From: Candidatus Polarisedimenticolaceae bacterium
Lineage (GTDB): Bacteria; Acidobacteriota; Polarisedimenticolia; Polarisedimenticolales; DASRJG01
Length of the DNA stretch: 64,000 nt
Direction of reading: 5' to 3'
Assembly: GCA_036275915.1 (NCBI GenBank)
Contig: DASUCV010000009.1
Span: forward strand, 287,198-351,197
The position numbers were made by a program, and so were the translations under genes. The notes under the pieces were generated by a model. The model worked only from the letters and a program-made list of their open reading frames with translations, searched no databases and was not told the origin of the DNA. This document shows positions 1 to 64,000 of the stretch, piece by piece; the first letter of the stretch is position 1; each line of letters begins with the position of its first letter.

Positions 1-307
1 TCTCGGCGTGTCCCGTCATGTCCGTGCACACCTGCGCGTACGTCGGGTGCTCCGTGTGACCGCCCATGAATCCGACCGCGGTCGCGACGACCCCCTTCTG
101 CATGCGGAACTCCTGCTCCACACCCCAGAAGCAACCCGCGGCGAAGGCCGCGAGCTGTGTCGGCTGCGCATGCCCCGTCGCCTGGCGCGTCGCGAAGAGA
201 CCGCTCGCCGTCGGCCGCGGTTGCTCTCCCGACGCCGCCACGAAGCGCACTGCCAGGACGGCCAACCCGCCGAGCACGAGCGTCCATCCGATTCTCTGCA
301 GGTACAT
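1..307 (-). CDS. msrA: Peptide methionine sulfoxide reductase MsrA, N-terminal part (cut by window edge)
   Basis: MsrA reduces methionine-S-sulfoxide in proteins. Reading the minus strand from ATG at 307 gives 102 residues and runs off the window with no stop. The catalytic motif GCFWGVE (nucleophilic Cys) is followed by a conserved stretch containing [13 protein letters not shown]. Residues 1-26 form a hydrophobic leader ([20 protein letters not shown]), so the enzyme is probably exported or membrane-anchored, unlike the usual cytoplasmic MsrA. An AGGAG lies just upstream of the start (about 314-318, minus strand), supporting it. The gene is divergent from an ECF sigma factor and has the same promoter type, which suggests it belongs to that factor's regulon. 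Confidence 0.93.
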
Positions 308-351
308 CGTCAGCTCCTCGCCGGGGGAATTGTTCCCGGCTCGTAGAGGAG

Positions 352-377
352 TTCGACGGACCCTCCGAAAGGGTTAC
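352..377 (-). promoter_or_regulatory. ECF (SigF/NrsF-type) promoter of msrA
   Basis: On the minus strand GTAACC (377-372) is followed by exactly 16 bases and then CGAA (355-352). This is the promoter consensus I recall for the Caulobacter SigF/NrsF system, GTAACC-N16-CGAA. Transcription would start near 345, leaving a leader of about 38 bases before the msrA ATG at 307. The GTAACC box forms a perfect inverted repeat with the box of the divergent promoter (GGTTACA 372-378 and TGTAACC 389-395). Confidence 0.8.
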
Positions 378-389
378 AGCGGGGGCGGT

Positions 390-415
390 GTAACCATTCT
401 TCGCTCCCGATCGAA
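390..415 (+). promoter_or_regulatory. ECF (SigF/NrsF-type) autoregulatory promoter
   Basis: GTAACC (390-395), 16 bases, then CGAA (412-415), the same consensus as the divergent msrA promoter. Transcription would start around 421-423 and the sigma factor ATG is at 437. This fits an ECF factor that controls its own operon. Confidence 0.8.
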
Positions 416-436
416 TTTCCGATAGCATGAACCAGC

Positions 437-991
437 ATGACCGAGGAGCGTGATGAGAGGCGTCTCGCAGCCCTCATGGCGCGGTGGCAGGCGGGTGATC
501 CCGGCGCGTTCGATGAGGTCTACGCTGCGACGGCCGGCGCCGTTACCGGATACCTGGGTCGCTGGTTCGGCTCGGCCGCGGCCCCCGATCTCGTGCAAGA
601 AACCTATCTGCGCGTGGTCGAAGCACGGCGGACCTACCGGCCGGACATGCCGTTCCGCCCGTGGCTCTTCGCGATCGCGCGCCACGTCGCCCTCGACGCC
701 CATCGCCGCCGGAAGCGCCACGCGTCGCGGGAGCTGGTCACCGACGAGCTGCCCGAGGTCCCCGTTCGCGCTTCTGCGGAAGAGCACGTGAACGGCGGGC
801 GCCTCGTCGAGTCCTTGCGAAAACTCCCAGCCGGCCAGGACGAGCTCGTTTGGCTCGCCAAGGTCGAAGGCATGACCTCGACCGAGATCGGAAGGATCGT
901 CGGCGCCTCACCCGGCGCGGTGAAGGTGCGCCTGCACCGTGCGCTCAACCGGCTCAAGAGCCTGGTCGATCACGAACGGAGCGACCGGTGA
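437..991 (+). CDS. ECF RNA polymerase sigma factor, SigF-like
   Basis: A 184-residue group 4 sigma factor. Region 2 is at about residues 25-95, with the QETYLRV core-binding segment and the FRPWLFAIARHVALDAHRR helix. Region 4 is at about 125-178, with the helix-turn-helix MTSTEIGRIVGASPGAVKVR. The next gene overlaps by 4 bases and encodes an NrsF/DUF1109 membrane protein, the known anti-sigma partner of Caulobacter SigF-type factors, which answer to heavy-metal and oxidative stress. Both its own promoter and that of msrA match the SigF-type consensus, so its targets probably include protein-methionine repair. Confidence 0.93.
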   Translation: MTEERDERRLAALMARWQAGDPGAFDEVYAATAGAVTGYLGRWFGSAAAPDLVQETYLRVVEARRTYRPDMPFRPWLFAIARHVALDAHRRRKRHASRELVTDELPEVPVRASAEEHVNGGRLVESLRKLPAGQDELVWLAKVEGMTSTEIGRIVGASPGAVKVRLHRALNRLKSLVDHERSDR

Positions 992-1650
992 GCCACAAAG
1001 AGCAGCCGGTCCCTCCGATGTCGGACGCGCTGCGCGCGGCGGTGCGCGAGCGCTCGAGCCCGGTGAAGCCGTTGCTTCCTCCCGGGCCGCGGGCCGCCTT
1101 GTTGACCGCGACGGGGATCCTGGTCGCGCTCGCCTTTGTCGCGGCCACCGGCGTGCGTGCGGATGCCGCAGCACTCGGGATGCCGATCGTGTGGGTCCCC
1201 GCCCTTGTCCGTCTCGCGGCCGCGGGGGCATGGATGCTCCTGATCGCGCGAGAAGCGACTCCGTCGGAAGGTGTTTCCGCTCCGGTGCGGATCGCCGCCT
1301 TCGTCTCGGTCCCTGCGCTCCTCCTCGTGTCGGCGTTCGTGGTCGCTCGCGCCGGAGGCAACGGCGCGGGTCTCACGCCCATGATGTGCTACGGGAAGGT
1401 GGTCGCGCTGGCGATCCCGGCGATGGGCGCCGCCCTGTGGCTGCTGCGGCGCGCCTTCCCGCTGCGCCCGATCCTCGCCTACCTGGGAGCGGGCCTGGCC
1501 GCGGGCTTGATCGCGGAGACGGCGTTACACCTGACCTGTCCCTCGACGAGCCCAGCCCACATGCTCCTCATCCATGGCGGCGCCGTCGCCACGGCTGCCG
1601 CATTCGGCGCCGTCATGGGAGCGGGGCGTCTACGGCGCGGAGCCCGCTGA
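988..1650 (+). CDS. nrsF: NrsF/DUF1109-type membrane anti-sigma factor
   Basis: A 220-residue integral membrane protein with about six hydrophobic segments, beginning around residues 35-55 and ending near 215. NrsF proteins hold their ECF sigma factor at the inner membrane. The Cys in PMMCYGK (about residue 134) and in HLTCPST (about 189) match the paired cysteines implicated in sensing by NrsF. The GTG at 988 overlaps the sigma-factor stop (GTGA), which implies translational coupling; ATG at 1018 is an alternative start. The 3' end overlaps the convergent lipoprotein gene by 21 bases. Confidence 0.85.
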   Translation: MSHKEQPVPPMSDALRAAVRERSSPVKPLLPPGPRAALLTATGILVALAFVAATGVRADAAALGMPIVWVPALVRLAAAGAWMLLIAREATPSEGVSAPVRIAAFVSVPALLLVSAFVVARAGGNGAGLTPMMCYGKVVALAIPAMGAALWLLRRAFPLRPILAYLGAGLAAGLIAETALHLTCPSTSPAHMLLIHGGAVATAAAFGAVMGAGRLRRGAR

Positions 1651-2109
1651 CTTCAGCCCCGTCAGATCGACATCGCCCGTGGTCGAGAAATGCGTGTGGG
1701 AAAGACCCGGGGAGTGGAACTTCCCCTTCATCTCGTAGTGGACCTTGTCGAGGGAGGAGCCGGCGAAGAGGCCCATCGCCTGCTTGATCATGTTCATCGC
1801 GGAGATGGTGATCGGGACGCTGACGACCGCCTCCCCGAAGCGCGGGACGCTCCCCGTCTCGTCGGATACACCGCTGGCGAACGATTTTCCCTGCACGGCC
1901 ATCTGCACGGCCATCCCGTTGTAGTCGACCGGCGCGTCGTTGGGGTTCTGCACGCGAAGCTTGACCATCATCCGCATCTCGAGCCCCTCGGAGTGATCGA
2001 GGGGCTCGATGCCGGCGACGGTCACGATCAGCGGGTCGCGGTGCGGGATCGAGGCACAGCCGGAGACGAGGAGCAGGCAGGCCAGCGCCGCGGACCGGGA
2101 TGAGCGCAT
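1630..2109 (-). CDS. LEA14-like (LEA type 2) lipoprotein
   Basis: A 159-residue protein with a lipoprotein signal: a hydrophobic stretch ends in the lipobox LLVSGCAS, with Cys at about residue 18. The mature part has the LEA type 2/WHy pattern of a beta-sandwich: MMVKLRVQNPNDAPVDYNG, then FGEAVVSVPITISAMNM. Such periplasmic lipoproteins occur widely in Gram-negative bacteria and have no settled function. The gene is monocistronic and convergent with nrsF, overlapping its 3' end. Confidence 0.82.
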   Translation of the reverse strand: MRSSRSAALACLLLVSGCASIPHRDPLIVTVAGIEPLDHSEGLEMRMMVKLRVQNPNDAPVDYNGMAVQMAVQGKSFASGVSDETGSVPRFGEAVVSVPITISAMNMIKQAMGLFAGSSLDKVHYEMKGKFHSPGLSHTHFSTTGDVDLTGLKSAGSAP

Positions 2110-2140
2110 GGGCAGAGGATATATCGGGGAAGGTAATCCA

Positions 2141-2893
2141 TTAATTCGTCAACAGTTGCGAGACTGTCTCGAGGTCCGCGGCACTCACGTCCGACACCGC
2201 GATCGACTCCATGCCGTCTTTCCGCCACTCGACCCAGTTGTAACCGAGGTGTGACCCCGAAGAGCGCGCGGTGTCCTTCTCCGTCGTCGGCCACACGAAG
2301 ACGTTGATCACATGTTTGCGACGGGCATACACGACGACCGCGACGGTACGGCCCCGAATGACGTCGAGGCGACCCCCTTCCAGCGGAAATCCGTCGGTGG
2401 CGAGATCGCGGACGGGCGGCGCGAAGTCGATCCTACCGTCGAACCACGGCTTCACGGTGTGCTGGTCGGTCGAGACGACGTCGATCAGATGGCCAGGCTG
2501 GAGCGAGCGCAAGTGCGCGTCGACGATCGATGAGATCGCCGGGTCGTTGCGCGCGCCGATCAGGCCATCGAGCTGCCTCCATCCGACCATGACGACGAGC
2601 AAGAAAGAAGCCGCGAGGGCGAGAGCGCGCCATGCGTTCGCGCTCGGGGCTTGGGTGGGGCCCCGGCGGTTCGGCGCCGCGAGCTCGGCCTCGAGCCTCC
2701 GGCGCAGCGTCTCGGGCGCTCGTTCGCGGAGGTTCGACGCCCTGAGCGACGACCGCAGCGCCCTTTGCGCCGCGAGCGCCCCGGCGCAATCGGGGCACGA
2801 TTCCAAATGGCGTTCGAACTCCACGGCGCCCGCGGCGTCGAGCTCGCCGTCGAGGTAGGCGTGAAGGACCGACGACGTGCGCTCGCAGCTCAA
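2141..2893 (-). CDS. Zinc-finger (zf-HC2) anti-sigma factor
   Basis: A 250-residue protein. The N-terminus carries the anti-sigma zinc-binding motif HLESCPDC (His-x3-Cys-x2-Cys, about residues 28-35). One membrane span follows at about 95-113 (ALALAASFLLVVMVGW), then a periplasmic domain of about 130 residues. This is the usual layout of a membrane-bound anti-sigma factor. The start is a TTG at 2893-2891 that overlaps the sigma-factor stop as TTGA; no ATG lies near enough to keep the zinc motif. It is cotranscribed with the ECF factor upstream, which it should hold at the membrane until a signal arrives. Confidence 0.88.
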   Translation of the reverse strand: MSCERTSSVLHAYLDGELDAAGAVEFERHLESCPDCAGALAAQRALRSSLRASNLRERAPETLRRRLEAELAAPNRRGPTQAPSANAWRALALAASFLLVVMVGWRQLDGLIGARNDPAISSIVDAHLRSLQPGHLIDVVSTDQHTVKPWFDGRIDFAPPVRDLATDGFPLEGGRLDVIRGRTVAVVVYARRKHVINVFVWPTTEKDTARSSGSHLGYNWVEWRKDGMESIAVSDVSAADLETVSQLLTN

Positions 2894-3447
2894 GAACGGC
2901 CTCCTTCGCGACCGGCGATGAGCGAGCGCTTCAGCTTCTCTCTCGCGCGGGCGAGGCTGGACATGACCGTGCCGATCGGAAGCTCGGTGATCGCCGCGAT
3001 CTCCTTGTAGGAGCACTCCTCGAACTCGCGGAGCACGAGGACCTCGCGGAACTGTGCCGGGAGGCTCTCGAGTGCGCGCATCAGGCGGTCTCGGTCGTCG
3101 CCGGCGATCGCCAGAGCTTCCGGCGTTCCGTCCGATTGCGGATGAAGCTCCTCGTCGAACTCGGTCGCCGAGTCCGCCGGCCCGTGCTTCTGAAGCCGCG
3201 TGTAGCAGGTGTTGCGCACGATCTGAAGCAGCCACGCGCGCGCGTCGCCGCCTTGATAGCCGCGGAAGAAGCGCAGCGCGCGAAGCGTCGATTCCTGCAC
3301 CGCGTCCTCGGCCTCGGTCCGGTCTCGCAAGAGCCACCTCGCCAGGTTGAAGGCCGCGTCGAGATGCGGGAGCACGAGCCGCTCGAAACGCGCCCGTTCG
3401 ACCGCGTCCAACACGTCCTCCGCCGCCCGATCGACACGTGAACTCAT
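2890..3447 (-). CDS. ECF RNA polymerase sigma factor (RpoE-like)
   Basis: A 185-residue ECF factor. Region 2 includes FNLARWLLRDRTEAEDAVQE and RAWLLQIVRNTCYTRLQ. Region 4 is at about 125-178 and contains LPAQFREVLVLREFEECSYK and the helix-turn-helix ITELPIGTVMSSLARAREKL. The ATG at 3447 is the first good start; the frame stays open upstream, but that is an antisense shadow of the next gene. It is translationally coupled to its zinc-finger anti-sigma factor and divergent from the metallophosphoesterase operon at 3592, which it may control. No promoter could be assigned with confidence in the shared 145-base region. Confidence 0.92.
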   Translation of the reverse strand: MSSRVDRAAEDVLDAVERARFERLVLPHLDAAFNLARWLLRDRTEAEDAVQESTLRALRFFRGYQGGDARAWLLQIVRNTCYTRLQKHGPADSATEFDEELHPQSDGTPEALAIAGDDRDRLMRALESLPAQFREVLVLREFEECSYKEIAAITELPIGTVMSSLARAREKLKRSLIAGREGGRS

Positions 3448-3591
3448 AGAGGAGACCGTCGCCGCCGCAATTCTATTCCCGCGTCCGAACTTTATTTCGC
3501 AAACGTGGAAAAGCGCCGGCGCGAAGGAATACCCGCCTTCCGGACCCGGTCTAGACCATCGAACGCGAACGGCAGAACGAAGGAGAACACC

Positions 3592-4563
3592 ATGATCGAT
3601 GACAAAGACAGCACGAACGACCTGATCGTCGACGACCACCACGACGACGGCGTCGACCGCCGCGGGTTCCTGAAGTGCATGGCTTGGGCGGGGGCCGGGG
3701 CGCTCTACGTCATGCAGGGCGGCGTGCTGAAGTCGTACGCCATGGGGGCGTCGGGACGCTCCGACATCCCGGCCGGGGAATTGAGCTTCGTCCAGATCAG
3801 CGACAGCCACATGGGGTTCAACAAGGCCGCCAACACGGACGTCGTCGGCACGTTGAAGACTGCGGTCGACAAGATCAACGCTCTTTCGATCGCGCCGGAA
3901 CTCATCCTCCACACCGGCGACATCAGCCACCTGTCGAAGCCCGAGGAGTTCGACACCGTCGACCAGGTCTTGAAGGGCGCCGTGGCGAAGGACGTCTTCT
4001 ACGTTCCCGGCGAGCACGACGTCCTGAACGACGACGGCAAGCAGTACCTCGAGCGTTACGGCAAGGTCGCGAACGGCTCGGGGTGGTACAGCTTTGATAA
4101 GAAGGGCGTGCACTTTATCGGGCTCGTCAATGTGATGAACCTGAAGCCGGGCGGGCTCGGCTCGCTCGGTCCCGACCAGCTCGAGTGGCTGGAGCACGAC
4201 GTCAAGCACCGGAAGGCGAGCACCCCGATCGTCGTGTTCGCGCACATGCCGCTGTGGTCGGTCTACCCCGAATGGGGCTGGGGGACCGAGGACAGCGCGC
4301 AAGCGCTGTCGTACCTGAAGAAGTTCGGTTCGGTGACCGTCCTCAACGGCCACATCCACCAGCTCATGCAGAAGGTCGAAGGGAACGTGACCTTCCACAC
4401 CGCTGCGTCCACGGCATTTCCGCAGCCGCAGCCCGGAAAGGCCGATTCGCCGGGCCCGATGGTGGTCCCGGCAGGCGAGCTGCGCGGCCTTCTCGGCATC
4501 ACTGACGTCAACTTCGTTCAGGGGCGCCACGCGCTCGCGATCGTCGACTCGTCGCTCAAGTGA
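3592..4563 (+). CDS. Tat-exported metallophosphoesterase (copy 1)
   Basis: A 323-residue calcineurin-like phosphoesterase. The N-terminus has a twin-arginine signal (DRRGFLKCMAWAGAGALYV). The dinuclear metal-site motifs follow in order: DSH in FVQISDSHMGF, GD in LILHTGDISHL, GEHD in place of the usual GNHD/E, H in VVFAHMPLW, and GHIH in VLNGHIHQ. It should hydrolyse a phosphoester or phosphonucleotide in the periplasm; the substrate is unknown. AAGGAG at 3580-3585 fixes the start. It heads an operon with a cupredoxin, tatA, tatC and a membrane protein. A close paralogue lies at 53552-54529, with 137 identical bases in a row (4225-4361 against 54191-54327). Confidence 0.92.
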   Translation: MIDDKDSTNDLIVDDHHDDGVDRRGFLKCMAWAGAGALYVMQGGVLKSYAMGASGRSDIPAGELSFVQISDSHMGFNKAANTDVVGTLKTAVDKINALSIAPELILHTGDISHLSKPEEFDTVDQVLKGAVAKDVFYVPGEHDVLNDDGKQYLERYGKVANGSGWYSFDKKGVHFIGLVNVMNLKPGGLGSLGPDQLEWLEHDVKHRKASTPIVVFAHMPLWSVYPEWGWGTEDSAQALSYLKKFGSVTVLNGHIHQLMQKVEGNVTFHTAASTAFPQPQPGKADSPGPMVVPAGELRGLLGITDVNFVQGRHALAIVDSSLK

Positions 4564-4613
4564 GCGGAGTGGAACTCATCAACAGAACTTCAACCAGGAA
4601 AGAAGAGAGTGAC

Positions 4614-4973
4614 ATGAGAAAAGGAATCCAGAGAGCCGGCCGGATCGCCGCGATCGCGCTCGCCTCGACCTTGGTCATCGGGGGCTCCGCGAATCTCCTG
4701 GTGCAGGCGGACGCCGCGACCCCCGTCACCGCGGAAGTCAAGATCGACAACTTCAGTTTCGGCCCGGTGTCGCTCACGGTCGCGCCGGGAACCAAGGTCA
4801 CGTGGACGAACCGTGACGACATCCCCCACACGGTCGTAGCGGACGACAAGACGTTCAAGTCCAAGGTGCTCGACACCGACGAGACGTTCTCGTACACGTT
4901 CGACAAGCCGGGGACGTACCCCTACTTCTGCTCGATCCACCCGCACATGACGGGACAGATCGTCGTGAAATGA
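4614..4973 (+). CDS. Secreted cupredoxin, plastocyanin/amicyanin-like (copy 1)
   Basis: A 119-residue blue-copper protein. A signal peptide covers about residues 1-33 (IAAIALASTLVIGGSANLL, cleavage near QADAA). The cupredoxin core follows, with all four type 1 copper ligands visible: His in DDIPHTVV, then Cys, His and Met in YFCSIHPHMTG. It is a small periplasmic electron carrier or copper-binding protein. It sits 50 bases after the metallophosphoesterase and 43 before tatA, so it is in the same operon. The paralogue at 54580-54939 has the same length and nearly the same mature sequence. Confidence 0.93.
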   Translation: MRKGIQRAGRIAAIALASTLVIGGSANLLVQADAATPVTAEVKIDNFSFGPVSLTVAPGTKVTWTNRDDIPHTVVADDKTFKSKVLDTDETFSYTFDKPGTYPYFCSIHPHMTGQIVVK

Positions 4974-5016
4974 CCATCGGGTTCATCCCCTACTTTCTTT
5001 GACAAAGGAGTCCACC

Positions 5017-5196
5017 ATGGGCAACCTCGGATTCAGCGAGCTTCTTCTGATTGGCGTCATCCTGCTGCTGTTCTTCGGCCCCTCTCGGCTCCCGGAGCTG
5101 GGCAAGAGTCTCGGAAAGGGCATTCAGGAATTCAAGAAGGCCACCCGCGAGATGACGGACGTCGTCACTGCCGCCGCGAGCGACGAAAAGAAGTGA
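5017..5196 (+). CDS. tatA: Sec-independent translocase subunit TatA
   Basis: A 59-residue protein with the TatA layout: a short N-terminal membrane helix (ELLLIGVILLLFF), the FGPSRLPELGKSLGK hinge and amphipathic helix, and a charged tail. An AAAGGAG at 5004-5010 sits 6 bases from the ATG. The stop overlaps the tatC start. No tatB lies nearby, so this looks like a minimal TatA-TatC unit. Its position inside an operon whose first product carries a Tat signal suggests a matched pair of transporter and cargo. Confidence 0.95.
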   Translation: MGNLGFSELLLIGVILLLFFGPSRLPELGKSLGKGIQEFKKATREMTDVVTAAASDEKK

Positions 5197-5966
5197 CGAT
5201 GATCCCGCCGGGCCGAAGCACCTTCCGGGAGCACTTGGATGAGCTCCGCTCTCGCCTCCTCCGCGTCGTGGCGGCCGTCGGGGTGGCTTTCGTCGTGACC
5301 TATGGTCTTCGGGCGAAGCTCTGGGCCTGGGTGAGCCTGCCCCTGGGCAAGGTCATCGAGCGGCAGACGGCGGGCGTTCCGGCCCCCCCGAGCCCCTTCG
5401 GCTTCACGGATCCGGCCGAACCCTTTCTCAGCGGCGTGCGCCTTGCGCTCTGGGCCTCGGCCTTCCTCGTCGCTCCGGTGATCTTCCATCAGCTCTGGGG
5501 ATTCATCGGCCCCGGGCTCTTGCCTCGGGAACGGCGCCTGACCATCCCGTTCGTCGTGGTTACGAGCCTCTGCTTTCTCGGCGGTTGCGCCTTCGCCTAC
5601 TTCCAGGCGTTCGCCTTCCTGGCCGAGGTCCTCTATCGGGAAGCCGCGGCGTTCGGCCTTCGCCCCAACATCCACATGGGCGAGTACCTCGACCTCTTCC
5701 TCGGGACGGTGTTGCTGACGGGGGTCATGTTCGAGCTGCCCGTGCTCTTCTTCTTCCTTGCCAGGCTGCGGATCGTGACCGCCGGCTGGATGCTGAAGTA
5801 TTGGCGCCATGCGACGGTGATCGTGGTCATCTTCAGCGCCTTCTTCACGCCGGGTGACGTGGTCGCCACCACGATCTTCTTCAGCGCGGTCCTCCTCGGC
5901 CTCTACTTGATCAGCATCGTCGTGGTCTGGTTTGCCCAGCCGACGCCAAGACCCGAAGCCGGCTGA
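5193..5966 (+). CDS. tatC: Sec-independent translocase subunit TatC
   Basis: A 257-residue polytopic protein with the TatC signatures: the N-terminal HLDELRSRLLRVV, which recognises the twin-arginine signal, followed by about six membrane helices and FELPVLFFFLARLRIV. It includes the conserved Phe-Glu of helix 3/4 and FSAFFTPGDVV near the end. The GTG at 5193 overlaps the tatA stop (GTGA); ATG at 5199 is an alternative. TatC binds the signal peptide and recruits TatA for folded-protein export. It is coupled to tatA and followed after 12 bases by a membrane protein gene. Confidence 0.95.
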   Translation: MTMIPPGRSTFREHLDELRSRLLRVVAAVGVAFVVTYGLRAKLWAWVSLPLGKVIERQTAGVPAPPSPFGFTDPAEPFLSGVRLALWASAFLVAPVIFHQLWGFIGPGLLPRERRLTIPFVVVTSLCFLGGCAFAYFQAFAFLAEVLYREAAAFGLRPNIHMGEYLDLFLGTVLLTGVMFELPVLFFFLARLRIVTAGWMLKYWRHATVIVVIFSAFFTPGDVVATTIFFSAVLLGLYLISIVVVWFAQPTPRPEAG

Positions 5967-5978
5967 GCCGGGATCACG

Positions 5979-6437
5979 ATGCGAGGCTTTCTCGGCACCG
6001 GTGCCACGTTCGCCGCAGACCTGAACCTTCTCGTCCAGCTCGCGATGGGCGTGGCGCTCATCGTGGGCGCGCTGCTGGCGCGACGCGGGCGTTATGCCGC
6101 GCATGGGGTTTGCCAGACGACCGTCATGGTCCTCAACCTGGTCACGATCGTCTGGGTCATGGGCCCGTCGTTCCGCTTGCAGGTGATCCCACGGCTGCCG
6201 GCGGGCCTGGACCGACGTTACTTTGCCGTGGCGACCGTCCACGCTCTCCTCGGAGCGGTGGCCGAGATGCTCGGTCTCTACATCGTGCTCGTGGCCGGAA
6301 CCAAGATCGTCCCAAAGCGGCTGCGCTTCACGAACTGGAAACGGTGGATGCGGTTCGAGCTCGGACTGTGGTGGGTGGTCATTCTGACCGGAGTCTTGAC
6401 CTATGCCTGGTGGTATCAGGCGCTGCGGTCGCGTTGA
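5979..6437 (+). CDS. Four-helix membrane protein, DUF420-like (copy 1)
   Basis: A 152-residue protein with four predicted membrane helices (about residues 15-35, 45-65, 80-105 and 127-147). His residues occur at helix ends (AAHGVCQ and ATVHALLG), as in the DUF420/YozB group of putative haem- or copper-linked membrane proteins; the family call is moderate. It is last in the operon, and its paralogue at 54971-55429 also follows a metallophosphoesterase and a cupredoxin. That constant company suggests a shared redox or copper task at the membrane (inference). Confidence 0.7.
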   Translation: MRGFLGTGATFAADLNLLVQLAMGVALIVGALLARRGRYAAHGVCQTTVMVLNLVTIVWVMGPSFRLQVIPRLPAGLDRRYFAVATVHALLGAVAEMLGLYIVLVAGTKIVPKRLRFTNWKRWMRFELGLWWVVILTGVLTYAWWYQALRSR

Positions 6438-6482
6438 CCCGAGAATCGCCGGCGCCGAGAGCCACCTCCCTGGAGCCGGGGG

Positions 6483-7343
6483 CTACTTCAAGCTGGCGAT
6501 CAGGTTCTGGCTGAGGCGCGTGTACTCGTCCTTCTCCTCGCCCTTTTCCTTCGCGGCGAGATCGAGCGCCTGCTTGGCCGCGGCCATCGCCCCGTCCTTG
6601 TCGCCGGCCTTCTTCAGGATCAGGCCCTTCCTGTAGATGAGCCACACGGCATCGGGCTGCTCCTTGGCGGCGGCCTCGATCCATTCCTTGGCCTGCTTCA
6701 TGTCGAGGTCGTTCTCGTAATAGAACATCGCCGACGCGAAGTAAGGCTTCTTGCCGCTGCCGGCCATCGCCGCTTCGATCTGCGGCTTGATCTTCCCGAC
6801 GACGTCCGTGTCGATCTCGACGGGAACGGCCGTCTTCTCCCACGCGATGACGAGGTTCGCCTTGCCCGAGCGGATGTCTTGCACGCCGATCGTCATCGTC
6901 TCGAGCGGCTCGGCGAGCGCGACCGGCTTCACCTTGATGCGCGCCAGGTCGTCCTTCTGGTTGTAGGTGTAAGAGCCCCACTCGTCGTTCACCTTGCTCA
7001 GGATCACGGTCCACTCGGACTCGCCGGGGATCGTGAACAGGCCGTACGAGCCCGCGGGGACCGCCATGCCGCCGACCTTGACGTCGGTGCTGAACGTGAG
7101 CTTGGTCGCGGCGTTGGCGCCGGTGCGCCAGATCTGGCCGTAGGGCAGGAGACCGCCGAAGATCTTGCGCTCCTTGACGCCGGGCCGGGAGTAGTCGACG
7201 GAGATGTCGGTCACACCGACGCGCTGCTTGAACGACGCGCTCGGGCTGGCCTGAGGGAAGTCGATCTTCTTGGCCTCTTCAGCGTGGAGGACCGAAGTGG
7301 AGATGGCGGCGATGGACACGACGAGAGCGATGATGGTTTTCAT
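6483..7343 (-). CDS. Secreted DUF2911 protein with TPR-like C-terminus (paralogue 1)
   Basis: A 286-residue protein. A signal peptide covers residues 1-21 (ALVVSIAAISTSVLHAEE). The DUF2911 domain (about 30-180) has the signatures FGGLLPYGQIWRTGANAATK, VPAGSYGLFTIPG and WTVILSK. The C-terminal 90 residues are helical and TPR-like (AKEWIEAAAKEQPDAVWLI). DUF2911 proteins are common in Acidobacteriota and Bacteroidota and have no established role. The gene is divergent from a clear paralogue at 7417; 73 bases separate the starts. Confidence 0.88.
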   Translation of the reverse strand: MKTIIALVVSIAAISTSVLHAEEAKKIDFPQASPSASFKQRVGVTDISVDYSRPGVKERKIFGGLLPYGQIWRTGANAATKLTFSTDVKVGGMAVPAGSYGLFTIPGESEWTVILSKVNDEWGSYTYNQKDDLARIKVKPVALAEPLETMTIGVQDIRSGKANLVIAWEKTAVPVEIDTDVVGKIKPQIEAAMAGSGKKPYFASAMFYYENDLDMKQAKEWIEAAAKEQPDAVWLIYRKGLILKKAGDKDGAMAAAKQALDLAAKEKGEEKDEYTRLSQNLIASLK

Positions 7344-7416
7344 AACCGCGTATCTTAGCCCCAAAGCGCGGGCCTGTGTAGAATCGATGGCCGTCCGCCC
7401 ACCAAGGAGAACCTGC

Positions 7417-8265
7417 ATGGTCCGCTTCGTGCGCGCCGCCGTCCTCGTCGTTGCCGCCGCTCTCCCCGCGTTCGCCCAAGGGCTCGAAGTTCCCGCGCCC
7501 AGCTCGAAGGCCAGGGTCGAGCAGCGCGTCGGGCTCACCGATTTCTCGGTGGACTATTCGAGTCCGGCCGCCCGCGGCCGCAAGATCTTCGGCGGCCTGC
7601 TGCCCTACGACAAGCTGTGGCGTACGGGCGCCAACGCCTCCACCAAGCTCACCGCGAGCCGCGACTTCACGTTCGGCGGGAAGCCGGTGCCGAAGGGCAC
7701 GTACGCGATTCTCTCGATGCCGGGAGCCTCGGGCTGGACCGTGATCCTGAACAAGAACCTCGAGATCGCGAACACGGACGGTTACGACACGAAGGACGAT
7801 GTCGCCCGCGTCGAAGTGAAGCCGGAATCGATCCCGGCGCGCGAGCGGATGACGTTCCTCTTCAGCGACTCGACCGATGGCGCGACCCGCCTCGATCTCG
7901 AATGGGAGACGACGCGCGTGTCGGTGCCGATCACCGTGGACACCGCCGCGCAGGTGAAGGCCGGCATCGACACGACGCTCGGCGACGCATGGCGCCCCCA
8001 CTACCAGGCCGGCCGCTGGCTGCTCGAGAACAACGGCGACGTCGACACGGCGATCAAGTACCTCGACACGTCGATCGGGATCCAGAGCACCTGGTGGAAC
8101 AACTGGTGGCGCGCTCAGGCGCTCGCCAAGAAGGGGCGCACGGCCGACGCCATCGCCGCCGGAGAGCGGACCCTGGAGCTCGGCAAGGGGAACGCCACAT
8201 TCGAGAACAACTTCAAGGCCGACGTGCAGAAGACGATCGACGGCTGGAAGAAGGCCAAGGCCTGA
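7417..8265 (+). CDS. Secreted DUF2911 protein with TPR-like C-terminus (paralogue 2)
   Basis: A 282-residue protein with a signal peptide (AVLVVAAALPAFAQG). Its DUF2911 domain repeats the paralogue's motifs: FGGLLPYDKLWRTGANASTK, VPKGTYAILSMPG and WTVILNK. A helical tail follows, with WWRAQALAKKGRTADAIAAG. AAGGAG at 7404-7409 fixes the ATG at 7417; the frame remains open upstream but has no ribosome site there. A TAGAAT hexamer at 7378-7383 is a possible -10 element. The stop lies 12 bases before bshC, so the two may share a transcript, though no functional link is known. Confidence 0.88.
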   Translation: MVRFVRAAVLVVAAALPAFAQGLEVPAPSSKARVEQRVGLTDFSVDYSSPAARGRKIFGGLLPYDKLWRTGANASTKLTASRDFTFGGKPVPKGTYAILSMPGASGWTVILNKNLEIANTDGYDTKDDVARVEVKPESIPARERMTFLFSDSTDGATRLDLEWETTRVSVPITVDTAAQVKAGIDTTLGDAWRPHYQAGRWLLENNGDVDTAIKYLDTSIGIQSTWWNNWWRAQALAKKGRTADAIAAGERTLELGKGNATFENNFKADVQKTIDGWKKAKA

Positions 8266-8276
8266 CCGCGCGCAGC

Positions 8277-9851
8277 GTGTTCGAAGCCTACGTCGCGGGC
8301 TCCGCCGACGCGCTGTACGGCACGCACTTCGCTCGCCTTGCAGACTGGGACCGGGCGTCCCGCGTGGCGCGCCCGCTGGAGCCCCGGCTCGCCGCCGCCC
8401 TCGAAGCCCAGAACGCCGTCTACGAGAAGAGTCCCGCGCGCGATGCGCATCTGCGTGCGCTGCGCTCCGGAGCCTGTGCCGTCGTCACCGGCCAGCAAAC
8501 GGGACTGTTCCTCGGTCCGCTCTACACGTTGTACAAGGCCGCGGCCGCGATCCGGCTCGCGAGGTGGCTCGCCGAGCGATGGAAGGCGCCGGTGGTGCCG
8601 GTGTTCTGGCTCCAGACCGAGGATCACGACGCCGCGGAGATCGCGGTGTGCCACATCGCGCGCGGCGCCGACCACCCGTTGACGCTCACCCTCCCGGTCG
8701 CGGAGGAATCGGTCTCGGTCGCGCACCGGCTGCTTCCGGACGAGGTGAGCCTGCTTCTGACCGAGCTCGCCGCCGCCGTCGCGAGCCTTCCCCACGGCGA
8801 CGAGCACGTGGCGACGCTCTCCCGCCACTACCGCCCCGGTGCGGGCTGGGGCGCCGCCTTCGCCGGGGTTCTCGCGTCGCTGTTCGCCGAGGAAGGCCTG
8901 GTGCTCGTCGATCCGCGTGACCCGGCACTCGCTCCGCTCGCCGCCCCCGTGCACCGGCGTGCGCTCGAAGCATCGGCGTCGATCGCGCAGGCGCTCGTGG
9001 AACGCGCCGAGGCGCTCGAAGCTTCCGGATTTCACGCCGGCGTGCACGTACGACCCGGCGCTCCTCTCTCGTTCTTTCATCCTCAGGGGCCTCGCGCTCA
9101 CCGCTCTCGTCTCGCCGAAGCGCCCGGCGGCTTCGTCGAGATCGGTGGCGCTCGGACGCGAACTCTTCCCGAGCTTCTGGACGCGCTCGATCGCTCCCCG
9201 GCCTCGTTCACCACGAGCGCGCTCTTGCGGCCGATTCTCCAGGACACGTGGCTTCCGACGATCGCGTACGTGGGCGGGCCCGCGGAGGTCGCTTACTTCG
9301 CGCAGCTCCAGCCGGTCTACGGGTTGTTCGACGTCGCGATGCCGATCGTCGTTCCCAGAACACAGCTCAGGCTCGTCGAGCGCCCGACGCGGCTCGCGCT
9401 CGCACGCCGCGGGCTGACCGCGGCCGAGGCGATCAAGCCGTTCGACGAGGCGATCACCCTCACGCTTCCTGCTCTCTCCGCGGCTTCGGACGGAGAGCGC
9501 CTGACCCAGCGTCTCGTCGCGGGGATCGATGGAATGCTCGATGCGGCCGCTCCGGAAGTTGCAGCGGCGGGCGAGCGCGCCGTGCAGGCCCTGGAGAAGA
9601 CGCGCAAGACGATGCTGTTCTCGGCCGGGAAGCTGGGCCAGAGCCTGGACAAGGCGATCTTGCTGCGCGATCGCGAGACCGTCTCCGATCTCGAGATGAT
9701 CCGGAGCCGCCTTCTTCCACGCGGCGTTCCGCAGGAAAGGTTCTTCGCGCCGGCGTCGTTCGCCGCCCGCTACGGCGAGCGCGCGTTCATCGATCGCATC
9801 CTGGCCGCGGCCGAGCCGTTGCGGACCGGCTTTCACGACGTCATCCTCTAG
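8277..9851 (+). CDS. bshC: Putative cysteine ligase BshC (bacillithiol synthesis, last step)
   Basis: A 524-residue protein matching BshC in length and motifs: VVTGQQTGLFLGPLYTLYKA, PVFWLQTEDHDAAEI, LLRPILQDTWLPTIAYVGGP and EVAYFAQL. BshC joins cysteine to glucosaminyl-malate to give bacillithiol. Just before bshB1 and bshA it completes a full pathway cluster. The start is placed at GTG 8277 because the conserved region begins at once (VFEAYVAG). A CTG at 8262 overlapping the previous stop is possible but less likely. Ten bases separate it from bshB1. Confidence 0.95.
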   Translation: MFEAYVAGSADALYGTHFARLADWDRASRVARPLEPRLAAALEAQNAVYEKSPARDAHLRALRSGACAVVTGQQTGLFLGPLYTLYKAAAAIRLARWLAERWKAPVVPVFWLQTEDHDAAEIAVCHIARGADHPLTLTLPVAEESVSVAHRLLPDEVSLLLTELAAAVASLPHGDEHVATLSRHYRPGAGWGAAFAGVLASLFAEEGLVLVDPRDPALAPLAAPVHRRALEASASIAQALVERAEALEASGFHAGVHVRPGAPLSFFHPQGPRAHRSRLAEAPGGFVEIGGARTRTLPELLDALDRSPASFTTSALLRPILQDTWLPTIAYVGGPAEVAYFAQLQPVYGLFDVAMPIVVPRTQLRLVERPTRLALARRGLTAAEAIKPFDEAITLTLPALSAASDGERLTQRLVAGIDGMLDAAAPEVAAAGERAVQALEKTRKTMLFSAGKLGQSLDKAILLRDRETVSDLEMIRSRLLPRGVPQERFFAPASFAARYGERAFIDRILAAAEPLRTGFHDVIL

Positions 9852-9860
9852 GGCCCCGCG

Positions 9861-10628
9861 ATGAGCTCCCCTTACGGCATCGACGTCCTCGCCTTCGGCC
9901 CTCACCCGGACGACGTCGAGATCTTTTGCGGCGGCGTCGTGATCACGCTCGCTTCCCTGGGCTATCGAACGGGCATCGTCGATCTGACGCGCGGGGAGCT
10001 TTCGAGCCAGGGCACGCCGGAGCAGCGCGCGAAGGAGGCCGAGGCCGGGGCGAAGGTCTTGGGAGCCGCCTGGCGGAACAATCTTGGGCTGCCCGACGGG
10101 TTCATCGATGGCTCGGCGAGCTCACCGCATCTGCGGCCGGTGGTCGCGGCGCTCCGGAAGCACCGGCCGGAGCTCGTTCTCGTTCCATGGAACGAAGAGC
10201 GCCACCCCGACCACGTCGCAGCCTCCCTGCTGATCACCCGCGCGGTGTTCTTCGCCGCGCTGCCTCGCTTCGACGATGGAGCCGGAGGAGCGCCCTTCAC
10301 GCCGCGGCAGGTGCTGCACTACGAGTTGCGCCACCGCATGCTCCCGACCTTCATCGTCGATACGTCGAGCGTCTGGGACAAGAAGGCGCAGGCGATCGCG
10401 TGCCACCAGAGCCAAGTCATGCGCCAAGAAGGCGGACCGGCCACTCTGATCAGCGCGCCGCTCGCGATCGCCGCCGTCGAAGCCCGCGATCGCTACCGCG
10501 GGAGCGAGATCGGCGTGCGCTACGGCGAGGCGTTGCGGAGCCCGCAAACGCTCGGCGTCGCCGACCCGCTCGCCTTCTTCCGGACGCACGCGTTCCCCGC
10601 GGCCCACGCCTTCGAGCCCGCCCGTTGA
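9861..10628 (+). CDS. bshB1: Bacillithiol biosynthesis deacetylase BshB1
   Basis: A 255-residue LmbE/PIG-L zinc deacetylase that removes the acetyl group from GlcNAc-malate. Visible motifs are the zinc site FGPHPDDVEIFCGG near residue 12, DLTRGELSSQGTPEQRAKEA, and NEERHPDHVAAS with the third metal-binding His. The length and the typical BshB1 sequence (HQSQVMRQEG and a C-terminal GVRYGEAL) separate it from the other PIG-L protein in this operon. Its stop overlaps the bshA start. Confidence 0.94.
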   Translation: MSSPYGIDVLAFGPHPDDVEIFCGGVVITLASLGYRTGIVDLTRGELSSQGTPEQRAKEAEAGAKVLGAAWRNNLGLPDGFIDGSASSPHLRPVVAALRKHRPELVLVPWNEERHPDHVAASLLITRAVFFAALPRFDDGAGGAPFTPRQVLHYELRHRMLPTFIVDTSSVWDKKAQAIACHQSQVMRQEGGPATLISAPLAIAAVEARDRYRGSEIGVRYGEALRSPQTLGVADPLAFFRTHAFPAAHAFEPAR

Positions 10629-11794
10629 GCCGGCCACTCTCCATCGGCATCGTCTGCTTCTCGAGCCTCGGAGGAAGCGGCACCGTGGCGACCGAGCTGG
10701 CGACCGGCCTCGCCGAGCGCGGGCACACGGTTCACGTCGTCGTCAGCTCTCCTCTTCGCCGGAACCTTCCGCGTTCCGAACGGCTCCACGTGTACGAAGT
10801 GTCCGTGCCGCAGCATCCGGCGCTCGTCTACCCGCCTTACGGCTTGGCGCTGGCCTCTCGCCTCGTGCAAGTGGCGAACGACCACGGGCTCGACGTCGTC
10901 CACGTGCACTACGCCATCCCGCATGCGGCGAGCGCGTATCTCGCCCACCAGATTCTCGGACCGGCCGCACCGCGTATCGTGACCACGTTGCACGGCAGCG
11001 ACGTCACGCAGATCGGGAGCGACCCGCACTATCTACCGACGACGCGATTCGCGGTGAGCCGATCGAACGGCGTCACCGTGCCGTCCGAATACCTGAAAGC
11101 CGAGGCCTACGCGCGCCTGGATCTCCCGGCCGGGCTCCCGATCGAGGTCATCCCGAACTTCGTCGACACCGCTCGCTTCGTCCCCGCGGTGAGGCGCGAT
11201 CGCGCACACTTCGACTCGCTCTTCGATCCCGCCGACAGGGGCGCGCCGGTGCTGTTCCACGTCTCGAGCTTCCGCCCCGTCAAGCGCGTGACCGACCTCG
11301 CGGAGGTTCTGGCCCGCGTGCGCCGCAACGTCCGGGCACGGCTGGTCGTGGTCGGCGACGGGCCCGACCGAGCGAGCCTCCTCGAGCGCGCGGAGGCGCT
11401 CGGCGTGACGCGCAGTCTCGTGCTGCTCGGAGCCCGGCCGGAGTTCGTGAGCCATCTGCAGCACGCCGACGCGTTCCTCTTCCCCAGCGAGAACGAGAGC
11501 TTCGGCGTCGCGGCGCTCGAGGCGCTCAGCTGCGGCGTGCCGGTCCTCGCGTACCGCGTCGGGGGCATTCCCGAGGTGGTCACCGACGAGGTGGGCCGGC
11601 TCATCGAGCCCTACGACCCGGGCGCGATGGCGGCCCGCACTCTCGAAGTGATCTCGAGCCCGGACCTGCGCGCCACGCTCGGACGCGCCGCGCGGGCGCG
11701 CGCAGAAGAGCGTTTCCGCCGCGACGCCGCGATCGATCGTTACGACACCCACTATCGTCGCGTGCTCGAACGCACGCCGTCGGAGGCCGTGTGA
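10625..11794 (+). CDS. bshA: N-acetyl-glucosaminyl L-malate synthase BshA
   Basis: A 389-residue GT4 retaining glycosyltransferase that transfers GlcNAc from UDP-GlcNAc to malate, the first bacillithiol step. The N-terminal domain has IGIVCFSSLGGSGTVATELA and VHYAIPHAASAYLA. The C-terminal domain has FHVSSFRPVKR, VVVGDGPDR and the sugar-nucleotide site ENESFGVAALEALSCGVPV. The start is a TTG at 10625 that overlaps the bshB1 stop (TTGA); the conserved sequence begins only six codons later and no ATG is available. The stop overlaps the PIG-L gene. Confidence 0.94.
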   Translation: MSRPLSIGIVCFSSLGGSGTVATELATGLAERGHTVHVVVSSPLRRNLPRSERLHVYEVSVPQHPALVYPPYGLALASRLVQVANDHGLDVVHVHYAIPHAASAYLAHQILGPAAPRIVTTLHGSDVTQIGSDPHYLPTTRFAVSRSNGVTVPSEYLKAEAYARLDLPAGLPIEVIPNFVDTARFVPAVRRDRAHFDSLFDPADRGAPVLFHVSSFRPVKRVTDLAEVLARVRRNVRARLVVVGDGPDRASLLERAEALGVTRSLVLLGARPEFVSHLQHADAFLFPSENESFGVAALEALSCGVPVLAYRVGGIPEVVTDEVGRLIEPYDPGAMAARTLEVISSPDLRATLGRAARARAEERFRRDAAIDRYDTHYRRVLERTPSEAV

Positions 11795-14238
11795 GCCGTG
11801 TGCTTCGTCTCGTTTCAGTAGCCGCGATCCTGGCCGCTCCGGCCGCGGCCCAGGAGGTTCCGATGGACGCAGGACATCTCGCGCACGCCATGGATCGCCT
11901 CGGCGTGACCGCGCGCGTCCTCTACGTCGGGGCCCACCCCGACGACGAGAACACGCGTCTGCTTGCCTATCTCGCGAACGTGCGGCACGTCACCGCGGCC
12001 TATCTGTCGATGACGCGCGGAGGCGGCGGCCAGAACCTCATCGGCTCCGAGCTGGCGGACCTCCTCGACGTCATCCGGACCGAGGAGCTCCTCGCGGCGC
12101 GGCGCATCGACGGTGCCCAGCAGCGCTTCACGCGCATGAGGGACTTCGGGTACTCGAAGTCCGCCAAGGAGACGCTCGAGATCTGGGGCCACGATCAGGC
12201 CTTGGCCGATGTGGTGTGGGTGATCCGCACGTATCAGCCGGACGTCATCATCACGCGGTTCGACGAGAAGCCGCCGAACCACGGGCATCACACCGCCTCG
12301 GCGATCCTCGCGCGCGAAGCGTTCGCCGCCGCCGCCGATCCGGCCAAGTTTCCGGAGCAGCTCAAGGACGGCGTCAAGCCGTGGCAGGCCACGCGTCTCG
12401 TCCACAACTATCCCAACTGGAACGACGAGCCGCCTCCGAAGGACGCGATGAGCCTCGACGTCACCGCCTACGACGCCCGTCTCGGACTCTCGATCGGCGA
12501 GCTGGCGGCGCTCTCCCGCAGCCAGCACCGCAGCCAGGGGTTCGGCGTCTCGGCCGACCGCGGCGCCACGACCGAGCGGTTCGTTCCTCTCGCGGGCAAG
12601 CCGGCGACGAAGGACATCCTCGACGGTGTGCCGCTTGGCTGGGATCGATACGGGTCGAAGGGCGACAAGGTGGGACGCGCGCTCGACGAGGCCCGAACCA
12701 ACCTCGCGCGCGACGAGCCCGAGCGCGCGGTGCCGGCTCTGCTCGCGGCTCGCGCGGCGCTTGCCGCCCTTCCGGACGAGCCGCGCGTGCGCGATGCGAT
12801 GCCCGCGCTCGACGCGTCGATCGCCGCCGCCGCCGGGCTCTTCGCGCGCGCGACCGCGCCGATCCCGCTCGTCGTTCCCGGCGCGAGCACGAAGATCTCC
12901 GTGGAGATCGTCCTGCAGCGTCCGGCGGGACTCACGCTGACGAGTGTGAAGTTTCCCGACGGGTCGTCCCAGGATGTCAACGCGACCCTCGTCGCGAACG
13001 ACGAGAAGCGCGTCGAGCACGACACCCGTGTTGCGGAGACGACTCCCCTCTCGATTCCGTATTGGCTCAGAGGGGACAGTGCCGCACTACGGGACAGTCC
13101 CCTGGGGTTGCCTCGCGACCCTGCCCCGCTCCAGGTCGTAGCGAGCTTCTCCGCGAAGGCGGGGACGTTCGATCTCCGGCTTCCTGTGGTGTACGCGTGG
13201 ACCGACCCGACGCGGGGCGAGCGTCTGCGCGAAGTGTTGATCGCGCCGCCGGCGACGGTGACCCCGGTTCGAGCGGCGTCGATGTCGCTCAACGGGAAGC
13301 CGGCCCCCGTGGCCCTGAGGGTCCGCGCGGCGCAGGACAATGTGAAGGCCAGCGTGAGCCTCCCCGTTCCCGCGGGCTGGAAGGTCGATCCGGCCTCGGT
13401 TCCCGTCGAGCTGGCGAAGGCCGGCGACGAGAAGACCGCGCGCTTCGCGGTGACGCCTCCGGCCGGCGCCGCCTCGACCGTGCTCGCGCCCGTGCTCGAC
13501 GGCTCGGGTCCGGCCGTCCGCGAAGACGTCATCGACTACCCGCACATCCCTGTTCAGGACGTGCTGCAGCCGGCGCGTGTGCGCGTCGCTCCTCTCGCCG
13601 CCGAGGTGCCCGGCGGCGTCATCGGCTACATCGAGGGATCCGGCGACAGCGTGGCCGACGACCTCGCCCATCTCGGGATGCGCGTCGAGCTCCTCGACGA
13701 CGAAGCGCTCCGTAGCGCCGATCTCTCTCGCTTCCACGCGATCGTCGTCGGCATCCGCGCGTTCAACACGCGCGCCGGCCTGCGGGCCCAGCAAGACCGG
13801 CTGATGAAGTACGTCGAGGACGGCGGTACCGTCGTCGTGCAATACAACACGCAGAGCCGCCTGGGGCCGCTCGACGGACGCGTCGGCCCCTACCCGCTGA
13901 CGATCGGCCGCGGCCGCGTCACCGACGAGCGCGCGACGATGACGCCGCTCGTCGCCGACCATGAGCTGTTGACCCGGCCGAACAAGATCGGGCCGTCGGA
14001 CTTCGACGGGTGGGTGCAAGAGCGCGGCCTCTACTTCGCGGACACCTGGGATCCCAAGTACACGCCGATCTTCTCCGCCGCCGATCCCGACGAGAAGCCG
14101 CTCGAGGGAAGCCTGCTGTTCGCCAAGTACGGCAAGGGGCGCTACGTCTTCACCGGCCTCGCCTTCTTCCGCCAGCTTCCGGCGGGAGTGCCCGGCGCGT
14201 ACCGGCTCTTCCTCAACCTGATCGGCACCGCGCCGTGA
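11791..14238 (+). CDS. Secreted PIG-L deacetylase with C-terminal ThuA-like domain
   Basis: An 815-residue protein with a signal peptide (SVAAILAAPAAAQ). The PIG-L domain (about 35-260) carries GAHPDDENTRLLAYL and the third zinc ligand in PPNHGHHTASAILARE. A middle region with beta-sandwich character follows, and the C-terminal 200 residues (GVIGYIEGSGDSVADD, FHAIVVGIRAFNTR) resemble ThuA/glutaminase-like folds. It probably de-N-acylates an amino sugar outside the cytoplasm. GTG at 11791 overlaps the bshA stop. Coupling to bshA and to a sodium symporter downstream suggests uptake or recycling of an amino sugar or bacillithiol conjugate (inference). It is far longer than bacillithiol-conjugate amidases. 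Confidence 0.86.
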   Translation: MSRVLRLVSVAAILAAPAAAQEVPMDAGHLAHAMDRLGVTARVLYVGAHPDDENTRLLAYLANVRHVTAAYLSMTRGGGGQNLIGSELADLLDVIRTEELLAARRIDGAQQRFTRMRDFGYSKSAKETLEIWGHDQALADVVWVIRTYQPDVIITRFDEKPPNHGHHTASAILAREAFAAAADPAKFPEQLKDGVKPWQATRLVHNYPNWNDEPPPKDAMSLDVTAYDARLGLSIGELAALSRSQHRSQGFGVSADRGATTERFVPLAGKPATKDILDGVPLGWDRYGSKGDKVGRALDEARTNLARDEPERAVPALLAARAALAALPDEPRVRDAMPALDASIAAAAGLFARATAPIPLVVPGASTKISVEIVLQRPAGLTLTSVKFPDGSSQDVNATLVANDEKRVEHDTRVAETTPLSIPYWLRGDSAALRDSPLGLPRDPAPLQVVASFSAKAGTFDLRLPVVYAWTDPTRGERLREVLIAPPATVTPVRAASMSLNGKPAPVALRVRAAQDNVKASVSLPVPAGWKVDPASVPVELAKAGDEKTARFAVTPPAGAASTVLAPVLDGSGPAVREDVIDYPHIPVQDVLQPARVRVAPLAAEVPGGVIGYIEGSGDSVADDLAHLGMRVELLDDEALRSADLSRFHAIVVGIRAFNTRAGLRAQQDRLMKYVEDGGTVVVQYNTQSRLGPLDGRVGPYPLTIGRGRVTDERATMTPLVADHELLTRPNKIGPSDFDGWVQERGLYFADTWDPKYTPIFSAADPDEKPLEGSLLFAKYGKGRYVFTGLAFFRQLPAGVPGAYRLFLNLIGTAP

Positions 14239-14366
14239 CCTCCGGCGACGGGCAGGAGGAGAAGCCGCCCGTCCTCGGGTCGTGGCGGAACGTGTACCTG
14301 CTCGTCGCGGCCGTGCTCTTCGTCCTGATCGGCCTGTTCTACGCGCTCACCCGCTGGGCGTCATGA
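14235..14366 (+). CDS. 43-residue single-span membrane peptide
   Basis: A small gene locked into the operon by GTGA overlap with the PIG-L stop and ATGA overlap with the symporter start. The peptide has about 18 polar residues (GDGQEEKPPVLGSWRN), one membrane helix (VYLLVAAVLFVLIGLFYALT) and a short RWAS end. The coupling on both sides argues that it is translated. A role as a small accessory subunit of the symporter is inferred, by analogy with small partners of other transporters; no family assignment is possible by eye. Confidence 0.8.
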   Translation: MTSGDGQEEKPPVLGSWRNVYLLVAAVLFVLIGLFYALTRWAS

Positions 14367-16039
14367 GCGGCCTCGACTGGGCGGTCCTCGTCGGCACGAT
14401 CGCGCTCGTCGTCTCCTACGGCGCGTGGAAGACGCGCGGCGCCCGCGACATGGCCTCGTACTTCCGCGGCGACTACAGCCTGCGCTGGCCGACCATCGGC
14501 CTCTCGATCATGGCCACGCAGGCCAGCGCCATCACCTTCCTGTCGACCCCCGGCCAGGGCTTCCAGGACGGCATGCGGTTCGTGCAGTTCTACTTCGGCC
14601 TGCCGCTCGCGATGATCGTGATCGCGGCGGTGTTCGTGCCGATCTACCACAAGCTCAAGGTCGTGACGGCGTACGAGTATCTCGAGAGCCGCTTCGACGT
14701 GCGCGTGCGCTATCTCGGTGCCCTGCTCTTCCTGCTGCAGCGCGGGCTCGCGGCCGGCATCACGATCTACGCGCCGGCGATCATCCTGAGCACGATCCTC
14801 GGGTGGCCGCTCCAGATGACGATCCTGGCGCTCGGCGCCGTCGTCATCGTCTACACCGTGGTCGGCGGCACGGCGATGGTGAGCGAGACCCAGAAGCACC
14901 AGATGGTCGTCATGATGGGCGGCCTCGCGGTCGCGCTCGGGCTGATCCTCTCCAAGCTGCCCGCCGGCGTGACGACCCTCGGCGCCGTGCGTCTGGCCGG
15001 GGTGCTCGGGCACATGAACGTCGTCGACTTCCACGTCGACCCCAACACGCGCTACACGTTCTGGTCCGGCATCACCGGTGGCTTCTTCCTGGCGATGGCC
15101 TACTTCGGCACCGATCAGTCGCAGGTGGGGCGCTACCTCTCGGGCCGATCGGTCACCGAGAGCCGCCTCGGCCTGCTCTTCAACGGCCTCTTCAAGGTGC
15201 CGATGCAGTTCGTCATCCTCTTCATCGGCGTCATGGTCTTCGTCTTCTACCTCTTCGTGCGCCCGCCGGTCTTCTTCAACGCCCCCGTGCTGGCGAAGGT
15301 GGCGGCCGGGCCTCACGGCCCCGAGCTCGCCGCGCTCGAGCACCGCTACGACGACGCATTCGAGGCACAGCGCGCGGCAGCGACGGCGTTCGCCTCCGCC
15401 GGAGGTCAGGACCGCGACGCCGCGCGGACCGAGCTTCAGTCTGCCGCCGCTCGCGCCGCGGACATTCGCGCCGAGGCCAAGGCGCTCATCAAGCGCGCGT
15501 CACCCGAGACCGACACGAAAGACACCGACTACGTCTTCCTGAGCTTCGTCCTCCGCTACGTTCCCTCGGGCCTCGTCGGCCTGCTGCTCGCCGCGATCCT
15601 GTGCGCCTCGATGAGCGCGACGTCGAGCGAGCTCTCGGCCCTCGGCTCGACGACGACGAGCGATTTCTTCAAGCGGCTACGGCCGCGAGCCTCGACGCCG
15701 CATCAGGATCTCGTGGCGTCGAAGCTGTTCACGGCCGCTTGGGGAGTGATCGCGATCAGCTTCGCGAACGTCGCCGGCCTCATCGACAATCTGATCCAGG
15801 CCGTCAACATCCTCGGATCGATCTTTTACGGAACGATGCTCGGCCTGTTCGCCGTGGCGTTCTTCGTCAAGCGTGTCTCGGCGACCCCGGTTCTCATCGC
15901 GGCCGTCGTGGCGCAGGTCACCGTCCTCGTGCTGTTCTTCACGTCGGACATCGGCTTCCTCTGGTACAACGTCATCGGCTGCGGGATCGTCGTCGTGCTT
16001 TCGTCGGCGATCGAGTCGATACGGCCCACCGCCCCATAG
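14363..16039 (+). CDS. Sodium:solute symporter (SSS family)
   Basis: A 558-residue transporter with the SSS core fold. Motifs include SIMATQASAITFLSTPGQGF in helix 1, MVVMMGGLAVALGLILSK and YFGTDQSQVGRYLSGRSVTE. The SSS sodium-site stretch SMSATSSELSALGSTTTSDF sits late in the protein. A charged, helical insert of about 80 residues (about 305-390; ALEHRYDDAFEAQRAAA and RAADIRAEAKALIKR) separates two membrane segments and is not part of the normal core. The solute is unknown; operon position suggests the product of the PIG-L enzyme. ATG at 14363 overlaps the small peptide's stop. Confidence 0.93.
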   Translation: MSGLDWAVLVGTIALVVSYGAWKTRGARDMASYFRGDYSLRWPTIGLSIMATQASAITFLSTPGQGFQDGMRFVQFYFGLPLAMIVIAAVFVPIYHKLKVVTAYEYLESRFDVRVRYLGALLFLLQRGLAAGITIYAPAIILSTILGWPLQMTILALGAVVIVYTVVGGTAMVSETQKHQMVVMMGGLAVALGLILSKLPAGVTTLGAVRLAGVLGHMNVVDFHVDPNTRYTFWSGITGGFFLAMAYFGTDQSQVGRYLSGRSVTESRLGLLFNGLFKVPMQFVILFIGVMVFVFYLFVRPPVFFNAPVLAKVAAGPHGPELAALEHRYDDAFEAQRAAATAFASAGGQDRDAARTELQSAAARAADIRAEAKALIKRASPETDTKDTDYVFLSFVLRYVPSGLVGLLLAAILCASMSATSSELSALGSTTTSDFFKRLRPRASTPHQDLVASKLFTAAWGVIAISFANVAGLIDNLIQAVNILGSIFYGTMLGLFAVAFFVKRVSATPVLIAAVVAQVTVLVLFFTSDIGFLWYNVIGCGIVVVLSSAIESIRPTAP

Positions 16040-16061
16040 AAGGCGCGCCCGATCGTCGACG

Positions 16062-16457
16062 CTACTTTCCGGCGCGGTTCAGGATCAGCGGCAGCGAGGC
16101 GGGTCCCTGCTTCCAGACCCCCACGATCTGATGCTTGTCCTTGTCGAGCTTGCCGTCGTACTTGCATCCGCACAGATCGATCGTCAACTGCACGTCTTGC
16201 TCCGTGATGGAGATGGAGCTGATCGTAATTCCCGTGGCTTTCTGATCGGGGCTGTCCATCGTTCCCGTCAGCTTGCCGTCCTTGTCCTGCGTCAGATGAA
16301 AGACGACGTGCAGCAATCCGTTGCCGGTGTCGATCGCCCCTTGCCAGTCACCGATCAGCTCGGAACCGGTCGGCGCCGCGCCCACGGCAGGCCCGAGCAT
16401 GGCGACGAGAGACGTCAAGAGGGCGAACGCGGCGCGAACGTTTCGTAGTCTTCTCAC
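16062..16457 (-). CDS. Small secreted beta-barrel protein, unknown function
   Basis: A 131-residue protein with a signal peptide (AAFALLTSLVAMLGPAVGA). The mature part has the pattern GDWQGAID, HLTQDKDGKLTGTMDSPDQ and IVGVWKQG...LPLIL. This resembles the lipocalin-like domain often found at the N-terminus of secreted alpha/beta hydrolases and peptidases in Acidobacteriota, here standing alone. Two Cys (DLCGCKYDG) are close together. The start is GTG at 16457, with GGAGG a few bases upstream on the minus strand. It converges with the symporter gene, 22 bases away. Confidence 0.72.
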   Translation of the reverse strand: MRRLRNVRAAFALLTSLVAMLGPAVGAAPTGSELIGDWQGAIDTGNGLLHVVFHLTQDKDGKLTGTMDSPDQKATGITISSISITEQDVQLTIDLCGCKYDGKLDKDKHQIVGVWKQGPASLPLILNRAGK

Positions 16458-16534
16458 TCTGTACCTCCCATGGATTGATCGGCCGTTGCCTCGGCCGGTG
16501 AAGGGAATGAAGCAAGTCTGGAACCGCCGGTTAT

Positions 16535-17065
16535 TCACGGCGCACTCGATGGCATGGAGCGTCGAACGCGGCGAAGCCACCACTTGGCGATGCGATCGAC
16601 GGCGTACTTGATCGCCAAGCCCGCGATGACGAGGACCGGAACGAGCCACCATCCGCGAATCTCCCTTGACGCCGAAGGCGCGGCGCCCACGCCGGCGGAA
16701 ACGAAGAGCTCGTGGACGGCTTCACGCCAGACCGAGATGACGGTGGCGTACCCGATCACGTAGAGCAGGGTGGCGGTCGATCGACCAACGCGTGTTCGGC
16801 TCGCGTGCCTCAACCCCTGCAGGATCACCAGGGGAGACCCGCTGCATTCCGCTTGAAGCATGGCGTTCTCGGCCCGGTAGGTCATCGCCAGGTCGACGGG
16901 GTCGCCAAGCGAGCGGATCGCCTCCGCGACGTCGGAGCCTTCCGCTTCGGAGAGCTCCGTGATGTGACTACGGATCTCCCGGAGGATGTCCTCGATCTCG
17001 GACTCGGGCAGGCCGCGGAGCGCCGCCCGCAGCCGCGCTATGAAGCCGTCGATGTGAGCCGTCAT
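16535..17065 (-). CDS. HAAS-domain membrane protein paired with PadR
   Basis: A 176-residue protein. The N-terminal helical domain (about 1-65) has the HAAS/DUF1700 pattern (LRGLPESEIEDILREIRSHI and AIRSLGDPVDLAMTYRAEN). Two membrane spans follow at about 92-112 and 142-160, and a basic C-terminus. HAAS proteins are typically encoded beside PadR-type regulators. Here the ATG (17065) directly abuts the PadR stop (17068-17066), so the pair is cotranscribed. Confidence 0.85.
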   Translation of the reverse strand: MTAHIDGFIARLRAALRGLPESEIEDILREIRSHITELSEAEGSDVAEAIRSLGDPVDLAMTYRAENAMLQAECSGSPLVILQGLRHASRTRVGRSTATLLYVIGYATVISVWREAVHELFVSAGVGAAPSASREIRGWWLVPVLVIAGLAIKYAVDRIAKWWLRRVRRSMPSSAP

Positions 17066-17434
17066 CTAGCGCTTCTCCTTCAATAGAGGAGACAGCAGGT
17101 CTCCCAGGCTGGACGCGAAGGCCGTCCACATCCGGGCCATCTCGACGGCGCGCCTGCGTCCGGCCGTCGTCAGCCGGTAGTACTTGCGCGGGTGGCCGGC
17201 ATCGGCTTCAACCCATTCCGACTCGAGAAGCTCTTCCGCCTTGAGGCGCGCGAGCAGCGGATAGACCGTTCCCGCCGAGAGGGCCATGTCGGAGTCGCTC
17301 TCCAAGCGCCGGAGAATCTCGAGGCCGTAGAGCCTCTCGGGCCAGAGGATTCCGAGTATGGCCAGCTCCAGGCATCCCTTGCGGAGCTGAACCTCCCACC
17401 TATCGATGTGGGAACTCGTCGCTCTTGTCGCCAT
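17066..17434 (-). CDS. PadR-family transcriptional regulator
   Basis: A 122-residue winged-helix regulator with the PadR core: LRKGCLELAILGILWPERLY, ILRRLES, AGTVYPLLARLKAEELLESE and RKYYRLTTAGRRRA. The C-terminal helix is of the short PadR-s1 type. The ATG at 17434 was chosen because the conserved region starts about 18 residues later and the frame further up is an antisense shadow. A perfect PadR-type operator lies 10 bases upstream, so autoregulation is likely. It probably controls its HAAS partner gene, and perhaps the divergent Lys/Ala-rich protein gene at 17570. Confidence 0.93.
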   Translation of the reverse strand: MATRATSSHIDRWEVQLRKGCLELAILGILWPERLYGLEILRRLESDSDMALSAGTVYPLLARLKAEELLESEWVEADAGHPRKYYRLTTAGRRRAVEMARMWTAFASSLGDLLSPLLKEKR

Positions 17435-17443
17435 GCACGATAG

Positions 17444-17461
17444 TATGTAATGCGATACATA
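17444..17461. promoter_or_regulatory. PadR operator (perfect inverted repeat)
   Basis: TATGTA (17444-17449), 6 bases, TACATA (17456-17461) is a perfect dyad. Inside it is the PadR consensus ATGT-N8-ACAT (17445-17460). It lies 10 bases upstream of the padR start and 108 bases upstream of the divergent gene at 17570, so it could repress either direction. Confidence 0.82.
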
Positions 17462-17569
17462 ATACGTCAAGAGATTTCGTGGAAATTCTGGTGGAACGAA
17501 GTCGCATCGAGCACCGTACTTGCCCGGCCCGCGCACCCGACCGACAATTCGAAGGGAAGGAGCCACGTG

Positions 17570-18091
17570 ATGCGCTTCAAAGTTCTGGCTACCAGTTTGG
17601 CGTTTCTCGCCGTGGGGATCTCCTCGCCGCTTCTCGCGGACGACACATCCTCGAAGCCGACAGAGAACAAGGTCGACAAGGGCGCACACACCGCCGCGAA
17701 CACGACGGCCGAGGCCGCGAAGACGGGCGGTAAGACGGCGGCCGAGGGAGCCAAGACCGGAGGGAAGACCGCAGTCAAGGCGGTCGAGACCGGCGGCAAG
17801 ACCGCCGGTGCGGCCCTCGAGCTCGCGGGCCACGCCACGGTGGAAGGCGTGAAGACCTTCGGCCATGCGACCGCCGGCTTCTTCACCGGAGGCCCGGACA
17901 AGGCGGCGTCGGAGTGGCACGCCGGCGCGGCGAAGACCAAAGCGGTCTCGAAAGCGGGCGCGGCGGAGACGAAGCAGACCGCGAAGGCCGGCGGCTCCGC
18001 GACGGGCGCGACGGCGCACTCCGGCGCGGCGAAGACCAAGAGCGTGGCCAAGGCCGGAGCGGAACAGACGAAGGCCGCCGCCAATCATTGA
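17570..18091 (+). CDS. Exported Lys/Ala/Gly-rich repeat protein, unknown function
   Basis: A 173-residue protein with a signal peptide (VLATSLAFLAVGISSPLLA). The rest is low-complexity, rich in Ala, Lys, Gly and Thr. Short repeats of the type AKTGGKTA/VETGGKTA fill about residues 45-80, and AAKTK-type repeats fill the C-terminal third (SGAAKTKSVAKAGAEQTKAA). It has no Cys and is strongly basic. The composition recalls LEA-like or histone-H1-like tails, but no function can be named. GGAAGGAG at 17555-17562 supports the ATG at 17570. It is divergent from padR and may be under its control. Confidence 0.75.
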   Translation: MRFKVLATSLAFLAVGISSPLLADDTSSKPTENKVDKGAHTAANTTAEAAKTGGKTAAEGAKTGGKTAVKAVETGGKTAGAALELAGHATVEGVKTFGHATAGFFTGGPDKAASEWHAGAAKTKAVSKAGAAETKQTAKAGGSATGATAHSGAAKTKSVAKAGAEQTKAAANH

Positions 18092-18155
18092 GGCGAACCC
18101 AGCCGATTGCGCTCGAGGCCGTGCGCCGCTAAGGTTCCTTCGTGGAGGAATCGCG

Positions 18156-18536
18156 ATGGCGGAAGGGACTCGAAAGAACGCGGCTGACCTCGGATGGCAA
18201 GAAATCAAGGTGGGCACGGATGCGCGCTCGCAGGTCTTGATCGGGCCGGATGACGGTGCGCCTAATTTCGCGATGCGCCGCTTCCGGATGGAGACCGGCG
18301 GAGGGATGCCGCTTCACCGCAATGCCGTCGAGCACGAGCAGTTCGTACTACGAGGACGCGCGCGGGTCCGGGTCGGAGACCGCGTTTACGAAGTCAAGCC
18401 GGACGACGTGCTCCTCATCCCGGCCGGGGTCCCGCACAACTACGAGGTGATCGAGGGACCGTTCGAGTTCCTGTGCATGGTGCCGAACCTGCCGGATCGT
18501 ATCGAGATCCTCACCGAGGAACGCCCGCCCCGCTAA
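18156..18536 (+). CDS. Cupin-domain protein
   Basis: A 126-residue single-domain cupin. Motif 1 is GGGMPLHRNAVEHEQFVLRG, with His, His, Glu positions; motif 2 is VKPDDVLLIPAGVPHNYEV, with the second His. The metal-binding set (two His, one Glu, one His) therefore looks complete, consistent with a metal-binding cupin, but the substrate is unknown. GGAGGA at 18144-18149 sits well before the ATG at 18156. It lies 64 bases after the preceding gene, so cotranscription is possible. Confidence 0.88.
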   Translation: MAEGTRKNAADLGWQEIKVGTDARSQVLIGPDDGAPNFAMRRFRMETGGGMPLHRNAVEHEQFVLRGRARVRVGDRVYEVKPDDVLLIPAGVPHNYEVIEGPFEFLCMVPNLPDRIEILTEERPPR

Positions 18537-18710
18537 GAGTCGAATCGGCGATTTCCTTCCGTTCAACGTGATCGTGAACTGGCCGGCGCTGATCCGTTAA
18601 CGGGGCTGCCGCGGTGTCCGGCGTGGGAAGAGGCGGTCGTCGGGGCGCATGTACGGATCGTCGCGGGCTGTCGTAAGATCCGGCCAACCGCATAACGGTC
18701 AGGAGAGCAT

Positions 18711-19154
18711 ATGAAGAAAATGGTGGTCGTTTTGTGTTTCGTCGCCCTCGCAGCATCAAGGTCCATGACCTTCGCCAACGGCGCAACCGACATGATGAAC
18801 TCGGCTCTCGGAAAGGACCTCGGCTCGGTCGTCGCCAAGCAGTTCGGATTGACGAGCGACCAGTCCAAGGGTGGCATCGGTGCGATCCTCGGCCTCGCGA
18901 AGGAGAAGCTCACCTCGAACGACTTCGACAAGATCGCCGCCGCCGTGCCCGGCGCGGACAAGTACGTCGCCAAGGCCAAGAAGATGGGCCTGCTCGACAA
19001 GCCCCTCGAGAACAAGGACGGGCTCAACGCTGCGCTCGCTAAGGCCGGGATTCCGAAGGAGAAGTCGGGCGATTTCCTCACAACGGTCACCCAGATGATC
19101 AGCAACGTCGGGGGGGACGAGGTCAAGAAGCTGATGGCGAGCGTCGTCGGCTAG
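18711..19154 (+). CDS. Exported DUF2780-like protein
   Basis: A 147-residue protein with a signal peptide (VVVLCFVALAASRSMTFANG). The mature part follows the DUF2780 pattern: QFGLTSDQSKGGIGAILGLA, KEKLTSNDFDKIAAAVPGAD and a C-terminal DFLTTVTQMISNVGGDEVKK. The family is periplasmic, helical and uncharacterised. AGGAG occurs about 6 bases before the ATG. Bases 18537-18710 hold no gene that I can see. The gene ends 25 bases before the first tRNA-Leu-like repeat that bounds the island. Confidence 0.8.
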   Translation: MKKMVVVLCFVALAASRSMTFANGATDMMNSALGKDLGSVVAKQFGLTSDQSKGGIGAILGLAKEKLTSNDFDKIAAAVPGADKYVAKAKKMGLLDKPLENKDGLNAALAKAGIPKEKSGDFLTTVTQMISNVGGDEVKKLMASVVG

Positions 19155-19179
19155 CTCTCTAGTCTGAACTACCCAGCTG

Positions 19180-19221
19180 TGGTGCCGGAGGCTGGGCTCG
19201 AACCTGCACTCCCTTGCGGGA
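19180..19221. repeat. Left copy of tRNA-Leu 3' end (attL-like direct repeat)
   Basis: These 42 bases match the 3' end of the tRNA-Leu gene (24544-24585) with one mismatch (T for A at 19205). They cover the CCA end, acceptor strand, T-arm and part of the variable arm. No D-arm or anticodon arm follows, so this is not a tRNA gene. Such partial copies arise when an element integrates into a tRNA 3' end. Confidence 0.82.
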
Positions 19222-19261
19222 GCCCTTGCCGGCCCGATCCCTCGTTCCGTCGGGAGGACCG

Positions 19262-20538
19262 ATGGCCGATAGTCTCGTTCGCCAGCAATCCGCTCTACGC
19301 ACGGCGCTCGCCGGACTGATCGGCAACGTGCTGGAATGGTTCGACTTCGCGGTCTTCGGCTACTTTGCCAGCGACATAGGTCATCAGTTCTTTCCAAGCT
19401 CCAGCCCGACGCTGCAGCATCTCTTGACGTACGGCACCTTCGCGATCGGGTTCTTCGCGCGTCCGGTCGGCGGGCTGGTCCTCGGCCGCATCGGCGATCG
19501 CATAGGCCGCAAAGCGTCCTCAGTCTCTCGATTGCTCTGATGGGGGGGGCGACGCTGATGCTCGGCATGTTGCCGACGTACGACCAGATCGGTCTGGCCG
19601 CGCCGCTCCTCTTGCTGCTGATTCGCTTGATTCAAGGCTTCTCGCTCGGAGGCGAATTCACCGGCTCGATGGTCTACACCACGGAAGGGTCGTCGCCTTT
19701 GAAGCGCGGCCTCGTGAGCAGCTCTACGGCGGCCGGCACGACGATCGGCTTCATCCTGGGATCGGGCGCGGCGTGGCTCGTAAACGCCACGCTGACGCCG
19801 GATCAGGTGACGACCATCGGCTGGCGCATTCCCCTCATCGGGAGCGTCGTGTTCCTTGTGGCGGGCTACTTCCTGCGACGCGGGATTCATGAAACCGAGG
19901 AGGGCCTCAAGGCCGCCGCCGCGCGTCCGCCCTTGTGGTCGTCGCTCGCGTCTGACATCAAGCCGATCATCCAGTGCTTCGGAATCGTCGCCATGACCAA
20001 CGCCGCCTACTACGTGACTTTCACGTTTGCGGTGGAGCGGCGGAAGAGCCTGGCGAGCGATTCGACGGCTGCGGACTTCCTGCTGGCCAATACGCTGACG
20101 CTGCTCGTCGTGCTCCTTGCGAAACCGCTCGGCGGATGGCTCTCCGACAAGACCGGCCGGAGGCGACTGATGATCGCGATCACGCTCGTCGAGATGGCGA
20201 TGATGTTTCCCGCGTTGCACATGATGATGTACGGCACGACCCGGTCGTTCATCCTCGGCCAGATCCTTGTCGCGATGCCGATCGGCATGGCCCTTGGCTT
20301 GCAGGGCGCCATGGTGGTCGAGATCTTTCCGCTGCGCACGCGCGTGACGTCGATGAGCTTTGCGTACAGCCTGACGCTGGCGCTCTCTGGTGGCATCGCT
20401 CCGTTCATCGCGTCGTGGCTGATCGACACCACGGGCAATCTCATGCTGCCGGCGTACTTCATCCTGTTCTACGGAGCTGTCGGCCTCGCGATCATGTGGC
20501 CAATGAGCGAGACCAACACGCGGCGGCTCGACGAATAA
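19262..20538 (+). pseudogene. MFS metabolite:H+ symporter family transporter, frameshifted
   Basis: The product matches the MHS group of MFS transporters (relatives of ProP, ShiA, KgtP): GNVLEWFDFAVFGYFASDIG, then GRIGDRIGRK, LLIRLIQGFSLGGEFTGSMV and RRLMIAITLVEMAMM. Translation from ATG 19262 (GGGAGG at 19252-19257) stops early after about 93 residues. The remainder continues in the next frame from GTC at 19516 to the stop at 20538. Restoring one base near 19514-19515 rejoins GRK-A-VLSLSIALM. This is either a real one-base deletion in a decaying island gene or an assembly error; I cannot tell which. Confidence 0.88.
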
Positions 20539-20565
20539 CCACCCGCGGGGGATTTCTGAACCGTC

Positions 20566-20586
20566 GGTGCCGGAGGCTGGGCTCGA
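20566..20586. repeat. Middle, degenerate copy of the tRNA-Leu 3' end
   Basis: Twenty-one bases identical to the tRNA-Leu 3' end (24545-24565). After that the match breaks down, apart from GCACTCC a few bases later. It separates the frameshifted transporter from the CadC-type operon, as expected if two segments integrated one after the other at the same tRNA. Confidence 0.72.
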
Positions 20587-20636
20587 CTTCGCACTCCGTA
20601 GTGGCTGCCGCTCACGACCCACCGTATCATTCAAAT

Positions 20637-21032
20637 ATGCGTGCGAATAAACGAACGACGGAATCCCTGCGGATCCACACGCCCGCCGCGCGCTGCGACA
20701 TCCCCTGTTTCAACGCCCGGCTGGTAGCACGCAAGCGCTCCGAGACGCCGGGTCCGGAACGGCTGCGGACCGTTGAGACGCTGTTCGCTGCCCTCGCGGA
20801 TGGCGTCCGGCTCAAGATCGTGCATGCCCTCGCGGACGGTGGGGAATTGTGCGTCTGCGACGTCGCCCACGTCACGGGAAACAGCATCTCCGCCGCCTCG
20901 CACCATCTTCGCAAGCTGCGCGACCTCGGCATCCTCAAGTACCGAAACGATGGCAAGATGGCCTACTACTCGCTGCAGGACATCACGGCAAGGAAGCTCC
21001 TCGCGGTTGCTCTCGCGGGGGTCCCAGGATGA
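20637..21032 (+). CDS. CadC-like ArsR/SmtB metal-responsive repressor
   Basis: A 131-residue winged-helix repressor. It keeps both cysteine pairs that bind Cd/Pb in S. aureus CadC: an N-terminal CDIPCFN (CadC has CEIFCYD) and ELCVCDVAHV in the recognition region. The helix-turn-helix is GNSISAASHHLRKLRDLGIL, followed by NDGKMAYYSL. It should release DNA on binding a thiophilic metal such as Cd, Pb or a related ion. TATCAT at 20625-20630 is a -10 element whose start point would fall at or near the ATG, and no Shine-Dalgarno is visible, so a leaderless mRNA is likely. An ATTCAAATA half-site (20629-20637), like those in cad/ars operators, overlaps the start. Confidence 0.9.
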   Translation: MRANKRTTESLRIHTPAARCDIPCFNARLVARKRSETPGPERLRTVETLFAALADGVRLKIVHALADGGELCVCDVAHVTGNSISAASHHLRKLRDLGILKYRNDGKMAYYSLQDITARKLLAVALAGVPG

Positions 21033-22180
21033 GCGACGCGCTGACGATCGTCCGCGAACAGATCGGAATCGCTTTGGCGACGCCGAAGTGCTGGAAATGC
21101 GGATGCCTGCACGATACCGTCGCGTCGATTGCAACTTCGCCTGCGGCAGGCGATCTGGGATCGGTTCTCGCTACTTCCCGCGCTGCCTTTCAACCCCGAG
21201 CGTACGATTGCCTGGGGTGTGCGACCTGCTTTCCCGCGATTGCGACGAACGCAATGGCCGACGCGTATCCGGGGTTCGCCGACGGCCTTTCGATCTGCCC
21301 GACCGACGAGGCTCGTCCCCGGGTTGGGTGGCCGCCGTTCCCAGGCGACTACCGCACGCAGGCTTTCATGGCTCCCGTTGCCGTCTGCACGCTCAATTCC
21401 CCCGAGCTCACCGACGCGCTCATCGAGGGTTCCCCGGTGGGTTTGGCGATTACCGGGACGATGCGTACGGAGAACCTGGGCATCGAACGGCTCGTCCACA
21501 ACGTGTTGGCGAACCCGAACATCCGATTTCTCGTCGTTTGTGGTGCAGACACCGAGGGGTCGATCGGACACCTTCCGGGTCGCTCGCTTGCGGCACTCCA
21601 TCGCAATGGGATCGACGACCGTTGCCGCATCATCGACGCGCCAGGACGTCGGCCTGTGCTCAAGAACTTAGAACCTTCGCTGGTCGATGCCTTCCGGCGA
21701 CGAATCGAGATCGTCGACCTGATTGGCGAGTCTGATGTTGCGTCGATCGAGAACGCGGTCGCGCGCTGCGCGGAACGGGACCCAGGTCCCTCTGAACCTC
21801 TCGATCTGTCGACGGCAGTACCGATCGTCGCGGCGAGCGAGCCGGATCGGCTCGTGCTCGACCCCGCGGGTTACGTTGTCATCCACGGTGACGCGCGCAC
21901 GCAAGCGCTGGTCGCCGAGCACTACACGAACCAGGGTGTTCTCGACCTGATCGTAGATGGTGCTACCCCCGCGCGCGTGATGGCCGCACTGATCGAACGT
22001 GGACTTGTGACTCGGCTCGACCACGCTGCCTATCTCGGGCAGGAGCTTGCGCGAGCGGAAAGGGCACTGCGGGACGGTGCGCGGTACGTGCAGGACAAGG
22101 CCGCTGGGCGCGCGCCCGCACCGCCAGTGGCCGAAGGATCATGCGGCTGCGCAGGGTCGTGCGCCGAGGACCGTCCTTGA
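21029..22180 (+). CDS. MtrA-like corrinoid-domain protein fused to DUF4346, with Cys-rich ends
   Basis: A 383-residue protein. The N-terminus is Cys-rich (TPKCWKCGCLHDT, YDCLGCATCFPA), like Fe-S or metal-binding ferredoxin-type motifs. The middle (about 110-260) matches subunit A of tetrahydromethanopterin S-methyltransferase, MtrA, a corrinoid methyl carrier: ENLGIERLVHNVLANPNIRF, CGADTEGSIGHLPGRSLAAL, HRNGIDDRCRI and RIEIVDLIGE. The next 90 residues match DUF4346: LDPAGYVVIHGD, AEHYTNQGVLDLIVDG and RLDHAAYLGQELARAE. The tail is GSCGCAGSCAED. The rest of the archaeal Mtr complex is absent. It is coupled to the repressor by ATGA. A role in methyl or metal transfer is inferred from context. 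Confidence 0.8.
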   Translation: MSDALTIVREQIGIALATPKCWKCGCLHDTVASIATSPAAGDLGSVLATSRAAFQPRAYDCLGCATCFPAIATNAMADAYPGFADGLSICPTDEARPRVGWPPFPGDYRTQAFMAPVAVCTLNSPELTDALIEGSPVGLAITGTMRTENLGIERLVHNVLANPNIRFLVVCGADTEGSIGHLPGRSLAALHRNGIDDRCRIIDAPGRRPVLKNLEPSLVDAFRRRIEIVDLIGESDVASIENAVARCAERDPGPSEPLDLSTAVPIVAASEPDRLVLDPAGYVVIHGDARTQALVAEHYTNQGVLDLIVDGATPARVMAALIERGLVTRLDHAAYLGQELARAERALRDGARYVQDKAAGRAPAPPVAEGSCGCAGSCAEDRP

Positions 22181-22581
22181 AGACGAATTGGCCCGCGGTC
22201 GCGGGGGTTGGCGCACTCGCTCTCGGGCTGATCGCCTACAAGGGAACGCGCGCTCCCCTTCCGAACCCCGGGTCGAGTTCGACGTCCACCGCCGCGCCGG
22301 TAGTCGTGCTGATCGCTGACCCGGCTGAGGCCGAGGAATCCTGCGGCTGCGGCGAAATCATTCGCGCCGTCCGCGCCGCCGCCGCCAAGGGTGTATCAAC
22401 GCGCGAGGTCGCTCCGGGCGCCGATCTAGGACTTGAGAAGCGCTACGGGGTGAAGGTCTCGCCGACGGTACTGTTCATCGGGACCGACGGAACGGTGCGC
22501 GCCCGCCACGAGGGCGAGGACGCCGACACGGTCGACGCGATTCACCAAGATCTCGATCGCGCTCTTGCGGGACGACCGTGA
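22177..22581 (+). CDS. Membrane-anchored thioredoxin-fold protein
   Basis: A 134-residue protein with an N-terminal anchor or signal (WPAVAGVGALALGLIAYKG). The thioredoxin-like fold follows: a beta strand VVVLIADP, then SCGCGEII with a CxC pair instead of the usual CxxC, and the cis-Pro loop YGVKVSPTVLFIGTDG. It probably works outside the cytoplasmic membrane and receives electrons from the CcdA-like protein downstream. The start is a TTG (22177) overlapping the previous stop as TTGA. An upstream ATG at 22141 lies inside the MtrA-like gene and would add a poor N-terminus. Confidence 0.78.
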   Translation: MKTNWPAVAGVGALALGLIAYKGTRAPLPNPGSSSTSTAAPVVVLIADPAEAEESCGCGEIIRAVRAAAAKGVSTREVAPGADLGLEKRYGVKVSPTVLFIGTDGTVRARHEGEDADTVDAIHQDLDRALAGRP

Positions 22582-23258
22582 TCGGAGCACTCGACGACGC
22601 GCTACGCGCGGCTGTCGCAGGAGGCACGTTCGCCGCGCTGCCTCTGTCACTTGCAGCCGGGCTGGCATCGAGCGTCTCGCCATGTTGCGTCGCGTTGTAT
22701 CCCGCCGCCGCGGCGACATGCTGCGTGACGAGGGAGACTCGACCGATTCTCGCCATCCGCACGTCCGTTGCGTTTGTCTTGGGGATCGCGGTTGCGACAT
22801 CGATCTTGGGCGTGATCGCCGCGCTCGCAGGTCGCGCGCTTGTCGGCGCTGGGCCGTGGGCGTCGTACGCGCTCGCGGTGATCCCTCTGGTGCTTGGCCT
22901 TCATTTCCTCGGCTGGCTTTCTCTCCCGGCCGTCGTGACGACGGTTCGCGCGCCGGATTCGTCGCGCTGGGGAGGGGCGTTCGTCAGCGGGCTGCTCCTG
23001 TCGGTCGTGTTCATTCCTTGCGGCACGCCGATGCTTGCGGCGCTCATGTCATTCGCCGCGGTGCGTGGCAGCATCACATTCGGTGCCGGCCTTCTCTTCC
23101 TCTACGGGCTCGGCGCCGGCCTTCCAATCCTACCGATGGGGGCGTTGACCTCGGTCGCAGCGGGCAAGCTGGCGCAACGCGGCTGGCGTACGACGATCGA
23201 TCGGATAACGGGAACATGCCTGCTCGCGCTCGAGATGTACTTGATCTGGGCTGCGTGA
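22578..23258 (+). CDS. CcdA/DsbD-like transmembrane electron transporter
   Basis: A 226-residue protein with six membrane helices. It carries the paired motifs of the CcdA family: SLAAGLASSVSPCCVALYPA near the N-terminus and SGLLLSVVFIPCGTPMLAAL in the middle. The two Cys in SPC and IPC pass reducing power from cytoplasmic thioredoxin to an outside partner; the neighbouring CxC thioredoxin-fold protein is the obvious acceptor. GTG at 22578 overlaps the previous stop (GTGA). The pairing with a metal repressor points to metal or metalloid chemistry rather than cytochrome c maturation; no other maturation genes are near. Confidence 0.88.
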   Translation: MIGALDDALRAAVAGGTFAALPLSLAAGLASSVSPCCVALYPAAAATCCVTRETRPILAIRTSVAFVLGIAVATSILGVIAALAGRALVGAGPWASYALAVIPLVLGLHFLGWLSLPAVVTTVRAPDSSRWGGAFVSGLLLSVVFIPCGTPMLAALMSFAAVRGSITFGAGLLFLYGLGAGLPILPMGALTSVAAGKLAQRGWRTTIDRITGTCLLALEMYLIWAA

Positions 23259-24532
23259 CGGCGCCGGAACACAGGATCTCGACGTTGACTCAAACGGAAT
23301 CACGCACCCCGGTTGTGGCTGAAGATCGTTCGCCCCGGACGGCGGGCTGGCTCAACCGCACGACTGTCGGGATCACGTTGGCCAGCTTATTCTCGGACGT
23401 ATCCCACGAGCTCGGGACAGCGGTCCTTCCCACCGTCCTGCTCTCGATCGGCGCGGGTCCGGCGGCGCTCGGCATTGTGGAAGGCGTTGCGGACGGGATC
23501 TCGTCGATCGCCAAGCTCTGGGGCGGCGTCATGACCGACAGGGTTGTCCGCCGCAAGCCACTGACTTCGGTGGGCTACCTCGTGACGGCCCTCGGCATGG
23601 CCGCGATCGGACTCTGCACGTCGGCCTGGCAGGTACTCGTGTGCCGCGTGTCGGCATGGATCGGACGTGGCAGCCGGTCGGCACCGCGCGACTTCCTGAT
23701 GGCGCAGGCCGTGCGACCCGAGGCGAGAGGCAGGGCTTTCGGCATGGAGCGCGCCGGCGATGCGCTTGGCGCCGTCGTCGGCCCGCTGCTCGCTCTCGGT
23801 CTGCTCAGCGTTGGGTTTAGACCGCAAGAGATCGTGATTGGTTCGCTGCTTCCGGGGCTCCTGGCGTTCCTAGCGATCGCCTTCCTCGTGGTGGAGCAAC
23901 GACGGCCGGCGACTGGGTCGGCCTTGGGGATCCGCGAGAGCCTCGCAGGAACCGGCGCCCCGTTCAGGCGGTATCTCGGCGGAATCTTGCTCTTCGGCTG
24001 TGGGGACTTCTCGCGCACGCTGCTGATCCTCTACGCGACGCAGCACGTCTCGGGCGCACTCTTCTCGATCGAGGGCGCGGCACTGGCAATCAGCTTCTAC
24101 GCGCTACACAACGCGGTGAGTGCTCTCGCGGCATTTCCGCTCGGGGTGCTCGGAGACCGCGTCGGCCACAGGACGGTGATCGTTTCCGGTTACATCATCG
24201 CCGCAGCGACCACGGCCGGTTTTGGTCTTGCGTCGCCGACTCCGGCCAACCTGGCGATCCTCTTCGTCGCTTCCGGGCTCGCGATAGCGTGTGAGGAGGT
24301 CGCCGAGAAAGCGTACGCCGTCGATTTACTCCCTCATCACACGCGAGGGACGGGACTCGGACTGTTGGCCGCCGTCAACGGCGTCGGAGACATGATCTCG
24401 AGCGCGATGGTCGGCATCCTCTGGGCAACCTTCCCTTCGTCACCCGCCGTCGGGTTCCTCGCCGCCGCAGGGCTCCAGGTTGCGGGAGCCACTGTCGTTG
24501 CCGCGGGACGGCGCGGTGTTGGCGATAGTTGA
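23255..24532 (+). CDS. MFS transporter, likely efflux component of the island operon
   Basis: A 425-residue major facilitator protein with 12 predicted helices. Visible motifs include SLFSDVSHELGTAVLPTVLL, the loop 2-3 motif GGVMTDRVVRRKPL and the second-half equivalent PLGVLGDRVGHRTVIVSGYI. A late VNGVGDMISSAMVGILW resembles MFS permeases encoded in metal-resistance loci. GTG at 23255 overlaps the ccdA-like stop (GTGA). Last in a fully coupled five-gene operon under a CadC-like repressor, it probably exports the final product (inference). The stop lies 11 bases before the tRNA-Leu gene. Confidence 0.85.
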   Translation: MTAPEHRISTLTQTESRTPVVAEDRSPRTAGWLNRTTVGITLASLFSDVSHELGTAVLPTVLLSIGAGPAALGIVEGVADGISSIAKLWGGVMTDRVVRRKPLTSVGYLVTALGMAAIGLCTSAWQVLVCRVSAWIGRGSRSAPRDFLMAQAVRPEARGRAFGMERAGDALGAVVGPLLALGLLSVGFRPQEIVIGSLLPGLLAFLAIAFLVVEQRRPATGSALGIRESLAGTGAPFRRYLGGILLFGCGDFSRTLLILYATQHVSGALFSIEGAALAISFYALHNAVSALAAFPLGVLGDRVGHRTVIVSGYIIAAATTAGFGLASPTPANLAILFVASGLAIACEEVAEKAYAVDLLPHHTRGTGLGLLAAVNGVGDMISSAMVGILWATFPSSPAVGFLAAAGLQVAGATVVAAGRRGVGDS

Positions 24533-24543
24533 CACCGTCGCGC

Positions 24544-24629
24544 TGGTGCCGGAGGCTGGGCTCGAACCAGCACTCCCTTGCGGGAAGGGGATTTTAAGTC
24601 CCCTGCGTCTGCCATTCCGCCACTCCGGC
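24544..24629 (-). tRNA. tRNA-Leu (UAA anticodon)
   Basis: On the minus strand the 86 bases fold as a class II tRNA. The 5' end is GCCGGAGTGGCGGAATGGCA, the anticodon stem GGGGA/TCCCC holds the loop CTTAAAA with anticodon TAA, and a long variable arm follows (CTTCCCGCAAGGGAG). The T-arm has GGTTCGAGCC, and the acceptor strand CTCCGGC is followed by an A discriminator and CCA. Its 3' end is the probable integration site of the island to its left (see repeats at 19180 and 20566). Confidence 0.97.
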
Positions 24630-24736
24630 GTGTGGCCGGAGTCTATCTCGACCCGATGAGTTAGGCCGTTCGTCGATCGTTGCATCGCTCAAACTTCTCA
24701 TTCCTGCGAGCGCGATCCCTGCGGTATACATCCCGT

Positions 24737-27580
24737 GTGGGGGGCGTGGTGCGCTGCGCGAAGTGCGGTTCCGAGCGGCCGCTCGACGGCCCGTGTTCCA
24801 GATGTCTCTCGGCGACCGGTCCCGATTCCCATGGGCCGGGATACGAACAGATCGGGCCCTACCGGATCGTTTCGCGTCTGGGCAGCGGCGGCATGGGAGA
24901 GGTCTATCGGGCGCACGACGACCGTCTCGGCCGAAGCGTCGCGATCAAGGTGCTGCCTGAAACGCTCGCAGGCGACCCGGAGCGCATCGCGAGGTTCCGT
25001 CGCGAGGCCCGCCTGGCCGCGTCTTTCAACCACCCGAACATCGCGTCGATCTATGGGTTCGAGGAGATCGAGGGAAAGCACTTTCTCGTCATGGAGCTCG
25101 TCGAGGGTCGCTCGCTCGCGGATCGCCTGCAGTCGGGTCCGATGCCGATCGACGAGACCATCTCCGTCGTGGCGCAGATCGCGGAGGGTCTGGAGGCGGC
25201 CCACGAGAGAGGTGTGGTGCACAGGGATCTCAAGCCCTCGAACGTCATGCTCCTTCCGGACGGAAAGGTAAAGATCCTCGACTTCGGACTGGCGAAAGCC
25301 CTCGATGCCGAGCCGCCGGCCCTGGACATCGATCACTCCCCGACGATGAGCGTGCAGCAGATGCAGCACACCACACCGGGAGCCGTGATCGGTACCGTGC
25401 CCTACATGAGCCCGGAGCAGGCGCGCGGCCGACCGGTCGATCGTCGCACCGACATCTGGTCGCTCGGGTGCGTGCTGTACGAGTGCCTCACCGGCCGCCG
25501 CGCGTTCGACGGAGAGACGGCGACGGACATTCTCGCGAAGATCCTCGAGCGGGACCCGAGCTGGGAGGCTCTCCCCGCCCGAACCCCTGCGCGTGTCCGC
25601 GAGCTCGTCGAGCGGTGCCTGGAGAAGGACCCGCGACACCGCATCCGCGATAGCGGCGACGTGCGGATCGAGCTCGAGCGGGCTCGCGTTGCTCGCGAAT
25701 GGAGCTCCTCCGGGGCCGTGGCCGCCGCGAGGCCCGCGTCGTGGCGCTCACGCGGACAACTTCTCTGGGGCATCGCCGGTCTCGCGGTCGGGATCGCGGT
25801 CATGGCGGTCACCATGCGCACGTTCTTTCGGCTTCCAGGCGCGGGACAGGGCGCTCGACCGCGCGGGGCGTCCGCGCTCCCTCTGAAGGTCGACGTGACC
25901 GATCCGGCCATCCCCGCTCATCCGGCGCTGGATCACTCGAGCGTGGCGGTCTCGGCCGACGGCATGACGATCGCTTACTTCGGAAAGGCGACCCAGACCG
26001 AGGGGGCCGCGTGGTCGATCTGCCTTCGCCGTGCCGACGACGTCCATGCGATCCGGTGTGTGGACAGCCCCGACCCCTTTGACCCGTTCTTCTCGCCAGA
26101 CGGAGCGTGGATGGGGTTTTCGAGCCTGCGAGGTGTCTACAAGGTTTCGCTCGCCGGAGGGGCGCCGACCCGCGTCGCCGAGCCCGTGAGCGTGGGAGCG
26201 ACGAAGGGCGCCGCGTGGACGGAGAAGGGAATCGTGTTCTCACCGGCGGCGAAGGCCGGCCTGATGATCGTGAGCGAACAGGGGGGCACGGTTCAGACAC
26301 TTACCGTGCCTGACGCCTCGAAAGGAGAGGTGTCCCATCGCTGGCCCTCTGCCCTGCCCGACGGACGGCACCTCCTCTTCACCATCAAGAAGGAAGGGAT
26401 CACGTCCTTCGACCAGGGGGAGATCGCCCTCCTCGATCTGGACACGAAGTCCTGGAAGACGCTGATCCGCGGCGGGTCCTTCGCCAGGTATTTGCCCACC
26501 GGGCACATCGTCTACGCGCGGGACGGAGCGATTCTCGCCGTGCCCTTCGATCTGCGCTCCGGGGAGGTCCGAGGGACGCCGGTGACGGTGCTCGCCGGCG
26601 TCATGACCCAGCCGGGGAGCGGAGCCGCACAATTCGCCGTCGCCTCCGAGGCGGGGGCGCTCGTCTTCGTCCCCGGAGGACCGGACATCCAGCGCGATGA
26701 GCTGGTCTGGCTCGACCGGCGGGGGAACGTCACGCCCGTCGGAGCTCCGCTCGAGCACTATTACGCTCCGTTCCTCTCCCCCGACGGGACGCGCGTGGCG
26801 GCGACGGTGTTCGGAGCGACCGATACGGTCGTCGTCTTCGACTTGACTCGTGGCTCCTCGGTGCGTGCCAAGACCGTGGGAAACTGCCAGCTCCGCGGCT
26901 GGTATCCGGACGGGCGCCGGCTCCTCGTCGCCTCCGACGCGGAAGGCGGCGGAACCATGCGCCTCTACGAGACCCCCGCGGACGGGTCCGGGACGGCGCG
27001 TCGTGTGGGAGTTGATGACCTCGACGGCGCGGGAGCATGGATCTTCCCGACCGCCGGCGGGGTCGGGATCGTCCATCGCACCGAGGACGGCCTCTACGTC
27101 ACACGGATCGAAGGCGAGCCTCTGCGGCGACGGATCACCGATTTCGGTGAGGTCACGCCGCGTTACCCATCGGTCTCCCCCGATGGTCGATGGATCGCCT
27201 ACGAAACGGTGGTGTCGGGCGTCTCGGAGGTGTACGTCCGACCCTTTCCGACCGGCGAGAGGAAATGGCAGGTCTCGCGCGGCGGCGGACGAAACGCTCG
27301 ATGGTCTCCTCGGGGGGACGAATTGATCTACCGCCGCGATTCCGGCGGGGAGAGCTGGCTCGTGTCGGTCCGCATGTCCACGACGGCAACCGCGATCACG
27401 GCCGATCCACCAAAGGATCTCGTGAAGCTTCCCGTCGACCTGACAGAGCTGAATGCGTCCGGGATCGAGGGAGAGCGCTTCCTCGCGGTACGACGCGCGG
27501 CGCCGCAGTTCGCCGGCGACCGTGTCGTCGAGATCCTCAATTGGTTCGAGCAGGTCGAGGCGAAGGCGCCGTCGAGGTGA
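24737..27580 (+). CDS. Ser/Thr protein kinase with zinc ribbon and periplasmic beta-propeller
   Basis: About 947 residues. A short zinc ribbon (CAKCGSERPLDGPCSRC) starts the protein. The PknB-type kinase domain (about 40-310) has LGSGGMGEVY, AIKVL with the catalytic Lys, HRDLKPSNV and DFGLAK, so it should be active. One membrane span follows (LLWGIAGLAVGIAVMAVTM, about 350-370), then a WD40-like/TolB-type propeller of about 550 residues, presumably sensing outside the cytoplasm. The start is uncertain: GTG 24737 is preferred because TATACA at 24725-24730 would place the transcription start there (leaderless); TTG 24680 or GTG 24746 are alternatives. Confidence 0.9.
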   Translation: MGGVVRCAKCGSERPLDGPCSRCLSATGPDSHGPGYEQIGPYRIVSRLGSGGMGEVYRAHDDRLGRSVAIKVLPETLAGDPERIARFRREARLAASFNHPNIASIYGFEEIEGKHFLVMELVEGRSLADRLQSGPMPIDETISVVAQIAEGLEAAHERGVVHRDLKPSNVMLLPDGKVKILDFGLAKALDAEPPALDIDHSPTMSVQQMQHTTPGAVIGTVPYMSPEQARGRPVDRRTDIWSLGCVLYECLTGRRAFDGETATDILAKILERDPSWEALPARTPARVRELVERCLEKDPRHRIRDSGDVRIELERARVAREWSSSGAVAAARPASWRSRGQLLWGIAGLAVGIAVMAVTMRTFFRLPGAGQGARPRGASALPLKVDVTDPAIPAHPALDHSSVAVSADGMTIAYFGKATQTEGAAWSICLRRADDVHAIRCVDSPDPFDPFFSPDGAWMGFSSLRGVYKVSLAGGAPTRVAEPVSVGATKGAAWTEKGIVFSPAAKAGLMIVSEQGGTVQTLTVPDASKGEVSHRWPSALPDGRHLLFTIKKEGITSFDQGEIALLDLDTKSWKTLIRGGSFARYLPTGHIVYARDGAILAVPFDLRSGEVRGTPVTVLAGVMTQPGSGAAQFAVASEAGALVFVPGGPDIQRDELVWLDRRGNVTPVGAPLEHYYAPFLSPDGTRVAATVFGATDTVVVFDLTRGSSVRAKTVGNCQLRGWYPDGRRLLVASDAEGGGTMRLYETPADGSGTARRVGVDDLDGAGAWIFPTAGGVGIVHRTEDGLYVTRIEGEPLRRRITDFGEVTPRYPSVSPDGRWIAYETVVSGVSEVYVRPFPTGERKWQVSRGGGRNARWSPRGDELIYRRDSGGESWLVSVRMSTTATAITADPPKDLVKLPVDLTELNASGIEGERFLAVRRAAPQFAGDRVVEILNWFEQVEAKAPSR

Positions 27581-27639
27581 GGTGAGGCTTCCGGTCGCGA
27601 TGAGATCAGGGCTCGGGCCGCCGGTGGTAGCTTAACCGC

Positions 27640-28347
27640 GTGGGCGACGTCACCGGCCGCAACATACTGGTGATCGAGGATGAGCCGTCGATAGCGGACA
27701 ACGTGGTCTTCGCCCTGAGGAGCGAAGGCTTCGGGGTCACTTGGCGCTCATTAGGCAAGGACGGCGTCGCCTTCCTTGCCGAAGAGCGCATCGACCTCGT
27801 GATCCTCGATGTCGGCCTCCCGGACGGCAGTGGCTTCGAGCGCTGTAAGGAGATCCGCTCGAACTCGGATGTGCCGATCCTCTTCTTGACTGCGCGAGCC
27901 GACGAGATCGACCGAGTGGTGGGTTTGGAGATCGGCGCAGACGACTACGTCACGAAGCCTTTCTCTCCGCGCGAGCTGGTCGCGCGTGTGAAGTCGATCC
28001 TGAGACGAGCACGGCCGGACCCGGTGGAGACCGACGAGCCGAGGGTGCCCGCCAGGGCGTTCGAGGTGGACGAGGACCTGGCCCAGATCGCGTACCACGG
28101 GACCGGTCTGACGTTGACGCGATACGAATACCTCCTGCTCAAGCACCTCGTCGAGAACCCCGAGCGGGTCTACTCGCGCGCGCAGCTGATGGAGCAGGTC
28201 TGGGGCTCGTCCCAGACCAGCATGGAGCGCACCGTGGACGCACACGTCAAGTCGCTGCGCCAGAAACTCCGGGCCGTCGCTCCCGACGAGGACCCGATCG
28301 CGACCCACCGCGGGTTCGGTTACAGCCTCAGCCGCGGGAAGCCGTAG
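27640..28347 (+). CDS. creB: Response regulator CreB (OmpR family)
   Basis: A 235-residue two-component regulator. The receiver domain has the acidic pair E13-D14, phospho-acceptor D57 in LVILDVGLPDG and Lys in DDYVTKPFSPREL. The winged helix (about 135-230) has LTLTRYEYLLLKHLVENPER and TVDAHVKSLRQKLR. The next genes are a close CreC match and creD, and a cre tag precedes creD, so the CreB call is firm. GTG at 27640 is the start; 1 base separates the stop from creC. Confidence 0.93.
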   Translation: MGDVTGRNILVIEDEPSIADNVVFALRSEGFGVTWRSLGKDGVAFLAEERIDLVILDVGLPDGSGFERCKEIRSNSDVPILFLTARADEIDRVVGLEIGADDYVTKPFSPRELVARVKSILRRARPDPVETDEPRVPARAFEVDEDLAQIAYHGTGLTLTRYEYLLLKHLVENPERVYSRAQLMEQVWGSSQTSMERTVDAHVKSLRQKLRAVAPDEDPIATHRGFGYSLSRGKP

Positions 28348-28348
28348 G

Positions 28349-29773
28349 ATGCCGATCGGCGTCCGAGTCTTTCTCGGCTACATCCTCATCGTCGGGCTTG
28401 CCGTCTTCTTTCTCGTGAAGGTGTTCGTCAACGAGATCAAGCCCGGCGTGCGCCAGACCACGGAAGAGACGCTCGTCGATACGGCGAACCTGCTTGCGGA
28501 GCTTCTGGCCGCCGAGGTTCGTGACGGAACCGTCGCGACGGGTCGCTTCAAGGAATCCATGGACGCGTCCGTGCGGCGCTCGATCAACGCGCGGATCGGC
28601 GGCTTTACCAAGGCCGGCACCAGCTACCGGATCTACGTGACCGACGCCCGCGGGATCGTGCTCTACGACTCCGATGGTAAGGCGGAGGGCGCCGACTACT
28701 CGCGCTGGAACGACGTGTATCTGACCCTGCGTGGACGGTACGGCGCGCGCTCGACGCGCGAGGATCCCAGCGACGAGAGAAGCTCGGTCATGTACGTGGC
28801 CGCGCCGATCCGGGACGGCGAGAAGATCGTCGGCGTCGTCACGATCGCGAAGGCCAATCGGAGCGTCGAGCCCTTCATCGCGGCCGGGCGGAGCCATCTA
28901 CTGCGCGCCGGTGTGGTCCTCGCGCTGCTCTCGCTGGGTGTCGGGATCGCGTTTTCGATCTGGATGTCTCGCTCGGTCCAGGAAGTGGTGCGTTACGCGG
29001 GCGACCTGACGGCGGGAAAGCGCATCGTCGAGCCCCGCCTGCGGGGTGAGCTGCAGCAGATCGGCCGTGCGGTGACCGAGCTGCGCGAGAAGCTCGACGG
29101 CAAGACCTACGTCGAAGAATACATCCACGCCTTCATGCACGAGCTGAAGAGCCCGCTCGCTGCCATCTACGGCGCGGCCGAGCTGCTCGAGGGCGAGATG
29201 CCCGCCTCCGAGCGGGCGCGTTTCCTGCAAAACATCCAGACGGAGTGTCAGCGTCTGCGTCAGATCCTCGACCGCCTCCTCGACCTCGCACGTGTCGAGC
29301 AGCGTCAATCTCTCGAGACCCGCGTGAAAGTTGCCGTCGCGGATCTCACGAGCGAGCTTCGCGTGGCCAACGCTGCGCTCCTTTCCGCCGGGGAACTGGC
29401 GTTCGTGGACCGGCTTCCGCCGGGACTGGCCGTCATGGGAGATCCGTTTCTTCTCCGGCAGGCGCTCAACAACCTCATGGACAACGCCATCCAGTTCTCG
29501 CCGCCGGGCGGAACGATCACGTGGAGCGGCGACGTCTCGAACGGCCGCGTCCGCCTTCGGCTGCACAACACCGGAAGCCACATTCCCGAATTCGCGGCCG
29601 GCAGGCTGTTCGAACGCTTCTACTCACTGCCCCGCCCCGGGACCCAGAAGAAGAGCACGGGCTTGGGGCTTGCTTTCGCAAAGGAAGTCGCGCTGTTGCA
29701 CGGGGGCGAGCTGACGGTGGAGAACGCGACGGAGGGCGGCGTCGCAGCCATCCTGATTCTTCCTGCCGATTAG
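28349..29773 (+). CDS. creC: Sensor histidine kinase CreC
   Basis: A 474-residue sensor. The N-terminal membrane helix (about 10-28) and second helix (about 188-206) flank a periplasmic domain. That domain matches E. coli CreC closely: EIKPGVRQTTEETLVDTANL, DYSRWNDVYLTLRGRYGARS and SSVMYVAAPI. The HisKA motif is HELKSPLAAIYGAAELL with His near residue 264. The ATPase has NNLMDNAIQFSPPGG and GLGLAFAKEV. CreBC responds to metabolic signals and regulates creD; here creD carries the canonical binding site. Confidence 0.95.
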   Translation: MPIGVRVFLGYILIVGLAVFFLVKVFVNEIKPGVRQTTEETLVDTANLLAELLAAEVRDGTVATGRFKESMDASVRRSINARIGGFTKAGTSYRIYVTDARGIVLYDSDGKAEGADYSRWNDVYLTLRGRYGARSTREDPSDERSSVMYVAAPIRDGEKIVGVVTIAKANRSVEPFIAAGRSHLLRAGVVLALLSLGVGIAFSIWMSRSVQEVVRYAGDLTAGKRIVEPRLRGELQQIGRAVTELREKLDGKTYVEEYIHAFMHELKSPLAAIYGAAELLEGEMPASERARFLQNIQTECQRLRQILDRLLDLARVEQRQSLETRVKVAVADLTSELRVANAALLSAGELAFVDRLPPGLAVMGDPFLLRQALNNLMDNAIQFSPPGGTITWSGDVSNGRVRLRLHNTGSHIPEFAAGRLFERFYSLPRPGTQKKSTGLGLAFAKEVALLHGGELTVENATEGGVAAILILPAD

Positions 29774-29799
29774 CGCGTTTTCGCCGTTTTCATGAAGGA

Positions 29800-29815
29800 T
29801 TCACGGACCCTTCAC
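29800..29815 (+). promoter_or_regulatory. cre tag (CreB-binding site) upstream of creD
   Basis: TTCAC (29800-29804), six bases, TTCAC (29811-29815): an exact match to the CreB recognition sequence TTCAC-N6-TTCAC known from enteric bacteria. It lies 53 bases upstream of the creD start and downstream of creC, so creD should have its own CreB-controlled promoter. Confidence 0.9.
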
Positions 29816-29868
29816 GGGGGCTTCTCGGACGGGTCGCACATTGGTTGCGACTACCGGAAGGAGAGCCC

Positions 29869-31233
29869 ATGCGTCGAACTCTACTCGTCAAAGCCATCGT
29901 CACCGGAATCCTCGCCATGGCCGTCATCGTGCCTCTCTCGGCCATCGTCAGCATGGTGCACGATCGGCAGGCTCTGAGCGCCGGCGTGCTCGAGGACGTC
30001 CAGCGAGCGGGGGTCGGCACGCAAACTCTGATCGGGCCGATCCTGATCGTCCCCTACCGGCGTACTCTCGCGATCGAGGTGACGGACCCCAAGAGCGGGG
30101 CGAAGTCCACCAACACGACGGAGGATGAGGGTCGGCTGTATTTCCTGCCCGAGACGCTGACGGCCGACGTCCGCGTGAGCACCGAGATGCGGCACCGCGG
30201 CATCTACTCGGCGCTTCTCTACAACGCGCACCATACGATCAACGGATCGTTTGCCCTGCCGGAGAGGTTCGGCGTCGCGGAGAACCCAAACGCCACTTAC
30301 GCTTTCTCGGACCCCTTCCTCATCCTCGGTATCAGCGATACCCGTGGGATCCGTGGCAAACCCACGGTGAGCTGGAACGGCGCCGCGCTTGATTGGAAGG
30401 GCGGCACAGGAGGATCCACGATAGACAACGGCGTGCACGCCGCGATCGGAAACTGCACGCCCGGGAAAACCGCGACGTTCGCGATCGATCTCGCGCTGCA
30501 GGGAACCCAGACGCTCGCCTACGTACCGGTCGGCAAGGACACCGCTGTCCAGATGAAGTCGGACTGGCCGCACCCGAGCTTTGACGGCCAATTCCTCCCC
30601 GAGACACGTGCCGTCTCCGGGCAAGGCTTCGACGCCACGTGGCGCACGACGCACCTCGCATCGAACGTCGAGTCGGCACTGCGTACCCAGCTCGGCGGCA
30701 AGAGCGGCGTCCAGGCGAACACGTTTGGTGTCCAGTTCATCGAGCCGGTGAACGTTTACCTTCAGACAGAGCGCGCCGCGAAGTACGGATTCCTCTTCGT
30801 GGTCCTCACGTTCCTGGTGTTCCAGCTCTTCGAGCTGCTGAAGGGCCTTGCGATCCACCCGGTGCAGTACGGCCTCGTGGGGATGGGGCTGGCGATGTTC
30901 TTCCTGCTGTTGCTTGCGCTCACCGAGCACCTCCCCTTTGCTCTCGCCTACCTTCTCGCAAGCGCTGCCTGCATCGCCCTCTTGGGGTTCTACGTCAGCT
31001 ACGTGCTCCGCAGCGTCAAGCGCGCGACCGGCTTCACGGGGCTGTTGACGACCCTCTACGCCGCGCTCTACGTCCTCCTGCGCTCGGAGGACATGGCGCT
31101 CCTGCTCGGAGCGGCGCTGCTGTTCGGCATCCTCGCGGCCATCATGGTGGTGACCCGCCGGATCGATTGGTACCGCGTCGCGGTCGACCCCACGGATTCC
31201 GGTGTGCCGGAAACCGGCTCTTCCGAGGCGTGA
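29869..31233 (+). CDS. creD: Inner membrane protein CreD
   Basis: A 454-residue protein with one N-terminal membrane helix (VKAIVTGILAMAVIVPLS). A large periplasmic region follows (LIGPILIVPYRR, then DPFLILGISDTRGI and FGVQFIEPVNVYLQTERAAK). The C-terminal bundle of about six helices begins YGFLFVVLTFLVFQLFELLK. This is the CreD/COG4452 layout and length. CreD is the main target of CreBC and affects envelope and beta-lactam responses in Proteobacteria. GGAAGGAGA at 29856-29864 and the cre tag upstream fix the start. Confidence 0.95.
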   Translation: MRRTLLVKAIVTGILAMAVIVPLSAIVSMVHDRQALSAGVLEDVQRAGVGTQTLIGPILIVPYRRTLAIEVTDPKSGAKSTNTTEDEGRLYFLPETLTADVRVSTEMRHRGIYSALLYNAHHTINGSFALPERFGVAENPNATYAFSDPFLILGISDTRGIRGKPTVSWNGAALDWKGGTGGSTIDNGVHAAIGNCTPGKTATFAIDLALQGTQTLAYVPVGKDTAVQMKSDWPHPSFDGQFLPETRAVSGQGFDATWRTTHLASNVESALRTQLGGKSGVQANTFGVQFIEPVNVYLQTERAAKYGFLFVVLTFLVFQLFELLKGLAIHPVQYGLVGMGLAMFFLLLLALTEHLPFALAYLLASAACIALLGFYVSYVLRSVKRATGFTGLLTTLYAALYVLLRSEDMALLLGAALLFGILAAIMVVTRRIDWYRVAVDPTDSGVPETGSSEA

Positions 31234-31346
31234 CTCGCCCAGCTAGCCCAAGAGACCGGCGGCGGTGATCGCTCCTGGCTCCGAGGCCACGATCGCAGAC
31301 ATCCTGAAGCGCCACTGCGGCGATGCAGACGCGTCGAGTGCGTGAC

Positions 31347-32258
31347 TCATCTTCCTTGCGTGTCGAGCGCCGACTTGAGCCCCGCGGCGAGCGCGCTCGT
31401 CGTGCCCGTTCCCCAGAAGTGCAGGAAGACGACACGGGGCGTCTCGCCGATCATGTGGTTGTGGATGGCGACGATCTGGATCCCGGCGTGCCTTAGCGCT
31501 TTGAGCACACCCTGGACTTCGGGCTCGAGCATGGCGAAGTCGCCGTCGACGACCGCTTGGTCGTCGCTTCCTGCGAAGGCCGCCCAAGTGTTCACGCCCA
31601 TGGCGTTGCCCATTTCGTGGCCGCCCATCTTCGTCGTCCGTCCGATCGTGACCTTGTAGACGCCGCCGGACAGATCGCCCTTGCGTCCGAGGACCGAATC
31701 GATCTTCGCGGGATCCAGGGTGGACTTGGCCGGATCGATCGAGACCGGCGCCGGCTCGCCCGACGCGGCGCTCGCATCCTTGATCTTCGCGAACACCTTG
31801 CCGATGGCCGTGGCGAGCTTCTCCTCGTCTCCCATCCCGCCGATGTGCATGAACATCACCTTCGGCGCGTCGCCGAAGAAGTGGTTGTGGAGCGCGGTGA
31901 CCTCGAGCCCGTTCTCGAGCGCCACGTCCATGACCGGGTTGACCTGTGGCTCGAGGAGGACTTGGTCGCCCATGACGGCGACGTGATCTCCGACACGCTT
32001 GAACGCCGCCCAGCAAGTGAGTCCCATCGGCGGCGTCATCCGGACGCCGTTCGTCGTGATCGAGAGATCCGATCGCGGAACGGAGACTTTGAACACGCCT
32101 TCGGATTCGTCCAGCTTGCCCTTCGCTCCGGTGAGCTGCTCGATCCGTGCGGTATCGAGCGCGGGCGGCCGAGCAGCGATCTTTTTCTGTTCCGCGGCCT
32201 GATCGGCACCCGTCACGATCACGGCCAGCGCCGCGAGCGTCGTCATCATCTTGTTCAT
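31347..32258 (-). CDS. Secreted DUF1259 (LppY/LpqO-like) protein
   Basis: A 303-residue protein with an N-terminal signal (MMTTLAALAVIVTGADQ). It contains two DUF1259 repeats: the first has TPPMGLTCWAAFK, VTALHNHFFGDAPKVMFMHI and GMGDEEKLA. The second has GVNTWAAFAGSDDQAVVDGD, IVAIHNHMIGETPRVVFLHF and WGTG. Each has a His-x-His cluster that may bind metal. No function is established. It is last in an operon with a YncE-type propeller and a ChrA transporter (13 bases after the propeller gene). Confidence 0.9.
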   Translation of the reverse strand: MNKMMTTLAALAVIVTGADQAAEQKKIAARPPALDTARIEQLTGAKGKLDESEGVFKVSVPRSDLSITTNGVRMTPPMGLTCWAAFKRVGDHVAVMGDQVLLEPQVNPVMDVALENGLEVTALHNHFFGDAPKVMFMHIGGMGDEEKLATAIGKVFAKIKDASAASGEPAPVSIDPAKSTLDPAKIDSVLGRKGDLSGGVYKVTIGRTTKMGGHEMGNAMGVNTWAAFAGSDDQAVVDGDFAMLEPEVQGVLKALRHAGIQIVAIHNHMIGETPRVVFLHFWGTGTTSALAAGLKSALDTQGR

Positions 32259-32271
32259 GTCGCCATCCTCC

Positions 32272-33273
32272 TCACGGCGCCGAGGGCTTCATGATGCGAA
32301 GCACCGGGTGGCCGTTCACGTTCTTGAGAGGCAGGTACACCTCGTGGCTCTCCGGGTTCACGGAGATCGAGTGCGCGCTCTGCGCCACGCGCAGGTCCTC
32401 GATCTTGCGAAGCGCTCGGCCCTCGAGCTGGAACACGGAGACGATGTCCGACTCCGTGGCGACGTAGAGACGCTCGAGACCGGGATCGAATGCCAGGACG
32501 TCGGGACCGTCTCCCGTCGTCAGGATCTGCTTCACCTCGAATGTCTCGAGGTCCACGACGAGAAGCTTCGAGTCCCCTTCGCAGGCGGCGAAGGCGAGCC
32601 GCTTCGGGGCGACGATCAGGAGGCCGTGCGGCGACTCGCCGCCCGCGAGCGCGTGCCGCCCGACGATCTTCTCCGTTTCGGGATCGATGACGACGACCTG
32701 ATTCCGCGTTTGAACGTTGGCGAGGATCCTGTGCGCCCCGGCGTCGTATTGCGTGTTGCCCACCTCGCCGCCCATGTCGATGGCGTTCAAACGAACGTTC
32801 GTCTTGGCGTCGATCACCGTTTCTTGGCCGCCCCGCTCGTCGGACACGAAGACCTTGCCCGTCTCGGGGCTGTAGGCGAGGCCGTCCGGGAACTTCCCTG
32901 CCGGAACCCGGGCGATCACCTTCAACGACTCGGTGTCCACGATGGCGACCTCGTGATGGCCGGCGACGCTCGCGAACACGCGATGGAGGTCGGGCACCGC
33001 CAAGACGCCGGTCACGGTCGAGAATCCGGGAAGGTGCGCGGTGACGGTCCGCGTCTCCGTATTGAAGACGACCAGCTCGCCGTCGCCCATGTGGGAGACG
33101 TAGAGCGTCTTCGTGTTCGGATCGAAGCTCTGATAGTCGAAGCGGGTCGTCCCGCCCGGCAGCGGCACGTCCGCGACCGTCGTCAGCGCGGGGGACGATC
33201 CCGCCGCACCCGCCCACGTCGCCGACGCGAGCCCGAGCGCAAGCACCGCGCTGCGTCGTCTCGTCATGATCAC
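32272..33273 (-). CDS. Secreted YncE-like seven-bladed beta-propeller protein
   Basis: A 333-residue protein with a signal peptide (AVLALGLASATWAGAAG). About seven short blade repeats follow, of the type TKTLYVSHMGDGELVVFNTE, HHEVAIVDTESLKVIARVPA and NQVVVIDPETEKIVGRHALA. They match the YncE/YVTN propeller group that binds ligands or DNA-like polymers in the periplasm. No catalytic motif is seen. It lies between chrA (7 bases upstream) and the DUF1259 gene, so the three form an operon. Confidence 0.88.
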   Translation of the reverse strand: MIMTRRRSAVLALGLASATWAGAAGSSPALTTVADVPLPGGTTRFDYQSFDPNTKTLYVSHMGDGELVVFNTETRTVTAHLPGFSTVTGVLAVPDLHRVFASVAGHHEVAIVDTESLKVIARVPAGKFPDGLAYSPETGKVFVSDERGGQETVIDAKTNVRLNAIDMGGEVGNTQYDAGAHRILANVQTRNQVVVIDPETEKIVGRHALAGGESPHGLLIVAPKRLAFAACEGDSKLLVVDLETFEVKQILTTGDGPDVLAFDPGLERLYVATESDIVSVFQLEGRALRKIEDLRVAQSAHSISVNPESHEVYLPLKNVNGHPVLRIMKPSAP

Positions 33274-33280
33274 CCTCCTC

Positions 33281-34456
33281 CTAGCGGCCGACGTGCGGAA
33301 AGACGAAGAATCCGATGATCCCTGCGATCAACACGAGAATCGGCTCCGGCATTCGCTTCGTGTACCAGAGGATGCCGAACGTCGCGACGCAGATCGCGGC
33401 CGTCGGGACGTCGACGACCGATCGCCTCCCGAGCACGATGACCGCACCGGTGATGGCGCCGATCGCCGCAGCCGTCACCCCGTCGACGATGGCGAGGATG
33501 CCGGGCCGTTTCCCGTGCTTCTTGAAATAGGGTGCCGGCACGATCGTGAACAAGTAACAGGGCATGAATGTGCCGACCGCAGCGACGGCCGCCCCCGGAA
33601 AGCCAGCGACGAGGAAGCCGATGAACGAGACCGTGATCACCACCGGCCCGGGCGTGATCATCGCGACCGCCACGGCATCCAGGAACTGCCGATCGGTCAG
33701 CCAGTGGTGCTCGTGCACCACCCCGCCGTAGAGGAACGGAATGATGGCGAGACCGCTTCCGAACACGAACGCTCCCGCCTTGGCGAAGAACAGGAGGAGC
33801 TGGATCAGTCCTCCCGACCCGACGGTCGCCGCGGCAGGCGCGAGTGCGGTCATCGGCACGGTGAGCGATGCGAGGCGCGATGGTATCGGGCGCCGCCACG
33901 GCTGCGTCCGCACGAGCCAGACGATGATGCCTGCGGCGACGAAGAGCGCGACGTGCTCGGTCTGAGTCACGACGGTGACGCCGGCGACGACGAGATAGAT
34001 GCCCCAGAGGAGCGGCGACGGGCCGAGCGTCTTGCGGGTGAGCTTGAACGCGCTCCCAGCGATGATGCCGATGACCGCGGCGCCGACGCCGTAAAACGCC
34101 GCCTGCATCCAGTCGAGCCCCTGATAGAGCCGGTAGGCCCAGCCGAGCGCGACCACCATCACGAACGACGGCACGACGAAGGCGACCCCGACGAGAGTCG
34201 CTCCGAGCACGCGGTAGTGAACGAAGCCGAGGTAGATCGCGAGCTGTGCCGCGAGGGGTCCCGGCATGAGCTGTGCCAAGGTCAACCCCTCGCGATAGTC
34301 CGCTTCGGTGAACCAGGCTCGCCCCTCGACCAGATCCCGGTGCATGTACCCGACGAGCGCGACGGGGCCTCCGAATCCGAGCGAGCCGAGCTTCAGCGCG
34401 TACGCGACGAGCTGGGCGAGGGAGTACGGCGGCCGAACACGCGACGCGGTGACCAT
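33281..34456 (-). CDS. chrA: Chromate transporter ChrA (long-chain type)
   Basis: A 391-residue membrane protein with the two homologous halves of the LCHR/CHR family. The first half has LGFGGPVALVGYMHRDLVE, FTEADYREGLTLAQLMPGPL and AAQLAIYLGF. The second half has FVFGSGLAIIPFLYGGVV, WLTDRQFLDAVAVAMITPGP and VVITVSFIGFLVAG. ChrA exports chromate in exchange for protons or sulphate. It is first in a three-gene operon with secreted YncE-like and DUF1259 proteins; no ChrB regulator is visible. Confidence 0.94.
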   Translation of the reverse strand: MVTASRVRPPYSLAQLVAYALKLGSLGFGGPVALVGYMHRDLVEGRAWFTEADYREGLTLAQLMPGPLAAQLAIYLGFVHYRVLGATLVGVAFVVPSFVMVVALGWAYRLYQGLDWMQAAFYGVGAAVIGIIAGSAFKLTRKTLGPSPLLWGIYLVVAGVTVVTQTEHVALFVAAGIIVWLVRTQPWRRPIPSRLASLTVPMTALAPAAATVGSGGLIQLLLFFAKAGAFVFGSGLAIIPFLYGGVVHEHHWLTDRQFLDAVAVAMITPGPVVITVSFIGFLVAGFPGAAVAAVGTFMPCYLFTIVPAPYFKKHGKRPGILAIVDGVTAAAIGAITGAVIVLGRRSVVDVPTAAICVATFGILWYTKRMPEPILVLIAGIIGFFVFPHVGR

Positions 34457-34492
34457 GGTTGCAGGCTGCAGCAGTTCGCTGCCGCGCGCAAC

Positions 34493-36661
34493 CTACTTCC
34501 TGAACGTCCACCTCAGCTTGACCACCACGGAATCGCTGTCGCGCTGAAAGCGCAACGGCTCGTCCGGTTCCGTCCGAAGCCAGTTGCGCGTCCAAACGAC
34601 GAAGAAGTCGTCGCCGGGCGTGAGTGTCCAGCGGAAGCGCGCATTCCAGCCCAGGATGCGCGACGTCGTCTCGTACTGGGTGAAGAGCGAGAACGTGAGA
34701 TCGGGAGTTTGCGAGTACGTCCACCGGAGCTGATGGAGGCGCTCGATGAAGTCCCCCTGGGGCAGGTAGCCGTAGTCGTTCTCCGTGACGAGCTCGACAC
34801 GGTGCCGGCCGGACCGCGTCGTCGCGCTTCCGGAAAGGATCGTCTGGATCAGGCGGCCCGTGAAAAAGCCGCCGAAATAGCTCGTCGCCGAGACGGCGAG
34901 CGGCCGGTGCTCGGACGATTCCGCCTGCACCCGGACCTGCGTGAAGTGATAGCCGCCCGGGGGGATGACGACCCCGGGAGCGACCTCGAACGGATCGAGA
35001 AGCTGCTCGAACGTCGGGATCCAGTCCGCCTCGAAGTGGTCGCCATGCTGCGTCACCACGTTGAACGGGGCGACGAACACGCGCCACGTCTCCGTGACGC
35101 CCTGGAGGTTCACGATCATCTTGGGCTCGACCTCGAAGAAGAACTGCCTCGCCCAACCGAACGCGCCCGGCCCGGGCCGCGGCTGGTATGCCATGTAGCC
35201 GGAGTACCAGTCCACGTTGCGACGCGGGAGGAAGCCGAGCTTCGGATCCAGGGCGTCGCCGAAATGGCGATAGTCGACGTTCATGTCCCACAGGTCGTTG
35301 GGATAGTCGAGCATCACGCCGTAGCCCTGGGGGTCGCCGGGGCCGAGGTCTCCCCCGCTTCGCGTCCACCAGCTCCCCGCCGTGAAATTCTTGTCGCCGA
35401 AGAGCTTCGAGGTCTGCCAGACGAGATCCGCCCCGAACAGGCGGTTCTCCGTCGCCCCGCTCGGATCGCCGTCGGTGACGATGGTCCCGAGGCGCAGGTG
35501 CTCGCTGGCATCGAACGTGACGCGCGCCGCGCCGAGGTTCGTTCGCATCGCGCCCGCGAACCCGCTCTCCGGAGGCAGGTCGTCGGTGAAGGTGTCGAGG
35601 ACCCCGATCCCCCAGCGCCCCGCGCGCCCGAAGAGCTTGACGCCGGCGAGGATCGGGACGCGCCGGCCGTCGAGCAGGCCGACGCTCCGGGAGAAGAACG
35701 GTACGAAGTCGGTCCCCAACCCGACGCCGAAATCGAAGTTCGACGAGCCTTCGAGGAAGAACGCGCGCTTCTCGGGGAAGAACAGCGGAAAGCGGGTCAG
35801 GTTGATCTGCTCGGCGTCGACCTCCGTCTCGGCGAAGTCCGTGTTGACCGTGAGCACCCCGGTGAGGCTCGGCGTGAAGTTGTCGTAGAGGTCGCCCCCG
35901 ATCGCGGGCTTGAGCGAGCCGTTCTCGTCCGCGCGTTCCCACTCGTAACGTGCGAGGGCGTACGGGACGAAGGACAAGCCCAGGCCCTGGCGGAGCGCGT
36001 CGACCCCCGCGAGACGCCCGCATCGCCTGACGTCGATCAGGGCCGCGTCGAGCGTCGTCGCCGTCCAGCGAAGGTGGAGGCGGTGCCGCGGCACCACGCG
36101 CTCGACGTTGAGCCCCCACTCGTGGGCGTTCGGTGCAAAGTGGAGCGTCTTGGCCGGCAACGCGATCTCCGCGGTCCACCCCTCGGAGTTGCGCCGGGCT
36201 CTCCCCTCCCAGATCCCGTCCCAATCGCTCCCGGCGTTGTCCGGCCCGAAGATCAGGCCGTCGAGCTTCGCGCCGGCCGCGTTGATCGAGAAATAGAAGC
36301 CCGTGCGGCCGTCGAGAAAGGTGTCCAGGACCACGGTGACATGGTCGTCGCTATCCAGGTTGCCGTCGCGCTGAAGGGTGTGCACCGCGATCTTGTCGGG
36401 CTCCGGATCGACGCACCGAAACGCGAAGTAGACGTTGTCCGCATCGGCGAGGACGCGTACCTCGGTGTGGAACGGCGTCGCCTCGCCGGGATGGGGATCT
36501 TGCTGGTTCAAGTCGGCGATGACCGCGGCATCGGCCCACGCGGGATCGTCGAGAACGCCGTCGACACGGATCCGGCCCGCCGGCGACGGCGCCCGGAGCG
36601 ACGGGGTATCGGCCGCGAGGCTCGACGCCGCGAGGCCGATCGCCGCGGCTCCGCAGCACAT
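34493..36661 (-). CDS. Outer-membrane DUF5916 protein with N-terminal CBM9-like domain
   Basis: About 722 residues. An N-terminal hydrophobic leader precedes a carbohydrate-binding family 9-like domain (about 30-210; IRVDGVLDDPAWADAAVI, FHTEVRVLADADNVYFAFRC). The DUF5916 region begins near ARYEW and runs to the C-terminus: VNTDFAETEVDAEQINLTRF, PLFFPEKRAFFLEGSSNFDF. Alternating strands end in VVVKLRWTFRK, as in outer-membrane beta-barrels. It may bind or take up glycans. The start is uncertain: ATG 36661 gives a leader without basic residues; an upstream CTG would add LRKLGGRVA. Confidence 0.82.
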   Translation of the reverse strand: MCCGAAAIGLAASSLAADTPSLRAPSPAGRIRVDGVLDDPAWADAAVIADLNQQDPHPGEATPFHTEVRVLADADNVYFAFRCVDPEPDKIAVHTLQRDGNLDSDDHVTVVLDTFLDGRTGFYFSINAAGAKLDGLIFGPDNAGSDWDGIWEGRARRNSEGWTAEIALPAKTLHFAPNAHEWGLNVERVVPRHRLHLRWTATTLDAALIDVRRCGRLAGVDALRQGLGLSFVPYALARYEWERADENGSLKPAIGGDLYDNFTPSLTGVLTVNTDFAETEVDAEQINLTRFPLFFPEKRAFFLEGSSNFDFGVGLGTDFVPFFSRSVGLLDGRRVPILAGVKLFGRAGRWGIGVLDTFTDDLPPESGFAGAMRTNLGAARVTFDASEHLRLGTIVTDGDPSGATENRLFGADLVWQTSKLFGDKNFTAGSWWTRSGGDLGPGDPQGYGVMLDYPNDLWDMNVDYRHFGDALDPKLGFLPRRNVDWYSGYMAYQPRPGPGAFGWARQFFFEVEPKMIVNLQGVTETWRVFVAPFNVVTQHGDHFEADWIPTFEQLLDPFEVAPGVVIPPGGYHFTQVRVQAESSEHRPLAVSATSYFGGFFTGRLIQTILSGSATTRSGRHRVELVTENDYGYLPQGDFIERLHQLRWTYSQTPDLTFSLFTQYETTSRILGWNARFRWTLTPGDDFFVVWTRNWLRTEPDEPLRFQRDSDSVVVKLRWTFRK

Positions 36662-36693
36662 CGCGACGCGACCGCCGAGCTTGCGCAGAGTCG

Positions 36694-37764
36694 CTACCCG
36701 CGGCGGTGACCGTGCCGGTGGTGGAGGTCCGGCGCGTGCGGATGTTCGTGCGTCATCGCTTCGTGCCGATGAGGATGGGAATGGCGCGTCCCGGGAGGCA
36801 CGTCGCCGCCGGCGTGGACGTGGTCGTGATGCCCGTCGTCGTGGGTGTGGGTGTGGTCGTGCTCCAGCGCGGGATGGTGATGGAAATGCCCGTGCGATTC
36901 GGTGAGGAGGAGCCAGGCGCCGGCGAGCATCAGCGGCGCGGCGACGGCGGTCGCCGCGCTCGGCGTCTCCTTCAGGATCGCCCACGAGACCAACGCGCCG
37001 AGGAACGGCGCCGTCCCGAACAGGGCGCCGGTCCGCGCGGCGCCCAGCTCCCGCAGCGCTCGAACGAAGAGCGCGATGCTCCATCCGTAGCTGACGGCGC
37101 CGAGCCCGACCGCCATCGCGGCCTCCCGCCATTCGGGAAATCGCTGGCCAAGCACGAGCGCCAGCGCCGACGTCAGGCTCCCCGCGCCCAGCCCCTTGAT
37201 GCAAACGATCGCCATCGGGTCCCAATCGGAGATCAGTCGCGTCCAGTTGTTGTCGAGACCCCAACCCACGCACGCGCCGACGATGCCGAGGACGCCCCAC
37301 GACAGTCCCCAGCTCGCCGCCGTCCGCAATGCGAGGAGGCAACCCGCCGCCGTGATCAGGCCGATCGCCAGCCACGTTCGGCGGCCGACGGCTTCATGGA
37401 AGACGACGCCTGCGATCAGCGCGGTCGCGACCGATTCGAAATTCAGCAGTAACGACGTCGTTCCGGCAGGAGTCGCGCGTAGGCCGTACAACAAGAGGAT
37501 CGGCGCGAGAAGTCCGCCGGCCACCAACGCGCCGAGGAGCGCGAGGACTTGATTCGGGCTCAGCCGGTATCCCCTGGAATCGGAGCGCTTCGTGCTCACG
37601 ACGAGGTAGAGCGCTCCCGCGAATCCCGCACCCAAGTAGAGCAGTCCTGCGAGCTGGAGCGGCTGGATCGTCCCCAGGAGCAGCTTCGATACAGGGGTCG
37701 CCGCACCGAAGAGGACGGCAGCGACGATGGCTTCCACGCGCGGCGACAAGGCTTGCCGGTTCAC
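36694..37764 (-). CDS. EamA-family transporter with His-rich C-terminal tail
   Basis: A 356-residue protein. Residues 1-285 form ten membrane helices in two EamA repeats (AIVAAVLFGAATPVSKLLLG, TPAGTTSLLLNFESVATALI and ELGAARTGALFGTAPFLGAL). The last 70 residues are soluble and hold about two dozen His with Asp and Glu (HDHTHTHDDGHHDHVHAGGD), a clear divalent-metal-binding tail. The tail suggests transport or sensing of Zn, Ni, Co or Cu, but EamA proteins mostly move metabolites, so the cargo is open. The outer-membrane protein gene follows after 32 bases on the same strand. Confidence 0.88.
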   Translation of the reverse strand: MNRQALSPRVEAIVAAVLFGAATPVSKLLLGTIQPLQLAGLLYLGAGFAGALYLVVSTKRSDSRGYRLSPNQVLALLGALVAGGLLAPILLLYGLRATPAGTTSLLLNFESVATALIAGVVFHEAVGRRTWLAIGLITAAGCLLALRTAASWGLSWGVLGIVGACVGWGLDNNWTRLISDWDPMAIVCIKGLGAGSLTSALALVLGQRFPEWREAAMAVGLGAVSYGWSIALFVRALRELGAARTGALFGTAPFLGALVSWAILKETPSAATAVAAPLMLAGAWLLLTESHGHFHHHPALEHDHTHTHDDGHHDHVHAGGDVPPGTRHSHPHRHEAMTHEHPHAPDLHHRHGHRRG

Positions 37765-37844
37765 GCTCGAGATCTAGCGCGGCTTGGGCGCGAGCGTCCC
37801 GATGTCGAGGAGTTCGAGAACGGCACCGGTCGAGCGATGGCGCG

Positions 37845-38315
37845 TCATACGTGGAACCTCAGCGCCGCGAGAACGCCCCACGCGACGAAGGCGAAAAGGA
37901 CCGCCGCTTGCGTGAGCTGGAACGGGCGCTCTTTCTGCGTCGGCGCCAGAGCCTTCAGCGAGGGGATCTTCTGGAACATCTGAACGACGAGGACGAAGAC
38001 GTTGAAGTACTGCGCCGCGACGGCGGTTGCGACGAAGATCCAGCGCCAGGACCCGGCGAGGTGCGCCGGATAGCGGGCGTAGACTGCCAGCGCGAGGATC
38101 GCCAGGGAGATCACGCCGACCACGTGCGCCGGCGTGACTCGCGATACCGGGAAGAAGAACCCGGTGACGCTCGTCGCAACCGTCGTCACGAGGAAAAACG
38201 CCGTCCAGCGGTCCATGGGATCCGCGGTGACCATTCCCACCATCACGACGAACCCTGCGAGGATTCCGAGCACGCTGATGACGACGTGAAACGCGGTGTA
38301 GGCCTTCAGGAGCAT
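37845..38315 (-). CDS. Four-helix membrane protein, unknown function
   Basis: A 156-residue protein with four hydrophobic helices (about residues 5-28, 36-58, 68-86 and 94-116) and a possible fifth near the C-terminus. Conserved-looking features are HVVISVLGILAGFVVMVGMV, WTAFFLVTTVATSVTGFFFP and a cytoplasmic loop FQKIPSLKALAPTQKERPFQ. I do not recognise the family. The ATG at 38315 is the first start that keeps the first helix; the upstream part of the frame is antisense to the next gene. It lies 43 bases after the propeller gene on the same strand. Confidence 0.72.
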   Translation of the reverse strand: MLLKAYTAFHVVISVLGILAGFVVMVGMVTADPMDRWTAFFLVTTVATSVTGFFFPVSRVTPAHVVGVISLAILALAVYARYPAHLAGSWRWIFVATAVAAQYFNVFVLVVQMFQKIPSLKALAPTQKERPFQLTQAAVLFAFVAWGVLAALRFHV

Positions 38316-38358
38316 GTCACAACCTCGCGGCGCGGAGGTAGCGCGGAAAGAGGAGACG

Positions 38359-41300
38359 TCAGTGCCCCTCAGCGCCCGCCGTAGCCAGCGCCCGATCCAA
38401 TCGCTTCTTCGAATCCGCCAGAACTTCTCGCTGAGGCTCGGTGGGCGCGCGGTCTGACCCCTCGAGGTCAATCTGCAGATCGGTGAGCGCGCCGCCGATC
38501 GCGTCGAGCTCGCCGCGCTCGCCTCCCCGCCGCTCCCGGGTCTCCGGAGCGGCGGCGGTCGCGTCCATGTGGCGGGCAAGCTGCGTCACCACGTCGCGTG
38601 ACAGCGAGAAGGCCGCTTCGAGCGAAGGGAGGTCGACCGGCACGCGGGGGTCGGGATCGACGCGCAGCGGCGCGACGTACTTCTTGTCGCCCACCACCAA
38701 GGTGACCTGATAGACACCGGGGGGTACGAGCATCCCCTCGGGGACCTTCGGCGTGTCCTCGCCGTCGACCGCCGCGATGCTGTACTCGTAGCGCGCGCAG
38801 CGAGGACGCTCGGTGCGCAGATCCCAGACGAAACGATGAACGCCCGCCTTGGCGGAAAGCGGCGCTTCCTGCCGCACATACCGATCGGCGAAGTAGCGAT
38901 CGACGCGAAGCTTGGGCGTCGCATCGTCGCTGGCGAAGCGCCGGACGATGCGTGCGCTCCCGTCGCGAATCTCGACGCGCACGGTCAGCGCCTCATCGCG
39001 GGAGAGCCAGTAGTCGATCACGGCGCCCGCCGGCGGGTTCTTTCCCGTCGGCTCATCGGGCGGCAGCGGCGTGTCCTTGTTCTGGTTGCGCCGGACGCGG
39101 ACCGCGGTCGCCGGCGGGAAGAGATGGGCGCTCTCCTTGAACGGCATCGCGGCCATCTCGCGCAGCGGGCTGATGTCGTCCATCACCCAGATCGCGCGCC
39201 CCTGCGTCGACACGACGAGATCGTTGCCGTGAACCACGAGGTCGGTGACGATCGCCTTGGGCAAGTTCCGGCGCAGCGATTGCCAGCGCGCGCCGTCGTC
39301 GAAGGAAACGTAAACGCCGCGATCGGTGCCCGCATAGAGCAAGCCGCGCTGGGATGGATCGGCACGGAGAACGCCGATGAACTCGCCGGACGGAAGGCCC
39401 GATCCGATCGCCGTCCAGGTCTTCCCGTAGTCGCTCGTACGGAAGGCGCGCGGGGAGAAATCGTCCTGGCGGTGATTGTCGACGGCGACGTAGGCGGTTC
39501 CCGGATCGATCCCGGAGACGTCGATGCTCACGATCTTGGACCACACGGGGACGTCGTGGGGTGTGACGTCGGCCCACGTCTTTCCCGCGTCGCGCGTCAC
39601 GCGCACCGTGCCGTCGTCGTTCCCCAGCCAGATCGTGTCGTTGGTCTTGGGCGACAGGCCGATGCTGAAGATGGTGCCGTACCCGCAGGCCTTCGCGCGC
39701 GCCGGATCGGGATCGCCACCGCAATTCTTCGCCGCGTCTCCACGCGCCGTCCTGTCCTCGCTGATCGCCTTCCAGCTCGCCCCGAGATCCGTCGAGCGGA
39801 ACAGCACCTGCGCACCCTGATAAAGAGGATACGGAGGGGCGGACGACACCGCGATCGGCGTGATCCACGTGTAGTGGTAGGGCACCGTGGTCGGCCGTGC
39901 GCCGTAGCTCGACACCGGCCACGGGGAGATGTTTTGCACCTCGCCGTTTCTCGCATCCCATCGCGACAGCCGCCCGCCAAGCCCCGAGCCATAAACGATG
40001 TCGGGATTCCGCGGATCGGGGATGTCGTAGTCGCGCTCGTCGGCCCCGACCGGGTTCCAATCACGGAATGTGATCTGGCCGTAATCGCTCCGGCTCGCGA
40101 TCGACACCGTGCCGTTGTCCTGCTGGCCGCCGTAGATCCGGTAGGGAAACCGGTTGTCGGTCGCGAGGTGGTAGAGCTGGCCGGTCGGCTGGTTGTACCA
40201 GCTGCTCCAGCTCTCGCCGCCGTTCACTGTCACGACGGTTCCCTGATCCGATGCGGTGATCATGCGCTCCGGTTTGTTGGGGTCGATCCAGAGATCGTGG
40301 TAATCGTCGCCACCCGGCGCGCCCTTGAAGACCGAACAGTTCGCGCCACCGCCCGTGCAGCGTCGGATCGAGCGCCCCATCACGAAGACGGTGTCGGGAT
40401 CGCCGGGCAGGACGGTCAGGCGGCCGAAGTAGTCGCTGCCCAGGCCGCGCTCGGAGTTGACGCGCGACCAGGTGACCCCCGCGTCGTCCGAGCGGTACAG
40501 ACCACCCTCCTCGCCCGACGCGACCGCCGCGTAAACGCGCGTCGACGATCCGACATGCGCCGCGGTCAGGCCGATGCGACCCACCTTCGCCTCGGGCCAG
40601 CCGCCTCCGGTGACGCGCGCCCAGGTCTTGCCGCCGTCCTTCGAGCGGTAGACGCCGCTCCCCTCGCCGTCGGTCGGCGCGAAGTAGCTCAGCCACGGCT
40701 TGTAGCGCACGCTCCACACCGAGGCGAAGACGACGTCCGGTGCGACGGGGTCTGCCGCCAGATCGACCGCTCCCGTGTTCTCGTCGATGGCGAGCGTCGG
40801 CTTCCACGTCGCGCCGCCGTCTTCGGAGCGGAAAACGCCGCGCTCGGCGTTGGGGCCGAACGCATGTCCCAACGCCGCAACGAGCACGACGCTCGCGTTC
40901 TTCGGATCGACGAGGATCGCACCGATGTGCCGGGTCTTCTCGAGGCCGGCCGGCTTCCACGTCGCGCCGCCGTCCACGGATTTGAACACGCCCTCGCCGG
41001 CGGCGACGTCGTAGCGCGAGGTCGCCTGCCCCGTTCCCACGTAAATCGTGTTCGGGTCGGACGGGGCGACGGCCAAGGCACCGATCGACGGCGGTCCGTC
41101 GTCGAACACCGAGACCCACGTCCTTCCCGCGTCGGTCGTCTTCCAGACCCCTCCCCCTGCCGCGCCGAAGTAGAACGTCTCGGGTTGTTGCGGGACCCCG
41201 ACGGCGACGGTGCTCCACCCGGCGCGGTGGGGACCGACGAGGCGCCAGGACAATCCGTCGAGCATGGCGTCGGGAACGGTGGCGGCCGCCGATGATCGGA

Positions 41301-41367
41301 GCGCCATGAGCGCAGCCGGGACCAGAAGGAACAGCATGGCGCCACGTCGCATCGCGGTCTCACTCAT
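38359..41367 (-). CDS. Secreted BNR/sortilin (VPS10)-type beta-propeller protein
   Basis: A 1002-residue protein with a signal peptide (AMLFLLVPAALMALRSSAAA). Many BNR/Asp-box repeats run through residues 50-700: VWKTTDAGRTWVSVFDDGPP, VFKSVDGGATWKPAGLEKTR and VRVTRDAGKTWADVT. They form one or two large propellers of the WD40/YVTN/BNR class often annotated as glycosyl hydrolase or VPS10-domain proteins. A C-terminal helical region (SLSRDVVTQLARHMDATAAA) ends the protein. No catalytic residues can be assigned. The start could also be ATG 41352 (MRRGAML). Confidence 0.88.
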   Translation of the reverse strand: MSETAMRRGAMLFLLVPAALMALRSSAAATVPDAMLDGLSWRLVGPHRAGWSTVAVGVPQQPETFYFGAAGGGVWKTTDAGRTWVSVFDDGPPSIGALAVAPSDPNTIYVGTGQATSRYDVAAGEGVFKSVDGGATWKPAGLEKTRHIGAILVDPKNASVVLVAALGHAFGPNAERGVFRSEDGGATWKPTLAIDENTGAVDLAADPVAPDVVFASVWSVRYKPWLSYFAPTDGEGSGVYRSKDGGKTWARVTGGGWPEAKVGRIGLTAAHVGSSTRVYAAVASGEEGGLYRSDDAGVTWSRVNSERGLGSDYFGRLTVLPGDPDTVFVMGRSIRRCTGGGANCSVFKGAPGGDDYHDLWIDPNKPERMITASDQGTVVTVNGGESWSSWYNQPTGQLYHLATDNRFPYRIYGGQQDNGTVSIASRSDYGQITFRDWNPVGADERDYDIPDPRNPDIVYGSGLGGRLSRWDARNGEVQNISPWPVSSYGARPTTVPYHYTWITPIAVSSAPPYPLYQGAQVLFRSTDLGASWKAISEDRTARGDAAKNCGGDPDPARAKACGYGTIFSIGLSPKTNDTIWLGNDDGTVRVTRDAGKTWADVTPHDVPVWSKIVSIDVSGIDPGTAYVAVDNHRQDDFSPRAFRTSDYGKTWTAIGSGLPSGEFIGVLRADPSQRGLLYAGTDRGVYVSFDDGARWQSLRRNLPKAIVTDLVVHGNDLVVSTQGRAIWVMDDISPLREMAAMPFKESAHLFPPATAVRVRRNQNKDTPLPPDEPTGKNPPAGAVIDYWLSRDEALTVRVEIRDGSARIVRRFASDDATPKLRVDRYFADRYVRQEAPLSAKAGVHRFVWDLRTERPRCARYEYSIAAVDGEDTPKVPEGMLVPPGVYQVTLVVGDKKYVAPLRVDPDPRVPVDLPSLEAAFSLSRDVVTQLARHMDATAAAPETRERRGGERGELDAIGGALTDLQIDLEGSDRAPTEPQREVLADSKKRLDRALATAGAEGH

Positions 41368-41421
41368 CGTCTGGGGATACTACGGCATCGGGCGCACGAT
41401 TCTAACCGGCAAGAACCGAGC

Positions 41422-41730
41422 CTACGAGTCGGGCGCCGTCGCGTCGTCGTCCCACGTCACGCGTATTCCTTCCCCCTCCAGCACGCTCGTGACGGGTCCG
41501 GGGCGGCAGAGGATCTCGACGCCGGCGTTGCTGATCCGCTGAAGAGCTTCGACGCCGGCCCGGTCGACGATGTGGACGCCGGCGAGATCGAGACTCACCG
41601 AGCCTCGTGATCGAAGGCATTCGCATTCGCGCTCCACGAGGGCCGCTCCCTCCGCGACGAGACTTCCTACGACCCTGAGCAGCGCCGACCTCGAGTCCGA
41701 TCGCGCTTCGTATGTGATCCGCAGTGTCAT
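41422..41730 (-). CDS. STAS-domain protein
   Basis: A 102-residue single-domain protein with the STAS/anti-anti-sigma-factor pattern. A strand is followed by SVSLDLAGVHIVDRAGVEAL, in which VD replaces the usual phospho-Ser region, then helices and ILCRPGPVTSVLEGEGI. Without a Ser or Thr at the usual position it may not be phospho-regulated. It starts 19 bases after the secreted-protein gene and so is probably expressed from the same sigma-54 promoter. A signalling role is inferred only from the fold. Confidence 0.75.
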   Translation of the reverse strand: MTLRITYEARSDSRSALLRVVGSLVAEGAALVERECECLRSRGSVSLDLAGVHIVDRAGVEALQRISNAGVEILCRPGPVTSVLEGEGIRVTWDDDATAPDS

Positions 41731-41749
41731 GTGGTTCTCCTTCGTCGGC

Positions 41750-43834
41750 TCACGGACAGGTCGTGGTCACCCGCGGATCCGTCAGCGCAGAGCCTTGCGT
41801 GGCGAATCCGAGAGGCCCCTGGCCGCACGCGCTCTCGCCGCGGATCAGGTACCAGAAGCCGCTGCCCGGAACCGGGTTCGTCGCGTCCGACAGCGACGCA
41901 CCCGAGATGTCGTCGAAGCACGCCTCATCGCCACCGCCCGGCCCAACCGGCAGCGCGCTCAGAAGGCCACGCACGGCATCCGATCGAGTGGAGCCTGGCG
42001 CCAGAGTCCATGTGACAAGCGTCGACCCGGCGACACGGTCGACCCGCACGCCGTTGACCTCTCCGGGCGGCGGGACCGGCGTGCCGATGCAGGTCCCGGC
42101 CTGGCAGGTATCGTTCGAAGTGCAGGAGTCGCCGTCGTTGCACGACGTGCCGTTCGCGGCGTTGAGGCAGCTCGAGCACCCCGGCAGTGCGACGGCTCCG
42201 ATACGCGTGCTCCAGTTCAAACCGGTCGCGGCCATGTACTCGCTCGTGAACCAGAGCGTGCAGCCGTCTTCGGGATCGAGCGAGACATTGGAGTAATCGC
42301 CCCACCGTGTGCAGGTGGAGGGGCAGAGGGCACTGAACCCGCCGCCCCCGTTCACGAGCGTGGCCTCGGTGAACGAGATCGTGTTCAGCGCCGCGGTTCC
42401 GAGCTGACCGGCGTAACGGATGCCGGGGTTCAGGGACGAGCTCGTCGCGTCGTACTCCAGGAGCATGTCGCCGTTCTGGTCCACGCCCACGCCTGTCATG
42501 AAGCGGGAGAGGGTGTTGTCGGGCCTCCACTCGATGTCCTGGCGCGGCGTGGTCGAGACGGCGCCGCCGGTGACGACGATCTGAAAGAAGCGTGGGACGG
42601 CGATCGATGGACTGCTGGGGTTCCCGACCGTGTGCTGGCCCCAGAGCGACTCCACGCCGCCGATGTTCGTGTAGACCGAGGCTTGGATCGTGTGCTCGCG
42701 CAGCGTGTCGAGGGGGTCGGCGGTGCTCGTCAGGGTCGCGCCCGTGATCGTCCACGTGCTCGACACGTTCGTCGGACCGGTGAAGGTGGAGCTCCCCGGC
42801 GTGACGAAATCGGCGTGGAACTTGTACACGCGCAGCGTCGTCCCGTCGAACATCGTCATGAAGTAGTTCGGCGTGCCGCTGGGCGGCGCTCCGCTCTTGA
42901 CATTGAACGTGCTGGGGGCCGGCCGGAAAACCGTCTCGACCCCCTGAAGGGTGATGCTGCCCATCGAGGCGACGAGGATGCTCGTCGGCAGCCCGGCTTC
43001 CATCTTGGCGATGTCCGCCGCCCATGCGGTAGCGCCACCGACGATTCCGCCGCCCTGCGAGCCCCAATAGAGACCGTCGGGCCAGATTCCCATCTTCTCG
43101 TAGTCGGGGAGGGTCGCACTGCCTTGGTTCGCGGCGATCGTGTAGAGAAAGAACCCGCCGGTGACCGGGTCGCCGGTCTTCGAGACCGCGATGCAGAACT
43201 GGAAGGGAGCAGCGGTCGTGATGTCCATCAAGATGAAGCGATCGTTGGCACTGTCGTAGCTGACCTGCGGGTCGCTGTGGCCCGTGCCGTCGCACGTCGT
43301 CCCGGTCGGCAGCGAGGCGAAGAGCGTGCGATAGAAGAACTGGGACGCCCGCACGCCGGTGCTCTTGACGTAGATGCCGACGGTTCCCCCGTTGGAGCTG
43401 TTCAGGAACTGGACGTAGTGCGTCTTCCCGACGGCGCCGGACGGATCCGGCGGCACCACGTTCTGACCGAAGTCCGCGTTCGCCATCCCCTCGAAGCTCG
43501 CCAAGGGGGCCGGGGCCGCGACGAGCGGGGCGAGGTCGGTGGGAGAAGGGCCGATCGCCTCGGGGCGATTGCCGGGGCGGCGGAGCTCGCCCGGTAGGAA
43601 CGGCTCCTCCTCGCCGACGCCGTCGTCCATCGGGCGCAGCTCGCCGGGCGCGAGCCTCGGTGCTTCAAGCGCGGGTCCGGGGAGCGACCGAACGTCGCCG
43701 TTGAATTCGAACGGGGTCGCGTGAAAGCTCCGGATCGCGCCGGGCGCAGCCGCGATCGGTCCAGCGGGCTCATCCCCCACCGCCACCAGACACGGCAGGC
43801 ACGCCAGAAGCAGGCCGACTTGAAGTGCTCTCAT
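41750..43834 (-). CDS. Large secreted protein with conserved C-terminal Cys-Pro domain
   Basis: A 694-residue protein with a signal peptide (QVGLLLACLPCLVAVG). The body, about residues 140-560, is beta-rich (NADFGQNVVPPDPSGAVGKT, TGHSDPQVSYDSANDRFILM) and lacks any enzyme motif I recognise. A Cys-rich linker of EGF type (CNDGDSCTSNDTCQAGTCIG) precedes a C-terminal domain of about 100 residues (about 591-694) with FWYLIRGESACGQGPLG and the very end TTTCP. The same C-terminal domain occurs in two other proteins in this window. The gene has a near-perfect sigma-54 promoter and AGGAG before the ATG. Confidence 0.83.
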   Translation of the reverse strand: MRALQVGLLLACLPCLVAVGDEPAGPIAAAPGAIRSFHATPFEFNGDVRSLPGPALEAPRLAPGELRPMDDGVGEEEPFLPGELRRPGNRPEAIGPSPTDLAPLVAAPAPLASFEGMANADFGQNVVPPDPSGAVGKTHYVQFLNSSNGGTVGIYVKSTGVRASQFFYRTLFASLPTGTTCDGTGHSDPQVSYDSANDRFILMDITTAAPFQFCIAVSKTGDPVTGGFFLYTIAANQGSATLPDYEKMGIWPDGLYWGSQGGGIVGGATAWAADIAKMEAGLPTSILVASMGSITLQGVETVFRPAPSTFNVKSGAPPSGTPNYFMTMFDGTTLRVYKFHADFVTPGSSTFTGPTNVSSTWTITGATLTSTADPLDTLREHTIQASVYTNIGGVESLWGQHTVGNPSSPSIAVPRFFQIVVTGGAVSTTPRQDIEWRPDNTLSRFMTGVGVDQNGDMLLEYDATSSSLNPGIRYAGQLGTAALNTISFTEATLVNGGGGFSALCPSTCTRWGDYSNVSLDPEDGCTLWFTSEYMAATGLNWSTRIGAVALPGCSSCLNAANGTSCNDGDSCTSNDTCQAGTCIGTPVPPPGEVNGVRVDRVAGSTLVTWTLAPGSTRSDAVRGLLSALPVGPGGGDEACFDDISGASLSDATNPVPGSGFWYLIRGESACGQGPLGFATQGSALTDPRVTTTCP

Positions 43835-43866
43835 CTCGGGCTCCTCTCGAGTGTTCGTGACGGCAA

Positions 43867-43882
43867 GGCAACGCGTGTGCCA
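43867..43882 (-). promoter_or_regulatory. Sigma-54 promoter for the secreted protein and STAS genes
   Basis: On the minus strand TGGCACACGCGTTGCC has GG (43881-43880), exactly 10 bases, then GC (43869-43868), the -24/-12 sigma-54 signature. It differs by one base from the promoter at 50196-50211. Transcription would start near 43856, about 22 bases before the ATG at 43834. The rest of the 286-base divergent region shows no other clear signal. Confidence 0.85.
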
Positions 43883-44120
43883 CGCGCACGCCGGCGCCGT
43901 GCCTCGGCCGCAAGCGCCTCAGGAGAAGAGAGTTGGCCCGCGCGGTCGGGCGCTCGGTTCCCGCCGCCTCACACACACCGCGTCATCCGGCCGGCAGAAT
44001 GCCAAAGCGCCTCGTTGCGCCGCGCGCTTGCCGTCACCGGGGGATGTCCCGTAGATATCTCATCGAACATTGCAAGAAAACGGCGTCGCGCGCGAATGCT
44101 TCTAGGGGAGGATCCGGACC

Positions 44121-44765
44121 GTGACCTTGACCGACGAGCAGTCCCTCGCAACGCGACGATCGCTGCTCAGCCGGCTGCGCGATCACGAGGACAGGGACAG
44201 CTGGCAGACGTTCTTCGATCGCTACTGGCGCCTGCTCTACAATGTCGCCAGGCGCGCCGGCCTCGATGACGTCGACGCACAGGACGTGGTGCAAGACACC
44301 GTGATCGCCGTCGCAAAGGAGATTCCCGAGTTCCGGTACGATCCGGCGCTCGGTTCGTTCAAAGCGTGGCTCTTCCGTATCCTGCGCCGCCGCGTCGCGG
44401 ATCACTTCCGGAGACTCGGGCGCCGGCCGGCCGAGGCGGGCATCACGCCGGAGACGCTCGAAGAGACGGGCCATGCGGACGCGATCGTGATGCGGGACGG
44501 GATGAGCCTGAGCGACGCCTGGGACCAAGAGTGGGAACGCTCCGTGCTGGACGCCGCCATCGCGCAGGTGCGCGCCGAGGTGATCCCGAAACACTTCCAG
44601 GTGTTCGATGCCTGCGTGCTGAAGGAGTGGCCGGTCGCGAAGGTCGCATCGACCTTCGGAATGAACGCCGCGCAGGTTTATCTCGTGCGGCATCGCGTCT
44701 CTGCCGCCGTCAAGCGCGCCGCGCGCCGGATCGAGGGCGAAAGGCTGAAGGGCCGCCCCGTGTGA
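44121..44765 (+). CDS. ECF-type RNA polymerase sigma factor linked to a Ser/Thr kinase
   Basis: A 214-residue factor. Region 2 is WQTFFDRYWRLLYNVARRAG, then DAQDVVQDTVIAVAKEIPEF and FKAWLFRILRRRVADHFRRL. Region 4 (about 140-200) has HFQVFDACVLKEWPVAKVAS and FGMNAAQVYLVRHRVSAAVK. It matches the ECF groups found beside Ser/Thr kinases in Planctomycetes, Verrucomicrobia and Acidobacteriota; those lack a classical anti-sigma factor and are thought to be controlled by phosphorylation. GTG 44121 is the start, with GGGGAGGA shortly upstream. The kinase gene overlaps the stop by 4 bases. Confidence 0.9.
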   Translation: MTLTDEQSLATRRSLLSRLRDHEDRDSWQTFFDRYWRLLYNVARRAGLDDVDAQDVVQDTVIAVAKEIPEFRYDPALGSFKAWLFRILRRRVADHFRRLGRRPAEAGITPETLEETGHADAIVMRDGMSLSDAWDQEWERSVLDAAIAQVRAEVIPKHFQVFDACVLKEWPVAKVASTFGMNAAQVYLVRHRVSAAVKRAARRIEGERLKGRPV

Positions 44766-47758
44766 CGAGTGCCGAAGCGCCGCTCCCGCTCGTGGCCGAT
44801 CACGAGATCCTGAAACCGATCGGCGGCGGCAGCTACGGAGGGGTCTGGCTCGCGCGAAGCGCGGCGGGCCAGCTGCGTGCGATCAAGGTCGTGATGCGCA
44901 AGCGCTTTTCGAGCGAGCGCCCCTACGAGCGGGAGTTCGCCGGGATCCGGCAGTTCGAGCCGATCTCCCGCTCTCACCCCGGCGTCGTCCACATCCTCCA
45001 CGTCGGGCGCGACGATACCGCGGGGTATTTCTACTACGTCATGGAGATCGCGGACGCCGTCGATGGGGATCCGGCGGCCCCACTTGCCGACTACGAGCCA
45101 CGCACGCTCGCCTCCGAACTGAAGGCGCGGGGGCGGCTGCCCCAGATCGAGGTGCTCGCGCTCGGCGTCCAGCTCGCCGGCGCCTTGGACCACATCCATC
45201 GCCACCGTCTCGTGCATCGCGACGTGAAGCCGTCGAACGTGATTTTCGTCGACGGACAGGCCAAGCTCGCCGACATCGGACTGGTCACCGGCGCCGACGA
45301 GGCGAAGTCGTTCGTCGGTACGGAAGGGTTCATTCCCCCCGAAGGGCCCGGCTCGACGCAGGCCGACATCTTCGGCCTGGGAAGGCTCCTCTACGAGGCG
45401 GCGACGGGCAAAGATCGCTGCGATTTCCCGGACCTGCCCGGCGAGCTCGATGCATGGCCCGCCTCCGAGCGCAGCGGCCTGATGGAGCTGAACGAGATCC
45501 TCAGCCGTGCGTGTGCCCCCAAGGCATCGGAGCGGCACGCCAACGCCGCGGAGCTCGCGGGAGACCTGAACGTCCTCCTCGCCGGCCGCTCGATCCGTCG
45601 CGTCTACGGGAACGAGCACCGTGCGCGGCGCGCGACCCAGATCATCGGCATCGCCGTTCTCACGGCTTTGCTCGCTCTCGGGGCGTCGTGGTTCCAGCAG
45701 TCGCAGCGGCGCCAGGCGGAAGAGCGGGCCGGGAGGGAGGCGGCGCTTCGCGGCCGCGCGGAGGCCGCGGAGGGACGCGCGCGCGAGGATCTCCGCGCAT
45801 CACTCTTGAATCAGGCGCTCGCGCTCACGAGCAGCAGCGAGGTGGATCGCCGGACGCGCGCGCTCGCCGCGATCAAGGCCGCCGCGAAGATCCGCCCCGG
45901 AATCGATCTGCGGAACGCCGCCATCGCCGCACTGACCGCCCCCGAGCTGCGCGTCGTGCGGCAATGGAGTCTTCCCGCAACCGACGTTCTGGCATCACGG
46001 CCGGATCGTCAGCTCAGGCGCTACATGAGATGGAACTCGGATCGCACCGTCTCGGTCCATTCGATCGAGAACGACGCGGAGCTTCTCCGGCTGCCCCCCG
46101 CCGGGAGCCCGGCCGACTTCGGCACCTTCAGCCCCGACGGGTCGTGGTTGGCCGTCAAGTACCGCGACAACGTGCTGGGTGTCTGGAACTTGTCCGCCCA
46201 CACGCAAAGCCTGGTCGTCGGAAACATCGCGCTGTTCGCCTTCACGCCCGATAGCCGGCGTCTGATCGCCGCCCGCACGGAAGGCCACCTCCAGGTGTTC
46301 GATCTGGCGTCGGGACGCGAGTCCGCCCGTCAACCGCTTGGCTACGTTCCGGGCGCTCTCGCGGTCCACCCCACCGAGCCCATCTTCCTCATCTCCGGAC
46401 TGGGACGCAGGGGAATCGAGATTCGTCGCCTGGAGGACGGCACCCTGGTCCGACGGCTGGATGCTCCCGAGATGGGCCTCGCCGCCGATTGGACCGCGGA
46501 CGGCAAGAGCCTCATCACCGCGCACGGCGACTTCTCGGTCCGTGTCTGGGACTGGCCGTCGATGAACGCTCCTCGGCTGGTTCTCAGACTGCATCGAGCC
46601 GAGCCGGTCTTCTTGGCGACGGATCCTGCGGGGCGCTTCCTGATGTCCGTCGCATGGGACAGCCAGGCGTTCCTCGTGGATCTGCGGGACGGCCGGCTGC
46701 TCTCCAGTCAAGCGGCCCAAGCCGTCTACGCGGCCGGCGATCGCCCGGCGTTTCTCCTGACCAACAACGTCGACTGGACTCTGGTCGAGCTCCAGCCGCC
46801 TTTCGCACTCGAGGAGGTTCCCCTCCACGAGAAGGACAAGGGCCCTCGGGAGGCGGTGTTCAGCGCCTCGGGGCGCTGGCTCGCCACCGGAGGACCCGAC
46901 GGCATCCGGATCTTGGATCGCACGACCCGCGAGGTCCTCAGAGTGATGGACGACGCACCGGCGCTGCGCATCGCATTCAGCGCGGACGCCACGCGACTCT
47001 ACGCGATCACGCTGGACCGGCTCTGCGCCTGGGAACTACGGACGGATCCCTCGACGAGCCGGCTGCGCGCCGAGCGCATCGAGCTTCCGGGGCTTGGCGA
47101 TCGCCACTTTCGGGACGCCACTTCGGCGGAGATCTTCGACGGGGGTGAGCGGTGGCTGTCGATCTGGAGAGGGCCGACGGCGGGTCATTGGTCGTGGGCC
47201 GAGGGTCGATTCGCCAGCGATGAGATCGATGCGCGAGGAGAGCTCGAACCCGGCAGCAACGACCCCCGTGTGAGCCCGGACGGCCGCTGGCTGGCATGGG
47301 GGAACTGGCATGGGCACGACGCCGCGATCCGGCGCATGGGCTCGCACGATCCACCGGTCGTGCTAAAGGTCGCCGGCTCGGTGTCGGTGGCGTTCAGTCC
47401 GGACAGCCGTCTGCTCGCGGTCGGCGGGTCGGAGGAGATCCGTTTCTACGACGTCGGCACGCTGAACGTCGTCCACACGATCCCCCGCCAGCCGAGCCGG
47501 CCGCTCTCCCCCGTCATCTCGTTCACGCGAGGGTCGAGCCTCTGTGCGATCACCTTGCCGCCCGAGGAAATCCTGCTCGCCGACACGGCGACGGGCAGCG
47601 AGCTCGCCCGGCTTCCGGCCAGCTCATTCATCCTGTGGAGCGTCTCGTTCGCCCCCGATGATCGATTCCTCGCCGCCACCAGCTCGGACCACCGCGTCTT
47701 GATCTGGGATATCCCGAAGCTGCGTCAGGAGCTCCGCGAGCTCGGGTTGGATTGGTAG
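44762..47758 (+). CDS. Ser/Thr protein kinase with membrane span and WD40 propeller
   Basis: A 998-residue protein. The kinase domain (about 12-270) has a Gly loop GGGSYGGVW, Lys in AIKVVM, and a catalytic loop HRDVKPSNV. The usual DFG is DIG (ADIGLVTG), which may lower activity. A membrane helix lies at about 290-308 (ATQIIGIAVLTALLALGASW), followed by a coiled-coil stretch (AEERAGREAALRGRAEAAEG). WD40-type repeats follow to the end (FSPDSRLLAVGGSEEIRFYD). GTG at 44762 overlaps the ECF sigma stop. The pair probably forms a kinase-controlled sigma switch, with the propeller as sensor. Confidence 0.9.
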   Translation: MTSAEAPLPLVADHEILKPIGGGSYGGVWLARSAAGQLRAIKVVMRKRFSSERPYEREFAGIRQFEPISRSHPGVVHILHVGRDDTAGYFYYVMEIADAVDGDPAAPLADYEPRTLASELKARGRLPQIEVLALGVQLAGALDHIHRHRLVHRDVKPSNVIFVDGQAKLADIGLVTGADEAKSFVGTEGFIPPEGPGSTQADIFGLGRLLYEAATGKDRCDFPDLPGELDAWPASERSGLMELNEILSRACAPKASERHANAAELAGDLNVLLAGRSIRRVYGNEHRARRATQIIGIAVLTALLALGASWFQQSQRRQAEERAGREAALRGRAEAAEGRAREDLRASLLNQALALTSSSEVDRRTRALAAIKAAAKIRPGIDLRNAAIAALTAPELRVVRQWSLPATDVLASRPDRQLRRYMRWNSDRTVSVHSIENDAELLRLPPAGSPADFGTFSPDGSWLAVKYRDNVLGVWNLSAHTQSLVVGNIALFAFTPDSRRLIAARTEGHLQVFDLASGRESARQPLGYVPGALAVHPTEPIFLISGLGRRGIEIRRLEDGTLVRRLDAPEMGLAADWTADGKSLITAHGDFSVRVWDWPSMNAPRLVLRLHRAEPVFLATDPAGRFLMSVAWDSQAFLVDLRDGRLLSSQAAQAVYAAGDRPAFLLTNNVDWTLVELQPPFALEEVPLHEKDKGPREAVFSASGRWLATGGPDGIRILDRTTREVLRVMDDAPALRIAFSADATRLYAITLDRLCAWELRTDPSTSRLRAERIELPGLGDRHFRDATSAEIFDGGERWLSIWRGPTAGHWSWAEGRFASDEIDARGELEPGSNDPRVSPDGRWLAWGNWHGHDAAIRRMGSHDPPVVLKVAGSVSVAFSPDSRLLAVGGSEEIRFYDVGTLNVVHTIPRQPSRPLSPVISFTRGSSLCAITLPPEEILLADTATGSELARLPASSFILWSVSFAPDDRFLAATSSDHRVLIWDIPKLRQELRELGLDW

Positions 47759-47833
47759 CCCTGCCGCGTTTTTTCCGCTCCGTGAAAGATTCCTCCGCGC
47801 CCAGCGAATGCACCGGTAGTGGAGGGTCCCATC

Positions 47834-49921
47834 GTGCACAACGGCGATGAAACGATCCAAGACCCGGAACGGCTCGCGATTCTGCGGCAAACCGCCCTGC
47901 TCGACACGCCTCCCGAGGAGGCCTTCGATCGCCTGACGTGTCTTGCGACCACGCTCCTGCGTGCGCCCGTCGCACTCGTGTCCCTGGTCGATGGGGATCG
48001 CCAGTTCTTCAAGAGCTGCGCCGGCTTGCCGGAACCGCTGGCTTCGCTCCGGCAGACGCCGCTGACGCACTCGTTCTGCAAGCACGTGGTCGCGTCGGGC
48101 GAGCCGCTCATCGTCTCGGACATCAGGGAGTCGAGCTTCAAGGACAATCCGTCGGTCTTCGGCATCGGGGAGATGGCGTACACCGGAATCCCGCTCACCA
48201 CGACCGAAGGACATGCCCTCGGCGTCTTTTGCGTCGCGGACGCCAAGCCGCGGGACTGGACCGACGAGGAGATCCAGATCCTTCGGAGCCTGGCCTCGTC
48301 CGTCATGGCGGAGATCCAGACGCGGCGCATGGCGAACGAGCTGCGAGTGCTCAACGACAACCTCCAGCGCCTCGTCGATGACCGCACCCGCCGGCTGAGC
48401 CACGCCGAGCAGCGTTGGCGCGTTCTCCTCCAGGTGAACAACTCGCTCGTGACCTGCCTCGACCGGGAGAGCCTCCTCTCGGCGATCGCCGGCGCGCTCC
48501 AGGGCGTGATTCCTTTCGACCGCGCGGCGCTCATCCTGACCGACTCGGCCGAAGGGGACTTCAACATCTTTCGCATCGCGGGCGCCGATCCGCTTCCGCC
48601 CGGCATCCCCCGCAAGACGGTCTGGAAGCGGGAGGGGAGCCGGACCGCGCGGATCCTCGAGACGGGATGCCCGATGCGGACGCACGACCTCCGCGAAGAC
48701 GGATCGTTCACAGAACATGCGGCGCTGATCGCGCAGGGGCTTCTCTCGGCCCTCTCGGTGCCGCTCTCGGCGAAGGGAAAGGTCATCGGCACGCTGAACG
48801 TCGCCAGCCGGGAGGTCGGACGGTACGACGAGAGTCACTCCGAGCTTCTGCTCGCAATCGCCGATCAGGTCGTTCTCGCCATCGCGAACATGCTCGCGTA
48901 CGAAGAGGTCGCGGCGCTCAAGCAACGGCTCGAGCAGGAGAACCTGTACCTGCAGGAGGAATGCCGCGGTGAGGCGCCGTTCGCGGACGTCATCGGCCAG
49001 TCCCCCGGCATCCGGAACGTCCTCGCCAAGATCGAGAAGGTCGCGGCCACCGACTCCACGGTGCTCGTGACGGGAGAGACGGGGACGGGCAAGGAGCTCG
49101 TCGTCCGTGCGATCCACGGTCTGAGCGCGCGCAAGAACAAGATCCTCGTCAAGGTGAACTGCGCCGCACTTCCGACCGGCGTGATCGAGAGCGAGCTGTT
49201 CGGGCACGAGCGCGGCGCCTTCACCGGCGCACTCACCCGCAGGGTCGGCCGATTCGAGCTGGCCCACGGCGGCACGCTGTTCCTGGACGAGGTCGGCGAC
49301 CTTCCGGCCGAGCTTCAGGCGAAGCTCCTCCGCGTCCTGCAAGAGGGCGAGTTCGAGCGCGTCGGCGGCACGCAGACGCTCAAGGTGAACGTCCGCCTGG
49401 TCGCGGCGACAAACCGTGATCTCGCGAAAGCGGTCGAAGAGGGACGGTTCCGCGCGGACCTCTATTACCGTCTCAACGTCTTCCCGATCCCGATCCCTCC
49501 CCTGCGCGAGCGCGAGGAAGACATCCCCCGTCTCGTGCGCCACTTCGTGATGCTCTACGCCTCGAGGATGGGGAAGTCGATCAGCGCGATCAGCGAGCAC
49601 GCCATGCGCAAGCTCACCGCGTATCATTGGCCCGGCAACGTGCGGGAGCTCCAGAACATCATCGAGCGCGCGGTCATCCTGTCGACGGGAGGCCGCATCG
49701 AGCTGGACGACCACCAGCTCGCGGCGCCTGTCGCCGCCACCGGCGCGGCGGCGAAAGCCATCGCGACCCTCGAGGACGTCGAGCGCGAGCACATCCAGAC
49801 CGTGCTCAAGCGCGTGGGATGGCGCGTCAGCGGTGAGCGAGGGGCCGCGCGGATCCTCGGGCTCAAGCGCACCACGCTCGAGGCGCGCATGAGCAAGCTC
49901 CGCATTTCTCGTCCTGCCTGA
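47834..49921 (+). CDS. Sigma-54-dependent activator with two GAF domains
   Basis: A 695-residue bacterial enhancer-binding protein. GAF 1 (about 20-160) and GAF 2 (about 190-345) are joined by a short coiled coil (LRVLNDNLQRLVDDRTRRL). The AAA+ domain has Walker A GETGTGKE, the sigma-54 contact loop GAFTGA, and Walker B LFLDEVGDLP. A Fis-type helix-turn-helix ends the protein (GAARILGLKRTTLEARMSKL). The layout is FhlA-like: GAF ligand sensing, not phosphorylation. GTG 47834 is chosen because GGAGGG (47821-47826) sits 7 bases before it. Two sigma-54 promoters nearby are its likely targets. Confidence 0.93.
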   Translation: MHNGDETIQDPERLAILRQTALLDTPPEEAFDRLTCLATTLLRAPVALVSLVDGDRQFFKSCAGLPEPLASLRQTPLTHSFCKHVVASGEPLIVSDIRESSFKDNPSVFGIGEMAYTGIPLTTTEGHALGVFCVADAKPRDWTDEEIQILRSLASSVMAEIQTRRMANELRVLNDNLQRLVDDRTRRLSHAEQRWRVLLQVNNSLVTCLDRESLLSAIAGALQGVIPFDRAALILTDSAEGDFNIFRIAGADPLPPGIPRKTVWKREGSRTARILETGCPMRTHDLREDGSFTEHAALIAQGLLSALSVPLSAKGKVIGTLNVASREVGRYDESHSELLLAIADQVVLAIANMLAYEEVAALKQRLEQENLYLQEECRGEAPFADVIGQSPGIRNVLAKIEKVAATDSTVLVTGETGTGKELVVRAIHGLSARKNKILVKVNCAALPTGVIESELFGHERGAFTGALTRRVGRFELAHGGTLFLDEVGDLPAELQAKLLRVLQEGEFERVGGTQTLKVNVRLVAATNRDLAKAVEEGRFRADLYYRLNVFPIPIPPLREREEDIPRLVRHFVMLYASRMGKSISAISEHAMRKLTAYHWPGNVRELQNIIERAVILSTGGRIELDDHQLAAPVAATGAAAKAIATLEDVEREHIQTVLKRVGWRVSGERGAARILGLKRTTLEARMSKLRISRPA

Positions 49922-49948
49922 AGTCGCGCCCGCGAAAGAGTCTCGAAA

Positions 49949-49972
49949 CTCGAGCGCCATGCGGCGCTCGAG
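49949..49972. promoter_or_regulatory. Perfect dyad after the activator gene: enhancer site or hairpin
   Basis: CTCGAGCGCC (49949-49958), 4 bases, GGCGCTCGAG (49963-49972) is a perfect 10-base inverted repeat, 27 bases after the activator stop and about 224 bases upstream of the sigma-54 promoter. No T-run follows, so it is a weak intrinsic terminator. It could instead be an upstream activator sequence for the enhancer-binding protein, though it is rather far. The rest of 49922-50195 shows nothing else clear. Confidence 0.55.
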
Positions 49973-50195
49973 CGCCGTCACGCCGCCTGAATCCTCGATC
50001 AAGAACGGTACGTCATCCTTCTCTGGACTCTTGCTCTCGCCAAACGACCAACAAGCTTGCGACCAACGTGAATGGCAATCTGCCAGCCGGCTGGCGTGCG
50101 CCCTTCGCCCACATCGAAACGCACTGAGCGACCCTCACTGCAAATCGCGCGCGCTCTGACGCGTTTGCGCTCGTTGAGCTGCGACGCGACGCCCA

Positions 50196-50211
50196 TGGCA
50201 CGCGCGTTGCC
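50196..50211 (+). promoter_or_regulatory. Sigma-54 promoter of the secreted-protein operon
   Basis: TGGCACGCGCGTTGCC has GG (50197-50198), exactly 10 bases, then GC (50209-50210), close to the sigma-54 consensus TGGCACG-N4-TTGCW. Transcription would start near 50222, about 45 bases before the ATG at 50267. It lies directly downstream of a sigma-54 activator gene. Confidence 0.88.
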
Positions 50212-50266
50212 ATCTCTCGCCGCCGTGTCGCAAACCAAACCAATCATCACGAAGGGAGTTCGTCAC

Positions 50267-51517
50267 ATGAACTTGAACGCACGGTCTGCATTCCTCATCG
50301 GTTTCGCGGGGTCGATGTCCCTCGGGCTCATGCCCGTCGCGAGCGCGGCGCCGTCGGCCACTCTGAGCGACGGCCTCCGCGCCGCGCTCACCCACGTCTC
50401 CGTCGACACGAAGGGCCTCGCGCCCCAGGTGCGGATCACGTCGCCACTGAACGGCGCCTTCATCGCGCCGGGCGATGGGCGCGTCGGCGCCGGCAATCCC
50501 AACGGCACCGGAATGGCGATCGTCGCGGAGATCGTCACGCGTGACACCACGTCGATCTCCGTCGACGAGGACGTCAACATCCGTCACGTCGACAAGCTGG
50601 GCAGCTTCAACCCTCAGTTCCCGGGGCTGTTCGTCTTTCTCGATGAAGATCTCGTCACGCCGACGGGGACGATCATCCGGGCCGACACGAATCTGGCCCC
50701 GCTCTTCAACATCGCGGGGTCGGACGACACCCCCGGTCCCGGTGTGACGGTCTGGGTCGGGTGGCACGTGCTCGAATCGCTCCGTCCGGCAAGCGGCGCC
50801 CACAGCTTCAACCTGACGGTCGCCGTCATCGACAACGCCGGCCGCGTCGGCTTCGACCGCATCAAGCTCAACGTCGACACCTCGGTGACCGATCGCTTCG
50901 GCACGTCGGGCAACGGCCTGACCCAGAACCCCGGCGAGGCGAACCGCGTCGCCGGCGGCACCGCGCCGGTCGTCCAGATCCTCGCCCCGCGCGAGCCGTC
51001 GGCCGTGACCTTCGGCCTGGCGCCGCCGAACGGATCGCTGGCCTTCATCCAGGTCGCGATCACCGACAAGGAAGGCGACGTCGTGGTCGACGAGGTCGGG
51101 AACTCGGACGGCACCGTCGATCCCACGGGCACCAATCTCGCGGCGGCGCTCGGACGCATCGACGATCCGGCCGCAGGCGTGGGCAATCCGAACCGCAACG
51201 TTCCCGGCTTCGACTTCGAGTTCAGCGTGCCCTCCGGAGCGGCCGGAGGCCTCGCCAACGTGAATGTGGGCCGCCTCTTCAACGTGGCCGGCAGCGAGGT
51301 CATTCTTCTCGAGGACGGCACGCCGGCCGTCCGCACGGTCCTCAACTGGGTCGTGGGGGCGCCGTTCGTCGGAAGCGCGCTGCTCGACAACTTCGTGACC
51401 TTCAAGGCCACCGTGACCGACGCCAACGGCAACCAGGGCGTCGCCACGCGCACCTTCCAGCTCACCCATTCGGCGGTGAACGGTCAGGCTCTCACCCCCC
51501 AGCCGATCGGTTTCTAG
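50267..51517 (+). CDS. Secreted beta-rich protein, unknown function
   Basis: A 416-residue protein with a signal peptide (SAFLIGFAGSMSLGLMPVAS, then AAPSAT). The mature part looks like tandem immunoglobulin-like or cadherin-like beta domains: VRITSPLNGAFIAPGDGRVG, SFNLTVAVIDNAGRVGFDRI, VVQILAPREPSAVTFGLAPP and FVTFKATVTDANGNQGVATR. No enzyme motif is seen. It is first in the sigma-54 operon and lacks the Cys-Pro C-terminal domain (its end is QPIGF). A strong hairpin follows its stop, which may make its mRNA more abundant than the genes downstream. AAGGGAG precedes the ATG by about 9 bases. Confidence 0.82.
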   Translation: MNLNARSAFLIGFAGSMSLGLMPVASAAPSATLSDGLRAALTHVSVDTKGLAPQVRITSPLNGAFIAPGDGRVGAGNPNGTGMAIVAEIVTRDTTSISVDEDVNIRHVDKLGSFNPQFPGLFVFLDEDLVTPTGTIIRADTNLAPLFNIAGSDDTPGPGVTVWVGWHVLESLRPASGAHSFNLTVAVIDNAGRVGFDRIKLNVDTSVTDRFGTSGNGLTQNPGEANRVAGGTAPVVQILAPREPSAVTFGLAPPNGSLAFIQVAITDKEGDVVVDEVGNSDGTVDPTGTNLAAALGRIDDPAAGVGNPNRNVPGFDFEFSVPSGAAGGLANVNVGRLFNVAGSEVILLEDGTPAVRTVLNWVVGAPFVGSALLDNFVTFKATVTDANGNQGVATRTFQLTHSAVNGQALTPQPIGF

Positions 51518-51534
51518 TCCTGGACACCGTCGAT

Positions 51535-51565
51535 GCTTGCCCGGCGGCGATCCCGCCGGGCAAGC
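51535..51565 (+). terminator. Strong hairpin in the operon (partial terminator or mRNA stabiliser)
   Basis: GCTTGCCCGGCGG (51535-51547), loop CGATC, CCGCCGGGCAAGC (51553-51565): a perfect 13-pair stem. It is followed by CCTTCC rather than a T-run, so full termination is doubtful. It lies 17 bases after the first gene of the operon and 41 before the next, a typical spot for an attenuator or 3' stabiliser. Confidence 0.65.
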
Positions 51566-51606
51566 CCTTCCACTCTCCAACAGATGATCGATCGGGAGGA
51601 AGAACG

Positions 51607-52395
51607 ATGAAGCGAAATGTGATGTCGATGGCCCTCGGCCTCGCGCTGCTCACGCTTGCGCTGCCGGCGGCGCACGCGCGCACGTGCGGCCCCGACGCGG
51701 TGCCCGTAGGGGCGGTCTGCTTGGATCGGTACGAAGCGAGCGTGTGGCGGGTCCCCAATCCGAACACGACGAACGCGCCGTTGGTCGCAAAGATCCAGCT
51801 GGGAACGGTGACCCGTGCGGATCTGACGGTGGCCGGGGCGACGCAGCTGGGCACGCTCGGCGACGACTACGCGCCGTGCAGCCATGACGGCCAGAGCTGC
51901 GTCGACGACATCTACGCGGTGAGCCTGCCTGCGCTCTTCCCCTCGGCGGACATCACCTGGTTCCAGGCGCAAGAAGCGTGCGCCAACGCCGGCAAGCGTT
52001 TGCCGACGAGCGCGGAGTGGCAGCTCGGCGCGACCGGAACACCGGACGCCGGCGCGGACAACGGAACGACGAATTGCAACAGCAACACGGGGTCGGCCAC
52101 GCTCACCGGCGCGCGCACGGATTGCCAATCGGCTCGGGGCGCCCTCGACATGGTCGGGAATCTGAGCGAGTGGGTCGCGGATTGGGTGCCGCTGTCGACG
52201 GCGTGCTCCAGCTGGGGCGCCTTCAGTGACGACTGGATGTGCCTCACCGGGGCGAGCACGACGGACGTCGGTCCCGGCGCGCTCATTCGCGGCGGCGATT
52301 TCCGGAGCCGCACGTCCGCCGGTCCGCTTGCCGTGATCGGCTCCGGCGGGCCGTTCAGCTCGCGGAATTTCATCGGCTTTCGTTGTGCGCGCTAG
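51607..52395 (+). CDS. Secreted formylglycine-generating-enzyme-like (SUMF1-fold) protein 1
   Basis: A 262-residue protein with a signal peptide (MALGLALLTLALPAAHA). It matches the FGE-sulfatase/SUMF1 fold: ITWFQAQEACANAGKRLPTS AEWQ in the core, MVGNLSEWVADW, and the closing RGGDFRS...FIGFRCAR. About a dozen Cys suggest disulphides. FGE-fold proteins can be true sulfatase-maturing oxidases or C-type-lectin-like binders; I cannot assign the catalytic Cys pair here, and no sulfatase is near, so a binding role is at least as likely. GGGAGGA precedes the ATG. It is followed after 11 bases by a related gene. Confidence 0.85.
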   Translation: MKRNVMSMALGLALLTLALPAAHARTCGPDAVPVGAVCLDRYEASVWRVPNPNTTNAPLVAKIQLGTVTRADLTVAGATQLGTLGDDYAPCSHDGQSCVDDIYAVSLPALFPSADITWFQAQEACANAGKRLPTSAEWQLGATGTPDAGADNGTTNCNSNTGSATLTGARTDCQSARGALDMVGNLSEWVADWVPLSTACSSWGAFSDDWMCLTGASTTDVGPGALIRGGDFRSRTSAGPLAVIGSGGPFSSRNFIGFRCAR

Positions 52396-52405
52396 GGAGG
52401 CAACG

Positions 52406-53530
52406 ATGAAGACGAGCGTGACGACCGTTCTCGCGCTGGTGCTGTGGTGGGGCCTCTGCGCCGCGGCGACCGCTGCCACGTGCGCGCCCGATGCGGTGCC
52501 GGCGGGGACCGTGTGCCTCGACCGGTACGAGGCGACCGTGTGGCGCGTACCGAACCCCACCACGACGAACGCGCCCTTGGTTCGGAAGATCCAATCCGGG
52601 CTCGCCTCACGACTCGACCTGGTGTCGAGCGGGGCGACGCAACTGGGCTTGGGAGCGGACAACTACACCCCCTGCACCGACAATGGTCAGAGCTGCGCCG
52701 GCGATATCTTCGCCATCAGCTTGCCTTCCGAGATCCCGTCGGCGTTCATCACGTGGTTCCAGGCGCAAGAGGCGTGCGCCAGCTCCGGCAAGAGGCTGCC
52801 GACGAGCGCCGAGTGGCAGGTGGGAGCCGACGGAACGCCGGACGCGGGGCCCGACAACGGGACGACCGACTGCAACAGCGCAAGCGGCGGCTTGTCGGCC
52901 ACCGGCTCCCGCAGCGCCTGCGTCTCCGCACGCGGCGCTTTCGACATGGCGGGCAACCTCGAGGAGTGGGTCGCGGACTGGACGACGCTCTCGAGCGTGT
53001 GCACCGGCTGGGGCATCGTCAGCGATGACCGGATGTGCCTCGCCGGGGCGAGCACGATCATCGGCGGTCCGGGTGCGCTGACGCGCGGCGGCTCGTTCGT
53101 CGATCACACCGGGGCGGGCCCACTCGCCGTCATCGGAGCCCGCAGGCCGACCGCCATCTTCGGGTTCATCGGCTTTCGCTGCGCCGCCGAGAATGCCGGT
53201 CCTGTTCCTGCGGAGGTGGACAACGGCGTCCGCGTGTCGCGGAGCGGATTGAGCGCCGTGCTCAAGTGGAACGTCGCGTCCGGCGCAACGACCTCGTCGG
53301 TCTTGCGCGGGCACGTGAAAGGGTTACCCGTCGGCACGGCCGGCGCCGACGAGCGATGCCTGGTGTCGAACCTCGCCTCCGACACCTTCACGGATCCTGA
53401 GCTTCCCTCCGGCGGCGACGCGTTCTGGTACCTCATCCGCGGGGAGAACGTGGGCGGCAGCGGCCCGTACGGATTCGAGGAGACGCACGGCGCCCCTTCG
53501 GCAACGAGGGTCAGCACGGCCTGTCCGTAG
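52406..53530 (+). CDS. Secreted SUMF1-fold protein 2 with Cys-Pro C-terminal domain
   Basis: A 374-residue protein with a signal peptide (VLALVLWWGLCAAATA). Residues 25-265 are a paralogue of the preceding protein: ITWFQAQEACASSGKRLPTS, DMAGNLEEWVADW and FIGFRCAAEN. Residues 270-374 add the C-terminal domain shared with the proteins at 41750-43834 and 56718-61031: a beta-sandwich-like stretch (AVLKWNVASGATTSSVLRG), then FWYLIRGENVGGSGPYG and the end STACP. GGGAGG at 52395-52400 fixes the start. The gene arose by tandem duplication plus gain (or retention) of the tail. Confidence 0.86.
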   Translation: MKTSVTTVLALVLWWGLCAAATAATCAPDAVPAGTVCLDRYEATVWRVPNPTTTNAPLVRKIQSGLASRLDLVSSGATQLGLGADNYTPCTDNGQSCAGDIFAISLPSEIPSAFITWFQAQEACASSGKRLPTSAEWQVGADGTPDAGPDNGTTDCNSASGGLSATGSRSACVSARGAFDMAGNLEEWVADWTTLSSVCTGWGIVSDDRMCLAGASTIIGGPGALTRGGSFVDHTGAGPLAVIGARRPTAIFGFIGFRCAAENAGPVPAEVDNGVRVSRSGLSAVLKWNVASGATTSSVLRGHVKGLPVGTAGADERCLVSNLASDTFTDPELPSGGDAFWYLIRGENVGGSGPYGFEETHGAPSATRVSTACP

Positions 53531-53551
53531 GCCGACAACGAGGAGAACACC

Positions 53552-54529
53552 ATGACCGACGAAACGAAAGACAAGAAGGACGTGATCCTGCACGACCACT
53601 ACCACGACGGCGTCGACCGTCGTGGGTTCCTGAGGTGCATGGCCTGGGCGGGGACCGGAGCGCTCTACGTCATGCAAGGCGGCGTGCTGAAGTCGTATGC
53701 CATGGGAGCGGCGCCGCGCGTGGGCTCCGGGAAATCGGCGGGCGAGCTGAGTTTCGTCCAGATCAGCGACAGCCACATGGGATTCAACAAGGCCGCGAAC
53801 GGCGATGTCGTCGGCACGTTGAAAGCGGCGGTCGACAAGATCAACGCCCTTCCGGTGGCGCCGGAGTTCATCCTCCACACCGGCGACATCAGCCACCTCT
53901 CGAAGGCCGAAGAGTTCGACACCGTAGACCAAGTCTTGACGGGCGCGGTCGCCAAGGATGTGTTCTACGTTCCCGGCGAGCACGACGTCCTGAACGACGA
54001 CGGCAAGCAGTACCTCGAGCGTTACGGCAAGGCCACGAACGGCACGGGGTGGTACAGCTTCGACAAGAAAGGCGTGCACTTCATCGGCCTCGTCAATGTG
54101 ATGAACCTGAAGCCGGGCGGGCTCGGCTCGCTCGGTCCCGACCAGCTCGAGTGGCTGGAACACGACGTGAAGCATCGGAAGGCGAGCACGCCGATCGTCG
54201 TGTTCGCGCACATGCCGCTGTGGTCGGTCTACCCCGAATGGGGCTGGGGGACCGAGGACAGCGCGCAAGCGCTGTCGTACCTGAAGAAGTTCGGTTCGGT
54301 GACCGTCCTCAACGGCCACATCCACCAACTCATGCAGAAGGTCGAGGGGAACGTGACCTTCCACACCGCCGCGTCGACGGCCTTCCCGCAGCCGCACCCC
54401 GGCAAGGCCGATTCCCCAGGTCCGATGGTGGTTCCGGCCGGCGAGCTGCGAGGCCTTCTCGGCATCACCGACGTCAACGTCGTTCGGGGACGCCAAGCCC
54501 TCGCGATCGTGGACTCGTCGCTCAAGTAG
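53552..54529 (+). CDS. Tat-exported metallophosphoesterase (copy 2)
   Basis: A 325-residue paralogue of the protein at 3592-4563, with the same twin-arginine signal (DRRGFLRCMAWAGTGALYV) and metal motifs DSH, GD, GEHD, HMPLW and GHIH. Even the leader is alike (GGAGAACACC before ATG in both). It adds a few residues near the signal peptide (APRVGSGKS). No tat genes follow here, so export would depend on TatA/TatC made elsewhere, for example at 5017-5966. It sits in a sigma-54 operon, whereas copy 1 lies beside an ECF system, so the two copies should respond to different signals. Confidence 0.92.
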   Translation: MTDETKDKKDVILHDHYHDGVDRRGFLRCMAWAGTGALYVMQGGVLKSYAMGAAPRVGSGKSAGELSFVQISDSHMGFNKAANGDVVGTLKAAVDKINALPVAPEFILHTGDISHLSKAEEFDTVDQVLTGAVAKDVFYVPGEHDVLNDDGKQYLERYGKATNGTGWYSFDKKGVHFIGLVNVMNLKPGGLGSLGPDQLEWLEHDVKHRKASTPIVVFAHMPLWSVYPEWGWGTEDSAQALSYLKKFGSVTVLNGHIHQLMQKVEGNVTFHTAASTAFPQPHPGKADSPGPMVVPAGELRGLLGITDVNVVRGRQALAIVDSSLK

Positions 54530-54579
54530 GTTCGCGAATGACACCTCACAGATTTCACCTCACGAAGAAGGGAACGGAC

Positions 54580-54939
54580 ATGAGAGAACTCATCCAGAAG
54601 ACGGGCCGGATCGCAGCGCTCGCGCTCGCCTCGACTTTGGTCATCGGGGGCTCGGCCGTCGTCCTAGCGCGGGCCGAGACGGCGATGCCCCCCACCGCGG
54701 ACGTCAAGATCGACAACTTCAGTTTCGGCCCGGTGATGCTCACAGTCGCACCCGGGACCAAGGTCACGTGGACGAACCGGGACGACATTCCCCACACGGT
54801 CGTTGCCGACGACAAGACGTTCAAGTCGAAGACGCTCGACACCGACGAGACGTTCTCGTACACGTTCGACAAGCCGGGGACGTACCCCTACTTCTGCTCG
54901 ATCCACCCGCACATGACGGGACAGGTCATCGTGAAATGA
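54580..54939 (+). CDS. Secreted cupredoxin (copy 2)
   Basis: A 119-residue paralogue of the protein at 4614-4973. The signal peptide differs (IAALALASTLVIGGSAVVLA, then RAETA) but the mature domain is almost the same. All four copper ligands are present: His in DIPHTVV, and Cys, His, Met in YFCSIHPHMTG. It lies 50 bases after the metallophosphoesterase, exactly as in copy 1. The start is the ATG at 54580 after AAGGGAA. Confidence 0.92.
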   Translation: MRELIQKTGRIAALALASTLVIGGSAVVLARAETAMPPTADVKIDNFSFGPVMLTVAPGTKVTWTNRDDIPHTVVADDKTFKSKTLDTDETFSYTFDKPGTYPYFCSIHPHMTGQVIVK

Positions 54940-54970
54940 AGTCGCGGCACGCCGGCTAGCGGGGATCGAG

Positions 54971-55429
54971 ATGCGAGGGTTTCTCGGCACCGGCGCCACG
55001 TTCGCCGCGGACCTGAGCCTGCTTCTCCAGGTGGCGATGGGCTTGGCGCTCGTCGTGGGCGCGCGGCTGGCGCGACGCCGGCTCTATACCGCACATGGGA
55101 TCTGCCAGACGACCGTGATGGTTCTGAACCTCGTGGCGATTGTCTGGTTCATGGTCCCGTCGTTCCGCGGGCAGGTTATCCCGCGGCTGCCGGCGGGCCT
55201 GGGCCGACGCTACGTTGCCGTGGCGAGCAGTCACGCGCTCCTCGGAGCCGGGGCCGAGGCGCTCGGCCTCTACATCGTGCTGGTGGCCGGAACCGAGATC
55301 GTCCCGAGGCGGCTGCGCTTCACGAACTGGAAACGGTGGATGCGGATCGAGCTCGGACTGTGGTGGGTGGTCGTGCTCACCGGAATCTGGACCTACGCTT
55401 GGTGGTACCTGGCGCCGCTGGCGCGCTGA
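54971..55429 (+). CDS. Four-helix membrane protein, DUF420-like (copy 2)
   Basis: A 152-residue paralogue of the protein at 5979-6437, with the same length and four-helix layout and the same His positions (TAHGICQ and SHALLGAGAE). The two share the motifs PRLPAGL and LRFTNWKRWMR. It lies 31 bases after the cupredoxin and ends the sigma-54 operon. In copy 1 this gene follows tatC; here tatA and tatC are missing. The converging methyltransferase gene ends 15 bases later. Confidence 0.7.
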   Translation: MRGFLGTGATFAADLSLLLQVAMGLALVVGARLARRRLYTAHGICQTTVMVLNLVAIVWFMVPSFRGQVIPRLPAGLGRRYVAVASSHALLGAGAEALGLYIVLVAGTEIVPRRLRFTNWKRWMRIELGLWWVVVLTGIWTYAWWYLAPLAR

Positions 55430-55444
55430 TCATGTCGAAGCTCC

Positions 55445-56200
55445 TCACAAACGTGAGGCACGGACGTACAGCGGAAAGCGCAGCTCTCGAATGACGTCTG
55501 GTCCGCCGAATAAGGCGGCGACCTCCGCTTCGAGCGCGGGGATCGGGTTCGTGTTCGTCGCGGCGATGTAAGCCGGCAGCGGGCTCCAGCTCGCAGCGAA
55601 CATGGCGACCTGCCGCGCGCTCCATCGCAGCGTCGAGAAGAACGGCGGCACCTCGATCTCTTCACCCGGCAGATCGATGCCGGCGAAGCCATCATCGACC
55701 AGGAGCACGTTGGGCGGATAGTACGGGCCGAGGACGTCTTTGTAGAGGCGCCAGAGGATCGCGTCGAGCCGCGCGTCTGACGCGCGAGCGACGTGATAGG
55801 TCCACGCAACGGCGACGCCGCCGGGCCTCACGACCCGTCGCAGCTCCTCGTAGTACCTCGGGAGATCGAACCAGTGCGCAGCCGCGGCCGACGTCGCGAG
55901 ATCGACCGAGCGGTCGTCGAGGCCCGACGCTTCGGAACGCGCGACGCGGTAGTCGATCTTCGGATGTTGCCGGGCGTGGCGCAGCTGCTCCGCGCTGATG
56001 TCCGTCGCGATCACGCGATCGAAGCGCTGCGCCAGGCCCCACGCCGCCTGGCCGCTTCCCGTCGCCGCGTCCCAGGCGAGGTTTCGAGCCGGCGCAATGG
56101 CGGCGAGCCAGTCGAACAGCTCTTCGGGATAGCCGGGACGGCCGGCGAGGTACTCCTTCGCGACGAGGGAAAAGTCGGGAACTCCGGGCGTGTCGCTCAA
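55445..56200 (-). CDS. SAM-dependent class I methyltransferase
   Basis: A 251-residue methyltransferase with the Rossmann motifs: motif I NLAWDAATGSGQAAWGLA, a DIS acidic loop (VIATDISAEQLRHARQHP), motif IV VDLATSAAAAHWFDLPRYYE and VRPGGVAVAWTY. It resembles the UbiE/methyltransferase type 11 group that includes trans-aconitate methyltransferase-like enzymes (YEEL...LVRPGG). The substrate is unknown. It is monocistronic, converging with the membrane protein gene and divergent from the GreB-like gene. Confidence 0.88.
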   Translation of the reverse strand: MSDTPGVPDFSLVAKEYLAGRPGYPEELFDWLAAIAPARNLAWDAATGSGQAAWGLAQRFDRVIATDISAEQLRHARQHPKIDYRVARSEASGLDDRSVDLATSAAAAHWFDLPRYYEELRRVVRPGGVAVAWTYHVARASDARLDAILWRLYKDVLGPYYPPNVLLVDDGFAGIDLPGEEIEVPPFFSTLRWSARQVAMFAASWSPLPAYIAATNTNPIPALEAEVAALFGGPDVIRELRFPLYVRASRL

Positions 56201-56250
56201 GGATTCACCGCTCGCAAGCGAGGAGTCTAATACGTCGGTATCCTTTGGAG

Positions 56251-56700
56251 ATGAGCAGGGCCTTCATCAAAGAAGATAGTCAGCCGGAGGAGCAGCCTCC
56301 CAAGCCGCTCCGTTCGGTCTTGCCGGAAGGTTCCCCGAACTACGTGACGCCGGACGGGGCGAAGCGGATGAAGGCCGAGCTCGAAGCGCTGATCGCGCAG
56401 CGCCGCCCTGACGAGCGCATCCGCGAGCTGACGCGCATCCTCGAGTCGGTGGTCGTCCTCGACCCTCCCACGGAAGACCTCGACATCGTGCGGTTCGGGG
56501 CGACGGTGTCCGTGCGGAGCAACGGCGAGACGGTGCGCTACCGCATCGTCGGCGTGGACGAGACCGACGTCGCGCGCGGCCACATCAGCTGGGTCTCCCC
56601 GATAGCGATGGCGCTGCTCTCCGCCGAGGTCGGCGACACCGTTCGCGCAAAGCTTCCCTCGGGCGAGAGAGAGCTCGAGATCCTCGACGTCTCCTACTGA
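56251..56700 (+). CDS. GreA/GreB-family transcription elongation factor
   Basis: A 149-residue protein beginning MSRAFIKEDS, as GreB proteins do. The N-terminal coiled coil that reaches into RNA polymerase is short here (TPDGAKRMKAELEALIAQRR to ILESVVVLD) and lacks the usual acidic tip (typically two acidic residues between the coil arms). The C-terminal domain (about 75-149) is normal: VRFGATVSVRSNGETVRYRI, HISWVSPIAMALLSAEVGDT. The shortened coil suggests a Gre-like paralogue that may not cleave RNA. ATG 56251 is preferred over the TTG at 56245. Confidence 0.85.
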   Translation: MSRAFIKEDSQPEEQPPKPLRSVLPEGSPNYVTPDGAKRMKAELEALIAQRRPDERIRELTRILESVVVLDPPTEDLDIVRFGATVSVRSNGETVRYRIVGVDETDVARGHISWVSPIAMALLSAEVGDTVRAKLPSGERELEILDVSY

Positions 56701-56717
56701 GGGGACCTCGGGAACGC

Positions 56718-59700
56718 TCAGGGGCACGCGGCGGGTGAAGCCTGGATCGAAGCATCGCGCGACGCGACCTGGTGACACACCTCGGCGTCGTACGTCGGTG
56801 CGTCTCCGTCGAGCCGGTTCACGCGGACGAGATACCAGTAACCGCCGCCCGCCGTGGGCGCCTGGTCGTCCTCGAGTGAGGTCGCGCCCGCGTCGTTCGC
56901 GAGGCAGTCCGTCGTCGCCACGCTGAACTCGCCGTGGCTGGAGGCGAGGACGCCGAGGCTTCCGCGGACGACATCGTACGTGCTCGATTGTTCGGGAGCG
57001 GCGAAGTTGAGCACGGTCTGTCCCGGAGCCGGCTTCGCGAGCGACAGGAGTCCAGCGTCTTCGAACGGCTCGTCGATCAGGCCGTCGCAATCGTCGTCGA
57101 GGCCGTTGCACGACTCGCGGGCGCCCGGATGGACGTCCGGGTTGTCATCCGCGCAATCACCGCCTCCATGCGGGCACGTGGCGCCGGCGACCACGATCAT
57201 CCGGGCATCGCAGTAACCGTCGCCGTCGTCGTCGCAGCCTTCATCGATGATCCCGTCATGATCGTCGTCGATCCCGTTGCAGATCTCGGCGTCGCACGCA
57301 TCGCCGACGCCGTCCCCGTCCGCATCCGACTGCGCCGGGTCGCTGACCGTCGGGCAGTCGTCCTCGCTGTCCGGGATGCCGTCTCCGTCGCTGTCATGCG
57401 CGGGAACGAGCGCCGTCCGCAGCAGGTAGATGTGGCCGACCTGACCGAGGAGGTAGCCGCGGCCGTCCGAGTTCAGGAAGGCGAGCCCGTTCGAGCCCCA
57501 GCGGATCAGGCTGCTCGTGTAGAACGAGAGATCCGTCGGAAGCGCGAGCGAGCCGAGCTCCGCGAGCGTGTCGCGGTCGCACGCCGCGATCGTGTACGCG
57601 CTGGGCTTCTCGAGAAGATAGACACGAGCCGTTACCGGGTCCGGGGCGACGGCCTTCGAGGTCGAGGCGTTTCCGGGGAACGTTCCGATGCGCGTCTTGG
57701 CTTCGGGGTCGATGATGTCACCGTCCGAAGTGAACACGCGTCCCCGATCGAAGCGGATGTCGACGTCGAAGCCGGTGACGAGATTCTGCGTCGAGTCGAG
57801 GAGCGACACGCCGCCCGGGCCCACGTCCATTCTCGAGAAAGGAAAAGCAGAGCTCTGGTTGTAGTACCCGTACACGCGCGCGGCCGTCGCGCCGAACTCG
57901 ATGACGTTGGCCGAGTAGGCCGACGTGCCGCGCTTCACGCCGTCGTCGTAGACCGCGACCTCTGCCGCTCCCGCGGCAGCGACCGTCTGCGGCCCTCCGG
58001 GCGCGACGGCGAGGTCGAACACGGCCCCGCCGCTCAATGCCGGGAACTCGAGACCCGGGGTCAGGGTCGCCGTGTCGAGCCTGCGGATGGAGAACCCGCC
58101 GGTGAGGGCGACATAGACGGCGGAACCGTCGTCCGACAGGGCGAGCTTGCCGGGCTCGCTTCCGACGAGCGTCGATGCGACGACGTTCCCTGTCGACGCC
58201 GAGATCGCCACCACGCGGTTCGGGTAGTGAGGATCCAACCCGCTCACGCTGGCCAAGATCCGGCCGGAGCCCGGGTCGTAGACGAGATCGTTGGCCGTCA
58301 GATCGAGCTCCGCCAACCGGTTGGCCGTCGGCGTGGCAACGACTCGATTCGTCTGACGGTCGGTGTTGTTGAGCGGCCGCGAGTCCGGTTGATCGCTCAC
58401 GACCGAGACGGTGTTCACCGCCGGCCCGGCACTCGGCATGCGGATCGTGATCCGCGCCGTGATCGTGCTGTCCGCCGGGACTTCGCCGAGGGCGCAACTC
58501 ACGGTGCCCGCGGAGGCCGAGCATCCCGCGGTCGTCGAAACGACGGAGGCCCCGGCGGGAAGCGTGTCCGTCACGATGACGCCGGTGGCGTCGGCCGGTC
58601 CGAAATTCTGCACGGCCAACCGGTACGTCAGGTCTTCTCCCACGACGGCCGGATCGGGACTGTCCTGCTGCACGACCGCGACGTCGGCCGACGTCGCGGA
58701 CGCCGCGACGAGCGGCGCATCGAGGAGCACGATGAAGCCCTGATCCGCGAAGGAGCTCTGCGGGATGGCAAGGGCCAGCCCTTGCGCCCCGACACGGACC
58801 AGATCGATCGGGTCGCCGTAGCTCCCCGGCGGCACGATCGATCCGAGGTAGGCGAACGAGCCTCGATCGAACGCACGGACCGACGGATTCGGACCCACAG
58901 TGGCGATGAACGCGCGGCCACCATCGGCATCGAGGGCCACCTTCTTGCCGGTGATGATGCCGGGATTCAGGCCTAGCCGGCGAGGCACTTCCGGATCGAC
59001 GACCTCGCCATGAGCCGCGTAAATCCGGCCCGCGTCGAAGGCGATGTCGCCGCTGCTCGAGATCAGCCCGCTGAACGCATCGCGGATTGATACGCCGAGC
59101 GAATCCACCTGCATCCGTGTGAACGTGTTGCCCGAGCTGCCCGCCTCGTAGCCGTACAGCTGCGCCGCGGAGGCGCCGAACTCGATCCGGTCGCTGCTCG
59201 GCGGACCGACGAGGTGCGGGCGTACGCCTGCGTCGTCGTACACGGCGATTCCCTGCCCCGTATTGGTGCCGCTCTTCCTCGCGACGACGAACGCCAGCGG
59301 ATCTCCGGGAACCGCCTCGAGATCGTCGACGGTGTACGCGCCGAACGACGAATCCCGTCCCACCCAGATCGCGGCGCCCGCCGTCCACGCCTGGAGGTCG
59401 ACCCGCCGGACGGCCTCCGCGCCGGCCAGCGCGACGTACAGGTACCGGCCGTCGTCGGAGACGGCGAGGGCCCGCGGCTCGCTCCCGACGTCGAGCGAAC
59501 GCACGATGATGCCGGTCTCGGGATCGATGGCGCTGACCGTGTTCCCGTAGCGAGGATCCGCGCCGCCGATGCTAGCGAGCAACAAACCCGTGTTGGGATC
59601 GACGGCGAGTCCCTTGGCCGACACGTCGACAATGCCGAGGCGCTGGCCGGTCACCGGCGCCACCGCCAGAACCGACTGCGTGGCGGTGTTGTCCGCCGGA

Positions 59701-61031
59701 TGCACGTCCGGCTGCGCCGCGGTCACCGACGCCGTGTTCGAGATGCGATCGGATCTCCACGCGTTGGCGACGATCTCGACGGTTGCCGTCTGGCCCGGCG
59801 CGAGCGTTCCGAGACTGCAGCTCACGACGAACGTCCCGGTGCAGCTCGGAGGCGCCGCGACGAACGTCAGCCCGATCGGCATCGTGTCCTGCACGACGAC
59901 GCCGCTCGCGGACGCCGGCCCCGCGTTGCGCACCTCGAGCGTGTACGTGACGTTCTGGCCGACGGTCACCGGCCCGTAAGAGCCGGTGAAGTCGAGCGAG
60001 AGGTCCGCGGCGTTCGCGGCCTGGACGAGAGCGGTGCGGACGAGGATCAACTCGCTCGTCGTCCGGACCGCCAGGCCGTCGTCCCCCCAGCGCAGGACCT
60101 GCTGCGACGATCCGAAGGAGCCGCTGAAGGTCTTCGATCCGAGCAGGACGAACCGGCCGAGGTCGAATGCCGAGACCGTCAAACCGCTCGTGCCGGAGCT
60201 GACGCCGAACGCGCGTGCGAGCGAGGCATCGGCGACGACGACCCCGGCGCCCGGGAGCACGCCGCTCAATCGGTTCGACGTCGGGTCGAGCACCTTGCCG
60301 CCGTCCGAGTAGAAGTGCCCCGCGAGATACCTCATGCCGCCGGCGGCGTAGCACGGGACGGCACCCGTCACGTCCTGGACCGAGACGCCATCCGGTCCCA
60401 CGACGAGGCGCGTGAAGTCGGCCCCGCTCGACTGCCGGTTGCAGACATCGAGCTGCGAAGCGGACCCCGCGAATCCGAGGTCGTCGCCGTACACCTGTAC
60501 GGTCCCGGATCTTTCGACGCCGCCGTCGTCGATCGCGACGCGGTAATAAGGAAGGCCGACCGTCGTCGCGACGGCCACCGACGCTGGCGATCCGGGCACC
60601 GCCGCCAAATCGATGAGACTCCTGGGCCCCCACTGCGGATCCGTGCCGAGCGAGAATCGGAGATCCGGCGCCAGCGTGTTCAAGTCGATCCGCTGGATCG
60701 CTTTCGGGGTCCCGAGCCCCACGTGGAGATACTGGGCGTCTTCCGAGAGCGCGAGCTTCGTCGGCGTCTCGCCGATGAACAGCGGCGTCCCGATCGCTCC
60801 GGTGACGGGATCGATCGGGACGACTCTGCCGCCGTCGCCCCCCGCGGTCGGCAGCGTCGCGTAGATGCGCTGCCGGGTCGCGTCGTAGACCATGTCGATG
60901 AATCGGCTCGCGATGACGCGCGAAGAGTCGGCGTGCGCGACGCTAACCGCGAAGCCGAAGAGCAGGGAGCCTGTGAAAAGCGCGACGCGTCGCATCCCCA
61001 CCCTCGCGTCGAGCCGGTCGTCGCGGCCCAT
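56718..61031 (-). CDS. Giant surface protein: propellers, DUF11, TSP3/MopE-type metal motifs, Cys-Pro tail
   Basis: A 1437-residue secreted protein. After a signal peptide (ALFTGSLLFGFAVSVAHADS) come three YVTN-type propeller-like modules (about 40-340, 450-770 and 890-1210). They are separated by two DUF11 domains (PVTVGQNVTYTLEVRNAGPA near 350 and VVGEDLTYRLAVQNFGPADA near 780). Near 1215-1330 are thrombospondin type 3 calcium repeats (DSDGDGIPDSEDDCPTVSDP) and two MopE-type motifs (CNGIDDDHDGIIDEGC and CNGLDDDCDGLIDEPF). The last 105 residues are the shared C-terminal domain, ending PAACP. ATG 60995 is a second possible start. A structural or binding role at the cell surface is likely. Confidence 0.88.
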   Translation of the reverse strand: MGRDDRLDARVGMRRVALFTGSLLFGFAVSVAHADSSRVIASRFIDMVYDATRQRIYATLPTAGGDGGRVVPIDPVTGAIGTPLFIGETPTKLALSEDAQYLHVGLGTPKAIQRIDLNTLAPDLRFSLGTDPQWGPRSLIDLAAVPGSPASVAVATTVGLPYYRVAIDDGGVERSGTVQVYGDDLGFAGSASQLDVCNRQSSGADFTRLVVGPDGVSVQDVTGAVPCYAAGGMRYLAGHFYSDGGKVLDPTSNRLSGVLPGAGVVVADASLARAFGVSSGTSGLTVSAFDLGRFVLLGSKTFSGSFGSSQQVLRWGDDGLAVRTTSELILVRTALVQAANAADLSLDFTGSYGPVTVGQNVTYTLEVRNAGPASASGVVVQDTMPIGLTFVAAPPSCTGTFVVSCSLGTLAPGQTATVEIVANAWRSDRISNTASVTAAQPDVHPADNTATQSVLAVAPVTGQRLGIVDVSAKGLAVDPNTGLLLASIGGADPRYGNTVSAIDPETGIIVRSLDVGSEPRALAVSDDGRYLYVALAGAEAVRRVDLQAWTAGAAIWVGRDSSFGAYTVDDLEAVPGDPLAFVVARKSGTNTGQGIAVYDDAGVRPHLVGPPSSDRIEFGASAAQLYGYEAGSSGNTFTRMQVDSLGVSIRDAFSGLISSSGDIAFDAGRIYAAHGEVVDPEVPRRLGLNPGIITGKKVALDADGGRAFIATVGPNPSVRAFDRGSFAYLGSIVPPGSYGDPIDLVRVGAQGLALAIPQSSFADQGFIVLLDAPLVAASATSADVAVVQQDSPDPAVVGEDLTYRLAVQNFGPADATGVIVTDTLPAGASVVSTTAGCSASAGTVSCALGEVPADSTITARITIRMPSAGPAVNTVSVVSDQPDSRPLNNTDRQTNRVVATPTANRLAELDLTANDLVYDPGSGRILASVSGLDPHYPNRVVAISASTGNVVASTLVGSEPGKLALSDDGSAVYVALTGGFSIRRLDTATLTPGLEFPALSGGAVFDLAVAPGGPQTVAAAGAAEVAVYDDGVKRGTSAYSANVIEFGATAARVYGYYNQSSAFPFSRMDVGPGGVSLLDSTQNLVTGFDVDIRFDRGRVFTSDGDIIDPEAKTRIGTFPGNASTSKAVAPDPVTARVYLLEKPSAYTIAACDRDTLAELGSLALPTDLSFYTSSLIRWGSNGLAFLNSDGRGYLLGQVGHIYLLRTALVPAHDSDGDGIPDSEDDCPTVSDPAQSDADGDGVGDACDAEICNGIDDDHDGIIDEGCDDDGDGYCDARMIVVAGATCPHGGGDCADDNPDVHPGARESCNGLDDDCDGLIDEPFEDAGLLSLAKPAPGQTVLNFAAPEQSSTYDVVRGSLGVLASSHGEFSVATTDCLANDAGATSLEDDQAPTAGGGYWYLVRVNRLDGDAPTYDAEVCHQVASRDASIQASPAACP

Positions 61032-61100
61032 CTGCGGCGAAAGTTAGTCCCCGGACGTCCTTGAATCAATAGGACGGCGCAAGGCCACCCTGAAGCCGCG

Positions 61101-62576
61101 TCACGGCATTGGCTTCATCGTCGCCGGATCCCGGAGCGGCAGCTTCTTGTAAGGGAGCGGCGTCGCGTCCTTCAGGGCGCCGGCGTGGTCGGGGTCGCCC
61201 GGTTCCACCTCGTCGCCCTTGCCGACGACGACGATGACCATCTTGTTGACGTCGAAGAGCTGCTTCGCCATGCGCTGCACGTCGGCCGCGCTGACGGCCT
61301 GGATCTTCTCGCGGAAGTTCGCCCACCAGTCTTCGGGCCAGCCTTCGCGGGCTTCGTCGGCGAAGCGCGTCGCGATCGCCTGCTTCGTGCCCCACTGGCT
61401 GGGGAACGCTTCGATGATGCCGTCCTTGTTGACGCGCATCTCTTCTTCGGAGGGCGCCTGGTCCTTCAGCTTCTTGATCTCTTCCATGGCGAGACGCAGC
61501 GCGTACGCGACGGAGCGGTTCTTGTTCTGCATCGTGCCGATGACGTCGCCGCGCCAGTACGTGCCGGGCTCGAGGTTCGAGTAGACGCCGTAGGTGAGCC
61601 CCTCGTCGGAGCGGATCCGCTTCATGAGGCGGCTCGTGAACCCGCGGCCGCCGAGGATCTGGTTCGCCACGAACGCCGCGTACCAGTCGGGATCGCTGCG
61701 GCGGATACCGGGGAACGCCCAGCGGACCGCCGCCTGCGTCCCGTCCTTGTCGACGAAGTAGAGGCCGGGGGTCCGCTGGAACTCGGGAGCGGGAACGGCG
61801 GGGCTGACCTTGGCGTCGGGCCCGGCCTTGATCGATCCCACGGTGCGGTCGAGCGCGTCGATCATCGACTTGCGGTCGAACTGCCCGGCGGCGGCGACGA
61901 AGAAGTTCGACGGATTGAGGAAACGCTTGTGGAAGGCGGCGAGGTCGCCCTGCGTGATCGATTCGAGGCTGGCCATCGTGTCGTCGGCGCTCGCGAAGTG
62001 ATCGTCGCCGAAGAGGAGGTGCCGGGACTGGTAGCCGGCGATCGACAAGACGTCGTCGTTGCGGCGCCCGATGCGCTGCCGGCCCTGGCGCTTCGCGAGG
62101 TCGAGACGATCCTGCGCGAACGCGGGCTGCGTCAGCACCTGCATCATCAGGTCGAGGCCTTCGCTGAGATCCTTATCGAGCACCGTGAGCGACACGTTGC
62201 AGCTCGTGTCGGTGCACGCGCTCGTCAGCGTCGCGGCCAGCGACTCGAGCCGGTCCTCGAGCTGCGAGGCGTCGAGCTTCGCCGTGCCGCCCTGCGCGAG
62301 CTGCGCGCCGTAGATGGCGGCGAGCCCTTCCTTCCCCTTGGGGTCCATGTACGACCCGCCGCGCCATGAGACCGTGACGCGCACGAGCGGCGTTCCTTCC
62401 TTGCCGTTCGGCGCGACGTAGACGGGGATGCCGTTCTTGAGCTTCGCCTTGTAATCCTTCACCCTCGGGGTGTCGAACTTGATCGGAGAGAAGCTCAGCT
62501 TCTCGGGACGGTCGGGAATCTGCTGCGCGAGCGCGGCGGTCGCCACGAGGAGAACCGGAATCGCTTTGCGGATCAT
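61101..62576 (-). CDS. M16-family peptidase subunit lacking the zinc motif
   Basis: A 491-residue protein with a signal peptide (IPVLLVATAALAQQ). Its M16 fold is clear (VSWRGGSYMDPKGKEGLAAI, LNPSNFFVAAAGQFD, GGRGFTSRLMKRIRSDEGLT). The HxxEH zinc motif is absent where expected (KEGLAAIYGAQLAQGG), so it is likely the inactive partner of the active M16 peptidase encoded just upstream, as in heterodimeric M16B pairs. The ATG overlaps the upstream stop by one base (TGATG), giving coupled, roughly equal expression. Confidence 0.92.
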   Translation of the reverse strand: MIRKAIPVLLVATAALAQQIPDRPEKLSFSPIKFDTPRVKDYKAKLKNGIPVYVAPNGKEGTPLVRVTVSWRGGSYMDPKGKEGLAAIYGAQLAQGGTAKLDASQLEDRLESLAATLTSACTDTSCNVSLTVLDKDLSEGLDLMMQVLTQPAFAQDRLDLAKRQGRQRIGRRNDDVLSIAGYQSRHLLFGDDHFASADDTMASLESITQGDLAAFHKRFLNPSNFFVAAAGQFDRKSMIDALDRTVGSIKAGPDAKVSPAVPAPEFQRTPGLYFVDKDGTQAAVRWAFPGIRRSDPDWYAAFVANQILGGRGFTSRLMKRIRSDEGLTYGVYSNLEPGTYWRGDVIGTMQNKNRSVAYALRLAMEEIKKLKDQAPSEEEMRVNKDGIIEAFPSQWGTKQAIATRFADEAREGWPEDWWANFREKIQAVSAADVQRMAKQLFDVNKMVIVVVGKGDEVEPGDPDHAGALKDATPLPYKKLPLRDPATMKPMP

Positions 62577-64000
62577 CACTGGTTCTCCTTCTCGGTGGGG
62601 GCCGGCGGGCGAGGCCCGCGCCGTCTCATGCCCTCGGGGGGTGCGCCGCCCTTCCGCGTCGTGATGAGCACGTTGCGTCCTTCCTTGACGAGGTACTCCT
62701 TCGCCACGCGCTGCACGTCGTCCTTCGTGACCGCCTGCACGCGCGGGAGCGCGTCCTTGAAGTCTTGGACCGTTCCCACCGCGAGGAACTGCGCCAGAGT
62801 CTCTCGGATGCCGGCGTTGGTCTCGAGCCGGTTGTAGTAACCGACGACCGTCGCGTTCTTGAAGTGCTCGAGCTCGTCGTCGGTGACGCCGTCCTTGATG
62901 ATGCGATCGATCTCCGCCTGGAGCGGGGCCTCGAGCTCTTCGGGGCCCTTGCCGGGCACCGGCGTGACGTCGAACTCGAAGGTGCCGCCGAATTTCATTC
63001 CGCGCGAAGCGGCGGAGGCCCGCGTCGCGATCTTCTGGTCGAGCACGAGCGCCTTGTTGAGACGGCCGGAGGGCGGCCGCGCGCCGCCCGGGCCGCCGGG
63101 GCGCCCCTGGAACATCGCCGTGCCGCCGAGGATGCCGGCGAGCGCTTGTAGCGCGGGCGCGTCCTTGTGGACGGCGGGCACGGTCTTGAAGACGACCTGG
63201 TACGACGGAGTCGTGTCGACCTCGGCCAGCATGCGCTGTTCCGCCGGCTGCTTCGGCTCGAGCGTGATCACCTCGGGCACGCCCTTCGGGTTCGCGGGGA
63301 TACGCCCGAAGTACTTCTCGGCGAGCGCGGTCGCCGTGTCGGGGTTGAAGTCGCCGACGATCACCGCGGTGATGTTGTTCGGCGCGTAGTAGGTCGCGAA
63401 GAACTCGTTGGCCGTTTCCCGAGTGAACTGCGAGATGTCGCTCGGCCAGCCGATCGTCTCCCAGGTGTACGGGCTCGCCATCCAGGTCATCGCGTTGAAC
63501 GCCTCGTCGACGACACCGCCGGGGCGCGACTCGAGCGACTGGCGGCGCTCCTCGAAGATGACGTCGCGCTCGCTGTAGAACTCGCGGAAGACGGGGTTCG
63601 CCAGCCGGTCGGACTCGATCCACATCCAGAGCTCGAGCTTGTTCGACGGTAGGCCGACGATGTAGAAGGTGCGGTCCTCGTTCGTCGACGCGTTCAGGCC
63701 CGTGCCGCCGGCCTGCGTGTAGATCTTGTCCATCTCGTCCTTGACGATCAGCTCGCGCTGCTCCTTCACGAGGCGGTCGAACTCGTCGAGGGCTTCCTGG
63801 AGTTTCGGCGTGCGCGCCTTGGGGTCCATCATGTCGGCGATCTCGCCGCGGCGCTGCTTCTCGCGAAGGATCGACAGCTCCCCGCGGATCGTCGCCTGGA
63901 CCGCATCCTGGCGGTCGTTCAGCTCCGCGTCGCGCTTCGCGTCCTTCGTGCCGATCGTCTTCGTGCCCTTGAACATCATGTGCTCGAACATGTGCGCCAT
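62576..64000 (-). CDS. M16-family zinc peptidase, active subunit (N-terminus cut by window edge)
   Basis: At least 474 residues; the start is beyond 64000. The first visible segment is AHMFEHMMFKGTKTIG, which contains the HxxEH zinc motif (HMFEH). The downstream M16 pattern is complete: SDRLANPVFREFYSERDVIF EERRQ, then YWETIGWPSDISQFTRETANE and YYAPNNITAVIVGDFN. Its C-terminus is Pro/Arg-rich (MRRRGPRPPAPTEKE). M16B peptidases degrade peptides in the periplasm. It is paired with a zinc-less homologue, and the two likely form a heterodimer. Confidence 0.93.
   Translation of the reverse strand: MAHMFEHMMFKGTKTIGTKDAKRDAELNDRQDAVQATIRGELSILREKQRRGEIADMMDPKARTPKLQEALDEFDRLVKEQRELIVKDEMDKIYTQAGGTGLNASTNEDRTFYIVGLPSNKLELWMWIESDRLANPVFREFYSERDVIFEERRQSLESRPGGVVDEAFNAMTWMASPYTWETIGWPSDISQFTRETANEFFATYYAPNNITAVIVGDFNPDTATALAEKYFGRIPANPKGVPEVITLEPKQPAEQRMLAEVDTTPSYQVVFKTVPAVHKDAPALQALAGILGGTAMFQGRPGGPGGARPPSGRLNKALVLDQKIATRASAASRGMKFGGTFEFDVTPVPGKGPEELEAPLQAEIDRIIKDGVTDDELEHFKNATVVGYYNRLETNAGIRETLAQFLAVGTVQDFKDALPRVQAVTKDDVQRVAKEYLVKEGRNVLITTRKGGAPPEGMRRRGPRPPAPTEKENQ

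Follow-up and report, generated by a model that had tools for sequence, protein, structure and literature searches.

What is the role, in a bacterial gene set with a metal sensor, of a vitamin-B12 protein for methyl transfer whose other known carriers are methane-making archaea? We addressed this question in the window, i.e. the whole 64,000-nucleotide stretch analysed. Our tentative answer, which we rate at something under an even chance, is that these genes arrived by horizontal transfer as a detoxification cassette under ArsR control, with a self-contained corrinoid methyltransferase at its centre.

Operon structure and flanking tRNA-Leu repeats

Five ORFs at 20637-24532 of the forward strand form one run, in which each overlaps the next by 4 bases (Table 1); all four junctions listed in an initial annotation of the locus, i.e. 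ATGA, TTGA, GTGA and GTGA, were found in the sequence. The run has the structure of an operon, which would be transcribed as a unit on induction.

The repressor matches the ArsR HTH_5 profile in Pfam (4.5e-14), and its nearest solved relative in a PDB profile search is CadC (1u2w, 5.7e-19). It keeps both CadC Cys pairs, as had been noted, i.e. the N-terminal pair and the CVC pair of the ELCVCD helix. The string TATCATT...ATGyGTGCGAAT is common to the window operon and the loci L001 and L002, and the putative operator region of L002 has a palindrome (8/8; 9/10 over 10-bp arms). A sigma-70 scan found no consensus promoter.

The feature reaches beyond the operon, as is evident from the flanking repeats of the tRNA-Leu 3' end. 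The left repeat matches this end exactly over 21 nt and at 82% over 39 nt, and the outer copy is an att-like repeat that bounds a neighbouring 1.4-kb cassette. The exact 21-mer occurs three times in the 4.5-Mb genome, each time inside the window, while 0.01 copies are expected by chance. Because exact 21-bp direct repeats bracket the operon, it has the appearance of a 4-kb cassette that inserted itself at tRNA-Leu(TAA), and it was probably delivered as such a mobile element; this bracketing is new in the present analysis. A site-specific integrase was not found inside the cassette, and this genome had only distant matches; relatives carry tRNA-Leu fragments, and in G177 a tyrosine integrase lies beside tRNA-Leu.

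Table 1. Features of the operon and its flanks (window coordinates)
Feature	Position	Strand	Basis
Outer tRNA-Leu(TAA) 3'-end copy, 42 nt, 97.6%	19180..19221	+	
Att-like repeat, left edge of operon cassette	20566..20604	+	
Putative -10 box (TATCAT) and putative operator over ArsR start codon	20625..20652	+	inference
ArsR/SmtB repressor, CadC-like; Cys pairs C20/C24, C72/C74	20637..21032	+	Pfam, PDB
383-aa Cys6-MtrA-DUF4346 protein, predicted corrinoid methyltransferase	21029..22180	+	profile and homolog alignment
Six-Cys N-terminal domain, KCxxCxC ... CLGCxxC	21080..21235	+	homolog alignment
MtrA corrinoid-binding domain; H181 = His84, E148 = Glu54, N149 = Asn55	21317..21793	+	
DUF4346 domain, PF14251 (named PterinBD-DUF4346); EHY and HAAY-x-G-x-EL conserved	21857..22096	+	
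C-terminal CxCxxxC tail	22142..22162	+	subset of family
Membrane-anchored thioredoxin-fold protein, TTG start, CxC	22177..22581	+	homolog comparison
CcdA/DsbD-type transmembrane electron carrier; PCC (TM1), PCGTP	22578..23258	+	
MFS transporter, in window version of operon only	23255..24532	+	
Intact tRNA-Leu(TAA), presumed integration site, cassette right edge	24544..24629	-	

The Cys6-MtrA-DUF4346 protein and the Trx-like, CcdA and MFS proteins

The 383-aa protein, which is the sole MtrA in a whole-genome search, has the four parts originally proposed, i.e. a Cys-rich N terminus, MtrA, DUF4346 and a CxCxxxC tail. The MtrA assignment was borne out by the match to PF04208 over residues 97-255 (1e-41, 142.9 bits, cut-off 25), and the closest solved structures are methanogen MtrA (6e-38 in a PDB profile search). 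A plausible corrinoid ligand is kept in H181 with its partner E148, corresponding to the ligand His84 and its partner Glu54 in MtrA (PMC4915002), and TEN/GH is kept besides these residues. The equivalents of His84, Glu54 and Asn55 are invariant in an alignment of 15 homologs, in which the meander motif GAIPF(Y/F)xEN has become GKRPxLKN. Corrinoid competence is, by predicted binding, well supported. The NCBIfam model NF002128 (390 aa) covers residues 3-378 with 466 bits, under its cut-off of 568, and an AlphaFold2 model from only three input sequences was too poor to use (pLDDT 45.8).

DUF4346 matches PF14251 over residues 277-356 (2.8e-20), and a PDB profile search gave no credible relative of it. 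The six N-terminal Cys (C21, C24, C26, C61, C64, C67) are invariant in the 15 homologs. Profile searches yielded no Pfam relative and no credible PDB relative of this domain; matches to PsaC and similar PDB entries were rejected because they reflect the CxxCxxC pattern alone. It is an undescribed domain, whose CxxCxxC resembles, in sequence, 4Fe-4S or soft-metal sites. The C-terminal tail (C372, C374, C378) is restricted to part of the family, the ACGCDxxxC repeats of Planococcus homologs are placed elsewhere in the protein, and Cys-rich tails or repeats were gained at differing positions among the aligned homologs.

The 134-residue product of the third gene has no Pfam match above cut-off. 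Its label as thioredoxin (Trx)-like is fair because the L024 homolog matches Thioredoxin (1.1e-5), and homologs conserve one Cys together with an SPT cis-Pro motif. The canonical CxxC active site is missing, with CxC instead. The initial description as a CxC thioredoxin therefore stands for the fold and for the presence of CxC but not for its conservation: we rejected CxC as a conserved trait because only one Cys is kept in homologs. CcdA matches DsbD_TM (PF02683, 6.5e-18), and PCC and PCGTP/PCATP, the two transmembrane Cys, are conserved in homologs. The last protein matches MFS_1 (4.2e-28) and has no homolog in the other loci, which carry exporters of inorganic metal ions; it was rejected as part of the conserved system, and the gene set first proposed is to be shortened by this local gene.

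Trx and CcdA suggest a supply of thiol electrons, and the invariant, possibly Fe-S, Cys6, the variable Cys tails and CLGCxxC, which locally and weakly resembles 4Fe-4S motifs, are likewise compatible with corrinoid redox or sequestration, in which cob(I)/cob(II)alamin would reduce a metal(loid), or Cys would chelate it, with no methyl chemistry. We regard this as quite improbable: chelation alone would leave no need for the conservation seen in DUF4346 and in all of the MtrA methyl-transfer ligands, and Trx and CcdA lie downstream in 5/15 loci only.

Genomic context and proposed role

An ArsR gene is found no more than about 3 kb from the MtrA-family gene in 10/15 distinct loci versus about 0.16 expected, as calculated from the ArsR density of this genome (0.011 per 6 kb). 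The gene set thus recurs in the genome-context search, and the three points on which the initial annotation had staked its reading all came out in its favour, i.e. MtrA is matched, the ligand is kept and the gene order recurs elsewhere. The ArsR-MtrA loci span at least three phyla, including Proteobacteria, Bacillota (on plasmids) and the phylum of the window. The genes are tightly packed in the same order in the window, L001 and L002, and across ArsR-linked loci the ArsR subtypes and the exporters differ. CusA/CzcA RND pumps adjoin the family in L002, L021, L023 and L024, a CDF exporter is present at L001, a heavy-metal P-type ATPase is near the gene on Planococcus plasmids, and in L041 MerC sits between ArsR and MtrA. 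In total, a metal role of the Cys6-MtrA-DUF4346 system is well supported, and relatives beside metal pumps in other bacteria point to an undescribed chemical handling of toxic metals. The L001 neighbourhood also encodes an ArsI/CadI-type protein, from the family with the organoarsenical lyase ArsI. Searches of viral contigs and phages gave no relatives.

Solitary homologs, e.g. L028 and L035, lack ArsR and exporters. These copies, the patchy distribution and the mobile context would suit a housekeeping MtrA-DUF4346 methyl-transfer gene that rides in metal-resistance islands by chance or hitch-hiking. The packed genes in conserved order, the adjoining ArsR in two thirds of the loci with differing subtypes and exporters, and the extra Cys-rich repeat in Planococcus homologs make this very improbable.

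As the initial annotation held, MtrA has no MtrH partner: PF02007 had no match in the whole genome, while methanogen controls were positive, and a methanogenesis-like Mtr complex was rejected on this ground. Corrinoid is probably available because the genome encodes an apparently intact cobalamin-dependent MetH. G006 has a single cluster of MtrA, MtrH, a MetE-core/DUF4346 fusion and MTHFR; the combination of MtrA and DUF4346 is therefore also at work in a methyl-transfer pathway whose acceptor enzyme is another one. This cluster, and the prediction that MtrA donates methyl groups to the core methionine synthase MesA (PMC7857596), favour metal-stress support of one-carbon or methionine metabolism, in which a metal-inducible methyl carrier would serve while zinc-thiolate enzymes such as MetE or MetH are poisoned and the metal itself is untouched. 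This is distinctly unlikely, as neither a core methionine synthase nor MtrH turned up in the metal-linked loci, this genome lacks MtrH and retains MetH, and the Cys-rich tails or repeats would be superfluous. An MTHFR beside the operon in L022 was given no weight as a methyl-donor link because the gene is truncated (about 100/287 profile positions).

The proposal that we favour starts from what can be read directly in the DNA, i.e. the operon structure, the intact MtrA ligands, the six Cys, the ArsR/exporter context and the tRNA flanks, and it assumes that a thiophilic metal or organometal gains or loses a methyl group. A soft metal (Cd/Pb/Bi/Hg type, or a metalloid) would lift the CadC-like repressor off an operator at its own start codon. 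Cys6-MtrA-DUF4346 is predicted to bind corrinoid base-off/His-on via H181, and its six-Cys domain and/or Cys tail may hold the toxic metal. A methyl group would pass between the corrinoid cobalt and the metal, with cobalt-to-metal methylation favoured over the reverse; recombinant methanogen MtrA reportedly methylates several metalloids. The five-gene operon encodes no dedicated methyl-donor enzyme and, without MtrH, the methyl source would be SAM or methyl-folate; in HgcAB, a corrinoid protein methylates Hg with SAM as donor and needs no MtrH-like subunit (PMC11588087). The membrane-anchored Trx-like protein and CcdA could feed reductant, keeping Cys or metal-thiol sites reduced, and a locally chosen exporter (here MFS; elsewhere RND, CDF, P-type ATPase or MerC) would remove or handle the metal.

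Just short of even, in our estimate, is the chance that this is a second, evolutionarily independent bacterial corrinoid-based metal (de)methylation system, for e.g. Cd, Pb, Bi or Hg, in which a metal-induced, fused Cys6-MtrA-DUF4346 enzyme was recruited from the methanogenesis corrinoid fold and moves on plasmids and tRNA-integrated cassettes. Against the favoured proposal, the six-Cys domain may serve to reduce cobalt as an Fe-S site rather than to hold metal; the changed meander motif, the missing methyl-donor enzyme and the solitary homologs also count against it. Moreover, the linked exporters are for the most part pumps for inorganic ions (CzcA, CDF, P-type ATPase), as would suit demethylation or simple co-location in resistance islands just as well as methylation. 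In demethylation, cob(I)alamin of the MtrA domain would strip the methyl group from an organometal(loid), DUF4346 would pass it to tetrahydrofolate, and the ion would reach the exporter via the Cys sites. The response of CadC-type sensors to inorganic ions, the PterinBD name that Pfam gives the C-terminal domain and the ArsI/CadI-type protein at L001 argue for it. Yet pterin binding by DUF4346 is a name only here, the loci show no consistent link to an organometal lyase or to a dedicated uptake route for organometals, and methylated metals other than those of Hg and As are rare, so that the wide distribution would be surprising. We consider demethylation unlikely, though with an appreciable chance.

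To our knowledge, the genes for environmental methylation of most metals apart from Hg and As, i.e. Pb, Cd, Bi, Sb and Sn, are unknown, or the process is credited to methanogenesis side reactions. A bacterial MtrA relative with a CadC-type sensor and metal exporters gives metal methylation a concrete candidate that can be tested and, if true, would explain a bacterial family that an NCBI model labels as a methanogenesis subunit. It also shows a methanogenesis-type corrinoid module that travels among bacteria, by way of plasmids as well as small tRNA-integrated cassettes.

Comparison with known systems

No paper describing the system was found in the literature searched, the coverage of which was incomplete, in line with the original statement that no described system with this gene set was known. 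NF002128, 'tetrahydromethanopterin S-methyltransferase subunit A', carries a methanogen-inherited name and is silent on metals. The protein shares with methanogen MtrA a homologous corrinoid domain and the His84/Glu54/Asn55 equivalents but differs in being bacterial and under a metal-sensor regulator, in the extra Cys6 and DUF4346, in the meander (GKRPxLKN versus GAIPFxEN), in that no C-terminal membrane helix was seen in the 383 aa, and in a genome without MtrH. MesA-type core methionine synthase clusters, as in G006, likewise combine MtrA with DUF4346; unlike them, the operon has no MetE-core acceptor, MtrH or MTHFR, and it has the Cys6 domain.

The Tso/SAO selenoprotein operons, as described in a review (PMC13188914), similarly contain ArsR (TsoR), a DsbD-like TsoB and a thioredoxin-like SaoT, and SAO is described as organometallic; MtrA is mentioned for them neither in that review nor in the NCBIfam models examined, and the 383-aa protein has no Sec. 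Like HgcAB, the system combines a corrinoid protein with a Cys-rich/Fe-S part and, if our inference is right, would act like a metal methyltransferase. The HgcA corrinoid domain, however, belongs to the CFeSP type with C93 as ligand, while the cobalamin mode of MtrA is one of its own (PMC4915002), and the present protein is a single fusion, soluble by sequence, without HgcB; no HgcA or HgcB model was among the Pfam or NCBIfam matches of the five proteins. Finally, the system resembles CadC/CadA and Czc/Cus resistance in its CadC-like repressor with both Cys pairs and in homologous loci beside P-type ATPase, CDF and RND exporters; unlike those systems, the operon has at its core a corrinoid protein, with Trx and CcdA, in place of an exporter.

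The operon and its MtrA-like protein

The five genes at 20637-24532 form a unit joined by four 4-base overlaps (ATGA, TTGA, GTGA and GTGA), all of which were found as described in the initial annotation. In Pfam searches, the ArsR protein matched HTH_5 (4.5e-14), the CcdA-type protein DsbD_TM (6.5e-18) and the MFS protein MFS_1 (4.2e-28); the operon's Trx-like protein had no accepted match, and its homolog in locus L024 does have one. The 383-residue second protein, initially identified as MtrA-like, matched MtrA over residues 97-255 (1e-41) and PterinBD-DUF4346 over residues 277-356 (2.8e-20). The NCBIfam full-length model NF002128 covers residues 3-378 with a score of 466 bits, which falls short of the model's cut-off of 568. 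Roughly 500-residue proteins matching the query family mainly via the DUF4346 part are present in many genomes of the phylum of G396 (loci L043-L070); NCBIfam ties architectures like these to the dihydropteroate-synthase-like family TIGR00284.

Methanogen MtrA ligates cobalt through His84, which is hydrogen-bonded to Glu54, and has Asn55 close to the ring (PMC4915002). In an alignment to methanogen MtrA, these residues correspond to H181, E148 and N149 of the operon protein, and all three are kept without exception across 15 distinct homologs, H181 being a plausible corrinoid ligand. Because the otherwise conserved meander GAIPF(Y/F)xEN is altered to GKRPxLKN, in which RP is invariant, the present family is, on sequence grounds, a distinct MtrA branch. 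Moreover, because the whole host genome contains neither MtrH nor a second MtrA, in line with the claim that the protein stands without any other Mtr subunit, the operon does not encode an Mtr complex. Corrinoid is probably available to the host because its MetH is apparently intact, with B12-binding and activation domains.

Gene neighbourhoods and Cys-rich regions

The comparison, with genome contigs covered by a single scan, took in 15 distinct loci: the window, L001 and L002 (MAG contigs labelled Proteobacteria), nine of the window's phylum, one from genome G485, one Paraburkholderia plasmid, and plasmids of Planococcus. In 10 of the 15, an ArsR gene is found no more than about 3 kb from the MtrA-family gene, with about 0.011 expected by chance per 6 kb (host ArsR density: 8 over the cut-off in 4.5 Mb); the binomial chance of this association is 5e-17, or about 1e-10 after rough thinning to nine independent loci. 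The window ArsR has both CadC Cys pairs (C-x-IPC-F and ELCVCD), as first noted, and shares this subtype with L001, L002 and L041; other loci have other types. In L041, MerC sits between ArsR and MtrA. Five loci (the window, L001, L002, L024 and L026) have Trx and CcdA homologs after the MtrA gene. The exporter type differs: L002, L021, L023 and L024 have a CusA/CzcA RND protein, L001 has a CDF protein, and the Planococcus plasmids carry, near the MtrA-family gene, both an HMA protein and a heavy-metal P-type ATPase; MFS was found in the window only. The proposed order ArsR-MtrA-Trx-CcdA-MFS recurs beyond the host in its ArsR and Trx/CcdA parts and not in MFS. In the Planococcus P-type ATPase, CSC replaces the usual CPC transmembrane motif (L037 1336-3273, L036 11964-13523). 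L001 also carries a cluster of aquaporin-like, ArsC-like, ArsI/CadI and ArsR genes (83-2140) about 3 kb from the operon, and its content suggests a multi-metal resistance island.

The sequence TATCATT...ATGyGTGCGAAT is common to the window, L001 and L002 and covers the ArsR start codon; the L002 version is a near-perfect palindrome. We infer a putative -10 box and operator here; a consensus scan found no sigma-70 promoter.

The N-terminal 95 residues form a six-Cys domain (KCxxCxC ... CLGCxxC) with Cys residues invariant in every homolog aligned. This domain had no matches among Pfam and PDB families, and its only resemblance to a ferredoxin site is a CxxCxxC motif. A stand-alone 115-residue protein equal to this domain is encoded in another genome (L016 1468-1815, also L073 7311-7658), adjoined by 2-oxoacid:ferredoxin-oxidoreductase-like genes. 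Extra Cys pieces vary with lineage: the window protein ends in a CxCxxxC tail, related sequences have Cys tails of their own, and in the Planococcus homologs three ACGCDxxxC-like repeats separate the N-domain from the MtrA domain. This apparent repeated gain of soft-metal ligands matches, without proving, the prediction for a metal substrate. In L022 (6720-7262), L027 (1489-1974) and L029 (2976-3362), MtrA-DUF4346 is adjoined by a membrane protein that bears a GCCGSP motif and has a Cys-rich tail; it had no Pfam match in L022 and L027, and this undescribed protein is possibly a metal transporter.

tRNA-Leu cassettes and probable mobility

The tRNA-Leu(TAA) 3' end recurs as an exact 21-bp copy at 20566, directly before the operon, and again at 19181. 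Counting the tRNA, this sequence has three copies in the 4.5-Mb genome, with 0.01 expected in the window.

Cassettes delimited by the tRNA-Leu(TAA) repeat
Feature	Position	Description
Neighbouring cassette	19181-20565	1,385-bp unit between repeats, in tandem with the operon cassette; frameshifted MFS gene
Operon cassette	20566-24544	3,979-bp unit between repeats; exactly the operon
tRNA-Leu(TAA)	24544-24629	3' end carries the 21-bp sequence

The sole gene of the neighbouring cassette (19214-20538) has its frameshift near 19530, reflecting a pseudogene or an assembly error. In relatives, tRNA-Leu fragments occur in series (five on one contig of genome G177; G177 contig 59 is L110 and G319 contig 12 is L111), and in G177 a tyrosine integrase adjoins tRNA-Leu(TAA) and also a fragment (L113). 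The operon cassette contains no integrase, and the host genome has only distant relatives of the G177 enzyme. The MtrA-like protein resembles homologs from Proteobacteria (up to 51%) more closely than it does most of those from the host phylum, with moderate tree support (83/91), and was found in none of nine other genomes sampled in the host order. GC3 of the operon is slightly below that of neighbouring genes. Judged from these sequence features, the operon was likely acquired horizontally.

Proposed mechanism and known corrinoid systems

The initial proposal was a system that methylates or demethylates a thiophilic metal or metalloid and exports it. Recombinant methanogen MtrA reportedly methylates several metalloids. 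Nearby inorganic-ion exporters fit demethylation as well as methylation; we give methylation about double the weight of demethylation. The absence of MtrH is no obstacle, because in HgcAB the metal is methylated by a corrinoid protein with SAM as the donor (PMC11588087).

In genome G006, from a bacterium of the window's phylum, MtrA and MtrH are clustered with a MetE-core/DUF4346 fusion and MTHFR (L032 4663-8301); the cluster resembles a corrinoid-dependent core methionine synthase. MtrA and DUF4346 modules are present in both systems; however, G006 has another acceptor, the MetE-core fusion. By analogy, the Cys6 domain and Cys tails of the present family may occupy the place of this acceptor.
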